NCBI GenBank assembly: GCA_013178165.1
Contig: JABLXG010000004.1
Location: 124,001 to 188,000, forward strand
DNA length: 64,000 nt
From: Anaerolineae bacterium
GTDB taxonomy: Bacteria > Chloroflexota > Anaerolineae > Aggregatilineales > Ch27
Direction of reading: 5' to 3'
Shown here: piece by piece, positions 1 through 64,000 of the stretch
How positions within the stretch are numbered: the stretch's first letter is position 1
Layout: every line of letters starts with the position of its first letter
Notes under the pieces: model-generated
The model's input: only the letters and a program-made list of their open reading frames with translations
Database searches by the model: none
Told to the model about the DNA's origin: nothing
Translations under genes and position numbers: made by a program

Positions 1-652
1 CCTGGCCGGCCAGATCAGAGCGGGCGGTCACCAGCGCCGTCTTGGTGGCCTGCTTCTGATTTTCGGCGTAAAGCCGGGCGGCGCGCTCGTGAAGGTCGGC
101 GGTGCGGCTGGCGCGGACCATGCCCAGGAAGTCGTACAGATCGGTGCTACCGACGATCTTAAGGTTGGCGGCGATGGCCTGCATGGTGCTGGGGTCGAGC
201 GAGTCGCGCGGCTCGGGGGGCGCGTCATCGGCCCTGATCTCCAGTCCCAGCGCGTCGATGGCGGCCCGTACCACCGCCTGAGTGAGCGCAGGGCCGTAGT
301 CGCGCAGCAGGGCGTCTACTTCGGCGCGGGTGAGGAAGCCTTTAGCAGCGCGCAGGTCAAGCTCTTCGCGGAAGAGGTTCCCGATCTGCTCTGCCTGCGC
401 TGCGCGCAGGGTGCGGGCCGCCGCCCGTTCGGCCTCGCGGCGGACGGGATCGCTGAGCACCGCCTCGATGTCACCGGCCATGTCCAGGTAGCTCTTGTAG
501 CGCAGGGCATGCTTGGGATGGTTACGCCCGCGCGTCCATTCCGCTTTTTTCTGGTCCAGCCGGGCGGCGAAGGCAGCATCCGACCAGGCCGCATCAGGGT
601 CGAGTTCCAGCAGGAGAAAGTAATTGGGACGCTCAGGTGGGGTGGTGGCCAT
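1..652 (-). CDS. Partial J-like/chaperone-associated protein (C-terminus beyond window)
   Basis: The minus frame is open from an ATG at 652 to the window edge, giving about 217 residues of a longer protein. The N-terminus (NYFLLLELDPDAAWSDAAF, then a KKAEW and a NHPKHALRYKSYL stretch) looks like the short helical module seen at the start of some bacterial chaperone-linked proteins and recalls a J domain, but there is no HPD motif, so a DnaJ role is not shown. The rest is charged and helical (many Ala, Arg, Glu), with no membrane segment. It is divergent from the GrpE-Hsp70-Hsp70 genes 0.2 kb away, which suggests it is their co-chaperone; this is inference. Codon use matches the neighbours. 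The three shorter open frames overlapping it are shadows. Confidence 0.6.
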   Translation of the reverse strand, partial: MATTPPERPNYFLLLELDPDAAWSDAAFAARLDQKKAEWTRGRNHPKHALRYKSYLDMAGDIEAVLSDPVRREAERAAARTLRAAQAEQIGNLFREELDLRAAKGFLTRAEVDALLRDYGPALTQAVVRAAIDALGLEIRADDAPPEPRDSLDPSTMQAIAANLKIVGSTDLYDFLGMVRASRTADLHERAARLYAENQKQATKTALVTARSDLAGQ

Positions 653-858
653 GGACTTCCGGACTTACACTACGCCTGTTAGCCAGAGTATAAACATCCC
701 GCCTTCCCTGCGCTATAGAAGCATGAGTAAAACAAGGACCAGGAAGGGGCGCGCCATGCTGCGCCCAGGATGGGCGGCCTCAGGCTCTGACTTGCAGAAT
801 CGGCGCGGGGCTGTAAGCTAGGCGTAGCGCAGTCCGGATGGCTGGATGGAGGGACGGG

Positions 859-1482
859 GTGGAGGAAGAACAGCACACGGATTACACCGGAGAGCCGGCG
901 GCAGGGCCGGACGAGCTGGCAAGCGGCCCGGTGGATGATGTCCTGGCCCGGCTGGACGGCTTACAGGAAGACCTCCGCCAGGGTCTGATCGCGCTCGGCC
1001 AGCGGCTGACGCGCCTGGAAAAACACTTTGAGACCAAGATTCTCTACGATCAGGCCAAAGATCAGACGATCGACGCGCTGCACCGCGAGTTGCAGGATTA
1101 CCGGGACGGGCTGCAATTCCAGCATCTGCGCCCGCTGGTCGCCGACGTGCTGACCATCTATGACGATCTATCCGCCGTTCTCGAACGGTTCGCGGCGCAG
1201 GCTCCGGAGGCGGCGTCGGAAGCCGTTGCTGGATTGCTTGAGCAGTTGTTTGCCCTGCGTGATGACCTGGGCGGGGCGCTGGAGAAGCACGGCTTCGAGC
1301 TGTACGAGCATCCCGGTGAGGTGGTTGATCGTGCGTTTCAGCGCGTCCAGGCGACCATCCCGACAGACGACCCGGCGCAGGATCGCATGGTCGCCCGCCG
1401 GTTGCGGCGCGGCCTGCGCTATGGCGAGCGTGTCATCCGCCCGGAGATCATCGAGGTGTATCGTTACGAATCGGGCCGCTGA
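859..1482 (+). CDS. GrpE-like nucleotide exchange factor
   Basis: About 207 residues. An acidic N-terminus is followed by a long coiled coil (roughly 25-90) and then the compact GrpE-type core, where HLRPLVADVLTIYDDLSAVL and the C-terminal GERVIRPEIIEVYRY strand resemble the GrpE beta-wing region. GrpE releases ADP from Hsp70. Sequence identity to housekeeping GrpE looks low, so this is probably a dedicated partner of the two Hsp70 genes immediately downstream. I chose GTG at 859 because a GGAGGG stretch lies 5-6 bases before it; an in-frame ATG at 838 is the alternative and would add 7 residues. The gene is 61 bases upstream of the first Hsp70 on the same strand, consistent with one operon. 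Confidence 0.7.
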   Translation: MEEEQHTDYTGEPAAGPDELASGPVDDVLARLDGLQEDLRQGLIALGQRLTRLEKHFETKILYDQAKDQTIDALHRELQDYRDGLQFQHLRPLVADVLTIYDDLSAVLERFAAQAPEAASEAVAGLLEQLFALRDDLGGALEKHGFELYEHPGEVVDRAFQRVQATIPTDDPAQDRMVARRLRRGLRYGERVIRPEIIEVYRYESGR

Positions 1483-1543
1483 GGCCGGGTGTACAGGCGC
1501 GCGGCGATAGGCGGCCCTGATAGCGGAGCGGAAACGAGGGGAA

Positions 1544-3208
1544 ATGAGCGAGAAACACACGCCGATCTTCGGCATTGACCTGGGCACGACCTATTCCTGT
1601 ATTGCCTATGTGGACGAGTACAACCGGCCAACCGTGGTGCCCAACAGCGCCGGCGACCGCACCACGCCATCGGTCGTTCAGTTTGACGGTGATGAGCGGA
1701 TCGTGGGCAAAGAGGCCAAGAACGCCAGCCTGCTATACCCCGACACGACTGTCGAACTGATCAAGCGGGAGATGGGCAGCAAGGACTACACGTTCTACTA
1801 TCAGGGCGAGAAGTACACGCCGGAGGAGATTTCCTCATACATCATCCGCAAGCTGGTGCAGGACGCGGCGCAGTACACGGGCTACGACATCCGCGATGTG
1901 GTGATCACCTGTCCGGCCTACTTTGGCATTCCAGAACGAGAGGCGACCGCCCGCGCCGGGCAGATCGCCGGGCTGAACGTGCGCAGCATCATCAATGAGC
2001 CGACGGCGGCGGCCATCGCCTATGGCGTGCACGAACAGGCTGATCAGGTCGTGCTGGTTTACGATCTGGGCGGCGGCACATTCGACATCACCATGATCGA
2101 GATCAAGGGCGGCAACATCACCGTGATCTGCACCGATGGCGACCATTTTCTGGGCGGGCGCAACTGGGACGAGTTGATCGTGACCTACCTGGCCGAACAA
2201 TGGCAGCGGGAGACCGGCTCCAGCGAGGACCCGCTTGATTCGCCGGAAACGCTGCAGGACCTCTACCTGCGAGCGGAGCAGGCCAAGTACACCCTCACCC
2301 AGCGCGACCGGACGGATGTCAGCGTGGCCCATGCCGGCCAGCGGGCGCGCATCACCCTGACGCGGGAGAAGTTCGACGAACTGACCGAGCCGCTGCTCAG
2401 CCGTACGGTGGCGCTGACCCGCCAGGCGCTGGCGGAGGCCGCCCGGCGTGGCTATACCGCCTTTGACCAGCTCCTGCTGGTTGGTGGTTCCTCGCGGATG
2501 CCACAGGTCAGCCGGCGACTGGCGGCGGAATTCGGCATCGAGCCAAAGCTCTTTGAGCCGGACGAGGCCGTGGCCAAGGGCGCAGCGATCTTCGGCCAGA
2601 AGCTACTGCTCGACCAGGAGATCCGTATCCGTGTGGCGGAGGCGACCGGCGTCGCCCCGGAGGAGGTCGATGTCCAGGCGGCGGCCCCGCCGGTCGTCGA
2701 GGCCGTGCAGGAGGAGATCGCCCGCGATTACGGCCTGCAAATCGGCTCGGTCAAAAAGCAGGCCGAAACGCAGATCGTCAACGTCACCAGCCGCAGTTTC
2801 GGCGTGGTGGCCTGGTCGACCCAGTTGCAGGCGGAAGTGGTTAGTAATCTGATCCGGCGCAACGACCCGTTGCCCGCTTCCGCCACGCAGCGCTTCGGCA
2901 CCCGCGAACTGGGTCAGGCCACCGCCCTGATCCAGATCGTGGACAACCTTTCCACCAGCAGCCAGTACGAGCCGCCGCCGGCCAGCCGCCTGATCGCCGA
3001 AGCCGAGTTGCGCCTGCCGCCGGGCCTACCAGCCGGGTCGCCGGTGGAGATTACTTTTGACCTCAACGAGCAGGGTCGCCTGCACGCTCACGCCCGCGAA
3101 TTGACCCATGGTCAGGCGGTCGAGGTGGAGATCGAGACCGAACTGGGCGCGACCGAGGAGGAGATCGCGGCGGCGGAGCGCCGGGCCAGGTCCATCGTCA
3201 TCAGCTAG
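1544..3208 (+). CDS. Hsp70 family chaperone (DnaK-like), short
   Basis: A 554-residue Hsp70. The ATPase domain shows phosphate loop 1 (DLGTTYS, residues 12-18), phosphate loop 2 (YDLGGGTFD, about 171-179) and the adenosine motif (LLVGGSSRMPQ, about 310-320). A substrate-binding beta domain follows (SRSFGVVAWS onward, about 415-530). It stops about 60-80 residues short of typical DnaK, so the helical lid is mostly absent, ending in a short charged helix. A GAGGGG ribosome site precedes the ATG. It sits between a GrpE-like gene and an Hsp70-vWA fusion, a paralogous set separate from a housekeeping dnaK-dnaJ operon. ATP-dependent binding of client proteins in the cytoplasm is the family role; the clients here are unknown. 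Confidence 0.88.
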   Translation: MSEKHTPIFGIDLGTTYSCIAYVDEYNRPTVVPNSAGDRTTPSVVQFDGDERIVGKEAKNASLLYPDTTVELIKREMGSKDYTFYYQGEKYTPEEISSYIIRKLVQDAAQYTGYDIRDVVITCPAYFGIPEREATARAGQIAGLNVRSIINEPTAAAIAYGVHEQADQVVLVYDLGGGTFDITMIEIKGGNITVICTDGDHFLGGRNWDELIVTYLAEQWQRETGSSEDPLDSPETLQDLYLRAEQAKYTLTQRDRTDVSVAHAGQRARITLTREKFDELTEPLLSRTVALTRQALAEAARRGYTAFDQLLLVGGSSRMPQVSRRLAAEFGIEPKLFEPDEAVAKGAAIFGQKLLLDQEIRIRVAEATGVAPEEVDVQAAAPPVVEAVQEEIARDYGLQIGSVKKQAETQIVNVTSRSFGVVAWSTQLQAEVVSNLIRRNDPLPASATQRFGTRELGQATALIQIVDNLSTSSQYEPPPASRLIAEAELRLPPGLPAGSPVEITFDLNEQGRLHAHARELTHGQAVEVEIETELGATEEEIAAAERRARSIVIS

Positions 3209-3303
3209 CGGACACTCTGATCACCTGGCAGAGGGCGTCCGGCAGGGCGCCCTTTATGATCGGCTGCCGGGCGGGTACAATCGCTCGCGGAGGGGAGAGG
3301 CTT

Positions 3304-5397
3304 ATGGCGAAAGTGGTTGGCATTGACCTGGGGACGACATTTTCGGCGGTGGCGGCCATCGGCCCGGACGGGCGGCCGTTTGTGATTCCCAACGACGTCG
3401 GCGAGTTACTCACGCCGTCGGTGGTCGATCTGGGGGCTAACCCGCCACTGGTGGGCCGGGAAGCCAAACAGCGCCAGGAATTGGGCGATCCGGGCGTTTA
3501 CGCTTTCTTCAAGCGGGATATGGGCGACCCTAACGCCCTCTATATCGCTGGAGGACGGCAGTACACACCTGTTGATCTCTCCGCGTTGGTGCTTGCCTAC
3601 CTGAAGCGCTGTGCGGAGCGCTACCTGGGCGAGGCAGTGCGTGATGCAGTGGTCACCGTCCCGGCTTACTTCAACAATATGCAACGCCAGGCGACCATCG
3701 ACGCTGGTCGGCAGGCTGGGTTGAATGTCCTGCGCATTATCTCCGAGCCGACCGCTGCTGCCCTGGCCTATGGCATCCGCCCCACGGCGGAAACTTCGAC
3801 CGTGCTGGTCTATGACCTGGGCGGGGGGACGTTCGATATCTCGCTGGTGGAGATCGGGCCGGAAGCGCTACGGGTGATCGCCACAGCAGGCGATCATTAT
3901 CTGGGTGGCAAGGACTGGGACGACCGTATCCTGCGCTATCTCTCCAGCCGCTTCGAGCAGCAATTCGGCGTGGAGCTGATCGGCGATGACTTCAACGAGT
4001 TGCTGGTCAAAGCGGAGCAGGTCAAGATCGCCCTGTCGACGCGGGCCGCCGTGCGGGTGACCGTGCATGGCTCCGGGCGTAGCGGCACATATGAGATCAC
4101 CCGCGAGCAATTCGAAGGGCTAACCCACGACCTGCTGGCCCGCACCGAGCAGCTAGTCGAGCAGGTGCTGGATGACGCCGGGATGACCTGGGAGGCCATG
4201 GCTGGCGTGTTGCTGGTAGGCGGCTCGACGCGGATGCCAATGGTGCGCGACTATGTGACGCGCATGGCCGGGCGTCCGCCGATGGCCGGCGTTGACCCCG
4301 ATCAGGCAGTGGCTCTGGGCGCAGCTATCCAGGCAGCCATGGATCTGGAGGAGCGCCAGGGCGCTACGCCGACGCTATTGCTGGCCGGGCGCAAGGCGAC
4401 AGTGGATGTGATTAGCAACAGTCTGGGCATGATCGCCGAGAGCGCCGACCGCAGCTGTTACATCAACAGCATCATCATCCACAAGAATCAGCCGATCCCC
4501 TGCCAGCAGACGCGCCCGTACCGTCTGCGCGTCGGGAGGGCGGGAAAGGGCCGGCTGGAAGTGTACATGACCCAGGGCGAGGTCACCGATCCACAAGGCT
4601 GCGCTTACCTGGGTAAGTATGTCTTCTCCGGTTTCCCACGCCTGGCTTCTGATCACGCTGTGATCGACGTGACCTATGCTTACGATCGCAATGGTGTGGT
4701 GCAGGTCTCAGCGGTGGAGCGCAGCACCGGCCAGCCGCTGACGCTGGTCGTCGAGCCGCTGCCGCCCGATGTGCCCGCCCGCTTCCTGCGCCCGCCGGAG
4801 GATATGGTTGCGCCGGAGCACCTGACGCTGTACATGGCCTTTGATCTCTCCGGGAGTATGCTGGGGCGTCCGCTGCGTGAGGCCAAGAAAGCCGCCTACG
4901 GCTTCCTCAGCCAGATCGATCTGGCGTCGGCCTCGATCGGGTTGATCGAGTTCTCTGAGACGGTGCGGGTGAGCGTCCAGGCCAGCCAGAACGCTGCTGT
5001 GATCAGCAAGGGCATCGAGCGCATGAGTATCGGACGTACCGGCTGGAGTAATTTCGCCCACCCCTTTGATACGATCTATAACCTGCTGGCGGAGGTCGAC
5101 GGCAACCGCGCCGCGCTGGTGCTGGCGGACGGCGTGTGGATGCGGCAGGGGCAGGCGATCAAAGCGGCGCAACGTTGCCACGCGGCAGGCATCACGATCA
5201 TCGCCGTGGGCTTTGGCGAGGCGGATCGGGAATTTCTGCGGGCCGTGTCTTCCAGCGACGCGCTGAGCTTCTTCACCGATCTGACCACCCTGACGCATAC
5301 GTTCAGCACCATCGCCCAGGAGATCACCGAACGTGGCGGGCTGATCGATCCGGAGAGCATGCGGCTGCGCCGCGATCGATTGAATCTGGTCGATTGA
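3304..5397 (+). CDS. Hsp70-von Willebrand factor A fusion protein
   Basis: A 697-residue protein. Residues 1-380 form an Hsp70 ATPase domain (DLGTTFSAVAAIG near residue 7, YDLGGGTFDIS near 169, LLVGGSTRMPM near 304). Residues 385-500 look like a substrate-binding beta domain. In place of the helical lid, residues 508-690 form a vWA domain with an intact metal-site motif DLSGS (about 513), then the conserved GRTGWSN threonine region and ALVLADGVW. The fusion suggests that ATP-driven client binding is linked to metal-dependent protein adhesion. ATG at 3304 is preferred over the upstream start at 3256 because GGAGGGGAG lies just before it and the family begins at this point. It is last in the GrpE-Hsp70-Hsp70 run, with 95 bases to the preceding gene. 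Confidence 0.85.
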   Translation: MAKVVGIDLGTTFSAVAAIGPDGRPFVIPNDVGELLTPSVVDLGANPPLVGREAKQRQELGDPGVYAFFKRDMGDPNALYIAGGRQYTPVDLSALVLAYLKRCAERYLGEAVRDAVVTVPAYFNNMQRQATIDAGRQAGLNVLRIISEPTAAALAYGIRPTAETSTVLVYDLGGGTFDISLVEIGPEALRVIATAGDHYLGGKDWDDRILRYLSSRFEQQFGVELIGDDFNELLVKAEQVKIALSTRAAVRVTVHGSGRSGTYEITREQFEGLTHDLLARTEQLVEQVLDDAGMTWEAMAGVLLVGGSTRMPMVRDYVTRMAGRPPMAGVDPDQAVALGAAIQAAMDLEERQGATPTLLLAGRKATVDVISNSLGMIAESADRSCYINSIIIHKNQPIPCQQTRPYRLRVGRAGKGRLEVYMTQGEVTDPQGCAYLGKYVFSGFPRLASDHAVIDVTYAYDRNGVVQVSAVERSTGQPLTLVVEPLPPDVPARFLRPPEDMVAPEHLTLYMAFDLSGSMLGRPLREAKKAAYGFLSQIDLASASIGLIEFSETVRVSVQASQNAAVISKGIERMSIGRTGWSNFAHPFDTIYNLLAEVDGNRAALVLADGVWMRQGQAIKAAQRCHAAGITIIAVGFGEADREFLRAVSSSDALSFFTDLTTLTHTFSTIAQEITERGGLIDPESMRLRRDRLNLVD

Positions 5398-5409
5398 GAG
5401 CGGGTGGGA

Positions 5410-6720
5410 TCAGGGCCGGGCGACGGCCAGGACGGCTGTGGCAGCAGCAGTTTCGGGCGTTTGCTCCCGGCGGAGGACAGCTTCCAGGGCATCCTGCAGA
5501 GCGCTGGCGACGCTGCTGCTGACTTCCTCCGGCAGGATTGGCGTCGGGGCGCTGAGCAGGCGATCGACCAGGTCTACGTAATCATCGTCGCTCCACAGGC
5601 GCAGGGCAGCGCGCTGAGAGGGCAGGCGTCCCAGCGCCTGGCTGAGCGCGCCCTGCTGATCGGGTTGCATGATCCAGGTCAGGAATTCCTGCGCCGCGGC
5701 CTGGCGGTCGGAATCCGGTGTGGCGAGCGCCCACAACCAGCCGTGCAGGGTGGTCTGGGTGGGGCTTTCCGCGCTGACCAGTGACGCGGCGACCGCCTCC
5801 GGTACGTTTGCCCGCTGGGCGAGATAGGTCGTCGAATCGATGCCGATCAGAGCCAGCCCGCCACTTTGAAAGCGGCCCCAGTAGTTGCTGGCCTGCAGAG
5901 CGTCCAGGATATCCGGCGGCAGCAGGCCGTCGTCCAGAGCGGCGCGGTACTGGGTCAGCAGGCGGCGGAGCGGTTCTTCGTCCAGCACCGGGCGGCCCTG
6001 ATCGTCGGCCAGGCGACCGCCTTCGGCAACGTACTGGATCAGCAGGGTATCACTGACATTGGTCTGGCGTCCGATGACCAGGGCAAAAGGCCGCCGGGCG
6101 CCCACCAGGTCGGCCAGATCATCCGGCGCAGTGGGATAGGCGGCAGGCCGGTATACGACATGCTGCGCTTCCAGCAGGAAAGGCAGACCGAAAAGCGTGC
6201 CGGAAACCGTGCCCAGATCGCGCGCTGCGGGGTACAGGCCGTCGATCAGCGTGGCGGGCAGGTGCCCCTCCAGAGGAAAGATCAACCCGGTCTGGGCGGC
6301 GGTGACCATCTCCTCGCGGGGCAGGAGCACCAGGTCGGGCAGGGCCAGGGGGGCTACACTGCTGGCGTTGCGCAGCGTGGACATGATCCCGCCGACGCCT
6401 TCCAGGCGTTTGACGCGCAGTAGCAGCGAGCGATTGTAGCTGGCCCGGAATGCATCAAGCTGGCTGAGCAGTGCTTCTTCCGCCGGGGAACCGGCAGCCG
6501 GGTAGAGCGTCACCGGCCACCACAGCACGATCTCCGGGCGGGTCAGGGCAGGAGCGGGCGTACTTGCTGGCGTCGCCGGGATCGGCGTTGCGGTCGGTGT
6601 GGGGGCGGTTTGCCCAGCCGCCAGTTGCGCGCCTGGCTGAGGCGTCTGCGGCGCTGCGGCAAAAGCGGTGATCCCGGCCAGGATCACCAGCGCCAGCAGG
6701 ATGCGGGTCATCATGGACAT
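5410..6720 (-). CDS. Extracellular solute-binding protein (ABC transporter, family 1 type)
   Basis: A 436-residue secreted protein. It begins with a signal peptide (MSMMTRILLALVILAGITAF) and a Pro/Thr/Ala-rich linker (about 25-60), then a two-lobe binding domain: IVLWWPVTLYP, the LDAFRASYN strand-helix, LPDLVLLPREEM, LFGLPFLLEA and a C-terminal FLTWIMQPDQQ segment typical of maltose-type binding proteins. Family members capture sugars or oligosaccharides for an ABC importer, but no permease or ATPase gene lies next to it, so the ligand is unknown. I chose the ATG at 6720; AGGAGGAG lies 11 bases upstream and a TATAAT box (minus strand of 6750-6755) about 30 bases upstream. It converges with the Hsp70-vWA gene, with 12 bases between them. 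Confidence 0.75.
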   Translation of the reverse strand: MSMMTRILLALVILAGITAFAAAPQTPQPGAQLAAGQTAPTPTATPIPATPASTPAPALTRPEIVLWWPVTLYPAAGSPAEEALLSQLDAFRASYNRSLLLRVKRLEGVGGIMSTLRNASSVAPLALPDLVLLPREEMVTAAQTGLIFPLEGHLPATLIDGLYPAARDLGTVSGTLFGLPFLLEAQHVVYRPAAYPTAPDDLADLVGARRPFALVIGRQTNVSDTLLIQYVAEGGRLADDQGRPVLDEEPLRRLLTQYRAALDDGLLPPDILDALQASNYWGRFQSGGLALIGIDSTTYLAQRANVPEAVAASLVSAESPTQTTLHGWLWALATPDSDRQAAAQEFLTWIMQPDQQGALSQALGRLPSQRAALRLWSDDDYVDLVDRLLSAPTPILPEEVSSSVASALQDALEAVLRREQTPETAAATAVLAVARP

Positions 6721-6749
6721 CAGGGTATATTCTCCTCCTGTGTCGGGCA

Positions 6750-6755
6750 ATTATA
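6750..6755 (-). promoter_or_regulatory. -10 box of the solute-binding protein gene
   Basis: The minus strand reads TATAAT here, 30 bases before the start codon at 6720. The nearest TTGCCT is 21 bases further upstream, too far for a normal -35, so only the -10 box is claimed. Confidence 0.4.
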
Positions 6756-6802
6756 CTGGCTGGCGCCGGGCTGTCCAGGCAATGTGGTTGCGCCCAGCCT
6801 GT

Positions 6803-6837
6803 AAAACACACTGCCACGGGCGGCCCCGTGGCAGTGT
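6803..6837 (-). terminator. Intrinsic terminator after tRNA-Ser
   Basis: On the minus strand a perfect 13-base stem (arms 6808-6820 and 6825-6837, four-base loop) is followed by GTGTTTT-like sequence (AAAA at 6803-6806 on the plus strand). It lies just beyond the 3' end of the tRNA-Ser gene. Confidence 0.75.
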
Positions 6838-6841
6838 CTTC

Positions 6842-6934
<93 letters not shown>

Positions 6935-6957
6935 AGGTCTTGTTATGGGGGGCGTTT

Positions 6958-7458
6958 TCAGCGCCCGTTTTTGCCCTGCGCCCGCAACGAACGGAAGAAT
7001 TCGCGGATGAGTTCGGCGGCTTCTTCCGCCAGCGGGCCTTCCAGCACGGTCACCGCGACCCGATGGTTGAGCAGGGGGTGGGCCAGCACGTCCAGGATAC
7101 TGCCCGCCGCGCCGGCCTTCGGGTCAGGTGTGGCGTAGACCAGCCGGGGCAAGCGGGCCAGCACCATCGCCCCGGCGCACATAGTGCACGGTTCCAGCGT
7201 GCAGTACAGCGTCACGCCGTCCAGCCGCCAGCGCCCGGTGTGCGCCGCCGCCTGCCGGATGGCGATCATCTCGGCGTGGGCGGTGGGGTCCTGGTCGGCT
7301 TCGCGGCGGTTGCGCCCGATTCCGATTACCTGCCCCTCCAGCACCGCTACCGCGCCGATGGGCACGTCCGCGTGGGCCAGCGCCTGGCGCGCCTCATCAA
7401 GAGCCAGGCGCATCCATTGGGCGTCAGCACGGGCGGTCTCATCCATAGCGGGCGTCAT
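6958..7458 (-). CDS. tadA: tRNA-specific adenosine-34 deaminase
   Basis: A 162-166 residue cytidine/adenosine deaminase-fold enzyme that converts A34 to inosine in tRNA-Arg(ACG). The zinc and catalytic motifs are intact: TAHAEM (His and proton-shuttling Glu) and LEPCTMCAGAM (two Cys). Also typical are VPIGAVAV near the N-terminus and the C-terminal FFRSLR helix. Two starts are possible, ATG at 7458 and ATG at 7446 (MDETARAD). Neither has a ribosome site. A TATAAT sequence (minus strand of 7457-7462) overlaps the first ATG, so if that is the -10 box the transcript would begin near 7450 and the 7446 start would be leaderless. The gene lies 23 bases upstream of tRNA-Ser on the same strand. Confidence 0.92.
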   Translation of the reverse strand: MTPAMDETARADAQWMRLALDEARQALAHADVPIGAVAVLEGQVIGIGRNRREADQDPTAHAEMIAIRQAAAHTGRWRLDGVTLYCTLEPCTMCAGAMVLARLPRLVYATPDPKAGAAGSILDVLAHPLLNHRVAVTVLEGPLAEEAAELIREFFRSLRAQGKNGR

Positions 7459-7568
7459 TATAGCACAGCGTTTGCCGCGCTGATAGGGTTTCCAGCTGGG
7501 CGATTGACCCGCGCGGACGGACAACGTTACCATTAACCATAACCAGAGGGAAGAAAAGGGCAAACTTG

Positions 7569-9509
7569 ATGAGAGCCACAGGCAGGGCATGGTGGGAAAA
7601 TCTGCTGCTGGCGCTGATCCTGCTACTGGGGGCGGGGTTGCGTGTGAGCGGTCTGGCGCCGATGAGCGATATGCTCCACTACGACGAAGCCTACAACGGC
7701 CTGGACGCCCTGAGCCTGCTGGCCAGGCCTCGCCTGCAGGTCTTCTTTCCCGGTAACTATGGGCGGGAAGGCCTGTGGATTTATGCGCTAACACCCGGCC
7801 TGGCGATTTTCGGGTCAACGCCGTTTGCCCTGCGCTTGACGGCGATCTTCACTGGTATTCTGTGTGTGGCGGCAGTGGGCGCGTTGGCGCGCCGCTTGCT
7901 GGGACGGGCTGCCGTTCTGTGGACGGCAGGAGCGCTGGCCGGGCTGTACTGGCATGTCCATGCCAGTCATCTGGCTCTGCGAGCATCCCTGTATCTCCTG
8001 GTGGGGGCACTGGCATTGACTCTGTTGCTGCGAGCAGCTCATCTGGATCGTCGTCGCGCCTGGCTACTGGCTGGGGTTGCGCTGGGCCTACTGGTTTACA
8101 CGTATTTTGCGGCCTGGCTCTGGCTGGCCTGTTGCGTTCTGACGGCCCTGATCTGGGCGAGTCGGCATCCGGCGCAGCGGGCCGGGCTGGTCGCAGCAGG
8201 AGGTGCTGCCGGGCTGGTTGCTTTGCCGCTGGGTCTGACCATTCTGCGTCAGCCGGGAGCTTTTATTCACCGCGCGGGTGATGTAGCCCAGCTTGATCTG
8301 GCCGGGATCGCCGCCAATGCTCTGGCCTGGTTACGCGCCTGGCTGGCCCAGGGCGATACCAATGCCCTGTTCAACCTGCCGGGCCGCCCTATTCTGGATA
8401 CGGCGGGCCTGGCGCTGACGTTAATCGGGCTGGGCGCGCTGCTGATCCCCCCGGCGCGGAGGCCGGTCGGGTTATGGCTCTTCGCTCTTGTGGCAGCCTC
8501 CATCGCACCGTCGCTCTTCAGCCTCTATGCACCGCACTTCTTACGGGCGCTGGGGACGGTGATCCCACTGGCGCTGGTTATGGGCGCGGGCGGGGCGGCC
8601 TTAGCCTGCTGGAGTAGAGCGGGCCGAATGATCAGGCTGCTACCGGTAGGTCTGCTCGTGGTGATGGCGACGCGGACGGCGGCGGATTTTCAAACCTGGC
8701 TGGCTCGACCGGAGACATTCATCTTCATGGAGCAGCCAATCGCCCGTAGTGCGGCGGTTATCGCAGCGGCAGCAGCTCCGGAGATGCCAGTATATTTCTC
8801 GCCGCTGGCGGACGATCATCCGGTATTGCGCTTCCGGGCGGCGCAGCTGTTGGATCCGCGCCCGGTCAGCGGCTTTAACAGCCATGCCTGCCTGGTGTTG
8901 GCCGATGTGCCAGCCGTCTATGCGTCCCTGACATTATATGAGCCAGAATTCGCTGCCCGGCTGGGGCGCTGGATGCAGGTTGAGCCTCTGGCGGTCGACG
9001 CTGGGGCGGAGCCGCCACGCTATACTGTCTTCCAGGTCACGCCGGAAGGTGATCCACTGCCGGACGGCGCGCCGATCTTTGGCGGCGCGGTTGTGCTGGC
9101 CTCCGTCGGGCCATTGCCAAGCCACATGTTGCCAGGCGAGACGCTGCCGGTGTCGCTGGCTCTGCGCGCTTTGCGGCCGTTGGAGGAGCCGTATCGCGTT
9201 TTTGTACATCTGTACGGCGATCCCACGCCTTATGAGGGTGGGCGGCTGTGGGCACAGCAGGACACGCTGCCCTGCGGCAAGGCTTACCCGCCCATGCGCT
9301 GGCGCGTGGGCGAGACCATCATCCAGTCCTTTACCCTGGACATCCCGGCGGATACCCCGCCCGGCGTATACACGGTGGCCGTCGGGGTATACGGTGGGCC
9401 AGAGGATGCCCGCCTGCCACTTGATGACAGGAGCGGGAACTGGGCCACAGTGGGGACGCTGCATGTTGGCAGCGGGGATAAACCGTCGCTCAGTCCTGTT
9501 CCAGGATGA
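7569..9509 (+). CDS. Family 39-type glycosyltransferase, polytopic membrane protein
   Basis: A 646-residue membrane protein of the PMT/ArnT-like GT-C type. The first membrane helix is followed by the loop motif LHYDEAYNGLDAL (acidic pair near residue 38, the expected catalytic Asp-Glu site) and GREGLWIYAL. About ten hydrophobic helices follow to residue 390, then a soluble C-terminal domain of about 250 residues with beta-sandwich-like sequence (YRVFVHLYGD, PPGVYTVAVGVYGG). The family transfers sugars from polyprenyl phosphate-sugar to lipids or proteins outside the membrane. The ATG at 7569 directly follows an in-frame TTG; AAAAGGG is 8 bases upstream. Its last 20 bases overlap the end of the convergent permease-like gene. 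Confidence 0.75.
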   Translation: MRATGRAWWENLLLALILLLGAGLRVSGLAPMSDMLHYDEAYNGLDALSLLARPRLQVFFPGNYGREGLWIYALTPGLAIFGSTPFALRLTAIFTGILCVAAVGALARRLLGRAAVLWTAGALAGLYWHVHASHLALRASLYLLVGALALTLLLRAAHLDRRRAWLLAGVALGLLVYTYFAAWLWLACCVLTALIWASRHPAQRAGLVAAGGAAGLVALPLGLTILRQPGAFIHRAGDVAQLDLAGIAANALAWLRAWLAQGDTNALFNLPGRPILDTAGLALTLIGLGALLIPPARRPVGLWLFALVAASIAPSLFSLYAPHFLRALGTVIPLALVMGAGGAALACWSRAGRMIRLLPVGLLVVMATRTAADFQTWLARPETFIFMEQPIARSAAVIAAAAAPEMPVYFSPLADDHPVLRFRAAQLLDPRPVSGFNSHACLVLADVPAVYASLTLYEPEFAARLGRWMQVEPLAVDAGAEPPRYTVFQVTPEGDPLPDGAPIFGGAVVLASVGPLPSHMLPGETLPVSLALRALRPLEEPYRVFVHLYGDPTPYEGGRLWAQQDTLPCGKAYPPMRWRVGETIIQSFTLDIPADTPPGVYTVAVGVYGGPEDARLPLDDRSGNWATVGTLHVGSGDKPSLSPVPG

Positions 9510-10353
9510 CTCTGGCCAGGGCGAGCGAGCCGATCGTGATCAGAATCGGGAGCAGTACTGGCAATACCGATTCGATCACCAGCCGCTCCGGCCAGGTCAG
9601 TATCGCCAGGCGCGGCAGGTTGATCATGACGAAATAGGCCACACCAAGCAGAATCGTCCAGGTAATGGCGGACACACGCAGACCGGCCACCGCCCCGGCC
9701 AGGACGCCCAGTGCGCCCATCATCAGCGGTTCGACAAAGACCCGCAGCAGAGAGGCGATCAGACCAGCGATGATCAGGGCGCGGGAGGGCAACAGAAATT
9801 TCTCCGGCGGGTAGAGGCTGGCCTGCTGGATGGTGATGACCGGCAGGCTCAGCACCGCCGTGATCAGGATGACCACCTCCATATTGATGGCCTGCGTCCA
9901 CAGGCTGGCAGCGATCTTGCTGAGCAGGATCGAGCGCAGCGTCAGAGGGGTTGTCCGCAGGGTATCCAATCCGCGGCCCTCCAGCTCGTCCATCATGGCG
10001 TTAGCCGCTGAGCGCCCGATGCCAAACAGGGCGACTGCGTAGGAGTACAGGGCAACGGGTAGGGCGATGATCGCCACTAGCGCCAGCAACGCCATCAGTT
10101 CCAGGATGGCGGGAATCAGCAGGGAGAGCAGGACCAGGACGATCTGCCACAGCAGCAGCCGCCCCAGGATATCCAGTTGGGGCAGCGGCGCAGCCAGGAA
10201 GCCGCCCAGGTGCCGCCGTACGATCGGGTTGGAACGCCGCGCCCAGCGGGGCAGGTTGCGGTCCAGTTCCCAGAACCCTTCGTCGGTTGTGCTGCGCCTG
10301 AAGATGAAGGGCCGGATATCGGCCTCACCATTGCGATCGCGGTCGCCTGTCAT
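9490..10353 (-). CDS. Multi-spanning membrane protein, ABC-2 permease-like
   Basis: A 287-residue protein with a charged N-terminus (about 60 residues) and six or seven hydrophobic helices. The stretch ALFGIGRSAANAMMDELEGRG followed by LDTLRTTPLTLRSILLSKI, between the second and third helices, resembles the coupling region of ABC-2 type permeases, in which turnover segments read MxxExEGGTLExLLxTPxxxxxIxxGK. No ATPase gene is adjacent. It is the third gene of a minus-strand run after the beta-CASP nuclease and a 71-residue protein, 32 bases after the latter. Substrate unknown. Confidence 0.55.
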   Translation of the reverse strand: MTGDRDRNGEADIRPFIFRRSTTDEGFWELDRNLPRWARRSNPIVRRHLGGFLAAPLPQLDILGRLLLWQIVLVLLSLLIPAILELMALLALVAIIALPVALYSYAVALFGIGRSAANAMMDELEGRGLDTLRTTPLTLRSILLSKIAASLWTQAINMEVVILITAVLSLPVITIQQASLYPPEKFLLPSRALIIAGLIASLLRVFVEPLMMGALGVLAGAVAGLRVSAITWTILLGVAYFVMINLPRLAILTWPERLVIESVLPVLLPILITIGSLALARVILEQD

Positions 10354-10385
10354 CCGCCGCCCCTCCCGGCGATGGCTGCTGCGGG

Positions 10386-10601
10386 TTATTCCAGGCCGGG
10401 CAGCTCCTCCGGCGCGGCGTCAGTATCGCGCATTCGGGCGTGGATGGCCATCTCGTTGATCTCGGCCTCGCTGAAACCCACACTGAGCAGGATATTGCGC
10501 AGGGTGGGTTCGGTCACGGTGTCGCGGGTGCGGATCACGTGGATGTAATGAGCGCGCAGGCAGGCCCGCCAGTCTTCGTAAAAGATGCTCTTGTTGCCCA
10601 T
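10386..10601 (-). CDS. Small conserved-looking protein of unknown function (71 aa)
   Basis: A 71-residue soluble protein (begins MGNKSIFYEDWRACLRAHY). It is predicted to be mostly helical, with a charged middle and an acidic tail (APEELPGLE). No family recognised. GAGGT lies 9 bases before its ATG, inside the end of the beta-CASP gene, and only 6 bases separate the two genes, so they are probably cotranscribed. The tight packing and proper ribosome site support a real gene. Confidence 0.6.
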   Translation of the reverse strand: MGNKSIFYEDWRACLRAHYIHVIRTRDTVTEPTLRNILLSVGFSEAEINEMAIHARMRDTDAAPEELPGLE

Positions 10602-10607
10602 CGATAG

Positions 10608-12017
10608 TTAGACCTCAAACACCTGCTGCGGGGCAGGGATGTCGATCCGGTCGAAGCCGACTTTCTGGCGCAGCGCGGCGGCCAGGGCTTCCGAGGCTTC
10701 TGGTTCGCCGTGAACCAGAAATGTGCGCGCCGGGCGGCGCTGCATGGCGCGCGCCCAGTCCAGCAGCTCTTGATGATCGGCATGGCCGCTGAAACCCTCC
10801 AGCACCTCGACGCGCGCCCGGAGATGGTGCGGTTCCCCAAAGATATTCACGATCGGCTGGCGCTCCATAATCCGGCGGCCCAGCGTATCCGGCGCCTGCC
10901 AGCCGACGATCAGGATAGTGGTACGCGGGTCTTCAATGCGGTTGTGCAGGTGGTGCAGCACGCGCCCGGCTTCCATCATACCGCTGGCGCTGATGATGAT
11001 CATCGGCTCGTCAAGATCGTTGAGGCGCTTGGACTCATCGACCGACCGGGTGTACTGGAGCAGATTGAAGCCGAAGGGGTTTCCGTCATCATCGCGCTGC
11101 AGGAATTCGCGGGTTTCGCGGTCATAGACTTCGGGGTGCAGGCGGTAAACTTCCGTGACATTGGTCGCGAGCGGGCTGTCAACGTAGATGGGCATGCGGG
11201 GCAATTCACCATTGGTATATAGCTGGTGCAGCAGGTAGACGATCTGCTGTGTGCGGCCAACGGCGAAGGCCGGGATGATGATCACGCCGCGTCGCTCCCA
11301 GGTCTCGAGCACAATGCGCTTGAAGGCGGCTTCAGTGTCGCCGGCAGCCTCATGCCGGCGGCCACCATAGGTGCTTTCCATGATCAGGATATCGGCGCCG
11401 GAGGTGATCGGCACCGGATCGCGAATGATCGGGATGCCGGGTCGTCCGATGTCGCCACTGAAGACCAGCCGCAGCTTTCGCCCGTTGCCGTGCTCTTCGA
11501 TGTCCAGGATAACACTGGCGCTGCCCAGCATGTGCCCGGCATCGACCAGTGTCATCGTCACGCCGGGAGCGACAGCATAGGCCCGGTTGTAGGCGCAGCC
11601 GGTGAAGTGCCCCATTGCCTCGGCCACATCATCCGGCGTGTATAGCGGTTCAAAGGGGTTCTTGCCCTGGCGCAGCCGCTTACGATTAACATACTCGACA
11701 TCGCGCTCCTGGATGGTGGCGCTATCCATCAGCATGGCGGCGCACAGGTCGCGGGTGGCGGCGGTGCACAGGATCTGCCCGTCAAAACCGCGTCGGGCCA
11801 GCGTGGGGATGTTGCCTGAATGGTCGATGTGAGCGTGGGAGAGGATGATTGTGTCGATTGTGCGGGCGTCATAGGGTGTCTGGCGGTTATGTTCAAAGGC
11901 TTCCTTGCGCTTACCCTGGAATAGACCGCAGTCCAGCAGGATGCGGTGGCCATTGACTTCAAGTAGATGCTGCGAGCCGGTGACCGTCCCCGCTGCGCCG
12001 TGGAATGTGATTCGCAT
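10608..12017 (-). CDS. Metallo-beta-lactamase/beta-CASP ribonuclease
   Basis: A 469-residue enzyme of the CPSF73-like bacterial/archaeal group. It has the zinc-binding HAHIDHSG motif (residues 61-68), a further metal His/Asp in VDAGHMLGS and FSGDIG, a beta-CASP insert (about 210-360, GVIIIPAFAVGRTQ at its start) and the C-terminal FSGHADH and FLVHGE motifs. Such enzymes cut or trim RNA. A GGGGG ribosome site lies 7 bases before the ATG. It heads a minus-strand run with the 71-residue gene and the permease-like gene, and is followed upstream by the RNase D gene on the same strand, so two RNases are adjacent. Confidence 0.9.
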   Translation of the reverse strand: MRITFHGAAGTVTGSQHLLEVNGHRILLDCGLFQGKRKEAFEHNRQTPYDARTIDTIILSHAHIDHSGNIPTLARRGFDGQILCTAATRDLCAAMLMDSATIQERDVEYVNRKRLRQGKNPFEPLYTPDDVAEAMGHFTGCAYNRAYAVAPGVTMTLVDAGHMLGSASVILDIEEHGNGRKLRLVFSGDIGRPGIPIIRDPVPITSGADILIMESTYGGRRHEAAGDTEAAFKRIVLETWERRGVIIIPAFAVGRTQQIVYLLHQLYTNGELPRMPIYVDSPLATNVTEVYRLHPEVYDRETREFLQRDDDGNPFGFNLLQYTRSVDESKRLNDLDEPMIIISASGMMEAGRVLHHLHNRIEDPRTTILIVGWQAPDTLGRRIMERQPIVNIFGEPHHLRARVEVLEGFSGHADHQELLDWARAMQRRPARTFLVHGEPEASEALAAALRQKVGFDRIDIPAPQQVFEV

Positions 12018-12074
12018 GGCTTTCCCCCTTAATTTAGCGTTTTGACAGGGCCGGGTGTTGAGCGGCTCCCGACG

Positions 12075-13226
12075 TTATGACCGGCCGTTGCCCTGGCCAA
12101 CACGCGCCAGCACCTGCAGGATTTCCTCCCCGTATACCTGCGACTTAAACGCCCCCAGTTCCGGAATCTGGGCCATCTCCGCCACCGTGCGCGGAGCCAG
12201 GCGGGCCAGCGCCCATAGCGCATCCCGCGAGATGATGACATCCGATTCGACGCCGCGCTGCTGAGCGCGCGCCTTGCGCCAGTCGTGCAGTGCCTCAAAG
12301 CGGGCTACCACCATATCGGATGGGCGAGGCGGGGCAGGCGGGCGGCGGGGCGGCTCTTTCTTCTGGCTGCGCCGGATGGTAGCCAGGATGACCGGACCAT
12401 AGCGCCGCACCTGGCCATCGGTCATGCCGGAGACGCCGTGCAGGTCCTGAAGACGCTGGGCGTCGCTCTGGGCCAGCTCCAGCAGAGTTTTGTCGCTCAT
12501 GATCTTGAACGGCGGACAATCACGCTGGCGGGCGGTTTCCTCCCGCCACAGGTACAATTCGCGCAGGGCGGCGATCTGACGGGGCGGCAGGGTAAAGGCG
12601 CCGTTGAGCCGCCAGTAGCCTTCCGGATCAAACTCGCTCTGGGCGGGCGGGATATCACACAGTCTGGCGAAGCTCTCGCTGGCTTCTTCCCACCGGCCTT
12701 CCTGAACGAGGCGCGCCTGCCAGTAATCATGTAATTGCGGCAGAAAGTGGGTGTCCAGCTGGGCGTACTGCAGCATCTCTGGTGTTAGCGGGCGTTCACC
12801 CCAGTTGGCGCGCTGGTATTTCTTGTTGGCCTGGATGCCAAAGTGCTCTTCCAGCATGCTGGCCAGGCCCAGGCGCTTGACCCCGCAAATACGCGCCGCC
12901 AGCATCGTGTCAAACAGCCGGGCGAAGCTGAAGCCAAAGTCGCGCTTGAGGCACATGATGTCGTATTCGGCGGCATGAAAGACGATCTCGATCGCCGGGT
13001 CGGCCAGCAGGCGGCCCAGTGCATCCAGGTTTTCGATGCGCAACGGGTCAATGATGAAATCGGCCTGGCGCGTGGAGACCTGGATCAGGCAGACCTGCTC
13101 GTGATAGGCGTGCAGGCTGTTGGATTCGGTGTCTATGGCCAGGAGCGATTCGCCCGCCCAGCGGTCAACATGGGCGACCAGGCTGGCCGTGCTGGTGATC
13201 ATTGTAGCCGGAGGGAGTTGGTTCAT
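12075..13226 (-). CDS. Ribonuclease D-like 3'-5' exonuclease with HRDC domain
   Basis: A 383-residue DEDD exonuclease. DTES (Asp32, Glu34) gives exonuclease motif I, HAAEYDIMCLKRDFG motif II and YAQLDTHFL motif III. A HRDC domain (about 210-285, LYLWREETARQRDCPPFKI) follows and a second HRDC-like region closes the protein (FEALHDWRKARAQQRG). It trims tRNA and other structured RNA 3' ends. The ATG at 13226 overlaps the stop codon of corA (ATGA at 13223-13226), which argues for translational coupling; two extra codons upstream (GTG at 13232) are less likely. Confidence 0.85.
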   Translation of the reverse strand: MNQLPPATMITSTASLVAHVDRWAGESLLAIDTESNSLHAYHEQVCLIQVSTRQADFIIDPLRIENLDALGRLLADPAIEIVFHAAEYDIMCLKRDFGFSFARLFDTMLAARICGVKRLGLASMLEEHFGIQANKKYQRANWGERPLTPEMLQYAQLDTHFLPQLHDYWQARLVQEGRWEEASESFARLCDIPPAQSEFDPEGYWRLNGAFTLPPRQIAALRELYLWREETARQRDCPPFKIMSDKTLLELAQSDAQRLQDLHGVSGMTDGQVRRYGPVILATIRRSQKKEPPRRPPAPPRPSDMVVARFEALHDWRKARAQQRGVESDVIISRDALWALARLAPRTVAEMAQIPELGAFKSQVYGEEILQVLARVGQGNGRS

Positions 13227-14140
13227 AACCACTTCTTGCGTTTGAAAAAGGTCAACATCGCCACCATGATCAACCCCATCAGGAGGATGATTTCGATGAA
13301 GGCGTACGGATTTTCGTCGTGAGGCAGGTCAACGTTCATCCCATACACGCTGCTGATCAGGGTCAGCGGCAGCATGATCACAGAGATGACCGTCAGAATG
13401 CGGATGACTTCGTTGATGCGATGGCTGGCCAGCGTGTCAGCGCTGTTGGCCAGGACGGCAATCACCTCGTCGTGGTCGGCCAGCAGGTCGGAGGCCTTTT
13501 GCAGATGGTCGACAATGTCGCCAAAATAGACATCCAGCTCTTCGTGGATAAAAGCGCGGTCGACCTTTTCCAGGTTGGCGACGATGGCGATCTGCGGGCG
13601 GATGATACGGCGCAGGGCGATGATGTCGCGCCGTAGCAGGGTGATATCCTCGATCACCTGGCGGAGATTTTCCGTGAAAAGATTCTCCTCTACCGCGCGG
13701 ATGTTGGCGTCAACCTTGTAGAGGATGGGCAGGATATAGTCCACCAGCGAGTCGATCACGGCGTAGAACAGACGGCTGGCGCCCCTGCCCATCAGTTTCT
13801 GGCGCAGGCTGGGGTCGTTCTGGCACTGGGCAAAGAGCGTATTTAGCGGTTTGAGCACGCCTTCATGGACGGTGACCAGGAAGCCTTCCCCGATGAACAG
13901 GTCGACTTCCGCTGCCCGGCTGACACGGTGAGCAGGGTCCCAGACCGGGAACTGCATCACAACAAACAGGTAATCGTCATATTCGTCGATCTTGGGACGC
14001 TCAATCCGGCTGAGCAGGTCTTCCAGGTCGAGGGGGTGGAAATTGGGATGCTGGGCGCGCAGGAGTTTGATGTCCTGTTCGTTGACAGCAGTGATGTTTG
14101 TCCAGGTGACCCGGCCGTGAGTGAGCGTGCTGGTTGCCAT
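13223..14140 (-). CDS. corA: CorA-family Mg2+/Co2+ transporter
   Basis: A 305-residue CorA. A large soluble N-terminal domain with FLVTVHEGVL and a long helix is followed by two C-terminal membrane helices, with the selectivity motif YGMN at about residue 265, and a short basic tail KRKKWL. It forms pentameric channels for divalent metal uptake in the inner membrane. I chose ATG at 14140 (MATSTLTHGR), 12 codons inside the longest frame, because it matches the usual family start; only a weak GGCGG ribosome site is visible. Its stop overlaps the RNase D start by four bases. Confidence 0.9.
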   Translation of the reverse strand: MATSTLTHGRVTWTNITAVNEQDIKLLRAQHPNFHPLDLEDLLSRIERPKIDEYDDYLFVVMQFPVWDPAHRVSRAAEVDLFIGEGFLVTVHEGVLKPLNTLFAQCQNDPSLRQKLMGRGASRLFYAVIDSLVDYILPILYKVDANIRAVEENLFTENLRQVIEDITLLRRDIIALRRIIRPQIAIVANLEKVDRAFIHEELDVYFGDIVDHLQKASDLLADHDEVIAVLANSADTLASHRINEVIRILTVISVIMLPLTLISSVYGMNVDLPHDENPYAFIEIILLMGLIMVAMLTFFKRKKWL

Positions 14141-14259
14141 GCCGCCAATTATGGCGCGCCGCAAGGGGGGCGGCAAGTAGCAGGGATTAGCGGACGGGTT
14201 TGCGGCGCGGAACAGGCAGGTCGTGTATACTCCCTGTTTAACGACTATCCCTATCCGCT

Positions 14260-14287
14260 TTGCGCTGATTCGGCAGTGTGTTATAAT
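14260..14287 (+). promoter_or_regulatory. Candidate promoter of the cytochrome bc operon
   Basis: TTGCGC (14260-14265), a 16-base spacer and TATAAT (14282-14287), 54 bases before the ATG of the Rieske gene. The -10 box is perfect and the -35 box partial. Confidence 0.55.
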
Positions 14288-14340
14288 TCACAATTTAGAC
14301 CAATAGGCGCGCGATCGCATTTGTGGAGGCCACTTTGACG

Positions 14341-14943
14341 ATGACCACTGAGACCGTGGAAAAGCCGGCTGCCCGTGCCGCACGGGCGCAGAAAGTGGAA
14401 GAAGCGGTCGACAGCAGCGGGATCAACCGCCGCGAGTTTTTGTTCTATATCTGGGGCGCGTCCATGGTGATGCTGATGGGCGGCTCCGCCGGTATGTTGC
14501 TCTGGTACCTGCTGCCACGCTTCCGCGCCGGTGAGTTTGGGGGTGATTTTCTTGTGCCGGGGGCGCAAATGCCGCCCCTGGGCAGCGCGCCGCAGGATAA
14601 TCCCCAGGGGCGCTTCTGGTTCACCCACACTGAGAATGGCATCGCGGCGCTCTATAAAGTCTGCACCCACCTGGGTTGTCTGTTCAAATGGGTGGGGACG
14701 AACGACCGGTTTGAGTGCCCGTGCCATGGCTCCAAGTTTGAGGCCAGCGGCCTCTATATCGAGGGTCCCGCCCCGCGCAGCCTGGATCGCTTTGAGATCA
14801 CCGTGGTGATGCAGGATGGCTCCACGGTGGAAAGTGATGCCAACGGCCTGGTTAAGCTGGAAAACCCGGCCCAGGTGCGGGAGTTCATTGTGCATACGGG
14901 ACGCCGCATTCAGGGGCTGCCAGCCGGGCAGGAGTATGCCTAG
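14341..14943 (+). CDS. Rieske [2Fe-2S] subunit of a cytochrome bc complex
   Basis: A 200-residue Rieske protein. An N-terminal region with RREFLFYIWG and one membrane helix (about 40-60) anchors it; the soluble domain binds the cluster through CTHLGC (about 108) and CPCHGS (about 127), with the usual FEASGLYIEGPAPRSL continuation. It takes electrons from quinol at cytochrome b and passes them to cytochrome c. Starts are ambiguous: GTG 14323, TTG 14335 and ATG 14341; GGAGG at 14325-14329 fits the last two. It is the first gene of the bc operon, 65 bases ahead of cytochrome b. Confidence 0.93.
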   Translation: MTTETVEKPAARAARAQKVEEAVDSSGINRREFLFYIWGASMVMLMGGSAGMLLWYLLPRFRAGEFGGDFLVPGAQMPPLGSAPQDNPQGRFWFTHTENGIAALYKVCTHLGCLFKWVGTNDRFECPCHGSKFEASGLYIEGPAPRSLDRFEITVVMQDGSTVESDANGLVKLENPAQVREFIVHTGRRIQGLPAGQEYA

Positions 14944-15008
14944 ACGGGCGGCGCTGTTTACCAGGCAGGATGTTCGCGCTTAGCTGGTTTTTATGAGGAG
15001 CGCTACTT

Positions 15009-16748
15009 ATGTCTGTTTTGCCGTTTCCCTCGTTTCTGGATGACATCAAAGAAAAAGGCGCGCGCACAGCAGTTTCTGATTTAATTGATGAAACCGTCAC
15101 GCGGGTGACCGCCGGCCTGAATGTCCGCGACATCCGCGAATTGCTGCGTGGGGAGCCGCCCAGCCGCCGCCCCAACCCGCGCCTGACCCCTCACGCCGAT
15201 GCCTTCTGGATGCACATGCGGCCCAGCTACTACCATGCTGCGGTGACCGGTGTGTATCCCACTTTGCGGCTGGGCTGGCTGACCACCTATTTCTTTGCGG
15301 TGGAGATCATCACCGGCATGTTCCTGATGGTCTTCTACACACCCTCGCCGCTCTCCGCCTACGACAACATGCTCAACCTGTTGAGCAACGTGCCGTTTGG
15401 CCAGTTCATGCGGGATTTGCACCGCCTGGGCGCGGAAGGCATGGTCATGCTGGTGATGCTGCACATGCTGCGTACGTACATCACCGGCAGCTATAAGCGA
15501 CCGCGCCAGTTCACCTGGGCGACCGGCGTGATCCTGCTGCTGACGACGCTGATCCTGAGCTTTTCCGGCTACCTGCTGCCCTGGGATCAACTGGCTTTCT
15601 GGGCGGTGACAATTGGCACCAGCATGGCCGAGGCGGCGCCGCCAGAGATCGTGGGCAAGAACGTCAACCTGCTGTTGCGCGGCGCGCCGGATATTGGTGC
15701 GGGTGGCTTGCTGCGTTTCTATCTGCTGCATGTTTTTGCTCTGCCGCTGGCAACAATCATCTTCCTGGGGGTGCACTACTACAAGGTTGTCCTGCACGGC
15801 CACAGCCTGCCACCGGGCGAGGACGAGATCGGGACGGACACCGCCAAGCGTGTACCGCTGGAGCGGCGGGTGTACTTCCTGCCGGATATTCTCTCTAACG
15901 AATTGATGTGGGTCGGAGCGGCTACCTTCATCCTGGTTGTACTGGTTGTGTGGTTCTACCATGCGCCGCTGGAGAGCCACGCCGATCCGCAGGTGACGCC
16001 GTTGCACACCACCGCGCCCTGGTACTTCCTGTGGCTACAGGGGCTGCTCAAACTGGGCGACAAGGTGTTCTTTGGCCTGGTGATCCCCACGCTGTTGTTC
16101 CTTTTCCTGCTGGTGATGCCATACATTGACGTTGGCAAGAGCCGCCGCTACGCGCACCGGCGGCTGGGGCTGTCCCTTTCCATGCTGGCGGTGGCCGGGT
16201 TCGTGATCCTGAGCTGGATGGGGTCCCCGGAATACGGGGTTGAGACTTCCGGTGACCAGGAGATCGCCCAGATACTGGCGCCGATGGAAGGCGTTGGCCC
16301 GTTGCGTTCGGTTCCCTTCGACGAACTGATCCCCGGTACGTATCACACTTTGGCGCTGGATGATGCCGCGGCGGCGGCCAGCCTGACGACCCGGTTTGAG
16401 GCTGAGGGCCGCAACATGGAGATGTTCACCATCTCTGCCGTGCCGGAAGACGCCCCCCATCTGCTGAGCGTGTTGGAATCGTTTGACAGGATGTTTGATA
16501 CGCTGGGCCGCGACCTGCCCAACGCCTGGGGGGTGCTCTACATACAGGACTGGCAGACAGATTTGAAGCGTATCGAAATCTATATCGAGTGGGATACGCC
16601 ACTGCTTACGCAGAACGGCGAAATTGCGCGGGACGCCCAGGGCAATATCCTGCTTGAGCTTGACGAGAACGGCAACCCGATCCGCGCCAGCTCCGGCAAG
16701 GCGATCTACGTGCATGCCCGGTCGAATTACTTTGGCGGTGGTCACTGA
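15009..16748 (+). CDS. Cytochrome b of a bc-type complex with soluble C-terminal extension
   Basis: A 579-residue protein. It carries the four-helix haem-binding half (haem ligands in RDLHRLGAEGMVMLVMLHM and in LLHVFALP...GVHYYKVVLHGHS) fused to the subunit IV half, whose quinol-site motif reads APWYFLW instead of PEWY, as in several b6f-like bacterial complexes. After the last helix (about residue 410) comes a soluble extension of about 165 residues ending NYFGGGH, which canonical cytochromes b lack and whose fold I do not recognise. The N-terminus (about 60 residues) is cytoplasmic. GAGGAGCG lies 7 bases before the ATG. It is placed between the Rieske and cytochrome c genes. Confidence 0.9.
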   Translation: MSVLPFPSFLDDIKEKGARTAVSDLIDETVTRVTAGLNVRDIRELLRGEPPSRRPNPRLTPHADAFWMHMRPSYYHAAVTGVYPTLRLGWLTTYFFAVEIITGMFLMVFYTPSPLSAYDNMLNLLSNVPFGQFMRDLHRLGAEGMVMLVMLHMLRTYITGSYKRPRQFTWATGVILLLTTLILSFSGYLLPWDQLAFWAVTIGTSMAEAAPPEIVGKNVNLLLRGAPDIGAGGLLRFYLLHVFALPLATIIFLGVHYYKVVLHGHSLPPGEDEIGTDTAKRVPLERRVYFLPDILSNELMWVGAATFILVVLVVWFYHAPLESHADPQVTPLHTTAPWYFLWLQGLLKLGDKVFFGLVIPTLLFLFLLVMPYIDVGKSRRYAHRRLGLSLSMLAVAGFVILSWMGSPEYGVETSGDQEIAQILAPMEGVGPLRSVPFDELIPGTYHTLALDDAAAAASLTTRFEAEGRNMEMFTISAVPEDAPHLLSVLESFDRMFDTLGRDLPNAWGVLYIQDWQTDLKRIEIYIEWDTPLLTQNGEIARDAQGNILLELDENGNPIRASSGKAIYVHARSNYFGGGH

Positions 16749-16765
16749 AGGGGTAGGCACCCACT

Positions 16766-17659
16766 ATGAAAATTGAGACACGAATTGTCCTGGGAACGGC
16801 GTTCTTTTTGGGCCTGCTCCTGATCGTGGGCTGGGTTGCCCTGAACGAGGAAGGTCGCATGGCAGAGTTTACCGTCCAGTACGAGGCGCGCTCGCTGGAA
16901 CGTGGTGCGACGATCTACGAGTCAAACTGCTCTGCCTGCCACGGGGCTTTTGGACAGGGCAGCGGTCGCGCCCCGGCCCTCAATAACCCGCGCCTGTTCA
17001 ACGGTGAGCGCCTGCAGGAGATGAAGTGGGCCGGCGGCCTGTACGCCTATGTAGAAAATGCCATCTCTGCCGGTCGGCCTGCCAGCGTGGCCTACTGGCC
17101 GGAAGCGATGCCAACCTGGGGCCAGCAGTATGGCGGCCCGCTGCGCACTGACCAGATCCGCGATGTCACCCGCTTTGTGCTGAACTGGGAATCTTCGGCG
17201 CTGGATGAGCAGAATCCCCCTGAAGTCTTGCAGGACTTCATCCTGCCCGGCATCCGTGAGGAAGGCGACCTGCAGATCATGGCCTCTGGGCAGCCGGTAG
17301 GAACTGACCTGGCCGCGCTGGAATTGCCGGTCGGCGATCCGGTTCGTGGGGAGAGACTCTACAACTCCAACGAACTGGGTTGTTCCAGCTGTCACATGGG
17401 TGGCGTGATTGCACCGTCGACCGAAGGCACGGTGACCCGCGCTGAACAGCGGATTGCCACCGTGGCGGCGCTGGCGAACTATACGGTTGAGCAATACCTG
17501 ATCGAGAGCATCCTGGTGCCGAACGCTTATCTGGTGCCCAATGAGGGTAGCAAGGTCTATGCGACTGGCGGCATCAGCATCATGCAGCAGAACTATAGCG
17601 ATCGGATTGATGCTCAGGACCTGGCTGATCTGGTGGCCTATTTGCTGACGCAGGGCTGA
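16766..17659 (+). CDS. Membrane-anchored dihaem cytochrome c
   Basis: A 297-residue cytochrome with an N-terminal membrane anchor (LGTAFFLGLLLIVGWVAL) and two CXXCH haem sites: CSACH near residue 53 with surrounding GATIYESN and a second CSSCH near residue 209 in a separate domain. Distal Met ligands are likely in AMPTWGQQYGGPL and SIMQQNY. As the third gene of the bc operon, 17 bases after cytochrome b, it is probably the electron acceptor subunit of that complex. The periplasmic location is inferred from the haem motifs and the N-out anchor. Confidence 0.9.
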   Translation: MKIETRIVLGTAFFLGLLLIVGWVALNEEGRMAEFTVQYEARSLERGATIYESNCSACHGAFGQGSGRAPALNNPRLFNGERLQEMKWAGGLYAYVENAISAGRPASVAYWPEAMPTWGQQYGGPLRTDQIRDVTRFVLNWESSALDEQNPPEVLQDFILPGIREEGDLQIMASGQPVGTDLAALELPVGDPVRGERLYNSNELGCSSCHMGGVIAPSTEGTVTRAEQRIATVAALANYTVEQYLIESILVPNAYLVPNEGSKVYATGGISIMQQNYSDRIDAQDLADLVAYLLTQG

Positions 17660-17947
17660 GGCCAGGGGCCGATCGACAGATGGGATGATGAGGCGCTCCC
17701 TTTGCTGGCTGGCGGCTGGTGAAGGGGGTGCCTTTTCCTGCCGGGCAGGAGGCTGCAGGGTGGTAATTTCGTCTCAAAACAGGCAAAATAGCCGGCTACC
17801 GCCCGGTGCAGCGCCCGGCAGGGGTGATCGCTCCGGTCACCGGCCAGGTAGCTCTGGCTGGGGGACAAAGGCTACGTCTGGCAAGGGCGTATGTCCCTTG
17901 GTGTACCTTGCTGCTGAGATATCTGGGATAGCACAAGGAAGGTGACT
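17660..17947. other. Gene-free gap between the two cytochrome c genes
   Basis: A 288-base gap. I see no convincing gene, RNA or terminator; open frames in it lack ribosome sites or known motifs. The last 14 bases hold the ribosome site of the next gene. Confidence 0.5.
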
Positions 17948-18670
17948 ATGGCGAAACGTGCGCTGATCACGGTGCTTGTGGCGCTGGTAGTGCTGGGCGG
18001 GACGGTAGTGCTGGCTCATGGCGACGGCGACCCGGCGCACGGGGCGGCCCTCTATGCGGAGAATTGCCTGGCCTGTCACGGTCCCGACGGCCAGGGCCGG
18101 GGAACGCATGAGGCCTTCAGCGCTGCCATTCAATATGACTCTGACTTCGAAACGGTGGTGGCTCGTGGTGTGGCTGGCAGCCGGTACATGTTTGCCTGGG
18201 GACAGGAGTACGGTGGCCCGCTGAGCGCCGAAGACATCCTTGATCTGCGCGCCTATGTCCAGACATGGCAGGAGGGCGCGCCAGAACCGCTGCCTGAGCC
18301 GGGAGAGTCCGCCGATCCGGGGGCGGCGCTGTATGCCGCCAACTGCGCTGCCTGTCATGGGCCGCAGGGGCAGGGGCGTTCGCTGACGGGGTTCCCGGCA
18401 ATCGGCCAGTACGCAGATGTGTTGACAATTGCCCGGCGCGGTAAGTCCAGCTCAGCGATGCCGCCGTTTGCCGAAGCCTATGGCGGCCCGCTTTCCGAGG
18501 CCGACCTGAGCGCGATTGCCGCTTACAGCCGGACATGGGAACGGCCCGCGCCGATGATCGTGGCGGCGGAGAACAGCCCGCAGGGCGCCGGGATGCTGAT
18601 CCTGTTGATCGGCCTGGGATCGATCGGTATCGTGGGGCTGTGGGCGCTGACGGCCAGGCCTAACGACTGA
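17948..18670 (+). CDS. Dihaem cytochrome c with C-terminal membrane helix
   Basis: A 240-residue protein. A signal peptide (AKRALITVLVALVVLGGTVVL) is followed by two cytochrome c domains with CLACHG (about 41) and CAACHG (about 136), each followed by a GQGR turn and a YGGPL(S) region holding the likely Met ligand. A C-terminal helix (MLILLIGLGSIGIVGLWAL) anchors it. The two halves look like an internal duplication. AAGGAAGG lies 5 bases before ATG 17948. It lies between the bc operon and ccmE and may shuttle electrons to a terminal oxidase not present here. Confidence 0.88.
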   Translation: MAKRALITVLVALVVLGGTVVLAHGDGDPAHGAALYAENCLACHGPDGQGRGTHEAFSAAIQYDSDFETVVARGVAGSRYMFAWGQEYGGPLSAEDILDLRAYVQTWQEGAPEPLPEPGESADPGAALYAANCAACHGPQGQGRSLTGFPAIGQYADVLTIARRGKSSSAMPPFAEAYGGPLSEADLSAIAAYSRTWERPAPMIVAAENSPQGAGMLILLIGLGSIGIVGLWALTARPND

Positions 18671-18781
18671 GGGGTAAGTCAGACGCAATAGCATCTTTCA
18701 CCTTTTTCTCACCTGATTCTCACCCAAGCGGGGTATCTTTGTCCTGAGGCATTCGCTCGAGTTGAAAAGGGGCATCGCAAC

Positions 18782-19315
18782 GTGGCGCAGACGACAACAT
18801 CCTGGGAGAAGACCGGCGGCACGACCGCAGCTGTTCAGACCGGCCGCAATGGGCGCTTTCTGATCGGGGGCGTGCTTATCCTGGTGGCCATCGCGTTCCT
18901 GATCGGCTATGGTACGTTGAACAATGCCCAGTACTTCATCACGGTGGACGAATTGCTGACCCGCCCCGAACTGGTCGGGAAGACGGTGCGCGTCTCCGGG
19001 GCTGTGATCGGCGACACGATCAGCTACGAAGCCAGCACGCTGACCATCCGCTTCACGATTGTGCATATACCCGCGCAGACGGATAACTTGGCTCTGACGC
19101 TGCATGAGGCAGTCAATAACCCGGCGGCCAGCCGGTTGAATGTAGTTGTGGAAAACGAGCCGATGCCGGACCTGCTGCAGAATGAAGCGCAGGCGATTCT
19201 GACCGGTCGGCTGGGCGAGGACGGCGTCTTCTACGCCGATGAGTTGCTGCTCAAATGCCCGACCCGCTATGAAGAAGCCCTGCCGGAACAGGTTCAGGAA
19301 GCCAGCGCCAACTAA
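18782..19315 (+). CDS. ccmE: Cytochrome c maturation haem chaperone CcmE (CxxxY type)
   Basis: A 177-residue CcmE: one N-terminal membrane helix (FLIGGVLILVAIAFLIGY) and an OB-fold domain (VDELLTRPELVGKTVRVSGAV, then EAQAILTGRLGEDGVFYADELLLKC). The covalent haem site is the variant CPTRY (Cys about 159, Tyr about 163), i.e. Cys-x3-Tyr, instead of the HxxxY of proteobacteria. It receives haem from CcmABCD and gives it to CcmF. GTG start at 18782; no strong ribosome site. It begins the ccm cluster, 111 bases after the dihaem cytochrome. Confidence 0.92.
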   Translation: MAQTTTSWEKTGGTTAAVQTGRNGRFLIGGVLILVAIAFLIGYGTLNNAQYFITVDELLTRPELVGKTVRVSGAVIGDTISYEASTLTIRFTIVHIPAQTDNLALTLHEAVNNPAASRLNVVVENEPMPDLLQNEAQAILTGRLGEDGVFYADELLLKCPTRYEEALPEQVQEASAN

Positions 19316-19493
19316 CGCCAGCCCTGCCATAACTGATCTTGTTTGGCGGGCCGGGTTTACCCGGCGAAGGAGGCAGCAGGCGAAGGTTCGTTCGGTAGCG
19401 TCTGCTGTCTGCTTCTGTGGCCCGTGCAGGCGAATCGGCGCCTGCAGACCAGCGTCCCAGCCCGTCATTGTTGCATGGTCATGAGGAGTCGGT

Positions 19494-21563
19494 ATGCTTG
19501 CTGAACTGGGGATCATCACTACTGCCGTTGCGCTGTTGCTGGCCTGGTACGCGGTGTTGGCCAGCGTCTGGGGGGCACAATCGGGTAGCGAGCGCTGGGT
19601 CTACAGCGCCCGCAATGCGGCCCTGCTGACCTGGCCGCTGCTGACCACCGCCTGCGCCGCCATGATCATCAGCCAGGTCAACGGCGACTTTCACATTGAA
19701 TATGTGTGGGCCACCACTGAGCGTTCCTCCGACCTCTTCTTTAAGCTGACGGCACTGTGGGGTGGGCAGGCCGGATCATTGCTGTTCTGGTCATGGGTAC
19801 TCAGCACCTTTTCTGGGGCGGCGCTCCTGTGGAACTGGCGCAGTGAACGGCGGCTGATGCCCTATGTGATCGCTTTCACGATGGGCACGCTGGGCTTTTT
19901 CCTGATCCTGAACGTGATTATCGAAAATCCCTTCACCCGTCTGTGGCAGTATCCTAACGGCCAGGTGGAAACGGCGCTCTTCCAGCCGGCGGGAGCGATG
20001 CCGGCCATCCCGCGCGATGGGCGCGGCCTTAACCCGTTATTGCGTCACCCCGGCATGGTCTTTCACCCGCCGACGTTGTATCTGGGCTACGTGGGCATGG
20101 TGATCCCGTGGGCGTTTGCCATGGCTGCGCTGGCTTCTGGCGAACTGAGCACCCACTGGATCCGGGCGACGCGACGGTGGATCTTGGTTGCCTGGCTGTT
20201 TCTGAGCCTGGGGCTGATCCTGGGTGGACGCTGGGCGTACGACGTGCTAGGCTGGGGCGGCTACTGGGGCTGGGACCCGGTGGAAAACGCGGCCCTGCTG
20301 CCCTGGCTGACCGGCACGGCCTTCCTCCATAGCGTGATGATCCAGGAGAAGCGGGGGATGCTCAAGGTCTGGAACATGGCCCTGATCATCCTGACCTTCC
20401 TGCTGGTCATCCTGGGGACATTCAGCACGCGCAGCGGCATTGTGAGTAGCGTGCACAGCTTCGCCCAATCCCCGATCGGCCCGCCGATGTTCGCTTTCCT
20501 GGCGATCAGCGCGCTGCTGAGCATCGGCCTGTGGCTGTATCGCTGGCAGCGCGGCGAACTGGCCGCCGAGCATCATCTGGAGAGCTGGCTGAGTCGCGAG
20601 TCGCTGTTCATCCTCAACAACCTGCTCTTTGTGGCGATCACGGTGGCGGTCTTCTGGGGCAGCTACGCCCCGATCTTCACCGAGCTGTTCACTGGCGAGA
20701 AGATCACGCTAGGGCCACCTTACTTCAACAGCGTGACCGCGCCGCTGTTCGCTGCGCTATATGTGCTGATGGGGATCGCGCCGCTTTCTGCCTGGGGCCG
20801 GACTTCCACCAAGCGCCTGGGCAGCGCCATGTTGATCCCGCTGCTGCTGACCGCTGCGCTGGTTATCCTGCTGGTTGTCTTTGGGATGCGCAACTGGATG
20901 GCGATCCTGGCTTATGCGCTGGTAGGCTTTGCCGGGTTTGTGACCCTGTATGAGATCTGGCGCGGGGTGAAGGCGCGCGCCCAGCGCGAATCCTGGCTGG
21001 TGGCGGCCTACAGGCTGTTTGGCCGCAACCGTCGCCGTTACGGCGGGTATGTCATCCACCTGGGCGTGGTGGTGATCGGTCTGGGGGTGATCGGCAGCAC
21101 GATCTTCCAGCAGGAAACGCAGCGCACCCTGGCCGAAGGCGAGGCGTTGACGCTGGGCCGTTACACGATGGTCTACGACCAGTTGACGCGGGCTGTTGCC
21201 GCGGATGGGCGGGTGATGACCATTGCCGAAGTCGAAGTCTACGATGGCAACCAGCTGGTTGCCACGCTGCGCCCCCGCCAGGATTTCTTCCCGAACACCG
21301 AAGGCATGAACACGATGACCATCGCCGGTTCCTACAGCACGCTGGAGAGCGACTTCTACGTGCTGCTGGTGGCCTGGGAGGAAATCAGCCAGGCCGGGGC
21401 AACGTTCAAGGTATACCTCAACCCACTGGTTAACCTGGTCTGGTGGGGTGGGATCATCCTGATTGTGGGGATTATGGTTGCGGCCTGGCCGGAACCGGAT
21501 CGGCTGCGTGCTGTGCGGGAGATGAGCACGGTGGGGTCAGGGACGACCTCGTTGCGGGTTTAG
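19494..21563 (+). CDS. ccmF: Cytochrome c haem lyase subunit CcmF
   Basis: A 689-residue polytopic protein. The tryptophan-rich haem-handling motif is GWGGYWGWDPVENAALLPWL (about 250-270), with WGGQAGSLLFWSW upstream, a HPPTLYLGYVG segment, and a C-terminal periplasmic loop followed by a last helix (LVWWGGIILIVGIMVAAWPEP). CcmF attaches haem to apocytochromes together with CcmH. The ATG is preceded by ATGAGGAGTC. A 178-base gap with a GC-rich hairpin (19350-19365) separates it from ccmE. Confidence 0.95.
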   Translation: MLAELGIITTAVALLLAWYAVLASVWGAQSGSERWVYSARNAALLTWPLLTTACAAMIISQVNGDFHIEYVWATTERSSDLFFKLTALWGGQAGSLLFWSWVLSTFSGAALLWNWRSERRLMPYVIAFTMGTLGFFLILNVIIENPFTRLWQYPNGQVETALFQPAGAMPAIPRDGRGLNPLLRHPGMVFHPPTLYLGYVGMVIPWAFAMAALASGELSTHWIRATRRWILVAWLFLSLGLILGGRWAYDVLGWGGYWGWDPVENAALLPWLTGTAFLHSVMIQEKRGMLKVWNMALIILTFLLVILGTFSTRSGIVSSVHSFAQSPIGPPMFAFLAISALLSIGLWLYRWQRGELAAEHHLESWLSRESLFILNNLLFVAITVAVFWGSYAPIFTELFTGEKITLGPPYFNSVTAPLFAALYVLMGIAPLSAWGRTSTKRLGSAMLIPLLLTAALVILLVVFGMRNWMAILAYALVGFAGFVTLYEIWRGVKARAQRESWLVAAYRLFGRNRRRYGGYVIHLGVVVIGLGVIGSTIFQQETQRTLAEGEALTLGRYTMVYDQLTRAVAADGRVMTIAEVEVYDGNQLVATLRPRQDFFPNTEGMNTMTIAGSYSTLESDFYVLLVAWEEISQAGATFKVYLNPLVNLVWWGGIILIVGIMVAAWPEPDRLRAVREMSTVGSGTTSLRV

Positions 21564-21604
21564 CTACTGGCAGGTGGCTCTCAGGGGTGAGGGATACAAG
21601 TGAG

Positions 21605-22141
21605 ATGGGCAGACGTATGACAACAGGTCGGGTAGTGTCCCATGTGATCCTGACGATGATGGCCGTCCTGCTGCTGGGCGCGCCGCTGCTGGTCTACGCG
21701 CAGGGCGGCGGGCAGGACGCTACGCCCGTGCGGGAAGTGACCGCGGATGAGGTCAACCGCGTCAGCCGCAAGCTGTACTGCCCGGTGTGCGAGAACATCC
21801 CGCTGGATGTCTGCGGCACGGCAGCCTGCGCTCGCTGGCGCGCCCAGGTGCGCACCCTGCTGGAGCAGGGCAAAACCGAGGACGAGGTGATCAGCTACTT
21901 TGTGGAGCAATTCGGCCAGCGCGTGGTCGGCACGCCACAGGACCCCATACTCAATTTTCTGTCCTGGGCGGTGCCGCTGGCCTCGGTGGTTATCGGCGTG
22001 GTGGTGGCGGGATACGCGCTGGTGCGCTGGCGTCGCTTGAGCGCACCGACGCATTCAGCAGCCGCAGACGACGCCGCAGACCTGGGTATTGATGACGATT
22101 ATCGGAAGCGTCTGGAACGCGAATTGAGGAACCTGGAATGA
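21605..22141 (+). CDS. ccmH: Cytochrome c maturation thiol protein CcmH
   Basis: A 178-residue protein with a signal peptide (VILTMMAVLLLGAPLLVYAQ), the redox motif LYCPVCEN (Cys about 59 and 62; a variant of LRCPVCQN), a conserved helical body (ARWRAQVRTLLEQGKTEDEVISYFVEQFG) and a C-terminal membrane helix. It reduces apocytochrome CXXCH cysteines ahead of haem attachment. An extra Cys pair, DVCGTAAC, follows the motif. ATG 21605 is chosen inside a longer frame that overlaps ccmF; GAGGG lies upstream. Its end overlaps the start of the thioredoxin gene (ATGA, 22138-22141). Confidence 0.9.
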   Translation: MGRRMTTGRVVSHVILTMMAVLLLGAPLLVYAQGGGQDATPVREVTADEVNRVSRKLYCPVCENIPLDVCGTAACARWRAQVRTLLEQGKTEDEVISYFVEQFGQRVVGTPQDPILNFLSWAVPLASVVIGVVVAGYALVRWRRLSAPTHSAAADDAADLGIDDDYRKRLERELRNLE

Positions 22142-22728
22142 GCGATGTGAGCGCCCCTGATGGCAACCTGTCGATTCCCTCCGAACCGGCGGCCCGTCCA
22201 CGGCGGTTGTCGCCCTTTGCCGTGGTCATCCTGCTGCTGGTGGTCGCGCTGCTGGGGGTGCTGGGGCTGCGCCTGATTGACGCCAACAAGACCCAGCCCA
22301 ATCATGGCCCCGCGCCCGACTTCACCCTCCAGATCTTCGATGAGCTGGGTGGCGGAGAGCTGCGGTTGAGCGAACAGCGGGGCAAGGTGGTCGTTGTCAA
22401 CTTCTGGGCCAGCTGGTGCGGCCCCTGCCGGGTAGAAGCGCCGGATCTACAGGCGGTGTGGGAAGCCTACCGCGACCGCGGGGATGTCCTGATCGTAGGC
22501 GTGGATTACGTGGACAACACCGCCGATGCCCTGGCCTACATCGAAGAATTCGGGATCACCTATCCCAATGGCCCTGACCTGGGCACCAAAATCTCCACGG
22601 CTTACCGCATCCAGGGCGTGCCGGAGACCTTCGTGATCGGCAAGGATGGCAACATCTTTCAGTTCATTTTTGCGGGCGTGACCGCCCGTGACCTGTCTAA
22701 TATCATCGACCGCGCCCTGGCTCAGTGA
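22138..22728 (+). CDS. Membrane-anchored thioredoxin-like protein (CcmG/ResA type)
   Basis: A 196-residue protein: one N-terminal anchor (FAVVILLLVVALLGVLGLRL), then a thioredoxin fold with WASWCGPCR (about 89-97), GVDYVDN and a cis-Pro loop QGVPETFVIG. It keeps apocytochrome or CcmH thiols reduced outside the membrane. It overlaps ccmH by four bases, so it belongs to the ccm operon. Confidence 0.92.
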   Translation: MSDVSAPDGNLSIPSEPAARPRRLSPFAVVILLLVVALLGVLGLRLIDANKTQPNHGPAPDFTLQIFDELGGGELRLSEQRGKVVVVNFWASWCGPCRVEAPDLQAVWEAYRDRGDVLIVGVDYVDNTADALAYIEEFGITYPNGPDLGTKISTAYRIQGVPETFVIGKDGNIFQFIFAGVTARDLSNIIDRALAQ

Positions 22729-22761
22729 GCCAGATTGACCGCGCCGGTCTACGCAAGCGGA

Positions 22762-23184
22762 ATGACGGACGGACGCATGGAATCGGAATCCTTGATCCTG
22801 GGCATCATCATTGTGGCGCTGTGCCTGCTGGTTGTGCTCTGGCCCTTTCTGAGCGCCCGGCGCGAATCCGTGGTGCGGAATGGGCACCTGAACGGCGAAA
22901 TGGAGCGCCTGATCGCCCAGCGCGATGCGATCTACGCTACCATCCGTGACCTGGACTTTGACTACCAGACGGGCAAGCTGACGGACGAAGACTACCGCAC
23001 CCAGCGGGAAGCCTGGGTAGCGCGCGGGATAGACGTGCTCAAGGCGCTGGATACCCTGCAACAGGTTGCTGAAGCTGCTCCAGCAGCGAATGACGCTACC
23101 GCCGGGCCGGTGCTGGAAGTTGACCTGCTGGATTATGATGCGCAGATTGAGTCCGCCGTGGCTGCCCGGCGGCGCTCTAGCTGA
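22762..23184 (+). CDS. CcmI-like membrane protein
   Basis: About 140 residues: one N-terminal helix (LILGIIIVALCLLVVLWPFL) and a coiled-coil segment with the pattern DLDFDYQTGKLTDEDYRTQREAW seen in the N-terminal module of CcmI/CycH (quoted region is in two parts in the protein: DLDFDYQTGKL and TDEDYR). No TPR domain follows, so it is a minimal CcmI-like protein that may present apocytochrome to CcmH/CcmF. Start uncertain: ATG 22762 or 22777, both without a strong ribosome site; a TTG at 22735 would extend it. Confidence 0.65.
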   Translation: MTDGRMESESLILGIIIVALCLLVVLWPFLSARRESVVRNGHLNGEMERLIAQRDAIYATIRDLDFDYQTGKLTDEDYRTQREAWVARGIDVLKALDTLQQVAEAAPAANDATAGPVLEVDLLDYDAQIESAVAARRRSS

Positions 23185-23197
23185 TAAGAACCCTCTT

Positions 23198-25150
23198 ATG
23201 ATCAAGACCAGAGTGTGGACTGTCCTCAGCATTATGCTGGCGGTTATGCTGGCGGGGTGTGGCCTGGCCAGCGAGCCGGAGATCGTGCAGGAAATCCCGT
23301 TGCCAACCCCGGCGCCGACTATCGTCAGCCCAGAAACGCCGCCTGACCTGGCGGCGGGTGCCGCTTTCTATGCTGCACACTGTGCTGTGTGTCATGGCGC
23401 TGGTGGGCGGGGCGATGGCCAAATGGTGCGCGATGGGCGGCTGCAGACCCCACCGCCCAGTTTTGCCGACCTGGCAACCAGCGGCGGTCAGACGCCACTG
23501 GATTACATGACCGTGATCACTGACGGCAATATGCTGGCCGGGATGCCGCCGTTCTCCAGCTACAACGTCCAGGATCGCTGGAATGTGGCAGCTTATGTCT
23601 TTTCCGGCTGGATGACAGCTGAGCAGATCGCGCAGGGCGGGGTGGTTTACGAGGCGAATTGTGCCTCCTGCCATGGCGACGGCACGGGCAACGGCCCACA
23701 AGCGCCGGAGATCATGCCCGATCTGACCGCGCCGGATTACTGGGCGGCGGTCAGCAATGAGACGCTCCTGCAGGCTATCAGCGCCGGGATCAGCCCGGAG
23801 ATGCCCGGCTTTGCCGATACCCTCAGCGAGGCCGAGATTCTGGCCGTCACCGCCTATGTGCGCGCGCTGGCAGTCAGGGGGACGCCGGGTTTCCCCGCCG
23901 GCGGGGAAACCGTGATGGCCGAAGCACAGGCAACCGCAACCGCGACCCTGGCGGCGGCCAATGGGGAGGGCGCAGGCGGCGCTGGCGAAGTGGCGGAGGC
24001 AGCCAGCGGCGCGGAGCCGGAGCAGATCAGCCTGACCGGGATGGTGATCAACCGGTCAGCGGGCGGGACCGTACCGATCGGAGCGCCGATCACGTTGCAC
24101 ATGTTCGATCCGCCCGACTTTGCCGAGACGATCCTTGAAGGTGAGATTGGCCCGGATGGCACTTATCGCTTTGAGAATGTGCCGCACGTGGCCGACCGGG
24201 TCTACCTGCTCTCGCTGCAATATCAGGATGTCTTCTTCAGTAGCACTATCTACCAGCTGGAAGACGCCAGCAGTGCCGCTATCGAGACCACCGTTGAGAT
24301 CTTCGAGACGACCAATGATCCGGCGGCGTTGCGCTTTACGTCCGGGGTGATGCGCGTCACCTTCTCGCAGTTTGGCATGGAAGTGGCCGAGGTGCTCAGC
24401 ATCACTAACGACTCGGATCGGCTCTTCCTGACGGACGAAACTATTAGCGACAACCAGCGGGTTGCGCTGCGTATTCCTTTGCCGCCCGGCGCTGGCGGAG
24501 TAGGCTTTGAGCCGGGGATGCAGGGCACGCGCTTCCTGATGAACGAGGATGAAACGGTCATCCTGGATACACAGCCGGTGCGGCCCGGACGGGACGACAT
24601 CTTCTTCAGCTACTTCATCCCCTATGAAGACGGCGCGATCATCGAGCAGGAGGTGGCTTACCCCTTTAGCGGGCCGTTCCACCTGCTGATCGAGGCCGGG
24701 CAGGTGACGGTAAGCGGGACGGGCTTCGAGGGCAGCAGCCAGCCGGTTGACATGGGTGGGCGCACCTTCGACGCCTACGTGGCCCGGCTGGAGGTCCCGG
24801 CGGGCGGCGCGATCAGCTTCACCCTCTCCGGGCGGCCACAGGCGGCCAGCGCCGGGAGCACTGCTCAGGCAGGTAGCGGGCTGTCTCCGCTGGTTATCGG
24901 CCTGATCGTGGCCGGTGTGCTGCTGATCGGCGTGGGTGGGTTCCTGTTCCTGCTGCGGCAGGGCGTCCGCGATACGCGACAGGCTGCTATCGACGATCTG
25001 CTGGAGCAGATCGCTGCCCTGGATGACCGCCATGACCGGGGCGAGATCGCCGACAGCGAATACCAGCAGGTGCGCACACGGTTGAAGGCGCGGCTGGCTC
25101 GCCTGATGCGCGAGCAGGAAGCAGGGCCGGGCGAAGGCGGGGCGGCATGA
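23198..25150 (+). CDS. Large dihaem cytochrome c lipoprotein
   Basis: A 650-residue protein. A lipoprotein signal (VMLAGCG, lipid Cys about 22) and Pro/Thr linker lead to two cytochrome c domains with CAVCHG (about 64) and CASCHGD (about 158). Residues about 270-560 form beta-rich domains including a carboxypeptidase-regulatory-like strand set (ITLHMFDPPDF...GPDGTYRFENVP). Then come one membrane helix (LSPLVIGLIVAGVLLIGVGG) and a cytoplasmic coil ending DDRHDRGEIADSEYQQVR, similar in pattern to the CcmI-like neighbour. It lies inside the ccm run; its stop overlaps ccmA (ATGA). The role is unknown; it may sense or bind something at the outer face. Confidence 0.8.
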   Translation: MIKTRVWTVLSIMLAVMLAGCGLASEPEIVQEIPLPTPAPTIVSPETPPDLAAGAAFYAAHCAVCHGAGGRGDGQMVRDGRLQTPPPSFADLATSGGQTPLDYMTVITDGNMLAGMPPFSSYNVQDRWNVAAYVFSGWMTAEQIAQGGVVYEANCASCHGDGTGNGPQAPEIMPDLTAPDYWAAVSNETLLQAISAGISPEMPGFADTLSEAEILAVTAYVRALAVRGTPGFPAGGETVMAEAQATATATLAAANGEGAGGAGEVAEAASGAEPEQISLTGMVINRSAGGTVPIGAPITLHMFDPPDFAETILEGEIGPDGTYRFENVPHVADRVYLLSLQYQDVFFSSTIYQLEDASSAAIETTVEIFETTNDPAALRFTSGVMRVTFSQFGMEVAEVLSITNDSDRLFLTDETISDNQRVALRIPLPPGAGGVGFEPGMQGTRFLMNEDETVILDTQPVRPGRDDIFFSYFIPYEDGAIIEQEVAYPFSGPFHLLIEAGQVTVSGTGFEGSSQPVDMGGRTFDAYVARLEVPAGGAISFTLSGRPQAASAGSTAQAGSGLSPLVIGLIVAGVLLIGVGGFLFLLRQGVRDTRQAAIDDLLEQIAALDDRHDRGEIADSEYQQVRTRLKARLARLMREQEAGPGEGGAA

Positions 25151-25863
25151 TTGAAGTGCGCGGGTTGGTCAAAGCGTTCGGTCTGTTGCCGGTGTTGCGC
25201 GGTCTGAACCTATCGGTGGAGCGCGGGGCGTTTGTGGCTCTGCTGGGGCCGAATGGTTCCGGCAAGACGACGCTGATGCGCATCCTGGCTGCGCTGAGCA
25301 AGCCGACCGCCGGGACGGTGACGATCGGCGGCTGGCGATTGCCGGAGGAAGCAGCGGCGGTGCGCGCCCAGCTTGGCGTGGTGGCCCACCAGCCGCTGCT
25401 CTATGACGGCCTGACAGCGCGGGAAAACCTGGAATTCTATGCCGGGCTATATAGCCTGCCGCGGGAGGATCGCGCTGGCCGGGTGAACGAAGTGCTGGCG
25501 CGGGTTGGGCTGTCGGCCCGCGCTGATGATCTGGTGCGCACCTTCTCGCGTGGGATGCAGCAGCGGCTGGCCATCGCCCGCGCTATCCTGCATCGCCCGC
25601 ACGTCCTGCTCTTTGACGAGCCATATACCGGCCTGGATCAGGACGCGGCGGCCATGCTGGATGCACTGCTGGGTGATATCGCCCGCGACGGCCATACCAT
25701 CGTGATGACCTCGCATGATCTGTTCCGGGCGCGGGCGCTGAGCACCCATGTGGCAATCCTCAGCCGAGGCCAGATCGGCTATTATGAGCGTTCGGCAGCG
25801 ATTCAGCCGCAGGAACTGCCGTCACTGTACGCGGAAGTGACCGGAGCGGCTTCGGTGAGATGA
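25147..25863 (+). CDS. ccmA: ABC transporter ATPase, CcmA type
   Basis: A 238-residue ATPase: Walker A GPNGSGKT (about 35-42), Q-loop region VVAHQPLLYDGL, signature FSRGMQQRLAIARA (about 132), Walker B LLFDEPYTGLD (about 155-165) and switch His in MTSHD. Together with CcmB and CcmC it drives release of haem-loaded CcmE. The start codon overlaps the preceding stop and its own stop overlaps ccmB (ATGA at both ends). Confidence 0.93.
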   Translation: MIEVRGLVKAFGLLPVLRGLNLSVERGAFVALLGPNGSGKTTLMRILAALSKPTAGTVTIGGWRLPEEAAAVRAQLGVVAHQPLLYDGLTARENLEFYAGLYSLPREDRAGRVNEVLARVGLSARADDLVRTFSRGMQQRLAIARAILHRPHVLLFDEPYTGLDQDAAAMLDALLGDIARDGHTIVMTSHDLFRARALSTHVAILSRGQIGYYERSAAIQPQELPSLYAEVTGAASVR

Positions 25864-26594
25864 CGATGACGGAAACAGTGCAGTCGACCTCTCAGCAGAC
25901 CGCTGCACCGCGCGCGCTGAAGACGCCTTTCTGGCGGGCGATGATCGCCCTGGCGGCCAAAGACCTGCGCATCGAGGTGCGCGGGCGCGAACTGATCAAC
26001 GCCATGCTGCTGTTTGCGACGCTGTCGGTGCTGATCTTCAGTTTCGCCCTGGAGCTTGACCGCACCGCGCGGGAGACTTCCATCGCCGGGGTACTGTGGG
26101 TGACGGTGGTTTTCGCCGGGATGCTGGGGCTGGGGCGTAGCCTGGCGGCGGAAAAGGATCGCGGCAATCTGGATGCATTGCTGCTGGCCCCGGTAGACCG
26201 GGCGGCGCTCTTCTTCGGCAAGATGCTCAGCAATCTGCTGTTTATGCTGGTGGTGGCGTTGTTGCTGGTCGTGCTGAGCACGGTGCTCTTCAACATCTCG
26301 CTGTTCAAGCCCTGGCTGGGGCTGATCATTGTGCTGGGGACGGTCGGCTTTGCGACGGTGGGCACGCTGCTTTCCAGCATGGCGGTGCACACCCGCGCGC
26401 GGGAAACCATGCTGCCGATCCTGTTACTGCCGGTCAGCCTGCCGATCATTCTCAGCGCTGTGCGGGCCAGCACGGCGATCCTGACCGGTGCGCCGCAGGA
26501 AGACTGGATCGCCTGGCCGCAACTGCTCTTTGCCGCCGATCTGATCCTGCTGGCGCTCGCCTATGTGCTGTTTGACTTTGTGGTGGAAGAATAA
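25860..26594 (+). CDS. ccmB: Haem exporter membrane subunit CcmB
   Basis: A 244-residue six-helix protein with the CcmB hallmarks AKDLRIEVRGRELINAMLLF in the N-terminal helix and SLAAEKDRGNLDALLLAPVD after the second helix. It pairs with CcmA. ATG at 25860 overlaps the ccmA stop; a second ATG two codons on is also possible. Confidence 0.93.
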   Translation: MTMTETVQSTSQQTAAPRALKTPFWRAMIALAAKDLRIEVRGRELINAMLLFATLSVLIFSFALELDRTARETSIAGVLWVTVVFAGMLGLGRSLAAEKDRGNLDALLLAPVDRAALFFGKMLSNLLFMLVVALLLVVLSTVLFNISLFKPWLGLIIVLGTVGFATVGTLLSSMAVHTRARETMLPILLLPVSLPIILSAVRASTAILTGAPQEDWIAWPQLLFAADLILLALAYVLFDFVVEE

Positions 26595-26621
26595 TGAGTG
26601 GCGGACTGAAAGGAACCATCC

Positions 26622-27344
26622 ATGACCCCCGTTGACTCACCTGCTCGACCGAGCCGCCTGTTGACCGGGATGACCATCCTGGCTGTGTTGATGTTCGTTA
26701 CGGCCACACTGATGGCGCTTTTCTACGCGCCGACCGATCAGCAGGGCCATGTCCAGCGCATTTTCTATATGCACCTGGGCGCTTTCATGGGCGGCGCGCT
26801 GGCCTTTCTGATCGGCGCGGTGGCCAGCGCCCTGTACCTGGCCCGCCGCCAGAAGCGCTGGGACACCCTGGCGCTTTCCGCCATCGAGATCGGGCTGGTG
26901 CTCAGCGGTTTCAACATCGTCAGCGGCGCGGTATGGGCACGGCCGATCTGGAATACCTGGTGGACCTGGGACCCGCGCCTGACCTCCGCAGCGGTGATGT
27001 GGCTGACTTATGCGGCCTATATGATGTTGCGCAACGGCATCGAAGACCCGGATCGTCGCGCCCGCTTTGGTGGTGTGTACGGAATCGTGGCCTTTACCAG
27101 CGTGATCTTCACTACGGTGATCACCCGCGTCCGGCCCGATACCATCCATCCGGTGGTGGTTGGCCCCAGCCCGCAGAACGCGCAGGGCAGCTTTGAGATC
27201 AATAGTAGCGCAATGACAGTCACGCTGGTCTTTAACATCCTCACCTACATTGTTCTGGCGCTCACGTTGATCTGGCATCGTGTCCGGCTGGAGGAACTGG
27301 CGGATCGTGTCCAGCAGCTCAAGGTGCGGATGTTCAGCCGCTAG
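26622..27344 (+). CDS. ccmC: Haem handling protein CcmC
   Basis: A 240-residue six-helix protein with the tryptophan-rich motif WNTWWTWDPRLTSAAVMWLT (about 107-126) and the flanking His residues of the family (RIFYMHLGAF and DTIHPVVVGP). CcmC loads haem on CcmE. It follows ccmB by 27 bases. Confidence 0.95.
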   Translation: MTPVDSPARPSRLLTGMTILAVLMFVTATLMALFYAPTDQQGHVQRIFYMHLGAFMGGALAFLIGAVASALYLARRQKRWDTLALSAIEIGLVLSGFNIVSGAVWARPIWNTWWTWDPRLTSAAVMWLTYAAYMMLRNGIEDPDRRARFGGVYGIVAFTSVIFTTVITRVRPDTIHPVVVGPSPQNAQGSFEINSSAMTVTLVFNILTYIVLALTLIWHRVRLEELADRVQQLKVRMFSR

Positions 27345-27378
27345 CAGACCTGACTACGAATGGGAAGGATAATCGCTC

Positions 27379-27603
27379 ATGGCTCTTCAACAGGCAGGCA
27401 TCCCGGACAATGTGGCGTATCTGGTGCTGGGGGTGATCATCCTGGCGCTGTTCCTGGGCGGATGGCTGGCCAGTTTTCTGTGGCGGCTGCGCAATCTGCG
27501 CCGGGAGATGGCGCTTTTACAGCGGCTTGAAGCGGAGGATATTGCTGCGCCAGGCCAGCTGAGCACTGCTGAGACTCCGTCTCGCCACGCCCGCCCTACC
27601 TGA
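27379..27603 (+). CDS. CcmD-like small membrane protein
   Basis: A 74-residue protein with one membrane helix (VAYLVLGVIILALFLGGWLA) and a basic then acidic cytoplasmic tail (RLRNLRREMALLQRLEAED). Size, topology and position directly after ccmC match CcmD, which holds CcmE in the CcmABC complex; sequence alone would not prove it. GGAAGG precedes the ATG by 11 bases. Confidence 0.7.
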   Translation: MALQQAGIPDNVAYLVLGVIILALFLGGWLASFLWRLRNLRREMALLQRLEAEDIAAPGQLSTAETPSRHARPT

Positions 27604-27641
27604 TCCCGGCGTGCCGGACACGGCATATGGCGGCGATCTTC

Positions 27642-27676
27642 GCGCCCGTGGAGCGTTTGCCTTCCTCCGCGGGCGC
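27642..27676 (+). terminator. Terminator-like hairpin ending the ccm operon
   Basis: A 12-base stem with one G-T pair (arms 27642-27653 and 27665-27676, 11-base loop), 39 bases after ccmD. No clean T run follows, so it may be an RNA-end stabiliser or a weak terminator. Confidence 0.5.
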
Positions 27677-27801
27677 AGTGATTCCCTGCCTTTGTTCCAT
27701 CTGTTCAATTATTACTCCCGGCCTATTGGTTTCTGCTTGGGGGAGCAGGTAAGATAGGCATAAGCATCAAACAGGCGTATGCAGCTGGAAGGAGCCTGAT
27801 C

Positions 27802-29157
27802 ATGCGCAGGTGGGTGATGGCTGTCCTGGCTGTGGGGTTGCTGGCGTCTCCGGTAGCGGCTCAGTACCCTGTTGCCGGGGAGGCGCAGGTGCGCGTTGGC
27901 CACTTTTCGCCCGGCATGGGGGATATTGACCTCTATATCGATCGGGCGCTTAGTGAAGCGCATGGCCTGAGTTTCGCCACAGTGACCCCCTGGTTTACGC
28001 TGCCGGCGGGGAGCTATCGCCTGAATATCACCCTGGCGGGCGCGCCGCTCCAGGAGAGCCTGCTGGATGTACGCCTGGCATTGTTGCCTGGCCAGCGCGT
28101 CACGCTGGCCGTCATCGGCGAGCGGGTGCGCGGCACGGCAACCCTCTACCCGCTGGTGGAGGATTACTCCCCGATCCCGACCGGGCAGGCGCGGGTGGCC
28201 TTCTTCCATGCTATTCCTGACCTGGGGTCGGTCGCCGTGCAGTACCCCGATGGTACACCGCTGTTCGAAGGGCTGACCTATCCTGACGCCCGCGCCGGCG
28301 GCGATGCCGCTGGCGGATACCTCACCCGCGATCTGGTGGCCGGCTGGCGACAGTTTCAGGTCATCCCTGCGGATAGCCCCGGCATGCTGCTGGTGCAGAC
28401 GCCGGAGATGATGCTGGAGGAGGGGACGAACACGCTGATCGTGCTGGCCGGTTTGCGGGCCGGGGCGATCACCGTGGCGGTGACCACAGTTCCGGGCACG
28501 GAGGTGGTGACGGTCAATGAGCAGGTGATCAGCGTAGGCGGCGGCACGGCTCATCTCCGCCTGGCTCACCTTGCTACCGGTGCGGGACTGCTGACGCTCT
28601 CCGTCGCAGGCGAGGCTGCCGGGCAGGAAGCGACGCTTGACTTCGGCGGCTTCACGGATTGGGTCGAAGTCCCCGCCGCGTTCTATACCACCAGGGCGGT
28701 GGCTGCCGCCGATGGCGCAACCGTGCTGTTTCAACTACCGGAGGTGCCGCTGGTGACCGGCAGCTGGGTAACGCTGGCCGCGATCGGGTTGCCTGAGGTA
28801 GGCGGAGGGCTGCTCTATCCGATCGTGGAGGATCACCGCCCGATTAATCCCGGTGAAGCGCGGCTGACCTTCTTCCACGCAATGGTTGATCTGGGGCCGG
28901 TCGATGTGCGGCTGGAGGAAGGCACGATGCTGTTTGTGGCCCTGGAGTACCCCGGCATCGACGGCAATGCGCTGCAGAGCGTCGACCTGGTGGCTGGCCC
29001 GCGGCGGCTGGAAGTCCTGCCGTATGGTGATAGCGAGACGGTGCTGTTCAGCCTGCCGGAACTGACCCTGCTCCCCGGTAGCAACAACCTGGTCGTTCTG
29101 ACTGGCCTGCAGGCGGCTCCGGCTACCTTCCTGCTAACGACAGCGCCCGGCCAGTAG
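27802..29157 (+). CDS. Secreted protein with two DUF4397-type domains
   Basis: A 451-residue secreted protein: signal peptide (MRRWVMAVLAVGLLASPVAA) then two pairs of beta-rich repeats of DUF4397 type, recognisable by VRVGHFSPGMGDIDLYID, ARVAFFHAIPDLGSVAVQ, HLRLAHLATGAGLLTLSV and ARLTFFHAMVDLGPVDVR, each about 110 residues apart. The domain is common in Chloroflexota and Actinobacteria surface proteins; the function is not known. AAGGAGCC lies 6 bases before the ATG. It stands alone, downstream of the ccm operon hairpin. Confidence 0.75.
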   Translation: MRRWVMAVLAVGLLASPVAAQYPVAGEAQVRVGHFSPGMGDIDLYIDRALSEAHGLSFATVTPWFTLPAGSYRLNITLAGAPLQESLLDVRLALLPGQRVTLAVIGERVRGTATLYPLVEDYSPIPTGQARVAFFHAIPDLGSVAVQYPDGTPLFEGLTYPDARAGGDAAGGYLTRDLVAGWRQFQVIPADSPGMLLVQTPEMMLEEGTNTLIVLAGLRAGAITVAVTTVPGTEVVTVNEQVISVGGGTAHLRLAHLATGAGLLTLSVAGEAAGQEATLDFGGFTDWVEVPAAFYTTRAVAAADGATVLFQLPEVPLVTGSWVTLAAIGLPEVGGGLLYPIVEDHRPINPGEARLTFFHAMVDLGPVDVRLEEGTMLFVALEYPGIDGNALQSVDLVAGPRRLEVLPYGDSETVLFSLPELTLLPGSNNLVVLTGLQAAPATFLLTTAPGQ

Positions 29158-29218
29158 ACTCTGACGGATTGCTTCCCTGTGGTTGGCGCGGCTGGCCCGG
29201 CCTGTTATACTGCGGGGC

Positions 29219-30568
29219 ATGATACGCCTGTTTTTCCTTGCTCTGCTGCCTGTAATCCTGCTGGGATTGACCGCCTGTGGCGGTGCGCCGCCGGTCAGCG
29301 AGGCTGTGCTGGTTGCTGAGTCGCCGACGGTCACCCCCGGTGGGATGATCCTCATGGTTTTGCCCACACCTACGCCAGTTACGCCGACGCCGCCGCCCGG
29401 CCCGGCTCCGCAGGCCGCGCCCGGTTACGTGCTGACTGTCGTGGCGGGGAGCCAGACGGCCATCTGCCCCCGGCCCGGCAATCCGCGCCCGCCAGCAGCG
29501 CCGGCTGCCTATAACCTGTATACCACAGCGATCACCCAGTACCTGTCAGCGGGCGGCACTGTGCCGATGCTGGGGGCGCTTCTGACGGAGTGGGGTGCGC
29601 TGGACGAAGGCATCGGGCTGGTGAGCGACGCCTACGACCTGACCGGCGACGGCGTCTATGAGGTGCTGGTCATCCTGGCCGATCCGTTCAATGCCGGGAT
29701 CGCGCCCCGACCGGGCCAGATTCTGGTTTTCGGCTGCCACCAGGAAGATTACCGCCTGCTCTACGGCTCGGAATATGGCCCCGGCTTTGGCATCCCGACG
29801 TTGCTGTACGTAGGCGACATGAACGCCAATGCCGGCACCGAACTGGTTTATGTCCAGCAGCGCTGCCAGAGCGGATCGTGTGTGCAGGCGGCGCAGGTGC
29901 TTTCGTGGAGCGCCCCCAATGACGGCTTCATCGCCCTCAATGTGGATACCGTTGGCTCCGCCGATGGCCGCTTTTCTATCGCCGATCTTGACAACGATCG
30001 GGTACAGGAGATCATGATCCAGGGTGGGGGCATCTCCAGCGCAATGAGCGCCGGGCCGCCGCGCAGCTCGACCACGATCTGGGACTGGAACGGCCTCAAT
30101 TACGTCCGCGCGCTGACGCGCCTTGACCCGCCGCTGTACCGCATCCATGTCATCCACGACGCCGACCGGGCACTGGAATCCGGCGACGGCGAGGAAGCCA
30201 TCCGGCTCTACCGCGAGGCGCTGGACAACCCCCGTCTGGGCACCTGGCAGGTGCCCAACGAGCAATTCATGCTGCGCGGCTACGCCCAGTTCAAGCTGAT
30301 CGTGGCTTACGCTTACCTGGAGGATGATCTGGCCGCGCTGGATGCGCATAGCGTGCTGATGGCGGAGCATACGCCGGGGCTGCCCAGCTATGTTTACGCT
30401 CTGGTTGGCGATGCCTTCTGGTCGGCGTACCAGGCCACCCACAACCTGCATACCGCCTGCGTGGCGGCGGCGACGGCAGCCTCCCAGAATCCGCAAGCAG
30501 TGCTCTTCCTCAACAGTTACGGCCCGGCCAACCGCGCCTACCAGGTACCGGACATCTGCACGTTTTGA
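29219..30568 (+). CDS. Lipoprotein with FG-GAP-like repeats and a TPR-like C-terminus
   Basis: A 449-residue lipoprotein: signal with lipobox LTAC (Cys about 16), Pro/Thr-rich linker (25-75), three Asp-rich calcium-loop-like strands (DLTGDGVYEVLVIL, GDMNANAGTELVYV, IADLDNDRVQEIMI) as in FG-GAP/VCBS repeats, then a helical region with EEAIRLYREALDNP, TPR-like. I chose ATG 29219, where the signal begins. There is no ribosome site; a TATACT sequence at 29204-29209 lies close upstream, so the leader may be very short. Function unknown. Confidence 0.65.
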   Translation: MIRLFFLALLPVILLGLTACGGAPPVSEAVLVAESPTVTPGGMILMVLPTPTPVTPTPPPGPAPQAAPGYVLTVVAGSQTAICPRPGNPRPPAAPAAYNLYTTAITQYLSAGGTVPMLGALLTEWGALDEGIGLVSDAYDLTGDGVYEVLVILADPFNAGIAPRPGQILVFGCHQEDYRLLYGSEYGPGFGIPTLLYVGDMNANAGTELVYVQQRCQSGSCVQAAQVLSWSAPNDGFIALNVDTVGSADGRFSIADLDNDRVQEIMIQGGGISSAMSAGPPRSSTTIWDWNGLNYVRALTRLDPPLYRIHVIHDADRALESGDGEEAIRLYREALDNPRLGTWQVPNEQFMLRGYAQFKLIVAYAYLEDDLAALDAHSVLMAEHTPGLPSYVYALVGDAFWSAYQATHNLHTACVAAATAASQNPQAVLFLNSYGPANRAYQVPDICTF

Positions 30569-30591
30569 GGCGAGTGGCTACCGCTGGCAGG

Positions 30592-30621
30592 GGCGCCGCA
30601 CCACCGGAATGGTGCGGCGCC
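30592..30621 (+). terminator. Terminator-like hairpin after the lipoprotein gene
   Basis: Perfect 12-base stem (30592-30603 with 30610-30621) and a six-base loop, 24 bases after the stop codon. No T run follows. Confidence 0.45.
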
Positions 30622-30742
30622 GATGTTGAATCGGGCTGGATGCGCTACAATCCGCCGCCAGCCGGTTCCGGGCGGGCCGGTGGTGTGGCAGGGTATACGC
30701 TCTGTGGCGGGGATGTCCGCCGTCGGGAGGAAAGGATCGGGC

Positions 30743-31882
30743 ATGAGCGATCTGCTGACGTACTGCCGCGATCACACCGGGGAGATGCTGGATTTGCTCC
30801 AGACGTTGATCGCGTACGAATCGTTTACCGCTGAGAAGGCGGCGGTAGACCGGCTGGCGACCTACCTGGCCGGGCAACTGGAGGACCTGGGCGCGGCGGT
30901 GGAGCGCATCCCGCGTGCAGAGGTGGGTGATATCCTGTTGGCCAGATGGAACACCGACGCGCCCGGCAAACCGATCACCTTCATCGGGCACATGGATACT
31001 GTCTGGCCGCTAGGTATGCTGGCCGAACGCCCGATCCGCATCGAGGACGGGCGGCTGTACGGCCCCGGCGCGATTGACATGAAGGCCGGGCTGGCGGTGA
31101 TGCTCAGCGCGATCCGCGTTTTGCGCGAACGCGGCGAATTCCCGGAGCGACCGATCTGGGCGCTACTGACCTCCGACGAAGAGATCGGCAGCGTTCATTC
31201 CCGCGAGATCATCCTGGATGTAGCCCGGCAATCCGGCCTGTGCCTGATCATCGAACCGGCAACGCCGCAGGGCGCGCTCAAGACCTGGCGCAAAGGGGTG
31301 GCTGACTTCCAGGTGAAGGTCCACGGACGGGCGTCCCATGCTGGCGGCGCGCCGGAAGCGGGCATTAACGCCGTGGTGGAACTGGCCCACCAGATTCTGC
31401 GCCTGAATGCGCTCAACGACCTACCCAACGGCACCTCCGTTTCAGTGACGGTCGTTCGCGGCGGGCACGCCACTAACGTGATCCCCGATTACGCCGAAGC
31501 GTACGCTGATGTGCGCTTTCTGACCCACGCGGAGGCGGAGCGTGTCCAGCGGGCGGTGAGCGAACTGCATCCTATCCTGCCCGGCGCGCAACTGGAGATC
31601 ATCGCCGGGGACAGGCGCCCACCACTGGAACGCGACGAGCGGATGCGGGCCGCCTTCGCCCAGGCGCAGCGCATCGGCGCTGGGCTGGGCCTGAGCATCA
31701 TCGAGGAAGGCAGCGGCGGTGGCTCCGACGGCAACTTTACCGCTTCGGTGGGCACCCCCACGCTGGATGGCATGGGGCCGACGGGCGATGGGTTGCACGC
31801 TGTCCACGAGAACGTGCTCATCAGCAGCATCCCGGAAAAGACGGCCCTGCTGGCGGCCATCCTGCAGCAGTGGCAGATGTAA
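30743..31882 (+). CDS. M20-family metallopeptidase (carboxypeptidase G2-like)
   Basis: A 379-residue di-zinc hydrolase. Metal and catalytic motifs in order: GHMDTVWP (His about 92, Asp about 94), GAIDMKAG (bridging Asp), LTSDEEIGS (catalytic Glu-Glu), EPATPQGALKTWRKG and, at the end, GLHAVHENVL (His). The dimerisation domain starts near GRASHAGGAPEAGINAV. Members cleave C-terminal Glu, dipeptides or N-acyl amino acids; the substrate cannot be told. ATG 30743 has GGGAGGAAAGG upstream; the longer frame back to 30623 has no support. Confidence 0.85.
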   Translation: MSDLLTYCRDHTGEMLDLLQTLIAYESFTAEKAAVDRLATYLAGQLEDLGAAVERIPRAEVGDILLARWNTDAPGKPITFIGHMDTVWPLGMLAERPIRIEDGRLYGPGAIDMKAGLAVMLSAIRVLRERGEFPERPIWALLTSDEEIGSVHSREIILDVARQSGLCLIIEPATPQGALKTWRKGVADFQVKVHGRASHAGGAPEAGINAVVELAHQILRLNALNDLPNGTSVSVTVVRGGHATNVIPDYAEAYADVRFLTHAEAERVQRAVSELHPILPGAQLEIIAGDRRPPLERDERMRAAFAQAQRIGAGLGLSIIEEGSGGGSDGNFTASVGTPTLDGMGPTGDGLHAVHENVLISSIPEKTALLAAILQQWQM

Positions 31883-31906
31883 ACCCTCAAAACGGCAGCG
31901 AATCAG

Positions 31907-31934
31907 GCGGGGACGGTCTGCGGGTCGTCCCCGC
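31907..31934. terminator. Hairpin between convergent genes
   Basis: Perfect nine-base stem (31907-31915 with 31926-31934) in the 78-base gap between the M20 peptidase and the minus-strand metalloprotease. It could serve both strands; no T run on either side. Confidence 0.4.
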
Positions 31935-31960
31935 GCTCTGGTTGAGGAATTGCCCGCGCC

Positions 31961-33265
31961 TCAGGGAGCGCGTGCGTTAACCGCGGCCAGCAATGCCTCG
32001 CGGGTGGTGATGCCCCGGATGGTGACCAGAAAGCGAGCGACAGAGCCGCTCTTCGCCCGCAGGGCGGCGATGGCCGGGCCGATCAGGTCTTCCCCGGCGG
32101 TTCCGAAGTTGCTGGCGCCCTGGTAGCCGCCATAGAAGGCGAAGTAAGCCTGGTTGATCTTGCGGATGGGGTAGCCATTGGCATGGAAGAACGCCCGCCG
32201 TTCAGCCATGTAAGCCTCGGCTTCCGCGATCCGGTCTTCCGCCAGCAGGGCGTCAACGGTCACGCGGGTCCTGTGCATCTCGGCGGCAAAGTCGAAGGTG
32301 GCGGGGTCGGGCGTGGGCGTCGGAGCAGGCGTGGCGGCGTCCGGCGGCAGCAAATCCGGGTAGTAACGGGCCAGCACCAGCCGCCCGATCTCTTTGCCGA
32401 GCACCTCAGCGGTGGTTTCGTTGATGATGCGCGTCTCCGGGTTGCCGCCGTCGAAGTATTGCCAGCCCAGCGGGAAAAAGAACAGGTAATGGTGCACCCA
32501 TTCGTGAGCAATAGTCTCGATCACCCAGGCCAGGGCGTCGGTCTCGCCGACCATGCTGGGGTAGAGGGCCATGCCGCCGATATCCACAACCAGCGAGGAT
32601 ACATCCAGATCGGCGTCGATTGCCGCTTCCAGGGCGTCCCGCTGGTCGACGCTCAGCCCGTCCAGGCTGAGCGAAGCATCCACGCGGATGGCGTCCCGCG
32701 GGGAGATGATCAGCACGTCCGGCAGAGGGCTGAAACGGATGGCAACCGGCGGCAGCACCTGGCCCAGCACGGCCAGCCCCTCCTCTACCAGCACGGCAGA
32801 GACCTGCTCCTCCAGGATACTCTCGATCATATCCTGCCGGTTGCGCAGATCGGCGCGGCGGGCGTCACGTTCGGCGCGCCGATCTGCGCTGGCTGCGGCA
32901 GGATCAACGGTAGCCGGATCGCTGTAGATGGCTGCGATTTGCGCCTCAAGCCTGAGCACGGCACTCAGGTCGACCATGTAGGCGCGGACGAGTTCGGCTC
33001 TCCGGACTTCGTCCAGATAGTCCTGCACGCCGAACAGACTGGCGAACGCTTTGGCCGCCAGCGCGTCAGCTTCCCAGGCTACGTAGTTGAACAGACTGTC
33101 ACGGGCGTGAGCGGCAGCCCCGACGATCAGATCGCCGGGCGGGGGGGTGCTGGTCTGCAGAACGATCAGCAACGCCGCGCACAGGAGCATAACACGCACC
33201 AACGCCCGGACTCGCCGCCAGGGGATGGGCCGCAGACGGTTCCTGAACTGTCCTGTTGTCGCCAC
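31961..33265 (-). CDS. Membrane-anchored HExxH metalloprotease-like protein
   Basis: A 434-residue protein with one N-terminal membrane helix (VRVMLLCAALLIVLQT) and a large outer domain. A zinc-protease motif HEWVHHYLFF lies near residue 250, followed after about 25 residues by ETTAEVLGKEIG, a possible third ligand Glu as in gluzincins. Before it are a long helical region with a repeated Arg/Asp-rich coil and SLDGLSVDQRDAL; after it are a Pro/Thr linker (PTPTPDP) and a helical C-terminus. I do not recognise a named family. It is convergent with the M20 peptidase and divergent from lysA. Confidence 0.6.
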   Translation of the reverse strand: MATTGQFRNRLRPIPWRRVRALVRVMLLCAALLIVLQTSTPPPGDLIVGAAAHARDSLFNYVAWEADALAAKAFASLFGVQDYLDEVRRAELVRAYMVDLSAVLRLEAQIAAIYSDPATVDPAAASADRRAERDARRADLRNRQDMIESILEEQVSAVLVEEGLAVLGQVLPPVAIRFSPLPDVLIISPRDAIRVDASLSLDGLSVDQRDALEAAIDADLDVSSLVVDIGGMALYPSMVGETDALAWVIETIAHEWVHHYLFFFPLGWQYFDGGNPETRIINETTAEVLGKEIGRLVLARYYPDLLPPDAATPAPTPTPDPATFDFAAEMHRTRVTVDALLAEDRIAEAEAYMAERRAFFHANGYPIRKINQAYFAFYGGYQGASNFGTAGEDLIGPAIAALRAKSGSVARFLVTIRGITTREALLAAVNARAP

Positions 33266-33445
33266 TCGCTGCTCCTGCTGCCGGAATCAGCCAAAAATGC
33301 GGGGTCCCCGCGTATTGTACCAGCTTCGGGCGGCAGATCAGCCCATTCTCAAGGCCTGCTCATGCCCGGTGGTGCGGAAATTGGTACGCCCCGGCGGGGA
33401 CGGTACAATTGGCGGGCGAGATTGCGCCTGAGCAGGATGAACGTC

Positions 33446-34678
33446 ATGCCAGAAACAACACTCACGTACATTGAGCAGGAACTGACCATGGATGGCGTGT
33501 CGCTGGCAGAGATCGCACGCTCGGTTGGCACGCCGGTGTACATCTATAGCCTGCGGCGGATCCTGGCCCAGCTCGAGCGCCTGCGGGCAGCTTTTGCGCT
33601 CCTGCAGCCGACCTTCCACTATAGCCTGAAGGCCAACGGCAATAGCGCCATCATCCGGGCGTTGGTCGGCGCAGGTTGTGGCTGCGATGCAGTCAGCGCG
33701 GGCGAGATCTTCCTGGCACGGCGGGCTGGCTGTCCGCCGGAACGGATCGTGTTCGCCGGTGTGGGCAAGACCCGTGCCGAGATTCGCTATGCGCTGGAGA
33801 CAGGCATTGGCTGGCTCAACGTGGAGAATGCCGCTGAACTACGCCGTCTGGAAGCGCTGGCGTCGGAGCTGGGTCGCCGCCCGCGGGCGGCGCTGCGGAT
33901 CAACCCGGCGCTGCACGCGGAGACGCATCGCCACATTGCGACCGGCCATGCCGGGGCCAAGTTCGGCATCCCCCTGGTCGAAGCGCGCATGCTACTGGAG
34001 CATCAGGCGGACTATCCCCATGTCGAGATCGCTGGGCTGCACATCCACATTGGCTCGCAGCTGGGGCGCCCGGATGAAAGCGCGGCGGCGGCGCGGCTGG
34101 CTATGGAACTGACCCGCGAGTTTAAGCTGAAGCATCTGAACCTGGGGGGCGGCTTTCCGGTGGCCTACGAAGGCGGGCATGCCGTGCCGGTGGAGGATTT
34201 CGCGGCGGCGCTGGTGCCGGTTCTGGCCAAGCAGGGGGTGAAAGTCGCCTTTGAACCGGGGCGCTTTCTGGTAGCGGAGGCCGGGGTTCTGGTGGCGGAG
34301 GTGCAGTATGTCAAGCGGGGAGGACGCACGGTCGTGCTGGACACCGGGATGAACGACCTGCTGCGCCCGGCGCTATATGAGGCGCGCCATCCGTTGCTGC
34401 CGTTACGGGCTGGCGTGGCCGCCCCCTGGCCTGTGCAGGTGGTCGGCCCGATCTGCGAGAGCGCCGATGTCATCCACCCGGCGGCGACCCTTCCGCCGCT
34501 GGCTGAAGGCGATTTGGTGGCGATCGGTGTCGCCGGGGCCTATGGTATGAGCATGGCCTCCAACTACAATGCCCGGCCTCGCCCGGTGGAAGTACTGGTC
34601 GAGGGCGGCGCCTGGCGTGTGATCCGCGCCCGTGAGACGTTCGAAGATTTCATCCGCCATGAGCCAAAGAGACCCTGA
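33446..34678 (+). CDS. lysA: Diaminopimelate decarboxylase
   Basis: A 410-residue fold III PLP enzyme that makes L-lysine from meso-diaminopimelate. The PLP lysine is in FHYSLKANGNSAIIR (about residue 57), with HIHIGSQLG, LNLGGGFPVAY, AFEPGRFLVAEAG, the dimer-site GPICESADVIHP and VAGAYGMSMASNYNARPRP near the end. ATG 33446 has AGGA 8 bases upstream and is in frame with ATG 33437; the much longer frame reaching 32183 runs antisense through the metalloprotease gene and is not translated in my view. A TACAAT box stands about 40 bases upstream. Confidence 0.93.
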   Translation: MPETTLTYIEQELTMDGVSLAEIARSVGTPVYIYSLRRILAQLERLRAAFALLQPTFHYSLKANGNSAIIRALVGAGCGCDAVSAGEIFLARRAGCPPERIVFAGVGKTRAEIRYALETGIGWLNVENAAELRRLEALASELGRRPRAALRINPALHAETHRHIATGHAGAKFGIPLVEARMLLEHQADYPHVEIAGLHIHIGSQLGRPDESAAAARLAMELTREFKLKHLNLGGGFPVAYEGGHAVPVEDFAAALVPVLAKQGVKVAFEPGRFLVAEAGVLVAEVQYVKRGGRTVVLDTGMNDLLRPALYEARHPLLPLRAGVAAPWPVQVVGPICESADVIHPAATLPPLAEGDLVAIGVAGAYGMSMASNYNARPRPVEVLVEGGAWRVIRARETFEDFIRHEPKRP

Positions 34679-34713
34679 AGGACATCTAATAGGATATACT
34701 GAGCGTGGATTTA

Positions 34714-34725
34714 CCACTATAGTGG
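34714..34725. promoter_or_regulatory. 12-base palindrome, candidate operator
   Basis: CCACTATAGTGG is a perfect palindrome 26 bases upstream of the NifX-like start and 14 bases downstream of a TATACT box (34695-34700), a position suited to a repressor site. Confidence 0.35.
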
Positions 34726-34750
34726 CGCAATATACCAGAAAGGTGTGATC

Positions 34751-35140
34751 ATGAGAATCGCATTCGTGGCGGATGACGCGCAGACGATCAGCGCCCATTT
34801 TGGCCGGGCGCCGTATGTGGTGGTTGTTACGCTGGAAAACGGGCAGGAGATCTCCCGTGAGGTGCGCGAAAAAGAGGCCCATGGCAGCCATGAGCACGAG
34901 CACGGCCATGCGCACGAGCATGAACATGCCCATCATCACCGTGACCACAGCAGCAAATTTGCGGCGATGGAGGATTGCGATGTGATGATCGTGCGGGGCA
35001 TCGGCAGCCCGGCGCTTGCCCACGCGCAAACCCTGGGGTTGGAGGTCTTCCTGACGCAGGAAAACAACATCGATGCGGCGCTGGCGGCTTACCTGGCTGG
35101 CCAGCTGGATAACGATCCGCACCGCATTCACCACCACTAG
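34751..35140 (+). CDS. NifX/NifB-type iron-molybdenum cofactor-domain protein with His-rich insert
   Basis: A 129-residue protein. The start (MRIAFVADDAQTISAHFGRAP) and the end (MEDCDVMIVRGIGSPALAHAQTLGLEVFLT) form the small alpha/beta domain of the dinitrogenase cofactor-binding family. Between them, about residues 41-66, is an insert rich in His, Glu and Gly (HEHEHGHAHEHEHAHHH), and the tail ends HRIHHH; both suggest metal binding. No nitrogenase genes are nearby, so a metal storage or insertion role is more likely. AAAGGTG precedes the ATG; a terminator follows 7 bases after the stop. Confidence 0.75.
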   Translation: MRIAFVADDAQTISAHFGRAPYVVVVTLENGQEISREVREKEAHGSHEHEHGHAHEHEHAHHHRDHSSKFAAMEDCDVMIVRGIGSPALAHAQTLGLEVFLTQENNIDAALAAYLAGQLDNDPHRIHHH

Positions 35141-35147
35141 AGGCGTC

Positions 35148-35187
35148 AACGGGCGTCGCGGTCAGCCACGACGCCCGTTTTCTATTT
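35148..35187 (+). terminator. Intrinsic terminator of the NifX-like gene
   Basis: Perfect 11-base stem (35148-35158 with 35169-35179, 10-base loop) followed by TTTTCTATTT. Confidence 0.8.
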
Positions 35188-35189
35188 CC

Positions 35190-35726
35190 TCAGGGTTTGA
35201 TCTCAATGTACTTCTTCCACGTATCTGGCCCGTGACTCATGGTGATGACGATGTAGCTGGTGCGCGGGGTCTTTGGCTCCCAGCGCAGGCGCATCCCGGC
35301 CTCGCGATCAGTGCGGTCGCCTTTGCGGTGGTTACAGGCATAACACGCGCAGGCCGTGTTGGTCCACGTATCCTTGCCGCCGCGGGAGCGGGGCACGATG
35401 TGATCGACGGTGAAATCCTGTTTGCTCAGCAGCTTGCCACGGGGGGCATCGCCGGGCCGCGCCCCGCAGTAAATGCAGGTGTAATCGTCCCGCGCCAGTA
35501 CCCCGCGCCGACTCCATGCCGCATGACGGCGCGGCACATTGATGTATTGCTTGAGAGCGATGACGGATGGAACCGGAAACTCGCTGCGAACGCTGCGCAA
35601 AAAGCGCCCCGTCGCCTCGACCATCACGGCTTTATTGGCGATGAGCAGGTTGATCGCACGCGGCACGCTGATCACGCACAGCGGCTCCCACGTGTTTCCG
35701 TTCAACAGCAGTACCTGCCCGTACAA
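35190..35726 (-). CDS. HNH endonuclease
   Basis: A 178-residue protein with a beta-rich N-terminus and a C-terminal HNH domain: zinc Cys pair CIYCG, DHIVPRSRGGKDTWTNT (metal Asp-His and Asn) and CYACNHRKGDR. This compact form is common in bacterial chromosomes without an intron or restriction partner. The start is TTG at 35726, six bases after AAGGAG, and translation begins MYGQVLLLNG as in family relatives. Beside rtcB but on the same minus strand downstream of it with an 86-base gap. Confidence 0.85.
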   Translation of the reverse strand: MYGQVLLLNGNTWEPLCVISVPRAINLLIANKAVMVEATGRFLRSVRSEFPVPSVIALKQYINVPRRHAAWSRRGVLARDDYTCIYCGARPGDAPRGKLLSKQDFTVDHIVPRSRGGKDTWTNTACACYACNHRKGDRTDREAGMRLRWEPKTPRTSYIVITMSHGPDTWKKYIEIKP

Positions 35727-35812
35727 CGATCACTCCTTCTCCCTCTCGCAAACTCCACGTTTTACTATACATCCATTTTGTTCCAGCTGGCACAAGTGCG
35801 TCGGAATCGGGA

Positions 35813-37042
35813 TCAGCGCCGGCGGCCTTTCTTGCCCTGTTTGCCCGCCCGGCCCCCGCGCCGGCTCTTGTCCGGCGCCATCTTGACGATGCGTGGCTGG
35901 AATTCCGCCAGTGGTTCCACCAGATCGGCCTGGGCTTCCATCACGCGGTGGATGTCCTTGTAGGCGTAGGGCACTTCGTCCAGCCCGGCGGAGATCAGGT
36001 CGATCCGTTCCTGATCCAGCTTGCGGTCAACCTCCTCCCAGCTAAAGCGGCGAATCGCCTCGCCCCGGCTCATCTGACGGCCGGCGCCATGGGCGGCGGA
36101 GTTGATGGCCTCTATGCTGCCCTTGCCGCGCACGATGTAGCCCGGTGCGCTCATGCTGCCGGGGATCACCCCCAGTGCCCCCGGCCCGGCAGGAGTCGCC
36201 CCCTTGCGGTGGACGATGGCTTCCATGCCATCGACCGTCTCTTTCCAGGCGAAGTTGTGGTGGTTTTCCACACTGCCCAGCACTTCAAAGCGCAGGGCGT
36301 CAGCGATGCGGCGGTGGATCACGGCGTGGTTGGCGCTGGCGTAGCGCCCGGCCAGTTCCATGATCGCCCAGTATTCATCGCCCTCGCGACCCAGCTCCAG
36401 CCAGGCCAAATTGAGGTAGTCCTTGGGCAGGCGGCCTTCGTGCAGGCGTTTGGCGATCTGGGTGAAGTGGTTGGCTGCCTCAAAGCCAAAGCGCCGGCTG
36501 CCGCTGTGGGAGAGCAGGGCCAGATAGTTACCAGGCGGGATACGGTCGATCTTCTGCCAGACGGTCAGCGCCCCAAACTCGACGAAGTGGTTGCCCGCCC
36601 CGCTGGTACCCAGTTGCCGCCAGGCCAGGTCGCGACGCTCGCGGGCGAAAGGCAAATCGCGCCAGGCGGGATCGTCCATGACTTCGTGGTGCTGGGGTGT
36701 TTCCCAGGTGGCGCCTTCGCCAAAGCGGGTATTGTCCTCAATGGCCTGGCGCAGCCGTTCGCGCTGTTCATCGATAACGCGCGGGCTGGCATTGAAGATC
36801 GTCATACGCACGCGGCAGGCGATATCCACGCCGACGGCGTAGGGAATGACGGCGTTGGCGGTCGCCAGTACGCCGCCGATGGGCAGACCGTAACCGACGT
36901 GCGCGTCAGCCATCAGCGCCCCGCGCAGGGCAATGGGCAGCCGGACGGCCCGCTCCATCTGCTGGATGGTCTCCGCGTCGATCTGGTCGCGGCCCCAGAT
37001 TTTGTAAGGGACGGCGGTCTGCAGGTCATAAGGTTCGCTCAT
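35813..37042 (-). CDS. rtcB: RNA-splicing ligase RtcB
   Basis: A 409-residue RtcB, which joins RNA 2',3'-cyclic phosphate or 3'-phosphate to 5'-OH using GTP and Mn2+. Metal and nucleotide motifs: ADAHVGYGLPIGG (about 46), VGVDIACRV (about 72), LGTSGAGNHFVEFG, LLSHSGSRRFG, and the guanylylated His in AAHGAGRQMSRGEA. The C-terminus is basic (RRGGRAGKQGKKGRRR). GGAGGA lies 6 bases before the ATG. No archease or RtcA gene is in the window; upstream is a 0.7 kb gene-free tract with inverted repeats. Confidence 0.93.
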   Translation of the reverse strand: MSEPYDLQTAVPYKIWGRDQIDAETIQQMERAVRLPIALRGALMADAHVGYGLPIGGVLATANAVIPYAVGVDIACRVRMTIFNASPRVIDEQRERLRQAIEDNTRFGEGATWETPQHHEVMDDPAWRDLPFARERRDLAWRQLGTSGAGNHFVEFGALTVWQKIDRIPPGNYLALLSHSGSRRFGFEAANHFTQIAKRLHEGRLPKDYLNLAWLELGREGDEYWAIMELAGRYASANHAVIHRRIADALRFEVLGSVENHHNFAWKETVDGMEAIVHRKGATPAGPGALGVIPGSMSAPGYIVRGKGSIEAINSAAHGAGRQMSRGEAIRRFSWEEVDRKLDQERIDLISAGLDEVPYAYKDIHRVMEAQADLVEPLAEFQPRIVKMAPDKSRRGGRAGKQGKKGRRR

Positions 37043-37759
37043 GTTGTCCTCCTGCGCTGAACGCCGGTGAAAGGTGAATTTCGGCCCAGAAAGGAGCCAA
37101 CACTCTTAAGTGGCCGGGCATCTGCCTCACCCGCATACTTTCTGGGCCGCTGGCAGTCCGATTCAGTTTGCACGGTAAAGTGCGTTTTCTCCGTATGTTT
37201 CCATGTTTCCCGTGTGCGTGTGCCTTCTACCGGTAAGCCTGTGCCGCTAAAACGTGCCTCAGCAATGCGGTCAGATCCTCTTCGGTTGGGGTGGCCTGAG
37301 GTGCGCTCAAGTTGGTGCACCGTGATGGCGCAGGTGTAGCCCGGCCCGGCCACCCCAACCGAAATATACAATTAGCGCTGGGATGGCAGCCCGGATAACA
37401 GATATGGTGCTCGCCGGCTGGCGTTGGCCAGGGTGTGGCGGGCAGTGAGCCAGGATGATGCCGCCACGGGTTTGTTTCTCCTCTATTGGCCCCGGTACAG
37501 GGGCCGCAAAAGCGCAGGGGCGTGAGCACCGGCTACCTCACGCCCCTGCAGAATCATCCGTAGGAAGTTGGCCCTCAGGTTCCGCCGCCAGGCGGCGGGA
37601 AGCGCCTCAGGGACACAAGGGCGTAAGCCGGGTGCTGCCGGGCTGCCAGGCTGCCGGATAGCGTCCGGTTCAGCCTGCGAACAATCTGCCAGGCCAGTTC
37701 CTGCACATGGCGCAGGATGGCAGGCAAAGGATGATGTGTCCCGCGAACCGTTGACCGGT
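37043..37759. repeat. Gene-free tract with several perfect inverted repeats
   Basis: No convincing gene in about 720 bases. It contains a 12-base inverted repeat (37082-37093 with 37138-37149), a 16-base inverted repeat (37281-37296 with 37348-37363, 51-base loop), a six-base hairpin (37488-37505), a 13-base hairpin (37514-37526 with 37537-37549) and a CCGCCG/CGGCGG hairpin near 37578-37594. None is followed by a clear T run. The tract could be a structured RNA, an mRNA leader of rtcB, or a decayed mobile element; none of the known structured RNAs I can recall matches. Confidence 0.5.
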
Positions 37760-37972
37760 TCATGACACCCGCTCCACTTCGGTCGCGTCGAGCATGGCCA
37801 GGATGCTTTCCCCTTTGATGAAGATGCGGCGCATGCCAGGTGGCCTGCTCACTCTCAGATAGCCATTATTGATCAGTTTCTTGAGGGTGCTCAGGCTGAT
37901 GCCCAGCAACCGGGCTGCTTCCTGCCGGGAATAGATGGCATTGGGATCGATGCCGGCGCGTTCCAGAGCCAT
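37760..37972 (-). CDS. Small helix-turn-helix DNA-binding protein (excisionase/MerR-like)
   Basis: A 70-residue protein. YSRQEAARLLGISLSTLKKL followed by INNGYLRVSRPPGMRRIFIKG is the winged helix-turn-helix of the excisionase-like HTH_17 group; the tail is acidic. GGGAGGGG lies just before the ATG and a good promoter (38002-38031) lies upstream. Its target may be its own promoter or the palindromes next to it. Such genes occur with mobile elements as well as in chromosomes. Confidence 0.75.
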   Translation of the reverse strand: MALERAGIDPNAIYSRQEAARLLGISLSTLKKLINNGYLRVSRPPGMRRIFIKGESILAMLDATEVERVS

Positions 37973-38001
37973 GAACCCCTCCCTTGATCACTGGCATTTT
38001 C

Positions 38002-38031
38002 AGCGTAGCACGGGTTGTAGAATGGTGTCAA
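38002..38031 (-). promoter_or_regulatory. Promoter of the small HTH gene
   Basis: Minus strand TTGACA (38026-38031), 18-base spacer, TACGCT (38002-38007), 30 bases before the start codon at 37972. Confidence 0.65.
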
Positions 38032-38185
38032 GAGGTGAAAATGAGGTATTGACGGATATCAACGGGTGCCTATGGATATAGAGGAAAATGACGGGTGTAG
38101 CCGGCGAAGGGTGAGAGCCAAGGAAAGCGTCAAGCAGGCGACGAGCTGCCTGCTACGCGGTGAGACGGCGCCGCCAGTGACATTA

Positions 38186-38214
38186 TTGACAGCGTTGCGC
38201 TCCTCCGGCATAAT
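38186..38214 (+). promoter_or_regulatory. Promoter of the pheS leader
   Basis: TTGACA (38186-38191), 17-base spacer, CATAAT (38209-38214). Transcription would begin near 38221 and give a leader of about 350 bases that contains the T-box. Confidence 0.75.
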
Positions 38215-38249
38215 GTGACCAGCATCATGACACCTGCATAACATGCCAA

Positions 38250-38524
38250 AGGCGTTGACGGAGACAAGTAAGCGAGTCTCGCACCGCACAGGGAGTCCGG
38301 GCCTGAGACTGCAAGCCCGGGCCGGTTGCCCTCGTTGAAATTCCCTCCTGAGCTGACAGGTGAAGGGCCAGCGGTGATGTTGGCCTGGGTAGTCTGCTCC
38401 GCAGGCCCAGCGTTAACGGGGCGGCCGGTCTCGCAGCCGGATGATGGTTGCGCCGCCGGTGATTTGAGTGGCTGCCTGCCGGAAAGCCGGGACGCAGCAA
38501 ACAGGGTGGTACCGCGCGAGTTCG
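38250..38524 (+). promoter_or_regulatory. T-box leader upstream of pheS
   Basis: The conserved T-box (AGGGTGGTACCGCG, 38503-38516) is followed by an intrinsic terminator, the arrangement of tRNA-sensing leaders. The 5' part (from about 38250) can form the long stem I; a TTC triplet at 38341-38343 (GAAATTCCC context) is the likely Phe specifier codon. Uncharged tRNA-Phe would pair with the specifier and with the T-box bulge and prevent termination, so pheS-pheT would be induced by phenylalanine starvation. The stem I limits are approximate. Confidence 0.88.
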
Positions 38525-38555
38525 ACCCGCGTCCCTGAGGGGACGCGGGTTTTTT
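38525..38555 (+). terminator. Terminator of the T-box leader
   Basis: Perfect 11-base stem (38525-38535 with 38540-38550) with a TGAG loop and a TTTTTT run, directly after the T-box. Confidence 0.9.
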
Positions 38556-38574
38556 GTTTATGGCGAGGGATGTG

Positions 38575-39615
38575 ATGACGATGCTAGACAGGCTGGAAAC
38601 ACTGTACCAACAGGCCTCCACTGAGCTGGCGCAGATCGCTTCCTCCGAAGCGCTGGCCGACTGGGAGCGACGGATAATCGGGCGTAAAGGCGAGGTCACG
38701 CTGCTGCTGCGCCAGACCGGCCAGTTGCCGCCGGAAGAGCGGGCGGCGTTTGGTAAGCGGGCCAACGAGATCAAGGCGCTGCTCAGCGAGGCATTTGCCC
38801 GCCGGGAGGAGGAAATCCGCGAGCAGGAACTGGCCCGCAGTATGGAGGAGGGTCAGGTCGACGTGACCCTGCCGGGGCGGAAGGTGGCCCGCGGGCGGTT
38901 ACACCCGGCCACGCAGACGCTGCGGGAAGTGTACGCCATCTGGGCAGAAATGGGCTTTCAGGTCTATCGCAGCCGCGATGTGGAGACCGACGAGGTCAAC
39001 TTCGGGCTGCTCAACATGCCTCCTTACCACCCGGCCCGCGATATGTGGGATACATTCTACACAACCGAGCCGGGCGTGATCCTGCGTACGCACACTTCAC
39101 CGGGGCAGATCCACGCCATGCGCGAGTATGGCGAGAACGGCACGAAGCCAATCCGGGTGATCCTGCCGGGCATGTGCTACCGCTACGAGCAGATCACCGC
39201 CCGCAGCGAGGTGCAGTTTCACCAGGTGGAAGGGCTGGCCATTGGCCGTGGCATCCGCATGACCGACCTCAAAGGCACGCTGACCGAATTTGCGCGGCGC
39301 ATGTATGGCGCTGAGCGCCGTCTGCGCTTCCGCGCCTCGCACTTCCCGTTCACCGAGCCGAGTGCCGAGGTGGATGTTGACTGCATCCTGTGCGGTGGGG
39401 CGGGCTGCAACGTGTGCAAGTATTCAGGCTGGCTGGAGATCGCCGGCTGTGGCATGGTGCATCCGGTTGTGTTGCGCAATGGCGGCTATGACCCGACGGT
39501 CTGGAGTGGCTTCGCTTTCGGCATGGGGCCGGAGCGGATCACCATGCTCAAGCATGGCATCCGCGACATCCGCTACTTCTGGGGCAACGACCTGCGGTTC
39601 TTGAACCAGTTCTGA
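38575..39615 (+). CDS. pheS: Phenylalanyl-tRNA synthetase alpha subunit
   Basis: A 346-residue class II synthetase. A coiled-coil N-terminal arm (about 1-85) is followed by the catalytic core: motif 1 region THPATQTLREVYAIW-like segment, NMPPYHPARDMWDTFYT, LRTHTSPGQI, motif 2 GMCYRYEQITARSEVQFHQVEG and motif 3 FGMGPERITMLKHGI. ATG 38575 is five bases after GAGGG. It is the first gene after the T-box, with pheT 0.5 kb downstream. Confidence 0.96.
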   Translation: MTMLDRLETLYQQASTELAQIASSEALADWERRIIGRKGEVTLLLRQTGQLPPEERAAFGKRANEIKALLSEAFARREEEIREQELARSMEEGQVDVTLPGRKVARGRLHPATQTLREVYAIWAEMGFQVYRSRDVETDEVNFGLLNMPPYHPARDMWDTFYTTEPGVILRTHTSPGQIHAMREYGENGTKPIRVILPGMCYRYEQITARSEVQFHQVEGLAIGRGIRMTDLKGTLTEFARRMYGAERRLRFRASHFPFTEPSAEVDVDCILCGGAGCNVCKYSGWLEIAGCGMVHPVVLRNGGYDPTVWSGFAFGMGPERITMLKHGIRDIRYFWGNDLRFLNQF

Positions 39616-39698
39616 GTAGAGGCCAGAGACAAAACAGGTGCAAGACAAGCGCTAGGAAACTGGGGGAGGCGGTAGCACAGCTGGCTGACTTCCGTGGC

Positions 39699-40059
39699 AT
39701 GTTGGCCTGGCAGAAGGCGGATGATCTGGTTGTCAGAGACTATCAGCTACCCTGTGATTTTCCGCCTGAAGAACGCTATGGTCTGACAAGTCAGTTTAGA
39801 TGGGCAGCGATGAGCGTTGCCGCCAATATCACCAAAGGTTCTGGCAGGCAAACCCTGAAGGATTTTCGCCAGTTTCTATTTGCCGCACAGGGTTCGCTGA
39901 ATGAGGTTCAATTACATTCACCTGAGCTGTAGGCTGAACTTCCTGGCTGAGGAGTCGACCAGGTGGCTCGAACAGGATCGGCAAGAGGTAGGAATGACGT
40001 TGCAGGGACTGATCAAATGGACGGCCAAGGAAATTGAAAATGGTCGGACGGCGCTGTAA
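39699..40059 (+). pseudogene. Frameshifted four-helix-bundle (S23) protein gene
   Basis: Frame 1 (from ATG 39699, MLAWQKADDLVVRDYQLP) matches the S23/23S rRNA intervening-sequence protein family up to AAQGSLNEVQ and then stops at 39932. One base out of frame from about 39913 the family's second half continues: YIHLSCRLNFLAEES, QEVGMTLQGLIKWTAKEIEN and a stop at 40057-40059. One extra T near 39912 accounts for it. The family N-terminus (LADFRG) is also readable upstream of the ATG. The gene sits between pheS and pheT and is flanked by purine-rich stretches (39618-39650 and, inverted, 40068-40103). A sequencing error is the alternative. Confidence 0.75.
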
Positions 40060-40123
40060 GCCGGTTTTCTCTTGTCACCTGGCTCTTGCCTCTTGTCTTC
40101 GTAAAGAGGAGTAACCATATAAC

Positions 40124-42700
40124 ATGCTCATCCCGATCAGTTGGCTGAAGGACTATGTGGATATCCCGGCGGATCTGCCGGTCGAGTTGCTGGCCGAGCG
40201 CCTGACGCTGGCCGGGCTGGAAGTCGGGAAGATTAAGTACATCGGCGTGCCCCAGAACCGGGTACCTGGCGTGACCGTCCCACCGTCTGATCATCTGGTC
40301 TGGGATCGCCAGAAGATCGTCCTGGGCAAGATCGTTGAGGTCAAATCCCATCCCAACGCTGACCGCCTGGTCATCGCTGTGGTGGATTACGGCGGCGCGG
40401 CCCTGGAGGAATGCGTCACCGGGGCGCCGAATCTGTTCCAGTATAAGGATACCGGCCCGCTGGCCACGCCACTGTGGTCGCCGTTTGCCATGGAAGGCGC
40501 CGAAATCTGGGACGGCCACAGCGACGAACCAAAGCGGATGATCCTCAAGGGTCGCCCGCTGCGCGGCATTTATAACAAGGCGATGGTCTGCTCGGAAAAA
40601 GAGCTGGGTCTCAGCGATGATCACGAAGGGATCATGCTGCTGGAAGATGAACTGGTGGCCGGGCATGCGCCGGGCACGCCATTGCAGGATGTGCTGGGAG
40701 ATGTCGTGCTGGATATCGAATTAACGCCCAACCTGGCCCGCGCCTGGAGCGTCGTCGGCGTGGCGCGGGAGATCGCCGCCATGCTTGGTCTGGAGCTGCG
40801 GCTCCCGCCGACTGACGTGCTGATGAGCGGCCCGTCCATTGCCGGGCGGGTGGGCATCACCATCACTAACCCCGAACTCAACCCGCGCTTCACCCTGACG
40901 CTGATCGAAGGGGTGACCATTCGGTCTTCGCCGCAGTGGATGCAGCTTCGCCTGCGCAAGGCTGGGATGCGTCCGATCAACAATATCGTTGACATCACCA
41001 ACTACGTCATGCTGGAAACTGGCCAGCCGCTCCACGCTTTTGACTGGGATATCATCCAGCGCCGCGCAGCCGAATCCGGCGCAGCCATCCCGACGATCAT
41101 CACCCGCCTGCCTGAGCCGGGAGAATCGCTAACGTTGCTCGATGGCTCTGTCCACCAGCTTGATGCGCACAATTTGCTGGTGGCGGATACTGCCGGGGCG
41201 CTCAGCCTGGCCGGTATCATGGGCGGGTTGGAGAGCGAGGTTCAGCCGGATAGCCGTAACATCCTGCTGGAGGCGGCGAACTGGAACTTCATCAACATCC
41301 GGCGCACCATGCAATCGCGCAAGATCAGCTCGGAGGCAGGCCAGCGCTTCAGCCGGGGCGTTCATCCGGCTCAGGCGGAAGTTGGCCTGCGCCGCGCCAC
41401 AGAACTGATGCGCCTCCTGGGCGGCGGAACGGTTGCCAGCGGCATCGTGGACAATTACCCGCTCAAGCCGGAAACGGTCGTTGTTGACCTTCCGGTGAGT
41501 GAGGTCAGGCGGATCACGGGGATGGACTTCACGGCAGCGGAGATCGCGGCCATTCTACGCCGCCTGCAGTTTGGGGTGGAGGAACGCGCTGACGGTCTGC
41601 GCGTGACCGTCCCTGATCACCGGCTGGACATCGGTACGGGTGTGATCGGTCAGGCTGATCTGATTGAGGAGATCACACGCATCTACGGCTATGACCGCAT
41701 CCCTGACACTGTAATGGATGATCTGCTGCCACCCCAGCGTAGCAATATGGCGCTCCAGCGGGAGGAATGGGCGCGTGACCTGCTGGTTGGCGCCGGACTG
41801 AACGAAGTGATCAATTACCGCCTGACCACGCCAGAGCGCGAGGCGCTGCTCACGCCACCCGGCGTGGCTTCCAGCCTGCCGGCGGTCGGCTATGTCACGC
41901 TGGCCAACCCGATCTCCCAGGATAAGACGGTTATGCGCCACACGCTGCTGGCTGGTCTGCTGGAGGTGGCCGCCCGCAACCTGCGCCATACCGACCGCCT
42001 GCGCCTGTTCGAGATCGGCAGCGTCTACCTGCCTGTCAATGGGCAGGTGCTACCCGCTGAACCGCGGCGGCTGGGCCTGTTGCTGGCTGGCCCGCGCGAT
42101 GTTGCCAGCTGGGACCTGCCCCCGCGGGAAGGCGTGCAGGATTTCTTTGACCTCAAAGGGGTGGTGGAGACTCTGCTGGAAGGCTTGCACATTCGACGGG
42201 TCGCCTTCGCGCCGACGACGCATGGCACGTTCTTCCCTGGCCGGACCGCCGAACTGACGGTGAATGGCCGCTCTGCCGGCGTGCTGGGGGAGGCGCATCC
42301 CAAAGTATTGCGTGCCTTCGACCTGCCGGAAGGGCTGCCGGTCATGCTGGCCGAGCTGGACCTGGACGTGATCCTCGACCATGCGGATGAATTGCATGTA
42401 GTCCAGCCGGTGCCCACGCAGCCAGCGGTTTACCAAGACCTCGCCCTGGTGGTTAACCGGGAGGTTCCTGCCGCTGAGGTGGAGGCGGTGATCCGCGCCG
42501 CTGGTGGCGAGTTGCTGGAAGACGTGCGCCTGTTCGACGTGTATAGCGGCGATCCAATCCCCGCCGGGCAGAAGAGCCTGGCCTACGCCCTGACCTTCCG
42601 CGCTCCCGATCGCACGCTGACCGAGGGGCCGGTCAACAAGCTACGCCAAAAAATCATCAAGGCGGCGCAGCAAAAGCTGGGGGCGAAGCTGCGGGAATAG
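40124..42700 (+). CDS. pheT: Phenylalanyl-tRNA synthetase beta subunit
   Basis: An 858-residue protein, slightly longer than usual. Domains in order: B1 and tRNA-binding OB fold (about 45-190, VEVKSHPNADRLVIAVVDYG), B3/B4 editing domain (about 240-440), B5 (about 455-530), catalytic-like core, and C-terminal anticodon-binding FDX-ACB domain (about 765-858, PTQPAVYQDLALVVNREV). It holds tRNA-Phe and edits mischarged Tyr. The ATG follows AAAGAGGAG. It would share the T-box with pheS unless the intervening S23 gene brings its own promoter. Confidence 0.96.
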   Translation: MLIPISWLKDYVDIPADLPVELLAERLTLAGLEVGKIKYIGVPQNRVPGVTVPPSDHLVWDRQKIVLGKIVEVKSHPNADRLVIAVVDYGGAALEECVTGAPNLFQYKDTGPLATPLWSPFAMEGAEIWDGHSDEPKRMILKGRPLRGIYNKAMVCSEKELGLSDDHEGIMLLEDELVAGHAPGTPLQDVLGDVVLDIELTPNLARAWSVVGVAREIAAMLGLELRLPPTDVLMSGPSIAGRVGITITNPELNPRFTLTLIEGVTIRSSPQWMQLRLRKAGMRPINNIVDITNYVMLETGQPLHAFDWDIIQRRAAESGAAIPTIITRLPEPGESLTLLDGSVHQLDAHNLLVADTAGALSLAGIMGGLESEVQPDSRNILLEAANWNFINIRRTMQSRKISSEAGQRFSRGVHPAQAEVGLRRATELMRLLGGGTVASGIVDNYPLKPETVVVDLPVSEVRRITGMDFTAAEIAAILRRLQFGVEERADGLRVTVPDHRLDIGTGVIGQADLIEEITRIYGYDRIPDTVMDDLLPPQRSNMALQREEWARDLLVGAGLNEVINYRLTTPEREALLTPPGVASSLPAVGYVTLANPISQDKTVMRHTLLAGLLEVAARNLRHTDRLRLFEIGSVYLPVNGQVLPAEPRRLGLLLAGPRDVASWDLPPREGVQDFFDLKGVVETLLEGLHIRRVAFAPTTHGTFFPGRTAELTVNGRSAGVLGEAHPKVLRAFDLPEGLPVMLAELDLDVILDHADELHVVQPVPTQPAVYQDLALVVNREVPAAEVEAVIRAAGGELLEDVRLFDVYSGDPIPAGQKSLAYALTFRAPDRTLTEGPVNKLRQKIIKAAQQKLGAKLRE

Positions 42701-42915
42701 GAGAACGGAGGCCGGGAGACCAGAGTTCGGTAAGTCAGGAAAACTTGGGGGGCGGGGAGCATTGGCAGGAGATGGCTCATCCCACCACCTGCTCTCCCGG
42801 CCTCCCGACATCCCGGTCTCTCGGCCTCATCTTTAGACATCAGCCTTGTCAGGGGGCATTTCCTGTGGTCAAATAGCGCCGGTTTGCCGCCGGTGCTGAT
42901 GGAGTGACTAACCTG
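42701..42915. repeat. Intergenic inverted repeat between pheT and the gtrA-like gene
   Basis: A 13-base perfect inverted repeat (42707-42719 with 42793-42805) plus a further imperfect copy of the right arm near 42813-42828. The style (repeated GGCCGGGAGA) is like the purine-rich flanks around S23 genes, but no gene is present here. Beyond 42830 nothing else is seen. Confidence 0.45.
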
Positions 42916-43467
42916 ATGGATGTCGCCGTGATCCAGCCCAAGAAACGAAACCCGCTTGATGCCCTGATCTGGTGGATTGCCAGCCATTTTGGTGGGCGGG
43001 CGCGGGAAGTTGACCGCTTCCTCAAATTTGCCATTGTTGGCACCGTCGGCGCCGTGGTGGACTTTTCCGTGCTCAACGTGCTGGAACGCACCGTGCTTGT
43101 GCCCAGGCCGCCGGATGCCGACTTCAAGGTGGCGCTGGCGACCGGCATCGCCTTTTGCACAGCAGTGCTCAGCAACTACCTGTGGAACCGCTACTGGACT
43201 TTTCCCGATTCGCGTTCGCGTAGCGCTGGCCAGCAACTGGTGCAGTTCTTCATTGTCAGTATCGTCGGTCTGGGCTTCCGGCTGGTGTTCGTTGGAACAC
43301 TGTACGGCTTCTTCGGGCGGCTGGGTGATTCGATCCTGCCCGGTGTGATGGATACGACAGCCATTAACCAGCTTGGCAGCAATATCGCCCAGGCTATCTC
43401 CATCGGCATTGTGATGTTCTGGAACTACTTCGCCAACCGCTACTGGACGTACAACGACGTGCAGTAG
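42916..43467 (+). CDS. GtrA-family membrane protein
   Basis: A 183-residue protein with four membrane helices. The first (VDRFLKFAIVGTVGAVVDF) and the motifs LSNYLWNRYWTF and FWNYFANRYWTY mark the GtrA family, which helps flip polyprenyl-linked sugars or modify cell-wall glycans. Start uncertain: ATG 42916, or CTG 42913/GTG 42904 with GGAG at 42901-42904. Confidence 0.85.
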   Translation: MDVAVIQPKKRNPLDALIWWIASHFGGRAREVDRFLKFAIVGTVGAVVDFSVLNVLERTVLVPRPPDADFKVALATGIAFCTAVLSNYLWNRYWTFPDSRSRSAGQQLVQFFIVSIVGLGFRLVFVGTLYGFFGRLGDSILPGVMDTTAINQLGSNIAQAISIGIVMFWNYFANRYWTYNDVQ

Positions 43468-43568
43468 CAACGCCTGGCCGCCGGATGTCTGCGCTGTCCG
43501 TGGCGCTGCCCCCACGCTATAATTAAACACCTGTTCGATGCGGTGTTGACTGGCGAGGGTGAGGGGGC

Positions 43569-44921
43569 ATGGCCGATCTGTTTGACTTCGCACGGGAGCA
43601 GCGCACCGAGCGCAACGCGCCCCTGGCAGCGCGGATGCGCCCGCGCACGCTGGAGGAATTCGTCGGGCAGGAAGACATCGTCGGGCGCGGGCGGCTGCTG
43701 CGGCGGGCCATCGAGGCCGACCGCCTGACCTCGATCATCCTCTGGGGGCCGCCGGGCGTGGGCAAGACCGCTCTGGCGAATGTCATCGCCAATACCACCC
43801 AGCGGCACTTCACCACCCTCAATGCCGTTACTTCCGGCATCCAGGATTTGCGCCGGGTCATCGACGAGGCCAAAGAGCGCCTGGGCATGTACAACCAGCG
43901 CACGGTTCTCTTTGTCGATGAAATTCACCGCTGGAACAAGGCCCAGCAAGACGCGCTCTTGCCCCACGTTGAGAACAACACGGTCGTGCTGATCGGCGCG
44001 ACCACAGAAAACCCGTTCTTCAGCCTGGTCGGGCCGCTGCTCTCCCGCAGCCGGGTCTTCCGGCTCTCGCCCCTCAGCGATGATCATGTCAAACTGCTGG
44101 TTCGCCGCGCCCTGACCGATTCGGAACGCGGGTATGGCGACCGCAAAATCCTGCTCGATGACGATGCCCTGGATCATCTGGTGCGTGTGGCCGGCGGGGA
44201 CGCCCGCAGCGCCCTTAACGCGCTGGAACTGGCCGTGGAGACCACCGATCCCGACGAACACGGGATCATCCGCATCACGCTGGAGGTGGCGCAGGAGAGC
44301 ATCCAGAAGCGGGCCGTGCGCTACGACCGGGGCGGCGACGAGCACTACGACACGATCAGCGCCTTCATCAAATCAGTGCGCGGTTCTGACCCCGATGCCG
44401 CGTTGTACTGGATGGCCAAGATGATCCACGCCGGGGAGGATCCGCGTTTCATCCTGCGGCGGATGATGATCCTGGCCAGCGAGGATATCGGCCTGGCCGA
44501 TCCGCAGGCGCTGGTGGTCGTTGCGGCGGCGGCCCAGGCCTTTGAATGGGTGGGGATGCCGGAGGGCACCTACTTCCTCTCGGAAGCGTGCCTGTACCTG
44601 GCAACCGCGCCCAAGAGCAACAGTGCGGGGGCGATCTGGTCCGCCCTGGCCCACGTGGAGCAGCACGGCACGGGAGAAGTGCCGCCTTACCTGCGCGACA
44701 AATCCGATACATTCCACGGCACGACGCACGAGCGCTACAAAGAGACGATGGGCGATATGGGCGCGTACAAATACCCGCATGACTATCCCGGCGGGTGGGT
44801 GGAGCAACGCTACCTGCCATTCGACATGGAACCGCCGGGCTGGTACCAGCCCAAAGACATTGGCTACGAGCGTGACATCCTGCGCCGCCTGACTGAGCGG
44901 CGCAAGACGGGACGTGGGTGA
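43569..44921 (+). CDS. rarA: Replication-associated recombination ATPase RarA/MgsA
   Basis: A 450-residue AAA+ ATPase. PLAARMRPRTLEEFVGQED at the N-terminus is the family signature; Walker A is GPPGVGKT (about 60), Walker B FVDEIHRWNKAQQD, sensor 1 IGATTENPFF, arginine finger LLSRSRVF, then the C-terminal tetramer domain (ASEDIGLADPQAL, YLATAPKSNSA, YKYPHDYPGGWVEQ). It acts at stalled replication forks. A TATAAT box lies at 43518-43523; the preceding gap is 100 bases. Confidence 0.95.
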   Translation: MADLFDFAREQRTERNAPLAARMRPRTLEEFVGQEDIVGRGRLLRRAIEADRLTSIILWGPPGVGKTALANVIANTTQRHFTTLNAVTSGIQDLRRVIDEAKERLGMYNQRTVLFVDEIHRWNKAQQDALLPHVENNTVVLIGATTENPFFSLVGPLLSRSRVFRLSPLSDDHVKLLVRRALTDSERGYGDRKILLDDDALDHLVRVAGGDARSALNALELAVETTDPDEHGIIRITLEVAQESIQKRAVRYDRGGDEHYDTISAFIKSVRGSDPDAALYWMAKMIHAGEDPRFILRRMMILASEDIGLADPQALVVVAAAAQAFEWVGMPEGTYFLSEACLYLATAPKSNSAGAIWSALAHVEQHGTGEVPPYLRDKSDTFHGTTHERYKETMGDMGAYKYPHDYPGGWVEQRYLPFDMEPPGWYQPKDIGYERDILRRLTERRKTGRG

Positions 44922-45060
44922 GTCGGAGGGGGTGATTCCGGGCAGCCTGCTTTGATCCGGCGCCGGGGACGATCTTCTATGAAAGCAGTATCCTGAGTTC
45001 CATTTTCGAGAAAGCGGATTATAATACGATTCAGAGTGGCCTTAGACGAAAGGAAAGACC

Positions 45061-45234
45061 ATGGAACTCAGTGCTCCCAAGCAGGTTACGTTCTGGATTG
45101 CGGTCATCCTTGCCGTCCTTGCCGTATTGACTGTGCTCATTCCGGGCCTGGTGTTCTTCGATCTACAGGCGTTCGTGCTCGCGCTGGCGGCTTTCGTTGT
45201 CCTTGGGCTGGGTGTCTTGCTCAAGGATCTGTAG
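45061..45234 (+). CDS. Small two-helix membrane protein (57 aa)
   Basis: A 57-residue protein starting MELSAPKQVTFWIAVILAVL, with two hydrophobic helices (about 10-28 and 37-53). AAAGGAAAG lies 5 bases before the ATG, a TATAAT box at 45020-45025, and an intrinsic terminator follows 47 bases after the stop, so it has all marks of a monocistronic gene. No family is recognised beyond a superficial likeness to short two-helix hypothetical proteins. Confidence 0.7.
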   Translation: MELSAPKQVTFWIAVILAVLAVLTVLIPGLVFFDLQAFVLALAAFVVLGLGVLLKDL

Positions 45235-45280
45235 GGTTGGCGGCTGCCGGTTGCTCATCCGGCAGGTCGGTCGCTAGATG

Positions 45281-45314
45281 CAGGGGCGTGCGCTGAGCCG
45301 CCCCTGTTGTTTTT
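45281..45314 (+). terminator. Intrinsic terminator of the 57-residue gene
   Basis: Perfect eight-base stem (45281-45288 with 45299-45306) followed by TTGTTTTT. Confidence 0.8.
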
Positions 45315-45324
45315 CAGCGGCCTG

Positions 45325-45975
45325 CTATGTGCAGATGACTGGTCTGATTCCATCGAGGCGCTCGATGGCCGCCAGCGGCAGGGCCACCAGCCGCGCCTCG
45401 GCGTGGTAGTCCAGCGCCAGTGTGGTCAGCGGCGGGACGCGCGGCCAGCCGCTCAACAGGCGCAGCGGTGGCGCAGTGGCGACCATCAGCACGATCGCCT
45501 CCATCACCTGCCAGTCGGCGATCCCGGTGTAGGGCGCGGCCAGGACGATCTGGCCGCCATTGCGGTGCGTTCCAGGTGCAGTGCGGTCAGCAATCTGCTT
45601 CCAGCGCCCCCAGGAGAGCCGTTGCCTGGCTTCGTCCCGGGCTGCCTCCGGCAGCATTGCCAGCCGCAGGGCCAGGGCGTCCAGGTAGTCGGCGGCGTCA
45701 AGGACGGTGATCTCCGCGCGGCGGATGCCCCGCCGGCCTGTTTCATCCTTCTGGTTGGTTACGATCACATCGGCCAGCGCTGCCTGGCGCCCATCCTCCA
45801 GCGGGAAGCCTTTGAGCGCCCGCGCACCGGGATAGTGGCGCCAGCCGGTACCGCGCGGCAGGGCATTCTGCCAGATGATCTTGAGCACCGCCGCATCCAG
45901 GCCGTCCACCTGCGTGGTGAAAGCGTAGCCGGGGTGCGGACCGTCTAGGACGTATTCCAGGATCAGGCGGGTCAT
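45325..45975 (-). CDS. GTPase-associated protein, GAP1-like
   Basis: A 216-residue protein. Its start (LILEYVLDGPHPGYAFTTQV then DGLDAAVLKIIW) and the GRRGIRRAEITVLD segment (about 80) resemble, by pattern only, the N-terminal domain of GTPase-associated protein 1 (GAP1-N), found with small or double GTPases in bacterial conflict-type operons. The rest is alpha/beta with LRLLSGWPRVPPL and no catalytic motif I can name. Its ATG overlaps the stop of the small GTPase gene (ATGA at 45972-45975), so the two are cotranscribed and probably interact. The GAP1 link needs a profile search. Confidence 0.5.
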   Translation of the reverse strand: MTRLILEYVLDGPHPGYAFTTQVDGLDAAVLKIIWQNALPRGTGWRHYPGARALKGFPLEDGRQAALADVIVTNQKDETGRRGIRRAEITVLDAADYLDALALRLAMLPEAARDEARQRLSWGRWKQIADRTAPGTHRNGGQIVLAAPYTGIADWQVMEAIVLMVATAPPLRLLSGWPRVPPLTTLALDYHAEARLVALPLAAIERLDGIRPVICT

Positions 45976-46709
45976 GTGCTGGCGGGCGGGGTAGCCGCTG
46001 GCTGGCGACGCGGGCGGGGACGGATGCCGTTGAAGAACTGGGTGAGGGTGCTGGTGACGCCCGCGCCGGTGATCAGGCTGGCGCTGGCGATGGCGTAGCG
46101 GTAGCCCAGACGCTCCGCCTGCGACTTGAGCCGTCGCGTCTCGTTGCGGTAATCGCCGAGCAACTCATCCAGCGTGCGGCTGCCGCTCCACAGGTCAGAT
46201 TTGTTCACCAGTAGCATGAACATCCGCAGGCTCTTGCGGGCGGCTGGTTCGTCGTCAATCATCTGCAGGACGAAGTTGAGCGCGTCCTTGTGCTGGTGAA
46301 CGTTGGTATGGTCGATCAAGAAGAGAATGCCGCGCGGTTTGGCCTCTCGGAACAGGTCCACCCAGTCGGTTTCCCACATGGCGTATTCCCCGCCGACATC
46401 GCGGCGTGGCCTGACGCGCAGGGTCTCGTCGCCGATCTGCGCTCCAAACGCGCCGACTGCCTGGCCGCCGGCTGCCGTCGGCTCGGGGTCGAAGTCGCCC
46501 AGGTAAGCCGTGTCGCGGCGCAGCCATTCCAGCAGGGTGGTCTTGCCGGTCTGGCGGTAGCCGAGCACGATGAAGGGTAGCCCCAGCACGCGGACATAGG
46601 CGAAGTCGATCACGCCCCCTACAGCGTTGCTGATCCCGCTGGGGACCAGACTGCCCAGCGTGCCAGTGATAATTGAAAGGATGCGGTCGCCCACGGTTTT
46701 CTGGCTCAT
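45972..46709 (-). CDS. Small Ras/Arf-like GTPase
   Basis: A 245-residue protein. Residues 1-45 are partly hydrophobic and may contact the membrane. G motifs: G1 GYRQTGKT (50-57), G3 DVGGEYAMWETDW (Asp-x-x-Gly, Arf-like DVGG), then GILFLIDHTN, G4 LVNKSDLW and G5 IASAS. The loop around G2 is RRDTAYLGDFDPEP. It belongs to the Arf/SRPRB-like side of the GTPase family. ATG 46709 is chosen (GCAGGCAG upstream); the frame extends to 46775 without support. First gene of the two-gene operon with the GAP1-like gene. Confidence 0.8.
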   Translation of the reverse strand: MSQKTVGDRILSIITGTLGSLVPSGISNAVGGVIDFAYVRVLGLPFIVLGYRQTGKTTLLEWLRRDTAYLGDFDPEPTAAGGQAVGAFGAQIGDETLRVRPRRDVGGEYAMWETDWVDLFREAKPRGILFLIDHTNVHQHKDALNFVLQMIDDEPAARKSLRMFMLLVNKSDLWSGSRTLDELLGDYRNETRRLKSQAERLGYRYAIASASLITGAGVTSTLTQFFNGIRPRPRRQPAATPPAST

Positions 46710-46874
46710 GTCTGCCTGCTTCCCGGTAAATCCGTGACTCGTACGGTGCTGTTTGATTCTACGCACAGCGTGCAACCCGGTTGCAGGATGGCAAATTACA
46801 CGGCATCCGGCAGCGGGAGCGCAGATGCCGTGTACTGGTATGCAGGTGATGAGTGGAACTGTTCGCCGGTCGCG

Positions 46875-48170
46875 TTACCCGCCAAAGAACTGCCGCAGTA
46901 CATTGCTGGCTAGCAGGCCGATGGTCATCAGTACCCCGGCTACCAGATGCAGCCGGATTGTGGCGGCGTTGGCCTGCACCAGGCTGCGATCAGCGTAGTG
47001 GCGCAGGGCAATGCGTACGGCCCGCACGGCCAGCGGCAACCCGCCGAGGATCAGCGCCGCGCCCACCGGAAAGACGCCGCTGATCGTCCAGTAGAGGGTC
47101 AGGATGAAGGCGCCTGCCAGCAGCAGCAAATAACCCCACCGGGCGCGCTCCTTGCCGAGGACGACGACCAGGTTGTGCTTGCCGGCTGCCCGGTCGCTCT
47201 CTTCATCCGGGAACTGGTTGATCCACAAAATGGCGATGACCAGCAGACCGATCGGGACCCCGATCAGAAAGTCGACTGCCGCCGCCTGGCCGGTCAGGGC
47301 GTAAACTGTCCCGGCGGTGGCCAGCGGGCCGAAGTTAAGGCCGACCAACAACTCGCCCAGACCGCGCCGCGCAGCCAGCCGCAGGGGCGGCGCTGTGTAG
47401 AAGTAGGCGGAAAGCGCCCCGATCAGCCCGAAGAGCAGGATACCGGGGCCGCTGAGAGCCGTCAGCACCAAGCCGATCAGCGCCGACCCGCCCAGGGCGG
47501 CGAAGGCCAGGCGGCGCAGTGCCCCTTCGCTGATCAGACCCAGTTCGATGGACCGGCTGCCGCCGGAGTAGGGCAGGAAGTAGTTGTTGTTGATCGGGTC
47601 GGTGCCGCTGGTCCAGTCGAAATAGTCGTTGAAGGTATTGGCGGCGACGTGCAGCAACATGCCGGCCAGCAGCGCCAGGACGAAACGCCCCCAGGCGAAC
47701 GGCCCCCCCTGCACCGCCACCCATGCCGCGCCGATCAACACCGGCACGATCATGGCCGTCAGGAACGGGGCGCGGGTGATGACCAGCCAGCGGAAGAGCC
47801 GCGTGGCCGGGCTGATGCGGGGCATGGCCTGCGCCGGGTCGATCTCCTCCAGTACTTCGGTCACACCGCAATAGCCGATCTGCTGGCCGTGTTTGTAGGT
47901 CGGCGTGATGCGGATGCGGGCGGCGAACGGCGTGCCGTCGCGACGCACAAAGACGGTCTCCCCGCGGAATTCACCCTGCTCGCGGGCGATCTTGAGCCAG
48001 GTCGGGACGTGCTCCAGGACTACTTCGCCTGGCGAGAACAGCGAGACCCGCTTCTTGCCGATGATGTCTTCCTGCGTGTAGCCGAAGATCTCCGCCGCAG
48101 CGGCATTGAATGTTTCGATGCGGCCTTCCAGGTCACAGGTGATCACACTTTTCTTTGAGCTGCTGCTCAT
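46875..48170 (-). CDS. PAS domain-UbiA prenyltransferase fusion (MenA-like)
   Basis: A 431-residue protein. Residues 1-110 are a PAS domain (ITCDLEGRIETFNAAAAEIF, GYTQEDIIGK, FRGETVFVRRDGTPF, YCGVTEVLEEID). From about 128 it is an eight- or nine-helix UbiA prenyltransferase with both Asp-rich motifs: NTFNDYFDWTSGTD (about 177) and NQFPDEESDRAAGK (about 318). These, with the YSGGSRSIELGLIS segment, are closest to MenA, which prenylates 1,4-dihydroxy-2-naphthoate for menaquinone; PAS modules are normally in signalling proteins. AGGAGGGC lies 9 bases before the ATG. The protoheme farnesyltransferase gene is 81 bases upstream on the same strand. Confidence 0.85.
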   Translation of the reverse strand: MSSSSKKSVITCDLEGRIETFNAAAAEIFGYTQEDIIGKKRVSLFSPGEVVLEHVPTWLKIAREQGEFRGETVFVRRDGTPFAARIRITPTYKHGQQIGYCGVTEVLEEIDPAQAMPRISPATRLFRWLVITRAPFLTAMIVPVLIGAAWVAVQGGPFAWGRFVLALLAGMLLHVAANTFNDYFDWTSGTDPINNNYFLPYSGGSRSIELGLISEGALRRLAFAALGGSALIGLVLTALSGPGILLFGLIGALSAYFYTAPPLRLAARRGLGELLVGLNFGPLATAGTVYALTGQAAAVDFLIGVPIGLLVIAILWINQFPDEESDRAAGKHNLVVVLGKERARWGYLLLLAGAFILTLYWTISGVFPVGAALILGGLPLAVRAVRIALRHYADRSLVQANAATIRLHLVAGVLMTIGLLASNVLRQFFGG

Positions 48171-48251
48171 AACATTGCCCTCCTGAGGTGAGTGACGAAC
48201 GGGATGTGCGCCCCCCGGCAGGGTGATGGGCGCGGAGTAGGAAGCAGACGG

Positions 48252-49193
48252 CTAAATGATAGCAGCAATGCAGATCATCAGCAGCACCAGCGCCAGGTAG
48301 ATATTGGAAGCCTTGAATAACGTCATGGCCTGGCGGCCTTCTTCCCCTTCGCTGCCCTGCTGGTGGGCGTGCAGCAGGCCGATCGAGTCGCGGCCCAGCC
48401 ACAGTGTGGCAGCCAGCATCGGGGCAAAGTAAGCCCAGCCCAGCGCAGGATGCACCGCCAGCAGCAGGCCGATGGCTGCGGTGACGGCCATGTGGACAAG
48501 CGTCCACAGCACCGCCCGCCGCCGTTCCATCACCACCGGCAGCATGGGGAAGTTGGCGCTGGCGTAGTCTTTGCGGTAGACCAGCGCCAGGCTCCAGAAG
48601 TGGCTGGGACTCCAGGTGAAGAGCAACGCCGCCAGCAGCAGCGCGCCCGAATCGGCCCAGTTACCCACAGCAGCCGAGCCGCTCAGGACAGCAGCGCTGC
48701 CCGCCGCCCCGCCGATCACGACATTAAGCAGCGTGCGCGGCTTGAGCCACAGGGTGTAGACGCCAATGTAGATGAACGCCCCCAGCGCCAGGAAGAAAGC
48801 CAGCGCCAGGTTACCGGCCAGCAGGGCCAGCCCCACCGCGGCGACAACGCTGCCCGTGCCGCCGATCAGCGCCCAGATCGGGCGGATCTGGCCGGTGGCC
48901 AGCGGGCGGCGGCGGGTGCGCTTCATGCGGGCGTCCTGATCGCGTTCAAGGTACTGGTTGATTGCGCCGGAGCCGCCGGCGGCCAGTGTCCCGGTGATGG
49001 TCAGCAGCAGCAGATCGGCAGCCGCCGGGCGCCCGCCGCTGGCCAGCATTGCGCCGCCCCAGGCCGCCGCCAGCAGCAGCGTGACAATCCGCAGCTTGGC
49101 CAGCACAACGATCAGCGCCAGGTTCTGGCGCACGGAAAAGCTCCGGGCGGGGACAACGGGCGGTACGATCACATCTTCAGTTCGGATAGTCAT
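48252..49193 (-). CDS. ctaB: Protoheme IX farnesyltransferase (haem O synthase)
   Basis: A 313-residue UbiA-family enzyme that adds farnesyl to haem B. Hallmarks: NQYLERDQDARMKRTRRRPL (about 88-107), then TLLNVVIGGAAGS and the specific TWSPSHFWSLALVYRKDYA (about 193-211), followed by NFPMLPVV. About eight membrane helices. A TATAAT box (minus strand of 49305-49310) is present upstream; the IS pair begins just beyond it at 49341. The PAS-UbiA gene follows and may be cotranscribed. Confidence 0.92.
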   Translation of the reverse strand: MTIRTEDVIVPPVVPARSFSVRQNLALIVVLAKLRIVTLLLAAAWGGAMLASGGRPAAADLLLLTITGTLAAGGSGAINQYLERDQDARMKRTRRRPLATGQIRPIWALIGGTGSVVAAVGLALLAGNLALAFFLALGAFIYIGVYTLWLKPRTLLNVVIGGAAGSAAVLSGSAAVGNWADSGALLLAALLFTWSPSHFWSLALVYRKDYASANFPMLPVVMERRRAVLWTLVHMAVTAAIGLLLAVHPALGWAYFAPMLAATLWLGRDSIGLLHAHQQGSEGEEGRQAMTLFKASNIYLALVLLMICIAAII

Positions 49194-49340
49194 CAGTAAG
49201 TTTTCCTGCGGTAGGCAAAAATCTTATTGTCAGGCACGCCCCGGAGCAACGTGGAATGCTGAGACGGCAAGAGCAGACGTGGCGTAATCAGGTAAATCAG
49301 GGCGATTATATCATGTTTTGTCTGGCTCGCCAGACCTGTG

Positions 49341-49351
49341 GATTAGCGGGG
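49341..49351. repeat. Target-site duplications left of the IS pair
   Basis: GATTAGCG (49341-49348) is the left copy of the 8-base duplication of the IS1-family element (right copy 51614-51621). ATTAGCGGGG (49342-49351) is the left copy of the 10-base duplication of the ISAs1-family element (right copy 50806-50815). The GGG at 49349-49351 belongs to the IS1 end. Confidence 0.8.
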
Positions 49352-50805
49352 CACGGCTGTTGCAAAGTTGTCAGGGAGGAGCCAGAAGCAGGTCAAGCGC
49401 CAGGTCGAGCCGAGCATTGAAGAAGCGGCGTGCTTGGGGAATGAAGTCGAACTTCAACAACCGGATGAGCCCCAGGGTCAGATTGTTGAGGATCGCCATG
49501 ACATGAGCGGCGCAGCCCGTCTTTAAGCGACAGCGGTCTTCCTTGAAGGTCACATCACGGGAGTAATGAGCCTCGTTTTCGATTCCCCAATGACGACGGA
49601 CCAGGTGAAGGAGGCGGTTCGGCGAGGCCTGGGCGCGAGAGAGACTGGTTACGCCGTAGACGACTTCATAGGTGAGGTGGCCACTGCGGAGGGTGAGGGT
49701 TTGCCGTTCAAGCTGGAACACCTGAGCCAGATGGGGCCACTGGCTGTAGCCCTGGAGCAGGCTGCTGGCCGTCAGAGTACGCCGTTCCAGCCGCCCATGC
49801 GCTTTGTCCAGGGTGCTGGCACGGGCGAAATCGACGGGCAGCGGGCCATGGCCTGGCAAGCAGCTTTCGGGGGCAAACAGGCGCTCGAGGTCCGCCAGCA
49901 AATGCGGCTGGTTGTCCTTGACGATCTACAGATAGTTTCCCCCTGCCGCCACTATCTGGCTCGATAAGCTCCGCTGAGCCAACAGGGCATCCCCACTCAC
50001 CACGGCATCGTGCAAGTCCAGACTGGCCAACAGCGCAGGGGCAACCACAATTTCGTTTTCCTTGCTGGCCACTGCACTTTGTCCCACCACGACCCCCACC
50101 GCTGGCAGATAGGCAGCCAGCAGATGCACCCCTTGGGTGTGTCCTGGCTCGATCGTCCCCCGCATGGCTTTGCCGTCCAGCGCAATGTGAGCCTCGGCCG
50201 GCTGGTGGCGGCTGAAGTATTCCCGTACCACCGCCTCGAACTGCTCCACCTCCACCGCCTGCCCTATAATCCGACTGTAGGTCGTGTGATGGGGCATGCT
50301 CTCCCGTTTGAGCCCCAGCGCCTTCGCCAAGAGCTTGGCCCGCCACTTCGCCCACTCCGCTATCCCCCGCGCTTCATCTTCTCCCGAAAGCTTGGCTAAC
50401 ACCATGATCATCAGCACCGCCGCCAACGGATAGCGTACCCCGCGCCGGTCCCGCCGATCCTTTAACTCCTTCAGTCGCTCATAGAGCCCGCCTACCTCCC
50501 CGCAAAGTGCCTCTATCTGTCCGCTTCCGGCTATGGTATAGTCCATGTTGACCTTTCCTGGTGCAGGGTTCGTGGCGCACAACACTACCTTAACCAGGAA
50601 AGGCCTTTTTGTCTTGGAACTTTGGGTACTGTATCCTTTTCGGTTGAAATTCGTGGAATGGTTTTCATGTTCCTGCAACAGAATGAAGTCGCGTGTCATT
50701 TTGAGAGAAAATACACATGCGATTTGGTGCTTAGATGGGCAACCTTCAACCGGCATCTGAATTTCAACCGCGAAAGATACACTACCGGACTTTGCAACAG
50801 CCGTG
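49352..50805 (-). mobile_element. ISAs1-family insertion sequence (1454 bp)
   Basis: Perfect 17-base terminal inverted repeats (CACGGCTGTTGCAAAGT at 49352-49368 and its complement at 50789-50805), 10-base target duplication, one transposase gene on the minus strand. Size and duplication length fit the ISAs1 family. The 240 bases between the transposase start and the right end are non-coding. Confidence 0.9.
49371..50546 (-). pseudogene. ISAs1-family DDE transposase with an internal stop codon
   Basis: From ATG 50546 (MDYTIAGSGQIEALCGEVGG) the frame covers the ISAs1 transposase: YPLAAVLMIMVLAKLSGED, catalytic Asp in IALDGKAMRG, second Asp in VVSGDALLAQR, and Glu in WGIENEAHYSRDVTF. At 49926-49928 an in-frame TAG replaces the conserved Trp codon of the GGxYLWxVKDNQP motif; the frame resumes unchanged to 49371. 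One G-to-A change explains it, so the element is probably immobile unless supplied in trans. An upstream extension of the frame to 50756 runs through IS non-coding sequence. Confidence 0.9.
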
Positions 50806-50815
50806 ATTAGCGGGG
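50806..50815. repeat. Right target duplication of the ISAs1-family element
   Basis: ATTAGCGGGG, identical to 49342-49351. Seven bases are host sequence and the last three are the end of the IS1-family element. Confidence 0.8.
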
Positions 50816-50826
50816 AGTGTCTAATT

Positions 50827-51222
50827 TCAAGGATACACGAAATCTTTCAGGTGAGCCGGGTAAGCCGGGAACTGGCGTTTGAATAACTGGCGGCGATTCC
50901 AGGCAAACACAAACAACTTGATGGAACGCCAGAGGGCGTGAATGCACCGAGAAAAGCAACGCGACTTACGCGCCAGTCGCGCCAGATAGTGACGGAGTTC
51001 AGCATTGTCCGCTTCAACGGAATAGGTCTGGCTCTTGTCGGTCAGGGCCTGATGACGACCGGGATAGTACACCAGTGTGTGATAGGTTGAGAAGTCGTCC
51101 GAATAATACCGCCGGGCCTGAGGATTACGGTCGAGCATGGCTTGCAGCGCCTCTGTGCTCCTTTCCCAGACCACATCCCAGCCGACAATGCAGCGACTGG
51201 CTCGGTCGACCTGGGTGATCAC
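50827..51222 (-). CDS. IS1 InsB-like transposase frame (reached by -1 frameshift)
   Basis: 131 residues (from GTG/ATG 51222) including the IS1 DDE-type segment: YYSDDFSTYHTLVYYPGRHQ, SYSVEADNAELRHYLARLAR and the C-terminal NRRQLFKRQFPAYPAHL. It has no ribosome site. It joins InsA in the -1 frame at AAAAAAAC (minus strand of 51232-51239), the usual IS1 slippery site, giving RKKNVVYVITQVDRASRCIV. Because InsA upstream is itself frameshifted, a full InsAB' is probably not made. Confidence 0.85.
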   Translation of the reverse strand: MITQVDRASRCIVGWDVVWERSTEALQAMLDRNPQARRYYSDDFSTYHTLVYYPGRHQALTDKSQTYSVEADNAELRHYLARLARKSRCFSRCIHALWRSIKLFVFAWNRRQLFKRQFPAYPAHLKDFVYP

Positions 51223-51574
51223 GTAGACGACGTTTTTTTACGCTCAACGAAGGTGAACAACTCATCGAGTTCTTCCACCTCAATGGGCTCGGCAGGAGCC
51301 GGCGGCGGATCGGGCAATTGATCAGCGTGGGCTTTGACCCAGTTGGCGACCGTTTGATGGTTGACTTTTAGCAGGCGCGCAATACGCCGAAAGTTCAGCC
51401 CATCAACATACATCTCCAGCGCCTGGCGCCGTATTTCAGCTGGATACCCGATGTCATTCGGCTGGGGCGTGTACTTGCGGCGGCACGCTTACACAGATAG
51501 CGCTGGCTGCCTGAGGCATTCAGACCCGCTTTGACCTGCTGTTCGGTTCGGTGACAGTATGGACATTGGCTCAT
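51219..51574 (-). pseudogene. IS1 InsA-like gene, frameshifted
   Basis: From ATG 51574 the frame reads MSQCPYCHRTEQQVKAGLNA and SGSQRYLCKR, the InsA zinc finger, then leaves the family. From about 51484, one base removed, the family continues as CRRKYTPQPNDIGYPAEIRR, MYVDGLNFRRIARLLKVNHQ and ends ERKKTSST with stop at 51219. A one-base deletion near 51484 splits the zinc finger, so the gene is broken. The helix-turn-helix is in LLKVNHQTVANWV. Confidence 0.85.
51232..51239 (-). other. Programmed -1 frameshift site of the IS1 element
   Basis: AAAAAAAC on the minus strand contains the A-AAA-AAC slippery heptamer at the InsA/InsB junction; slipping one base back gives an uninterrupted InsAB' reading. 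Confidence 0.75.
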
Positions 51575-51613
51575 ACCCCCATTTTACCCATATCTTTACC
51601 TTTAGACACTCCC

Positions 51614-51621
51614 GATTAGCG
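51614..51621. repeat. Right target duplication of the IS1-family element
   Basis: GATTAGCG, identical to 49341-49348. Confidence 0.8.
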
Positions 51622-51638
51622 TCTGATCAGAGAAAGCG

Positions 51639-51669
51639 CCTGCCCGGCGGAGGAGCGACGCCGGGCAGG
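51639..51669 (-). terminator. Terminator-like hairpin after the metF fusion gene
   Basis: Perfect 11-base stem (51639-51649 with 51659-51669, nine-base loop), 39 bases beyond the metF stop on the minus strand, followed by GCGCTTTCTC. It would end the methionine operon. Confidence 0.6.
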
Positions 51670-51707
51670 GAAAGCCCTGCTGTAGACAAGACAGCACGGG
51701 GATGGAA

Positions 51708-53579
51708 TCAGGGACGACCGGGCACGCCCAGCGCGTCGATCACTTCGGCGACCAGCTCATAGTGGCCGAAGGCCGGGATGAGGTACGCGCCCTGAACCAT
51801 GCCCCGGATCGCCAGCAGCAACTCGCGGGCGATCCGCACGCCTTCCGCCGGAGCGTCGTCTGCCGTTTCGATCCGGCGCAGGATAGCCTCCGGGATGGTG
51901 ATACCGGGGATTTCGTTGTGCAGAAAGTGAGCGTGTCGCGCGCCATACAGAGGCAGCACGCCCATCAGTACCGGCAGGGTGAAGTCTTCGCCGGTGAGTT
52001 CGCGGTAGCGGCGGTGGAAGTGCTCGATGTCGCCGGGATCGAAGATCGGCTGCCCCAGGGCGAAGTCTGCCCCGGCTTCGATCTTGCGCCGGGTTATCTT
52101 GATCTCGTGGTCAAGGTCCTGTGCGCCCATGTTCAGGGCGCAGCCGACGGTGAACGTGGTTGGCTGGCCGATGGAATTGCCCGCCTGGTCAACGCCCCGG
52201 TTCATTTGCTGCTTGATCAGCTTGATCAGACCGGAGGGTGTGACATCGTAGTTATCCATGGCGTTCGGGTAGTCGCCGATGTGGGTTGGATCGCCCATGA
52301 CCACGAACAGGTTGCGCAGGCCCAGGGCGTGGGCGGCCAGCAGATCGCCCTGGATGCGCAGCAGGTTGCGGCCACGGGTGGGGAAGTGCAGCACCGTCTC
52401 GATGCCCAGTCGGGTGTGCAGCAGGTGGCAGACGGCCCAGGGACTCATCCGCATACGGGCGGTGGGGCTGTCGGCGACATCGACCAGATCGGCCCCCGCT
52501 GATTGCAGCAGTTCGGCGGCGGCCAGCAGCTTCTGGGCGGTATAGCTGCGCGGCGGGTGCATCTCTACGGTGACGACGAACTGGCCGCTGGCCAGCTTGC
52601 GGGTCAGTTCGGTGGGTTGCTCCTGGGCAATGAGCAGTTCGTCGTTGACGGGTTCGGTGATGCTCAGGTCAGGCAGGGGGTTGGCGGCGCTATCCATCGC
52701 CCGGCGCATGGCGGCGATATGCTCCGGCGTTGTCCCACAGCAACCGCCGATGATCCGCGCGCCCCTGGCCTGGAAGGTGCGGGCGTAGTCGGCGAAGTAG
52801 GCGGCGGTGGCCGGGTACATCATCCGCCCGCCGACGGCTTCCGGGAAACCGGCGTTGGGCACGGCAGCGCAGGCGGCTTCCGGCACAGCTTGGCGCATGG
52901 CAGCCAGGATACGGGCGATCTGGGCCGGGCCACCGCCACAGTTGACACCGATCACGTCCGCGCCGGCGGCGTGCAGATCGCGGGCGACGCGCACCGGCAG
53001 GTCGCCGAGCAATGTCCGATCGTCTTCGGCAAAGGTCATGTTGGCGATGACCGGCAAATCTGGCGCGGCCTCGCGGGCGGCGGCCAGCGCCTCCAGAATT
53101 TCCAGGCGGTCGGTGAAGGTCTCCAGCAGGATGGCGTCTACACCGGCCCCGGCCAGAGCCGCGATCTGCTCACGAAAGGCGGCGCGGGCATCTTCCGGGC
53201 TGACGCGCCCGTAGGGTCGCAGACGCACGCCCAGAGGCCCGACCGAACCGGCGATGTAGGTCTCCGGGTGGCTGGCTTCCGCGGCGGCCTGCCGGGCCAG
53301 GGCGACTCCTGCAGCGTTGATAGCGCTAACCTGTGCCTCCAGGCCAAAGCGGGCCAGCTTGTAGCGGTTGGCGCCAAAGGTATTGGTCTTGAGCAGTTCC
53401 GCCCCGGCCTCCAGAAAGCTCACATGAATCGCTCTGATCAGCTCCGGGCGGCTCAGGTTCAACTCATCGAAGCAGGCGTCGATCGGGATGCCGTGCTGGT
53501 GCAGGGTAGTGCCCATTGCGCCGTCGGTCAGGATAGGCGTGTCGGCGGCAAGACGTTCACGAAAAGGTCTGGCAGGCAT
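51708..53579 (-). CDS. Homocysteine S-methyltransferase-methylenetetrahydrofolate reductase fusion
   Basis: A 623-residue bifunctional protein. Residues 1-300 are a homocysteine methyltransferase barrel with DGAMGTTLHQHG, KTNTFGANRYKL and the zinc Cys set in GVNCGGGP and GGCCGTTPEH. From about 335 comes a MetF domain (FVVTVEMHPPRS, ADSPTARMRMSP, NLFVVMGDPTHIGDYP, LGQPIFDPGDIEHF) that reduces 5,10-methylene-THF to methyl-THF. The fusion is known in Bacillus (YitJ) and some other phyla. GGAGG lies 9 bases before ATG 53579; the frame reaching 53720 lacks support. Last gene of the methionine block. Confidence 0.92.
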   Translation of the reverse strand: MPARPFRERLAADTPILTDGAMGTTLHQHGIPIDACFDELNLSRPELIRAIHVSFLEAGAELLKTNTFGANRYKLARFGLEAQVSAINAAGVALARQAAAEASHPETYIAGSVGPLGVRLRPYGRVSPEDARAAFREQIAALAGAGVDAILLETFTDRLEILEALAAAREAAPDLPVIANMTFAEDDRTLLGDLPVRVARDLHAAGADVIGVNCGGGPAQIARILAAMRQAVPEAACAAVPNAGFPEAVGGRMMYPATAAYFADYARTFQARGARIIGGCCGTTPEHIAAMRRAMDSAANPLPDLSITEPVNDELLIAQEQPTELTRKLASGQFVVTVEMHPPRSYTAQKLLAAAELLQSAGADLVDVADSPTARMRMSPWAVCHLLHTRLGIETVLHFPTRGRNLLRIQGDLLAAHALGLRNLFVVMGDPTHIGDYPNAMDNYDVTPSGLIKLIKQQMNRGVDQAGNSIGQPTTFTVGCALNMGAQDLDHEIKITRRKIEAGADFALGQPIFDPGDIEHFHRRYRELTGEDFTLPVLMGVLPLYGARHAHFLHNEIPGITIPEAILRRIETADDAPAEGVRIARELLLAIRGMVQGAYLIPAFGHYELVAEVIDALGVPGRP

Positions 53580-53643
53580 GGAGTCTGTCCTCCGGGTTAC
53601 GGTGATGTGGCGGCGAAGCAACAGGGGGCGGACAGGCGCACCC

Positions 53644-54042
53644 TTACTGCATGCAGGTGCCGTGCAGGATGATCTGGCTGCCTGATCCTTCCTGCGCGGG
53701 GTCGACGACCCACTCGCCACGTCCCCACTGGAAGAGCGGGTTGTTGACGTTGGCGCGGAGAGTCTCGCCGGTGTGCCGGGCGTACCACTCCCGCACGGTC
53801 TCCGGCGGGTCGGGAGCGGTCAGCATCATAACTGTCTCGCCCATGCCGAACGGTGTCAGGAGGTTGTGGCGCTCCCAGGCGATGGTTGCGCCGGGATACT
53901 GCGGCAGGCGCAGGGTCAGGTTGGCCACGCAAATGCGGTCGACGGTCAGTGCCAGCCCGCCCAGGCAGGTCATCATCAGCGCGATCATCAGCACAGTGCT
54001 CAGGAGGGCGCGCCGGGAACATCCGACGGTTTCACGATCCAT
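53644..54042 (-). CDS. Small membrane-anchored protein of unknown function
   Basis: A 132-residue protein with one N-terminal helix (LLSTVLMIALMMTCLGGLAL) and an outer domain with LPQYPGATIAWERHNLLTPF and ETVREWYARHTGETL, reminiscent of short extracytoplasmic domains that bind nothing known. No family recognised. It sits between metH and metF on the same strand (gaps of 98 and 64 bases), so it is likely cotranscribed though not clearly methionine-related. Confidence 0.6.
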   Translation of the reverse strand: MDRETVGCSRRALLSTVLMIALMMTCLGGLALTVDRICVANLTLRLPQYPGATIAWERHNLLTPFGMGETVMMLTAPDPPETVREWYARHTGETLRANVNNPLFQWGRGEWVVDPAQEGSGSQIILHGTCMQ

Positions 54043-54140
54043 ATCCGGAATCCTTACTAAGCCAGCCGGTACAGTGCAAACTGGCCGAAGAAAGCTTCAC
54101 GCCTTGTCTCCTGGTCACAGTATAGTCCGGTCAGCGTCGA

Positions 54141-57100
54141 TCAGGCAGGGCGAATCCGAGCGTCAGACGATGGCCAGGCCTCTTTTCCCCCCAGAATCTC
54201 CTTCACCCGGTCGATCTCGACGCTGTAGTATTTAGCCTCCGGATGGTGGAGGACGATGGCGGCGGTGCTCTGCTCCGGCACGAGCTGGTAGGCCGGGGTG
54301 AGCGTCATGCCTAGCTCGTGCGTCACAGCGGGCAGCAGAGCGAAGACCAGCGCATGATCAGCCAGATCGGGGCAGGCCGGGTAGCCCCAGCTATAGCGCT
54401 TGCCCTGCGTCTCTGCCAGCCGTAACTCTCGTCGGACGTGCTCGTGCACGAAATTGGCGGTAGCCTCAGCGGTCTGGACGGCCAGGCCATGGAAGAAATA
54501 GGCTTCGCTGTAGTTGTCGGCGGCCTGCAGGCGCTCGAATTCGGCGCTGGCCTCCCGGCCAACGGTGACCACCTGCAGCGCGGCCACGTCCACCTGCTCA
54601 CCCGTCACCGGGGCGAAATAATCGCTCAGGCAAAGGAATTCGCCTTTGTTCTGGCGGGGGAAGCGGAAGCGGCCCGCCTCCACCCGCTGGCCGTTCGTGG
54701 TGAGGCGCTCCCAGTCCCACACGATCAGATCGTCGCCGTCACTGTTGACGGGGAAGTAGCCGTAGACCGCCTGCGGGACAAGTGTGCGCCGGGCCAGGGC
54801 GTCCTTTTGCATCCGGGCCAGCCGCGTCTCAAATTGTGCCTGCAGCGCCTCCCATTCTTCGCCGTGGGCGTTCCTGGCCCCCCAGGACAGGCGGAACAGT
54901 TCCGGCCTGTGCAGGTGTTGGAAGACGATCTCCAGCGGCATCTGGCGGATGGTCTTCGGCCCCCAGAAGGGCGGGACGGGGATGGTCTCAGCGGGCTTGA
55001 CGGCGCTGCGGCGCGCGCTCCCGGTGACGGTCGGGCGCGGCTTCTGGCCGATCTCGGCGTAGCCCTCGGCCACGATCTGACTCAGCAGTTTGGGGCGGCG
55101 AGCCGGGTCAACCAGGTGATCCATCACGGCCAGGCCCTCAAAGGCGTCCTTGCAGTAGAACACCCCACCCGGATACGGCTCCCCGCTATCCTCCAGGAAC
55201 AGGATACGCCGCCCGAAGCGGCGGTTGATCGCCGCCCCGCCGACCAGTACCGGAATATCCAGGCCCCGGCGCCCCAGTTCGTTGACGATCAGCGGCATCT
55301 GCTTCGACGTGCTGACCAGCAGAGCGCTGAGGCCGATGGCATCGGCGCGCTGCTCGATCGCCATGTCGATGATCGTGTTGGCGGGCACCTGCTTGCCAAG
55401 GTCGTGGACGGTATAACCGTTGTTGCTGAGGATGGTCTTGACCAGATTCTTGCCGATGTCGTGGACATCGCCGTAGACAGTGGCGAGCACGACCGTGCCT
55501 TTGCTGGTGCCTTCCACCTTCTCCATGAACTGCTCCAGGTAGCCGACGGCTTTCTTCATCACTTCGGCGCTCTGCAGCACGAAGGGTAGGATTAACTCGC
55601 CCGCGCCGAATTTATCGCCGACCTCCTTCATGGCGGGTAGCAGGACGTTGTTCAACACACCGATGGCATCCTGGCGGGTCAGGCAGGAGTCGATCAGGGC
55701 TTCCACGCCGTCTTTCTTGCGGTGGACGATCTGCCAGTGTAGCGCTTCCTCGGCGCTCATGGCGGCAGTGGGATCGGTGGCTTCCGCCGTGCCGGTCTGT
55801 ACTTCGTGCTCGGCGAAGTACTGGATGAAGCGCGGCAGAGCGTCGGCGTCGGTATTGAAGATTAGATCTTCGGCCAGCTTACGTTGCTCCGGTGGAATCT
55901 CGGCGTAGGGCGTGATATGGGCCGGGTTGACGATGGCCATATCCAGCCCGGCCTGGACAGCGTGGTAGAGGAAAACACTGTTTAGCACACCGCGCGCGGC
56001 GGGCTGCACGCCGAAGCTGACGTTGCTCACGCCCAGGCAGGTGTAGACGCCCGGCAGGTTTTCCTTGATCAGGCGGATGGCGGCCAGAGTCTCTTTGGCG
56101 TCATTACGCAATTCAGCCTGCCCGGTGGTCAGGGGGAAGGTGAGCGTATCGAAGATCAGGTCCTCGCGGGCCAGGCCGTATTCCTCGGTGGCGATACGGG
56201 TGATCCGCTCCGCGATCTCGAACTTTTTCTCCCGGTCGTGGGCCATGCCGTCCTCGTCGATGGTCATGGAGAGCACCGCCGCGCCGTGCTTGCGGGCTAC
56301 CGGCAGGATGCGGTCGATGCGCTCCCGGCCGTTTTCCAGGTTGTTGCCATTGATGATCGCCCGTCCGGGATAGGCGGCCAGCGCGGCCTCGGCCACGTCA
56401 GCCTCGGTTGTATCGATGATCAGCGGTACATCAACGGCCATCGCCAGCTTTCTGACCAGCGTGACCATCTGTTCGCGCTCGTCGTCGCGCTCGGTGAGGG
56501 CGACGCACACATCGAGCATATGCGCGCCGCTGGCCACCTGCTCAACCGCGATCTGGACGATGCTGTCGTAGTCTTCCTCCAGCAGCAGGCGCTTGACCTT
56601 GCGGCTGCCCTGGCTGTTGATCCGCTCGCCGATCAGGGTCGGACCGGGGTTTTGCAGCAGAGCAGTCGCCTTCATGTTGCTGCTGACCTGGGGAATGTGC
56701 TCCGGGCGGCGCAGGACCGGGGCGCGCCGCTGCCGCGTTTGCAGGACGATATCGACCGGGTGGCCGTGCACAGCTTCGTACAGGCGGGCGATATGCTCTG
56801 GGCGCGTGCCACAGCACCCCCCAACCACGCTGACGCCCCACTCGGCGAACTCAGCGACCATGCGGCTGAACGGGTCCGGCTCCAGCGGGTAGACGGCCTC
56901 CCCATCGACGTTGATCGGCAGGCCAGCATTGGGCAGGACGCTGACCGGTAGCGTGCTGTGCTCGACCAGGTAGCGGATCGGCGCGCGCATGTGCTCCGGC
57001 CCGGTGGAGCAGTTGAGGCCGATCACGTCGATGGGCAGCGCCTCCAACGTAGCCAGGGCGGCGTCGATCTCCGTCCCGAAGAGCATCCGGCCCGACACAT

Positions 57101-57728
57101 CCAGCGTGACCTGCACCTGCAGTGGGATGCGTACGCCGGCGTCGGCAAAGTAGCGGTTGATACCGACGACGGCCGCCTTGACTTCCAGAATATCCTGGCT
57201 GGTTTCCACCAGCAGCAGGTCAGCGCCGCCTTCCACCAGGCCCTGCGCCTGCTCGTAGAAAAGATCGGCCAGCGCGTCGAAGGTGATGTTGCTCAGGTCG
57301 GGATCGTTGCCGCTAGGCAGCTTACCGGAGGGGCCGATGCTGCCAGCCACAAAGCGCGGGATGCCGGTCTCGGCAGTGAAGCGATCGCAAACCCGGCGGG
57401 CGATCTGGGCGGCAGCGCGGTTGATCTCCAGCACGCGCTCAGCCAGGCCGTATTCGCCCAGCGTCAGGCGGTTGGCGCGGAAGGTGTTGGTCTCCACTGC
57501 TTCTGCGCCGGCTGCCAGAAACGAAGCGTGAATAGCCTCAATCACATCCGGGCGGGTGATTGACAGGTAGTCGTTGCAGCCGTTGTACTGCTCCCCGCCG
57601 AAGTCGGCGGCGGTGAGGCCGCGCTGTTGGATGCTGGTACCCATTGCGCCATCAAAGATCACGACATGGTCGGCGATGGCGTCCAGATAACGGCGATTGG
57701 TGTAGGTCAGGGTGTGGCGGTGGGTCAT
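54141..57728 (-). CDS. metH: Cobalamin-dependent methionine synthase
   Basis: A 1195-residue full-length MetH. Order: homocysteine-binding barrel (about 1-330, FDGAMGTSIQQRG, zinc Cys in GLNCSTGPEHM and GGCCGTRPEH), pterin/methyl-THF barrel (about 350-620, GERINSQGSRK, TLTFPLTTGQ), B12 cap and B12-binding domain (about 660-900; DVHDIGKNLV His ligand about 757) and C-terminal AdoMet reactivation domain (ending YPACPDLADHALVF, TPAYQLVPEQS). ATG 57728 or TTG 57734; AGGAAG is closer to ideal spacing for the TTG. It needs a cobalamin supply not encoded here. Confidence 0.96.
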   Translation of the reverse strand: MTHRHTLTYTNRRYLDAIADHVVIFDGAMGTSIQQRGLTAADFGGEQYNGCNDYLSITRPDVIEAIHASFLAAGAEAVETNTFRANRLTLGEYGLAERVLEINRAAAQIARRVCDRFTAETGIPRFVAGSIGPSGKLPSGNDPDLSNITFDALADLFYEQAQGLVEGGADLLLVETSQDILEVKAAVVGINRYFADAGVRIPLQVQVTLDVSGRMLFGTEIDAALATLEALPIDVIGLNCSTGPEHMRAPIRYLVEHSTLPVSVLPNAGLPINVDGEAVYPLEPDPFSRMVAEFAEWGVSVVGGCCGTRPEHIARLYEAVHGHPVDIVLQTRQRRAPVLRRPEHIPQVSSNMKATALLQNPGPTLIGERINSQGSRKVKRLLLEEDYDSIVQIAVEQVASGAHMLDVCVALTERDDEREQMVTLVRKLAMAVDVPLIIDTTEADVAEAALAAYPGRAIINGNNLENGRERIDRILPVARKHGAAVLSMTIDEDGMAHDREKKFEIAERITRIATEEYGLAREDLIFDTLTFPLTTGQAELRNDAKETLAAIRLIKENLPGVYTCLGVSNVSFGVQPAARGVLNSVFLYHAVQAGLDMAIVNPAHITPYAEIPPEQRKLAEDLIFNTDADALPRFIQYFAEHEVQTGTAEATDPTAAMSAEEALHWQIVHRKKDGVEALIDSCLTRQDAIGVLNNVLLPAMKEVGDKFGAGELILPFVLQSAEVMKKAVGYLEQFMEKVEGTSKGTVVLATVYGDVHDIGKNLVKTILSNNGYTVHDLGKQVPANTIIDMAIEQRADAIGLSALLVSTSKQMPLIVNELGRRGLDIPVLVGGAAINRRFGRRILFLEDSGEPYPGGVFYCKDAFEGLAVMDHLVDPARRPKLLSQIVAEGYAEIGQKPRPTVTGSARRSAVKPAETIPVPPFWGPKTIRQMPLEIVFQHLHRPELFRLSWGARNAHGEEWEALQAQFETRLARMQKDALARRTLVPQAVYGYFPVNSDGDDLIVWDWERLTTNGQRVEAGRFRFPRQNKGEFLCLSDYFAPVTGEQVDVAALQVVTVGREASAEFERLQAADNYSEAYFFHGLAVQTAEATANFVHEHVRRELRLAETQGKRYSWGYPACPDLADHALVFALLPAVTHELGMTLTPAYQLVPEQSTAAIVLHHPEAKYYSVEIDRVKEILGGKEAWPSSDARIRPA

Positions 57729-57734
57729 AAACAA

Positions 57735-57910
57735 TCTGTCTTCCTGTCAAGCCCTGGCGTAAGGGCGGTAGGCTCTGGTCGATTCTCACGGTTTTCGCGT
57801 TTATGGGTGCAGATCGTGATGAAGTCTGCCCCGTTCTGTGTGTAGTCGCACTGCGCCAGTCTGATTAAGCGTCGCCGATCGAGCAACGTATCCCTCTCCT
57901 GATTGCCCAA
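57735..57910 (-). pseudogene. N-terminal remnant of a REP-associated tyrosine transposase
   Basis: A short minus frame reads RRRLIRLAQCDYTQNGADF then ITICTHKREN, which matches the typical start of REP-associated Y1 transposases (RRxSIRLxxYDYTQxGxYFVTICTxxRE). Nothing further matches, and the frame runs into the metH start. Only the first 35 or so residues of the family remain. It may be a fragment left by a deletion in the gap between the nucleoside phosphorylase and metH. Short matches can mislead. Confidence 0.5.
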
Positions 57911-57940
57911 ACACCGGCTCTGCCCTGAGTTCCTGTTACC

Positions 57941-58705
57941 CTATAGCCGCAGAGCAGCTTCCACCGCCAGCCAGAACAGCTTCTCACGGATGGTGGCGCG
58001 GTTGTTCCAGCGGCGCGAATCCCATTCCGCACCGCTGACGTCATCCCCGCCATACAGAATTTGCCCGAACTCAACACCCCGGAACCGGGCCACGGCAAAG
58101 AACGCCGCCGCTTCCATTTCTACGGTCAGGCAGCCCTCAGCCCGGCGGCGGGCGACCTTATCCGGTGTCTCACGGTAGATGGCGTCGGTCGTCCAGGTCT
58201 TGCCCTTCGTATAGTCTGCCCCTGCTGCATTCAATGCGGCTTCGATGGCGGCCACCGCCGCCGGGGAAGGGCTGACCTCACGACCCGGTGGCAGGTAGTG
58301 GTAGGACGTGCCCTCATCGCGGACTGCGCTGACCGGCACAACGAGGTGACCGACAACCAGGTCGCGCCGCAGCACACCCGCGCCGCCACAGGCAATGAAC
58401 TTACTGACGCCCAGGGCGATCAGTTCCTCAAGGAAGCCCGCCGCCAGCGGCGCGCCCACACCGGGGTGGCACACGGCCAGCCGCTGCCCGTCGATAGTGA
58501 TCTCGTAAAGTGGGTTGGGGCCGATTTCGCTGCGCAGGTTACGCAGGAGCCGGGTCTTTCCATCCCCACAGATGGCGGTGATCACCTCGTTAAAGAAGCA
58601 TAGCACCCCCCGCTCCGGAACATCTATGCGCGCAATCAGCTTGCCCGGCTCCAGGATGGCCTGCGGGGTCGGATCGAACTCCAGGATCGGGTAGGGTTGT
58701 TCCAC
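57941..58705 (-). CDS. Nucleoside phosphorylase (uridine/purine phosphorylase superfamily)
   Basis: A 254-residue PNP/UDP-family protein. Phosphate and base sites are visible in ICGDGKTRLLRNLR, AVCHPGVGAPLAAGFLEEL, FIACGGAGVLRRDLVVG and CLTVEMEAAAFFAVARFRG (Met-Glu ribose-binding pair). The family includes MTA/SAH-related enzymes and uridine phosphorylases; which substrate cannot be told, but the SAM leader suggests a link to methionine or MTA salvage. Starts GTG 58705 (or 58717) with AGGAAGG upstream; the frame reaching 58933 crosses the riboswitch and terminator and is not used. It is the first gene of the methionine block. Confidence 0.8.
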   Translation of the reverse strand: MEQPYPILEFDPTPQAILEPGKLIARIDVPERGVLCFFNEVITAICGDGKTRLLRNLRSEIGPNPLYEITIDGQRLAVCHPGVGAPLAAGFLEELIALGVSKFIACGGAGVLRRDLVVGHLVVPVSAVRDEGTSYHYLPPGREVSPSPAAVAAIEAALNAAGADYTKGKTWTTDAIYRETPDKVARRRAEGCLTVEMEAAAFFAVARFRGVEFGQILYGGDDVSGAEWDSRRWNNRATIREKLFWLAVEAALRL

Positions 58706-58740
58706 TGCTTTTGCCACCTTCCTGCTGCGTACTCTGCAAC

Positions 58741-58771
58741 AAAAACGCTTCTCCGGGTCAGGGGAGAAGCG
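58741..58771 (-). terminator. Terminator of the SAM-I leader
   Basis: Minus-strand stem CGCTTCTCC/GGAGAAGCG (arms 58763-58771 and 58746-58754) followed by TTTTT (58741-58745). It lies 22 bases after the riboswitch aptamer and just before the phosphorylase gene. Confidence 0.9.
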
Positions 58772-58793
58772 CGTACGTGACGGTGTGCGCGGT

Positions 58794-58891
58794 CTCATCT
58801 GCCCAGTTGCCTGGCCGGACTTGGCACCTACCCGGCGCTCCGGGGGTTGCCGCGGGTTCACAGGGCCGTTCCCTCCCCCGCTCGTGATGAG
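58794..58891 (-). promoter_or_regulatory. SAM-I (S-box) riboswitch
   Basis: On the minus strand: P1 CTCATC (58886-58891) pairs with GATGAG (58794-58799); between them the S-box core is present, with GAGGGAACGGCC, a GGCAACC motif and GGTGCCAAGTCC. This is the conserved SAM-I pattern. With the following terminator it would switch off the nucleoside phosphorylase-metH-metF genes when SAM is plentiful. P2 and P3 stems are GC-rich. Confidence 0.9.
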
Positions 58892-58923
58892 GCGTAATGC
58901 CACTCTATAGGGTTGTGCGGAGC

Positions 58924-58952
58924 ATCGTAGCATATCTGAGCGAAGGCGTCAA
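58924..58952 (-). promoter_or_regulatory. Promoter of the SAM-controlled methionine genes
   Basis: Minus strand TTGACG (58947-58952), 17-base spacer, TACGAT (58924-58929) with TG at the extended -10 position. Transcription would begin near 58917 and run into the riboswitch. Confidence 0.75.
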
Positions 58953-58987
58953 GTTTTTTGTGCCCGGTCGGGCGCAGGCAACCGCAC

Positions 58988-59017
58988 TTGAAGCATCGGG
59001 CGCTTTGCGCCTATAGT
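58988..59017 (+). promoter_or_regulatory. Candidate promoter of the beta-propeller gene
   Basis: TTGAAG (58988-58993), 18-base spacer, TATAGT (59012-59017), 36 bases before the ATG at 59054; divergent from the methionine promoter. Confidence 0.45.
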
Positions 59018-59053
59018 GTATCCAGACCGGGAACGGGGCGAAGGGTGGGGGGG

Positions 59054-62000
59054 ATGCGGTCTGTGACAGAGGCAAGCAAGACCCGGGCGCGGCTCCGGTG
59101 GCTGGCGCTCACAGTGTGTCTGGCCGGGTTGACGCTGCCTGCGCTGGCCCAGGGGGGCGGGACGCCGTCCGCGCAGGGGATGCGCGTGGTAGGCGGGATG
59201 GGCGGCGTCACGCGGGCGATGGTCACGCTGCCGGATGGTGTGCTGCTGGCAGAGGGTGACGCGCTCCTGCAGCTCGACGAGACAGGCCGGACGTTACGGC
59301 GTGTGTTGCCGGGACGGGGGCAGGTGCAGGACCTGATCGTGCGCAGTGGGATGGTTTACCTGCTGACCGAACAGGGTCTGGCGCTGCTGGAGATGGCCGA
59401 TCTGGTGGAACGCGGCTTCCTCCCCGGCGGCGGGCAGGCGCTGGCTGTCGCCGACTCTGCCGTCTATGTGGCGGCGCGGCAGGCCGGAATTCGGGTCGCT
59501 GTGTTCGACCGCCGCGATGGTCTGCGCGGACCGTGGCGCGAGATCGTCACCCCTGCTGCTGCCCGCGATCTGGCGGTTGATCCAGCCGGGCGGGTACTTT
59601 TCGTGGCGCTGGGCGAAGCTGGTGTGGCTCTCTACGATCTGGCTGACCCCGCACAGCCACAACTGGCGGCTCAACTGGCCGATGCTGTACCGGCCAGCAC
59701 AGTGACTATTGAGGCCGGTCGACTCCTGGTCGGCTGCGACTACCGCCTCTTGATCTACAGTCTGGTCGATCCGCTCACGCCGCGCCTGCTGAGCATATAC
59801 GACCCGCTGCATGATGGCGTTGATATTCTCCTCCGTCGGGAATGGGCCTATATTGCTGATCGCGCTGGAGGGCTGAAGCGCTACAACATCGCCGATCTGC
59901 GGGTACCGCGTTGGGAGGATGTGGTCTGGCCGGGAACGGTATACGCCCTGGCTGATGACGAGCGATATGTATACGCGGCAGCGGGGTGGGAGGGTGTGCT
60001 GGCCTTTGATGCCGGGCGGTTGGATGCACTGTCCCTGCGAGCACGGGCGCTCATCCCCGGTCAAGCTACCGCGATCGCCCTCGGCGGCGATCGGGCCGGG
60101 CGCTGGGCAGTGGCTGGGATGGCGGAAGTCGGTCTGGCCGTGATCGACTGGCGAGATATGGATCGTCCAGTCGTGCTGGCAACGCTCGATCTGGGTGGGA
60201 CGGTGCGCGATCTCGCTGTGCGCGGCACGATCGGCCTGGCAGCGCTGGAAGAGGGCGAGATCGTTCTGGTCAGCCTGACCCGGCTGGAGTCGCCGCGGAT
60301 TGTCGCCCGTCTGTCGCTTGGCGGGACGCCACAGGCGATTGCCCTTGACGGCACGCTGGCTTATGTCGCCGCCGGGGAAGCCGGACTGTATGTGCTGGGT
60401 ACGACTCGCCCTCTGTCTCCGGTCGTACTCGGCCATTTCCCGCCACCGCAGGAAGCTCTCCCTGTCACCGGTGTGACGCTGGAAGGCGGCAAGCGCCTTT
60501 ACCTGAGCGCGGGCGCGGCGCTGGTTATTGTTGATGTGGGCGCACCGGATGATCCGCAACTGCTGGCTACTCTGCCGATTCCGGCGAAGGCGACGGCGGC
60601 CCGCAACTTCATCGCCTACGCGGTGGGCGGCCCGGCCCTGACCACGGTCAATGTGTCTTCCAGCAACGCGCCGGAAGTGCTGGGGCGTTACATCGCTGTC
60701 GATACGATTCGCGCCGTTGCCGGGCGCGGCGATCGTGCCTGGGTGGCCGGGGAGGGCACCGGCGCGGCAGCGCTAGGGCTGGCGCTGGATGCTGCTGGCA
60801 GGCCGCAGGAGTTACTGGCGGCAAGCCGGGAAGGCCAGGGGGTGGCGCTGGATTGGATGGCCGATGGCACGCTGTTGTTGGCGCAGGCCGATGGCACGCT
60901 GTTGCGGCTGGACGAAGCAGGGCCGGTGACGCTGCGGGTCGGGCTGCCGACGGGGCTGGCTCTGAACCGCGCCGGGGACGGGCTGCTGGCGCTCGGCGGG
61001 CAGGGCTGGGCCGTGCTGGATGTGGCCGATCCCCAGCGCCCGGTTATCCTGCAAACGGGCGATGCGCCAGGGATGATCGAGAGCCTGGTCAGCGTCGGGC
61101 CGACGACCTGGCTGGCGCTGGGGGAGCAGGGCATCCGGGCAGTCGGGGCGCGGGCAGGGCGCTGGCAACCCGATACTACCGCCGGGGCCACGCGTCAACT
61201 GGTGGTCGAAGGCGGTTTCCTCTACGCGGCGGAAGATGGGCCGGGGCAGGCGGGCAGCCTGCGTATTCTGACGACGGATCCGCTGGGGACGGTGACGGCA
61301 GTGCCATTGCCGGGGCCGGCGCAAAGCGTCGCCAGCAGGGAGGGGCAAGTCTATACAGGATATCGGGATGGCGAGAATGGCGCAGGCGGGCTGGCCGTGA
61401 TTGATGTGAGCACGCCGATGGCTGGCCTGGAGGTGGCCGGGCAGATCGCGGCGCCAGCGGACGATCTGGCGGTGTTGCCGGGTGGCCGTATCGTTTACAG
61501 TGTGCGTGGCACCACCTTAAGCGTGTTTGACACGGCTGCATGGCCGACGCTGCGGATCGCCAGCGCCGTCACACTGCCGGTTCCGGCGTCCCGGCTGGCC
61601 CTGCTGGATACCCGCTATCTGGCCGCCCTGCAACCTGGCCAGAGCGGTTTGTTGCTGGACCTGCGCGATCCCTGGCGACCGGTTCCGGTTGCAGCGCTGC
61701 CGGTCGGCGTCCTGGACGCTGCCGGAGGATCGGCGGCGCTGTACCTGGCCGCTGGTAGCAGCGGTCTGCAGGTAGTATCCCTGGCGACGCTGGCCGATCT
61801 CGCGATGCGCTTGGTCTCTGTCGATCCGACTCCTGCAACGGCGTTGTGGACCGGCGGAGGCTGGCTTTACGCTGCCGGCGGCGGGAAGCTACGGCTGTAT
61901 AATCTGGCCGATTCGCTGTCCCCGGTGCTGATGGCATCCGTGGACCTGCCGGGCACAGTAACGGACCGGCTGGTCGTACACGAGACGCGCCGGGATGGTC

Positions 62001-63187
62001 GCTGGCTGTACCTGGGCGCGACGGACGGCGTCCAGGTTATTCACCATGCGGCGGATGGTTCCTTGATCGGGCCGTTGCCGCTGGCCGACAGGAGTAGCGT
62101 ACCGCTGGCAGCCGCGGGGTCCTGGCTGTACCTGGGTGGCGCGGAACGGGCACTGCACGCTGCCATGCTGGCGGATCCGGCGGCTATCGACTGGCAGATC
62201 GCTTACCCGCTGGCGACAGGGCGTCCGCTGGCGGTGGCGGCCTGGGATAACCGCGCTCTGGTGGCGTCTGGGGAGGGCGGCATCATCGCGCTGGCGTGGA
62301 CAACAACCACCGCTAGGCCGCCGACTTTGCTAAGCCTGCTGGAAGGGTTGCCTGCTGCGCCGCAGAATCTGGTCAGCGGGGAGGATCGCCTGTGGATGGC
62401 GGGCGAAGGTTTGCTCTGGCAGGTCGATGTCCATGACCCTGCCGCGCCAGCCCTGGCCTGGGCCTTGAGTCTGCCCGGCGCGGGTGGCGGCCTGGCAGCG
62501 CTGCCGGAGACCGGCCACTTGGCGGTAGCTGCCGGGCGGTGCGGTCTGTGGCTGCTGGAGGTGAGTGGGGAGTCGCCGCGCATCGCTGGCTGGTGGCGTG
62601 GCGGAACTGTCGAGGGGGTGGCAGCCGTTGGCCAGACCCTGGCGGCGCTGGAGGAAGGCCGCCTGACGCTGCTGCAGGTCGAACCGGGCACCTCCGCGAC
62701 TCTGCCACTGGCTTCGGCACCCTGGCCGCCGGATGGGGCGGTCGGGATCGCTGAGGAGGCGCTGACCCTGCGCTGGGAACCGCCGCCTGAGCCATGCGAC
62801 GCCTGGCGCTATGAGGTCTGGCTGGCCGCTGGCGACGGCTCACTCGCCCGGCTGGCAGCCGTCGAGGGCGCGCGGGCTACTGCCCCGGCCCTCCCCCCTG
62901 GCGTGGAAGTCACCTGGCGGGTCGATACGATCGCGGCATCGGGAGAAGTGCGGATGGGGTCGCTATGGCACTTTCAGACCGGCCCGCTGGCCACCGGGGA
63001 ATCCAGCGGCGTGCTGGCCCTGCCGATTCCGGAAGCGGCGCAGGAGACGGAACCCGTTCCCGGCGGTGCTCCAGCGGTGACGGGGCTGGATGCGCGGCAG
63101 CTGCTCCCGGCGCTGGTTGGCGGTATCCTGCTGGAAGTGGCATTGGTGGGAGGGCTGCTGTTGTGGTGGCGACGCCAGGGGCGCTGA
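59054..63187 (+). CDS. Giant secreted beta-propeller protein with C-terminal membrane anchor
   Basis: A 1377-residue protein. A signal peptide (WLALTVCLAGLTLPALAQGG) leads into some 25-30 LVIVD-type repeats (e.g. VALYDLADPAQPQLAAQL, VDVGAPDDPQLLATLPIP, LDVADPQRPVILQTGDAP) that should form several beta-propellers. Then follow a fibronectin III-like segment (about 1235-1330, WEPPPEPCDAWRYEVWLA) and a final membrane helix (ALVGGILLEVALVGGLLLWW) with a basic tail. ATG 59054 has GGTGGGGGG upstream; the frame back to 58958 would lose the signal position. No binding partner is known; adhesion or surface scaffolding is a guess. Confidence 0.8.
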   Translation: MRSVTEASKTRARLRWLALTVCLAGLTLPALAQGGGTPSAQGMRVVGGMGGVTRAMVTLPDGVLLAEGDALLQLDETGRTLRRVLPGRGQVQDLIVRSGMVYLLTEQGLALLEMADLVERGFLPGGGQALAVADSAVYVAARQAGIRVAVFDRRDGLRGPWREIVTPAAARDLAVDPAGRVLFVALGEAGVALYDLADPAQPQLAAQLADAVPASTVTIEAGRLLVGCDYRLLIYSLVDPLTPRLLSIYDPLHDGVDILLRREWAYIADRAGGLKRYNIADLRVPRWEDVVWPGTVYALADDERYVYAAAGWEGVLAFDAGRLDALSLRARALIPGQATAIALGGDRAGRWAVAGMAEVGLAVIDWRDMDRPVVLATLDLGGTVRDLAVRGTIGLAALEEGEIVLVSLTRLESPRIVARLSLGGTPQAIALDGTLAYVAAGEAGLYVLGTTRPLSPVVLGHFPPPQEALPVTGVTLEGGKRLYLSAGAALVIVDVGAPDDPQLLATLPIPAKATAARNFIAYAVGGPALTTVNVSSSNAPEVLGRYIAVDTIRAVAGRGDRAWVAGEGTGAAALGLALDAAGRPQELLAASREGQGVALDWMADGTLLLAQADGTLLRLDEAGPVTLRVGLPTGLALNRAGDGLLALGGQGWAVLDVADPQRPVILQTGDAPGMIESLVSVGPTTWLALGEQGIRAVGARAGRWQPDTTAGATRQLVVEGGFLYAAEDGPGQAGSLRILTTDPLGTVTAVPLPGPAQSVASREGQVYTGYRDGENGAGGLAVIDVSTPMAGLEVAGQIAAPADDLAVLPGGRIVYSVRGTTLSVFDTAAWPTLRIASAVTLPVPASRLALLDTRYLAALQPGQSGLLLDLRDPWRPVPVAALPVGVLDAAGGSAALYLAAGSSGLQVVSLATLADLAMRLVSVDPTPATALWTGGGWLYAAGGGKLRLYNLADSLSPVLMASVDLPGTVTDRLVVHETRRDGRWLYLGATDGVQVIHHAADGSLIGPLPLADRSSVPLAAAGSWLYLGGAERALHAAMLADPAAIDWQIAYPLATGRPLAVAAWDNRALVASGEGGIIALAWTTTTARPPTLLSLLEGLPAAPQNLVSGEDRLWMAGEGLLWQVDVHDPAAPALAWALSLPGAGGGLAALPETGHLAVAAGRCGLWLLEVSGESPRIAGWWRGGTVEGVAAVGQTLAALEEGRLTLLQVEPGTSATLPLASAPWPPDGAVGIAEEALTLRWEPPPEPCDAWRYEVWLAAGDGSLARLAAVEGARATAPALPPGVEVTWRVDTIAASGEVRMGSLWHFQTGPLATGESSGVLALPIPEAAQETEPVPGGAPAVTGLDARQLLPALVGGILLEVALVGGLLLWWRRQGR

Positions 63188-63190
63188 GGG

Positions 63191-63217
63191 ACAATAAAAC
63201 ACCCGCCGCGGCGGGTG
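63191..63217 (-). terminator. Terminator of tRNA-Asn
   Basis: Minus-strand palindrome CACCCGCCGCGGCGGGTG (63200-63217) followed by TTTTATTGT (63191-63199), just after the tRNA 3' end. It also lies just after the beta-propeller stop on the other strand. Confidence 0.8.
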
Positions 63218-63224
63218 CTGGTAG

Positions 63225-63297
63225 CTCCACAGGTAGGACTCGAACCTACAACCCATCGGTTAACAGCCGATTGCTCTGCCGATTGAGCTACTGTGGA
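63225..63297 (-). tRNA. tRNA-Asn (anticodon GTT)
   Basis: Minus strand: acceptor TCCACAG (63291-63297) with CTGTGGA (63226-63232), D arm AGCTCAATCGGCAGAGCA, anticodon stem ATCGG/CCGAT enclosing CTGTTAA (anticodon GTT), and GGTTCGAGTCC T arm. The discriminator is G and CCA is not encoded. Confidence 0.95.
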
Positions 63298-63310
63298 AGA
63301 TTGTGCCAGC

Positions 63311-63339
63311 ATAATACCAATCGGCCTGGTCGTTGTCAA
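63311..63339 (-). promoter_or_regulatory. Promoter of tRNA-Asn
   Basis: Minus strand TTGACA (63334-63339), 17-base spacer, TATTAT (63311-63316), a near-consensus promoter 14 bases before the tRNA 5' end. Confidence 0.85.
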
Positions 63340-63406
63340 GCATGAATCGGCTCCACAGGCCGGGTTTGTTGCCGCATTTTCGGGGGAAAGAAACGTTCTC
63401 ATGGGG

Positions 63407-63435
63407 TTGGGAAAAACGCCTGTTTCGCGTAGAAT
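63407..63435 (+). promoter_or_regulatory. Possible upstream promoter before infC
   Basis: TTGGGA (63407-63412), 17-base spacer, TAGAAT (63430-63435). A hairpin TCCCCC/GGGGGA follows at 63471-63486. It would give a long infC leader or a separate small RNA. Confidence 0.4.
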
Positions 63436-63583
63436 ATAGGGGTCAGGTCTGGGAGTGTCGGGGTAGCTCATCCCCCTGCCGGGGGAGAGCAGGAAGCGCC
63501 CGACCTCCAGGCAGGCCAGAACCGACTCCGGTTGCAGGCTGGCATGGCAGTGAGTCAAGAAGCCAGCGCCGGGGAATTCGGAA

Positions 63584-63612
63584 TTGACTGCCCTGCCTGA
63601 CTATGATACACT
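63584..63612 (+). promoter_or_regulatory. Promoter of infC
   Basis: TTGACT (63584-63589), 17-base spacer, TACACT (63607-63612) preceded by TGA (extended -10). Transcription would begin near 63619, about 50 bases before the start codon. Confidence 0.65.
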
Positions 63613-63668
63613 TTGGCGCTGAGGCGCCGTTTATCCGGCCCTTTATTAGTTAGCGAGGGAATAAAGCA

Positions 63669-64000
63669 ATAGGCGCGACACAATACCGCATTAATCAGGA
63701 AATTCGGGCTCGCGAGGTGCGCCTGATCACGGAGGACAACGAGAATATCGGTGTCGTGCCCACCCGTGATGCCCTGGAACGGGCCATCCGCGTCGGCCTC
63801 GACCTGGTCGAGGTGGCTCCGAACGCGGAGCCGCCGGTTTGCCGGATCATGGATTTTGGCAAGTTCCAGTACGCCCGCGCTAAAAAGGAACGCGAAGCCC
63901 GCCGGCAGCAAAAGCAGATCGAGGTTAAGGAGATTCGGCTCCGCCCTAAGACCTCTGACCATCACCTGGAAATCAAGGTGCGCAGTGCACGCCGCTGGTT
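63669..64000 (+). CDS. infC: Translation initiation factor IF-3 (partial, runs off the window)
   Basis: About 110 residues of IF-3 are present: N-terminal domain with YRINQEIRAREVRLITEDN, then VAPNAEPPVCRIMDFGKFQY, the linker helix AKKEREARRQQKQIEVKEIR and the start of the C-terminal domain (LRPKTSDHHLEIKVRSA). There is no ATG, GTG or TTG in frame after the stop at 63651-63653. The best start is ATA at 63669, nine bases after GAGGG (63655-63659); ATT at 63690 is the next candidate. Rare AUU/AUA starts are known for infC, where IF-3 rejects non-canonical starts and so limits its own synthesis. Confidence 0.93.
   Translation, partial: MGATQYRINQEIRAREVRLITEDNENIGVVPTRDALERAIRVGLDLVEVAPNAEPPVCRIMDFGKFQYARAKKEREARRQQKQIEVKEIRLRPKTSDHHLEIKVRSARRW

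Follow-up and report, generated by a model that had tools for sequence, protein, structure and literature searches.

The window, the whole stretch of 64,000 nucleotides analysed here, covers positions 124001-188000 of contig C4 in a 4.2-Mb genome. Two genes on its minus strand are the subject of this analysis:

45972..46709, minus strand: GTPase P0002, 245 aa, ATG start
45325..45975, minus strand: partner P0001, 216 aa, ATG start
45972..45975, minus strand: ATGA overlap of P0002 and P0001, 4 bp

A first-pass annotation of this DNA had reported two overlapping genes, and both open reading frames were found at these coordinates, with a 4-bp overlap that is consistent with translational coupling. 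For P0002, the ORF finder favours a TTG at 46775, upstream of the ATG at 46709; we placed the start at 46709 because the MSQKT encoded there equals the MSQKT or MTQKT starts of close relatives. Compared with the genus-mate, dN/dS is 0.013/0.341 (approximately 0.04) for the GTPase and 0.042/0.419 (approximately 0.10) for the partner, indicating that both genes are real and under purifying selection.

When genes were clustered across 31 neighbourhoods, the GTPase and the partner were the only widely common genes, and the next clusters (an antisense-type ORF set and house-keeping genes) reached at most 5 loci each. The immediate neighbours are commonly divergent or unrelated and differ at nearly every one of 30 loci; in the window, they include a UbiA-like prenyltransferase and RarA, both named from sequence. 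No conserved third gene, effector, zinc ribbon, FNIII, or GASH was found beside the pair in the 30 loci. The minimal two-gene form proposed earlier therefore holds, since only the GTPase and its partner are conserved across these loci, and the search for effector genes accompanying the homologues returned none that is conserved. On the strength of these neighbourhoods, we rejected a defence-island reading.

Several other features lie near the pair or its homologues. At 46875-48170 on the minus strand, the window encodes a 431-aa protein in which a PAS-like N-terminus is joined to a UbiA-family prenyltransferase-like membrane protein, an unusual fusion that is also present in the genus-mate (L055). 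The minus-strand segments 49371-49901 and 49926-50756, approximately 2.7 kb from the pair, resemble one transposase split by a frameshift or stop, and an additional transposase-like ORF lies at 50827-51222. Near one homologous pair, and at no other locus, TIR-like (643 aa) and caspase-like (488 aa) proteins are encoded (L059:8775-12371).

P0002 contains the P-loop GYRQTGKTT, the switch I sequence PTAAGG, the G3 motif RDVGGE, and the G4 motif NKSD. Across 28 homologues, the motifs G1 GxRQTGKTT, G2 PT(A/S)xGG, G3 RDVGGE, and G4 NKxD are invariant or nearly so. G1, the G2 Thr, G3 DxxG, and G4 NKxD occur together in one G domain, which by a small-GTPase motif criterion requiring a G-domain span of 170-200 aa identifies an Arf/Sar/Rag-like small GTPase. 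Profile searches agree with the Ras/Arf type named in the first-pass annotation. The Pfam Arf profile matches 26 of the 28 family members (best E 2.5e-8) and the Gtr1_RagA profile matches 3 (best E 7.7e-6); P0002 alone scores 20.0 bits against the Arf profile, under the 22.3-bit cut-off. A PDB search with the GTPase profile matched IFT22 and SAR1. ARF1 is the top Foldseek match of the P0002 AlphaFold model (E 2.4e-6), which has a mean pLDDT of 69 and is confident except in the N-terminus and the switch I/interswitch region. A PADLOC match to RtcR covers 31 residues and is restricted to the P-loop region, and an RtcR identity was rejected.

In Arf and Ras GTPases, the catalytic Gln directly follows DxxG (DVGGQ). 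All members of the present family carry an invariant Glu in its place, E108 in P0002. A Glu at this position of G3 is also found in the two DO-GTPases of the same genome (YDGAGE and FDTAGE, compared with RDVGGE in P0002). The DO-GTPase profile (Pfam, E<=1) matched none of the 28 members, nor the diverged L117 sequence, which speaks against DO-GTPase membership; the genome's own DO-GTPases do match it. Likewise, the proposed membrane N-terminus was not upheld. The first approximately 35 residues are uncharged to hydrophobic, and no transmembrane segment was seen in the N-terminus; the tested windows in residues 1-40 have a mean Eisenberg hydrophobicity of at most 0.23 and hydrophobic moments of 0.12-0.32, and residues 1-34 are unresolved by AlphaFold. 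In a survey of small GTPases from prokaryotes, MglA and Rup are the only families set apart (PMC4316618).

Searches of P0001 against Pfam, NCBIfam, and PADLOC profiles matched no family. Among 29 partner proteins, a single homologue (L073) matches the Pfam GAP1-N2 profile, with E=0.0011 and 19.5 bits against a cut-off of 24; its residues 12-94 align in register to profile positions 16-102. The partner family and GAP1-N2 share a GY or GF near the N-terminus followed approximately 60 residues later by D-E-x-G-R-x-G, which occupies residues 77-83 of P0001 at the spacing common to GAP1-N2. This spaced motif is present in 28/29 partner proteins, 12/20 GAP1-N2 proteins, and 0/289 background genes of the same neighbourhoods; it was picked after viewing the alignment and so counts as support for GAP1 kinship rather than proof. 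When the diverged L117 protein is counted in, the family keeps a single invariant Arg (R81) and a single invariant Lys (K55), both in P0001 numbering. P0001 stops at 216 aa, after its GAP1-M-like part, and is without GAP1-C.

More sensitive comparisons gave mixed results. With hhalign, the partner family aligned in register with the Chloroflexota GAP1-N2+M proteins at E 0.03-0.14; column-shuffled controls surpassed this result in 26/200, 10/150, and 7/150 runs, and we therefore do not take the match as proof. In a single-HMM ranking of approximately 4000 ORFs, the partner proteins did not rise, with the exception of L117, which comes directly below the true GAP1s (E 0.029, GAP1 N+M model built from 6 sequences). 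Smith-Waterman scores gave a family mean only about 1 standard deviation over shuffles. Searching PDB sequences with the profile of the partner family found nothing, and the Robl_LC7 profile matched none of the 29 members. The GAP1-N assignment of the first-pass annotation thus stands in part: the L073 match and the shared motif support it, whereas P0001 itself matches no profile and the profile-profile signal does not exceed the shuffles. Judged by sequence, the partner represents a protein family outside those in Pfam, NCBIfam, and PADLOC that faintly resembles the GAP1 domain of conflict systems.

The AlphaFold model of P0001 has a mean pLDDT of 93 and a pTM of 0.90. The element order of longin domains is b1-b2-a1-b3-b4-b5-a2-a3. 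In the model, the N-terminal domain has the longin-like order b-b-a-b-b-b-a-a(a) (DSSP: E2-9, E16-19, H28-37, E52-58, E64-72, E85-93, H94-107, H110-119, H122-132). The C-terminal a/b half consists of a strand (143-147), a helix (152-166), the sequence LTTLAL, and a strand (196-200), and its element order parallels that of GAP1-M, as read from the GAP1-M sequence only. No Foldseek match in the PDB reached E<=0.001, and the TM-scores are at most 0.40; the longin superpositions also have a large rmsd. The best match is TagF (9t0n; probability 0.92, E 0.011, TM-score 0.26), followed by the longin domains of Lst4 (probability 0.80, TM(target) 0.40) and FNIP2 (probability 0.75, TM(query) 0.29), and several PAS domains are also among the weak matches. 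Foldseek against viral structures found nothing. Longin domains resemble PAS domains in fold, with two helices lying on the far side (PMC3521125), and longin and roadblock (MglB) domains have a GTPase-binding mode in common (PMC3521125, PMC10933270); for these reasons, a diverged longin might yield such a mixed list of PAS and longin matches. For the predicted N-terminal domain, a longin/PAS-like fold is most likely and a distant relationship to GAP1-N2 is probable; a GAP1/longin kinship of the partner is plausible.

We then ran the partner and GTPase profiles on 154 genomes of the order Aggregatilineales (Chloroflexota, Anaerolineae). Each protein was found in 44/154 genomes, essentially in single copy, and both were found in 43, that is, in 43/45 genomes carrying either. 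The exceptions are G744 (75% complete), with the partner only, and G678, with the GTPase only. The matches are confined to three families of the order, and the relatives found in a named collection are almost all Aggregatilineales, Anaerolineae, or Chloroflexi MAGs. The absence of the pair from 109/154 genomes indicates that the lineage can do without its process. In nearly all loci the two genes lie side by side, with a spacing that ranges from overlap to a few hundred bases and is mostly an overlap or a few bases. At L080 of genome G223, they are unlinked and both retained, the partner on C112 and the GTPase mid-contig on C108. Homologues occurring only as unrelated single genes would have told against a two-gene module; the pair stays together.

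Beyond the order, one additional partner was found in 400 genomes of the phylum, in G609 from another order of the class; it is 31% identical to P0001 and adjoins a GTPase that is 33% identical to P0002, so that the two form a diverged pair. No other genome among the 251 searched in that order yielded the partner, and 226 genomes of the phylum yielded no further GTPase family member. The GTPase and partner distance matrices are correlated (r=0.87; 0/2000 permutations reach it), as is also expected from shared ancestry alone. Searches of plasmids and phages did not match the partner, and searches of plasmids did not match the GTPase; to this extent, a mobile-element reading was rejected for each. 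The restricted distribution together with the diverged G609 pair shows that the pair is rare, old, and mostly vertically inherited.

A full canonical GAP1-N2 system is located approximately 50 kb from the pair, at C4:116022-129397 (= L019:4022-17397). The components that fall in the window are as follows:

start at 652, minus strand: FNIII-type/zinc-ribbon protein (FNIII named from sequence)
838-1482, plus strand: GrpE-like protein, named from sequence
1544-3208, plus strand: HSP70, named from sequence
3256-5397, plus strand: HSP70 fused to a vWA-like region (HSP70 named from sequence)

This system also includes two DO-GTPase2 proteins and a GAP1 (N2+M) of 845 aa at L019:5824-8361, mostly just outside the window. 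It shares the HSP70 theme of the systems described by Kaur et al. 2020 (PMC7159879). In other Chloroflexota (L036, L037, L038, and L039), GAP1-N2 reading frames of 304-393 aa comprise N+M and leave no room for GAP1-C, which shows that trimming does happen in bona fide GAP1. These short proteins adjoin FNIII-like proteins or a DO-GTPase, and three of the genomes have a second, longer GAP1 approximately 5-7 kb off.

To our knowledge, a dedicated partner is known for few small GTPases of bacteria: those of MglA-MglB, of the actinobacterial conservons, and of DO-GTPase-GAP1. The pair described here is real, coherent, and uncatalogued. It is probably a lineage-specific, vertically inherited, dedicated GTPase switch with its cognate regulator, found in three Aggregatilineales families. 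By analogy, it is best read as working like MglA-MglB, or like DO-GTPase-GAP1 minus the effector half. The Arf/Rag-like GTPase would cycle between GTP and GDP, and the partner would bind it and set its state. Our best guess is that the partner stimulates hydrolysis; alternatively, it may act as a GEF or an effector-scaffold. Outside help for hydrolysis is plausible because the GTPase is without the catalytic Gln. R81, the sole invariant Arg of the partner, located in D-E-x-G-R-x-G, would be the first catalytic or contact candidate. The pair probably serves a positional or membrane-linked house-keeping process, like MglA-MglB, and not the killing of invaders. The genes, their motifs and selection, the co-occurrence, the linkage, and the lack of conserved neighbours are results of the analysis; we infer the direct GTPase-partner binding, the direction of regulation, the name of the fold, and the cellular role.

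On the best reading, the pair is not an immunity island. The immunity or conflict role considered earlier is unlikely, since 30 loci contain no conserved third gene or effector, the genes are single-copy with a vertical-type distribution, and the partner is absent from plasmids and phages. A specific form of it, which we consider improbable, is a reduced DO-GTPase/GAP1 immunity system in which GAP1 has been trimmed to N+M and the effectors are encoded elsewhere in the genome. The L073 match, the common D-E-x-G-R-x-G, the collinearity with GAP1-N+M, the DxxGE of G3, the N+M-only GAP1 proteins of other Chloroflexota, and the canonical cluster in the same genome all fit such a reduction. However, it is opposed by the 0/28 DO-GTPase matches, the failed profile-profile test, and the lack of zinc ribbon, FNIII, GASH, or conserved effector at 30 loci, in addition to the inheritance pattern just given.

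The pair might instead be a polarity or motility module, the lineage's functional MglA-MglB in which a longin-like partner replaces the roadblock protein. This account also has a low probability. The two-gene switch/regulator layout, the Arf-like GTPase, the longin-order fold of the partner, and the GTPase-binding mode shared by longin and roadblock domains (PMC3521125) agree with it. Against it, genes for pili, gliding, or chemosensing are not conserved next to the pair, Robl_LC7 matches no member of the partner family, and the GTPase has the G3 Asp where MglA has Thr78 (PMC3000849). Finally, it is very unlikely that the partner, as an enzyme or structural protein, only has an operon in common with the GTPase and acts in one pathway without contacting it: retention of both genes when unlinked would also be explained by a shared pathway, and the partner fold is assigned without confidence, but the overlap or few-base spacing at most loci, the near-perfect co-presence, the lack of any enzyme-like signature or profile match, and weak resemblances that mostly point to GTPase partners argue against it.

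Returning to the preferred reading of a dedicated switch and regulator, a broader proposal is possible but doubtful: that the partner family and GAP1-N2 form one superfamily of bacterial longin-type GTPase regulators. This pair would then be the most basic, independent version of that superfamily, an Arf/Rag-longin switch of bacteria, and the addition of effectors would have elaborated DO-GTPase/GAP1 conflict systems from it, or to it. The pair is a new effector-free combination of a GTPase and a partner that belongs to none of the catalogued families searched, yet is longin/GAP1-like in look, and it bears on whether bacteria have longin-type GTPase partners. If the GAP1 link is true, it offers a small, tractable pair for learning how GAP1-N acts on a GTPase.

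Among known systems, TagF, a type VI secretion accessory protein, heads the Foldseek matches of the partner (9t0n), but its TM-score is 0.26 and the pair has no type VI secretion context, as no neighbour of any kind is conserved. The GTPase resembles Rag/Gtr and Arf/Sar proteins in matching Arf and, in 3 members, Gtr1_RagA, and the weak structural matches of the partner to Lst4 and FNIP2 longin domains recall FLCN-FNIP (Lst7-Lst4). Unlike Rag-FLCN-FNIP, the pair is bacterial, without DENN domains or a heterodimeric Rag pair, and its structural scores are too low for membership. With MglA-MglB, it shares the two-gene GTPase/regulator layout, and the longin-like fold is related to that of roadblock domains, both being GTPase-binding (PMC3521125). 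MglA is without the usual G3 Asp and has Thr78 instead (PMC3000849); P0002 has the canonical Asp with DVGGE and is therefore not an MglA, and its partner, which is not Robl_LC7, has an additional half at the C-terminus.

Kaur et al. 2020 (PMC7159879) characterise GTPase-centric conflict systems by a DO-GTPase, a GAP1 with three domains, an FNIII or GASH component, and effectors that vary; the families compared here were PF19993 and PF19975 (DO-GTPase), PF20013 (GAP1-N2), and PF20014 (GAP1-M). Unlike in these systems, the GTPase is unrecognised by the DO-GTPase profile and is without zinc ribbons, and the 216-aa partner has no GAP1-C; the pair has no FNIII/GASH component and no effectors and is single-copy and vertically inherited. 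Like them, the pair has a dedicated partner gene behind its GTPase gene and DxxGE in G3, and the partner has D-E-x-G-R-x-G at equal spacing, the match of one family member, L073, to GAP1-N2 (E=0.0011), and the N + M element order of GAP1. By analogy, the pair may work like the DO-GTPase/GAP1 core, yet we do not place it in that class.
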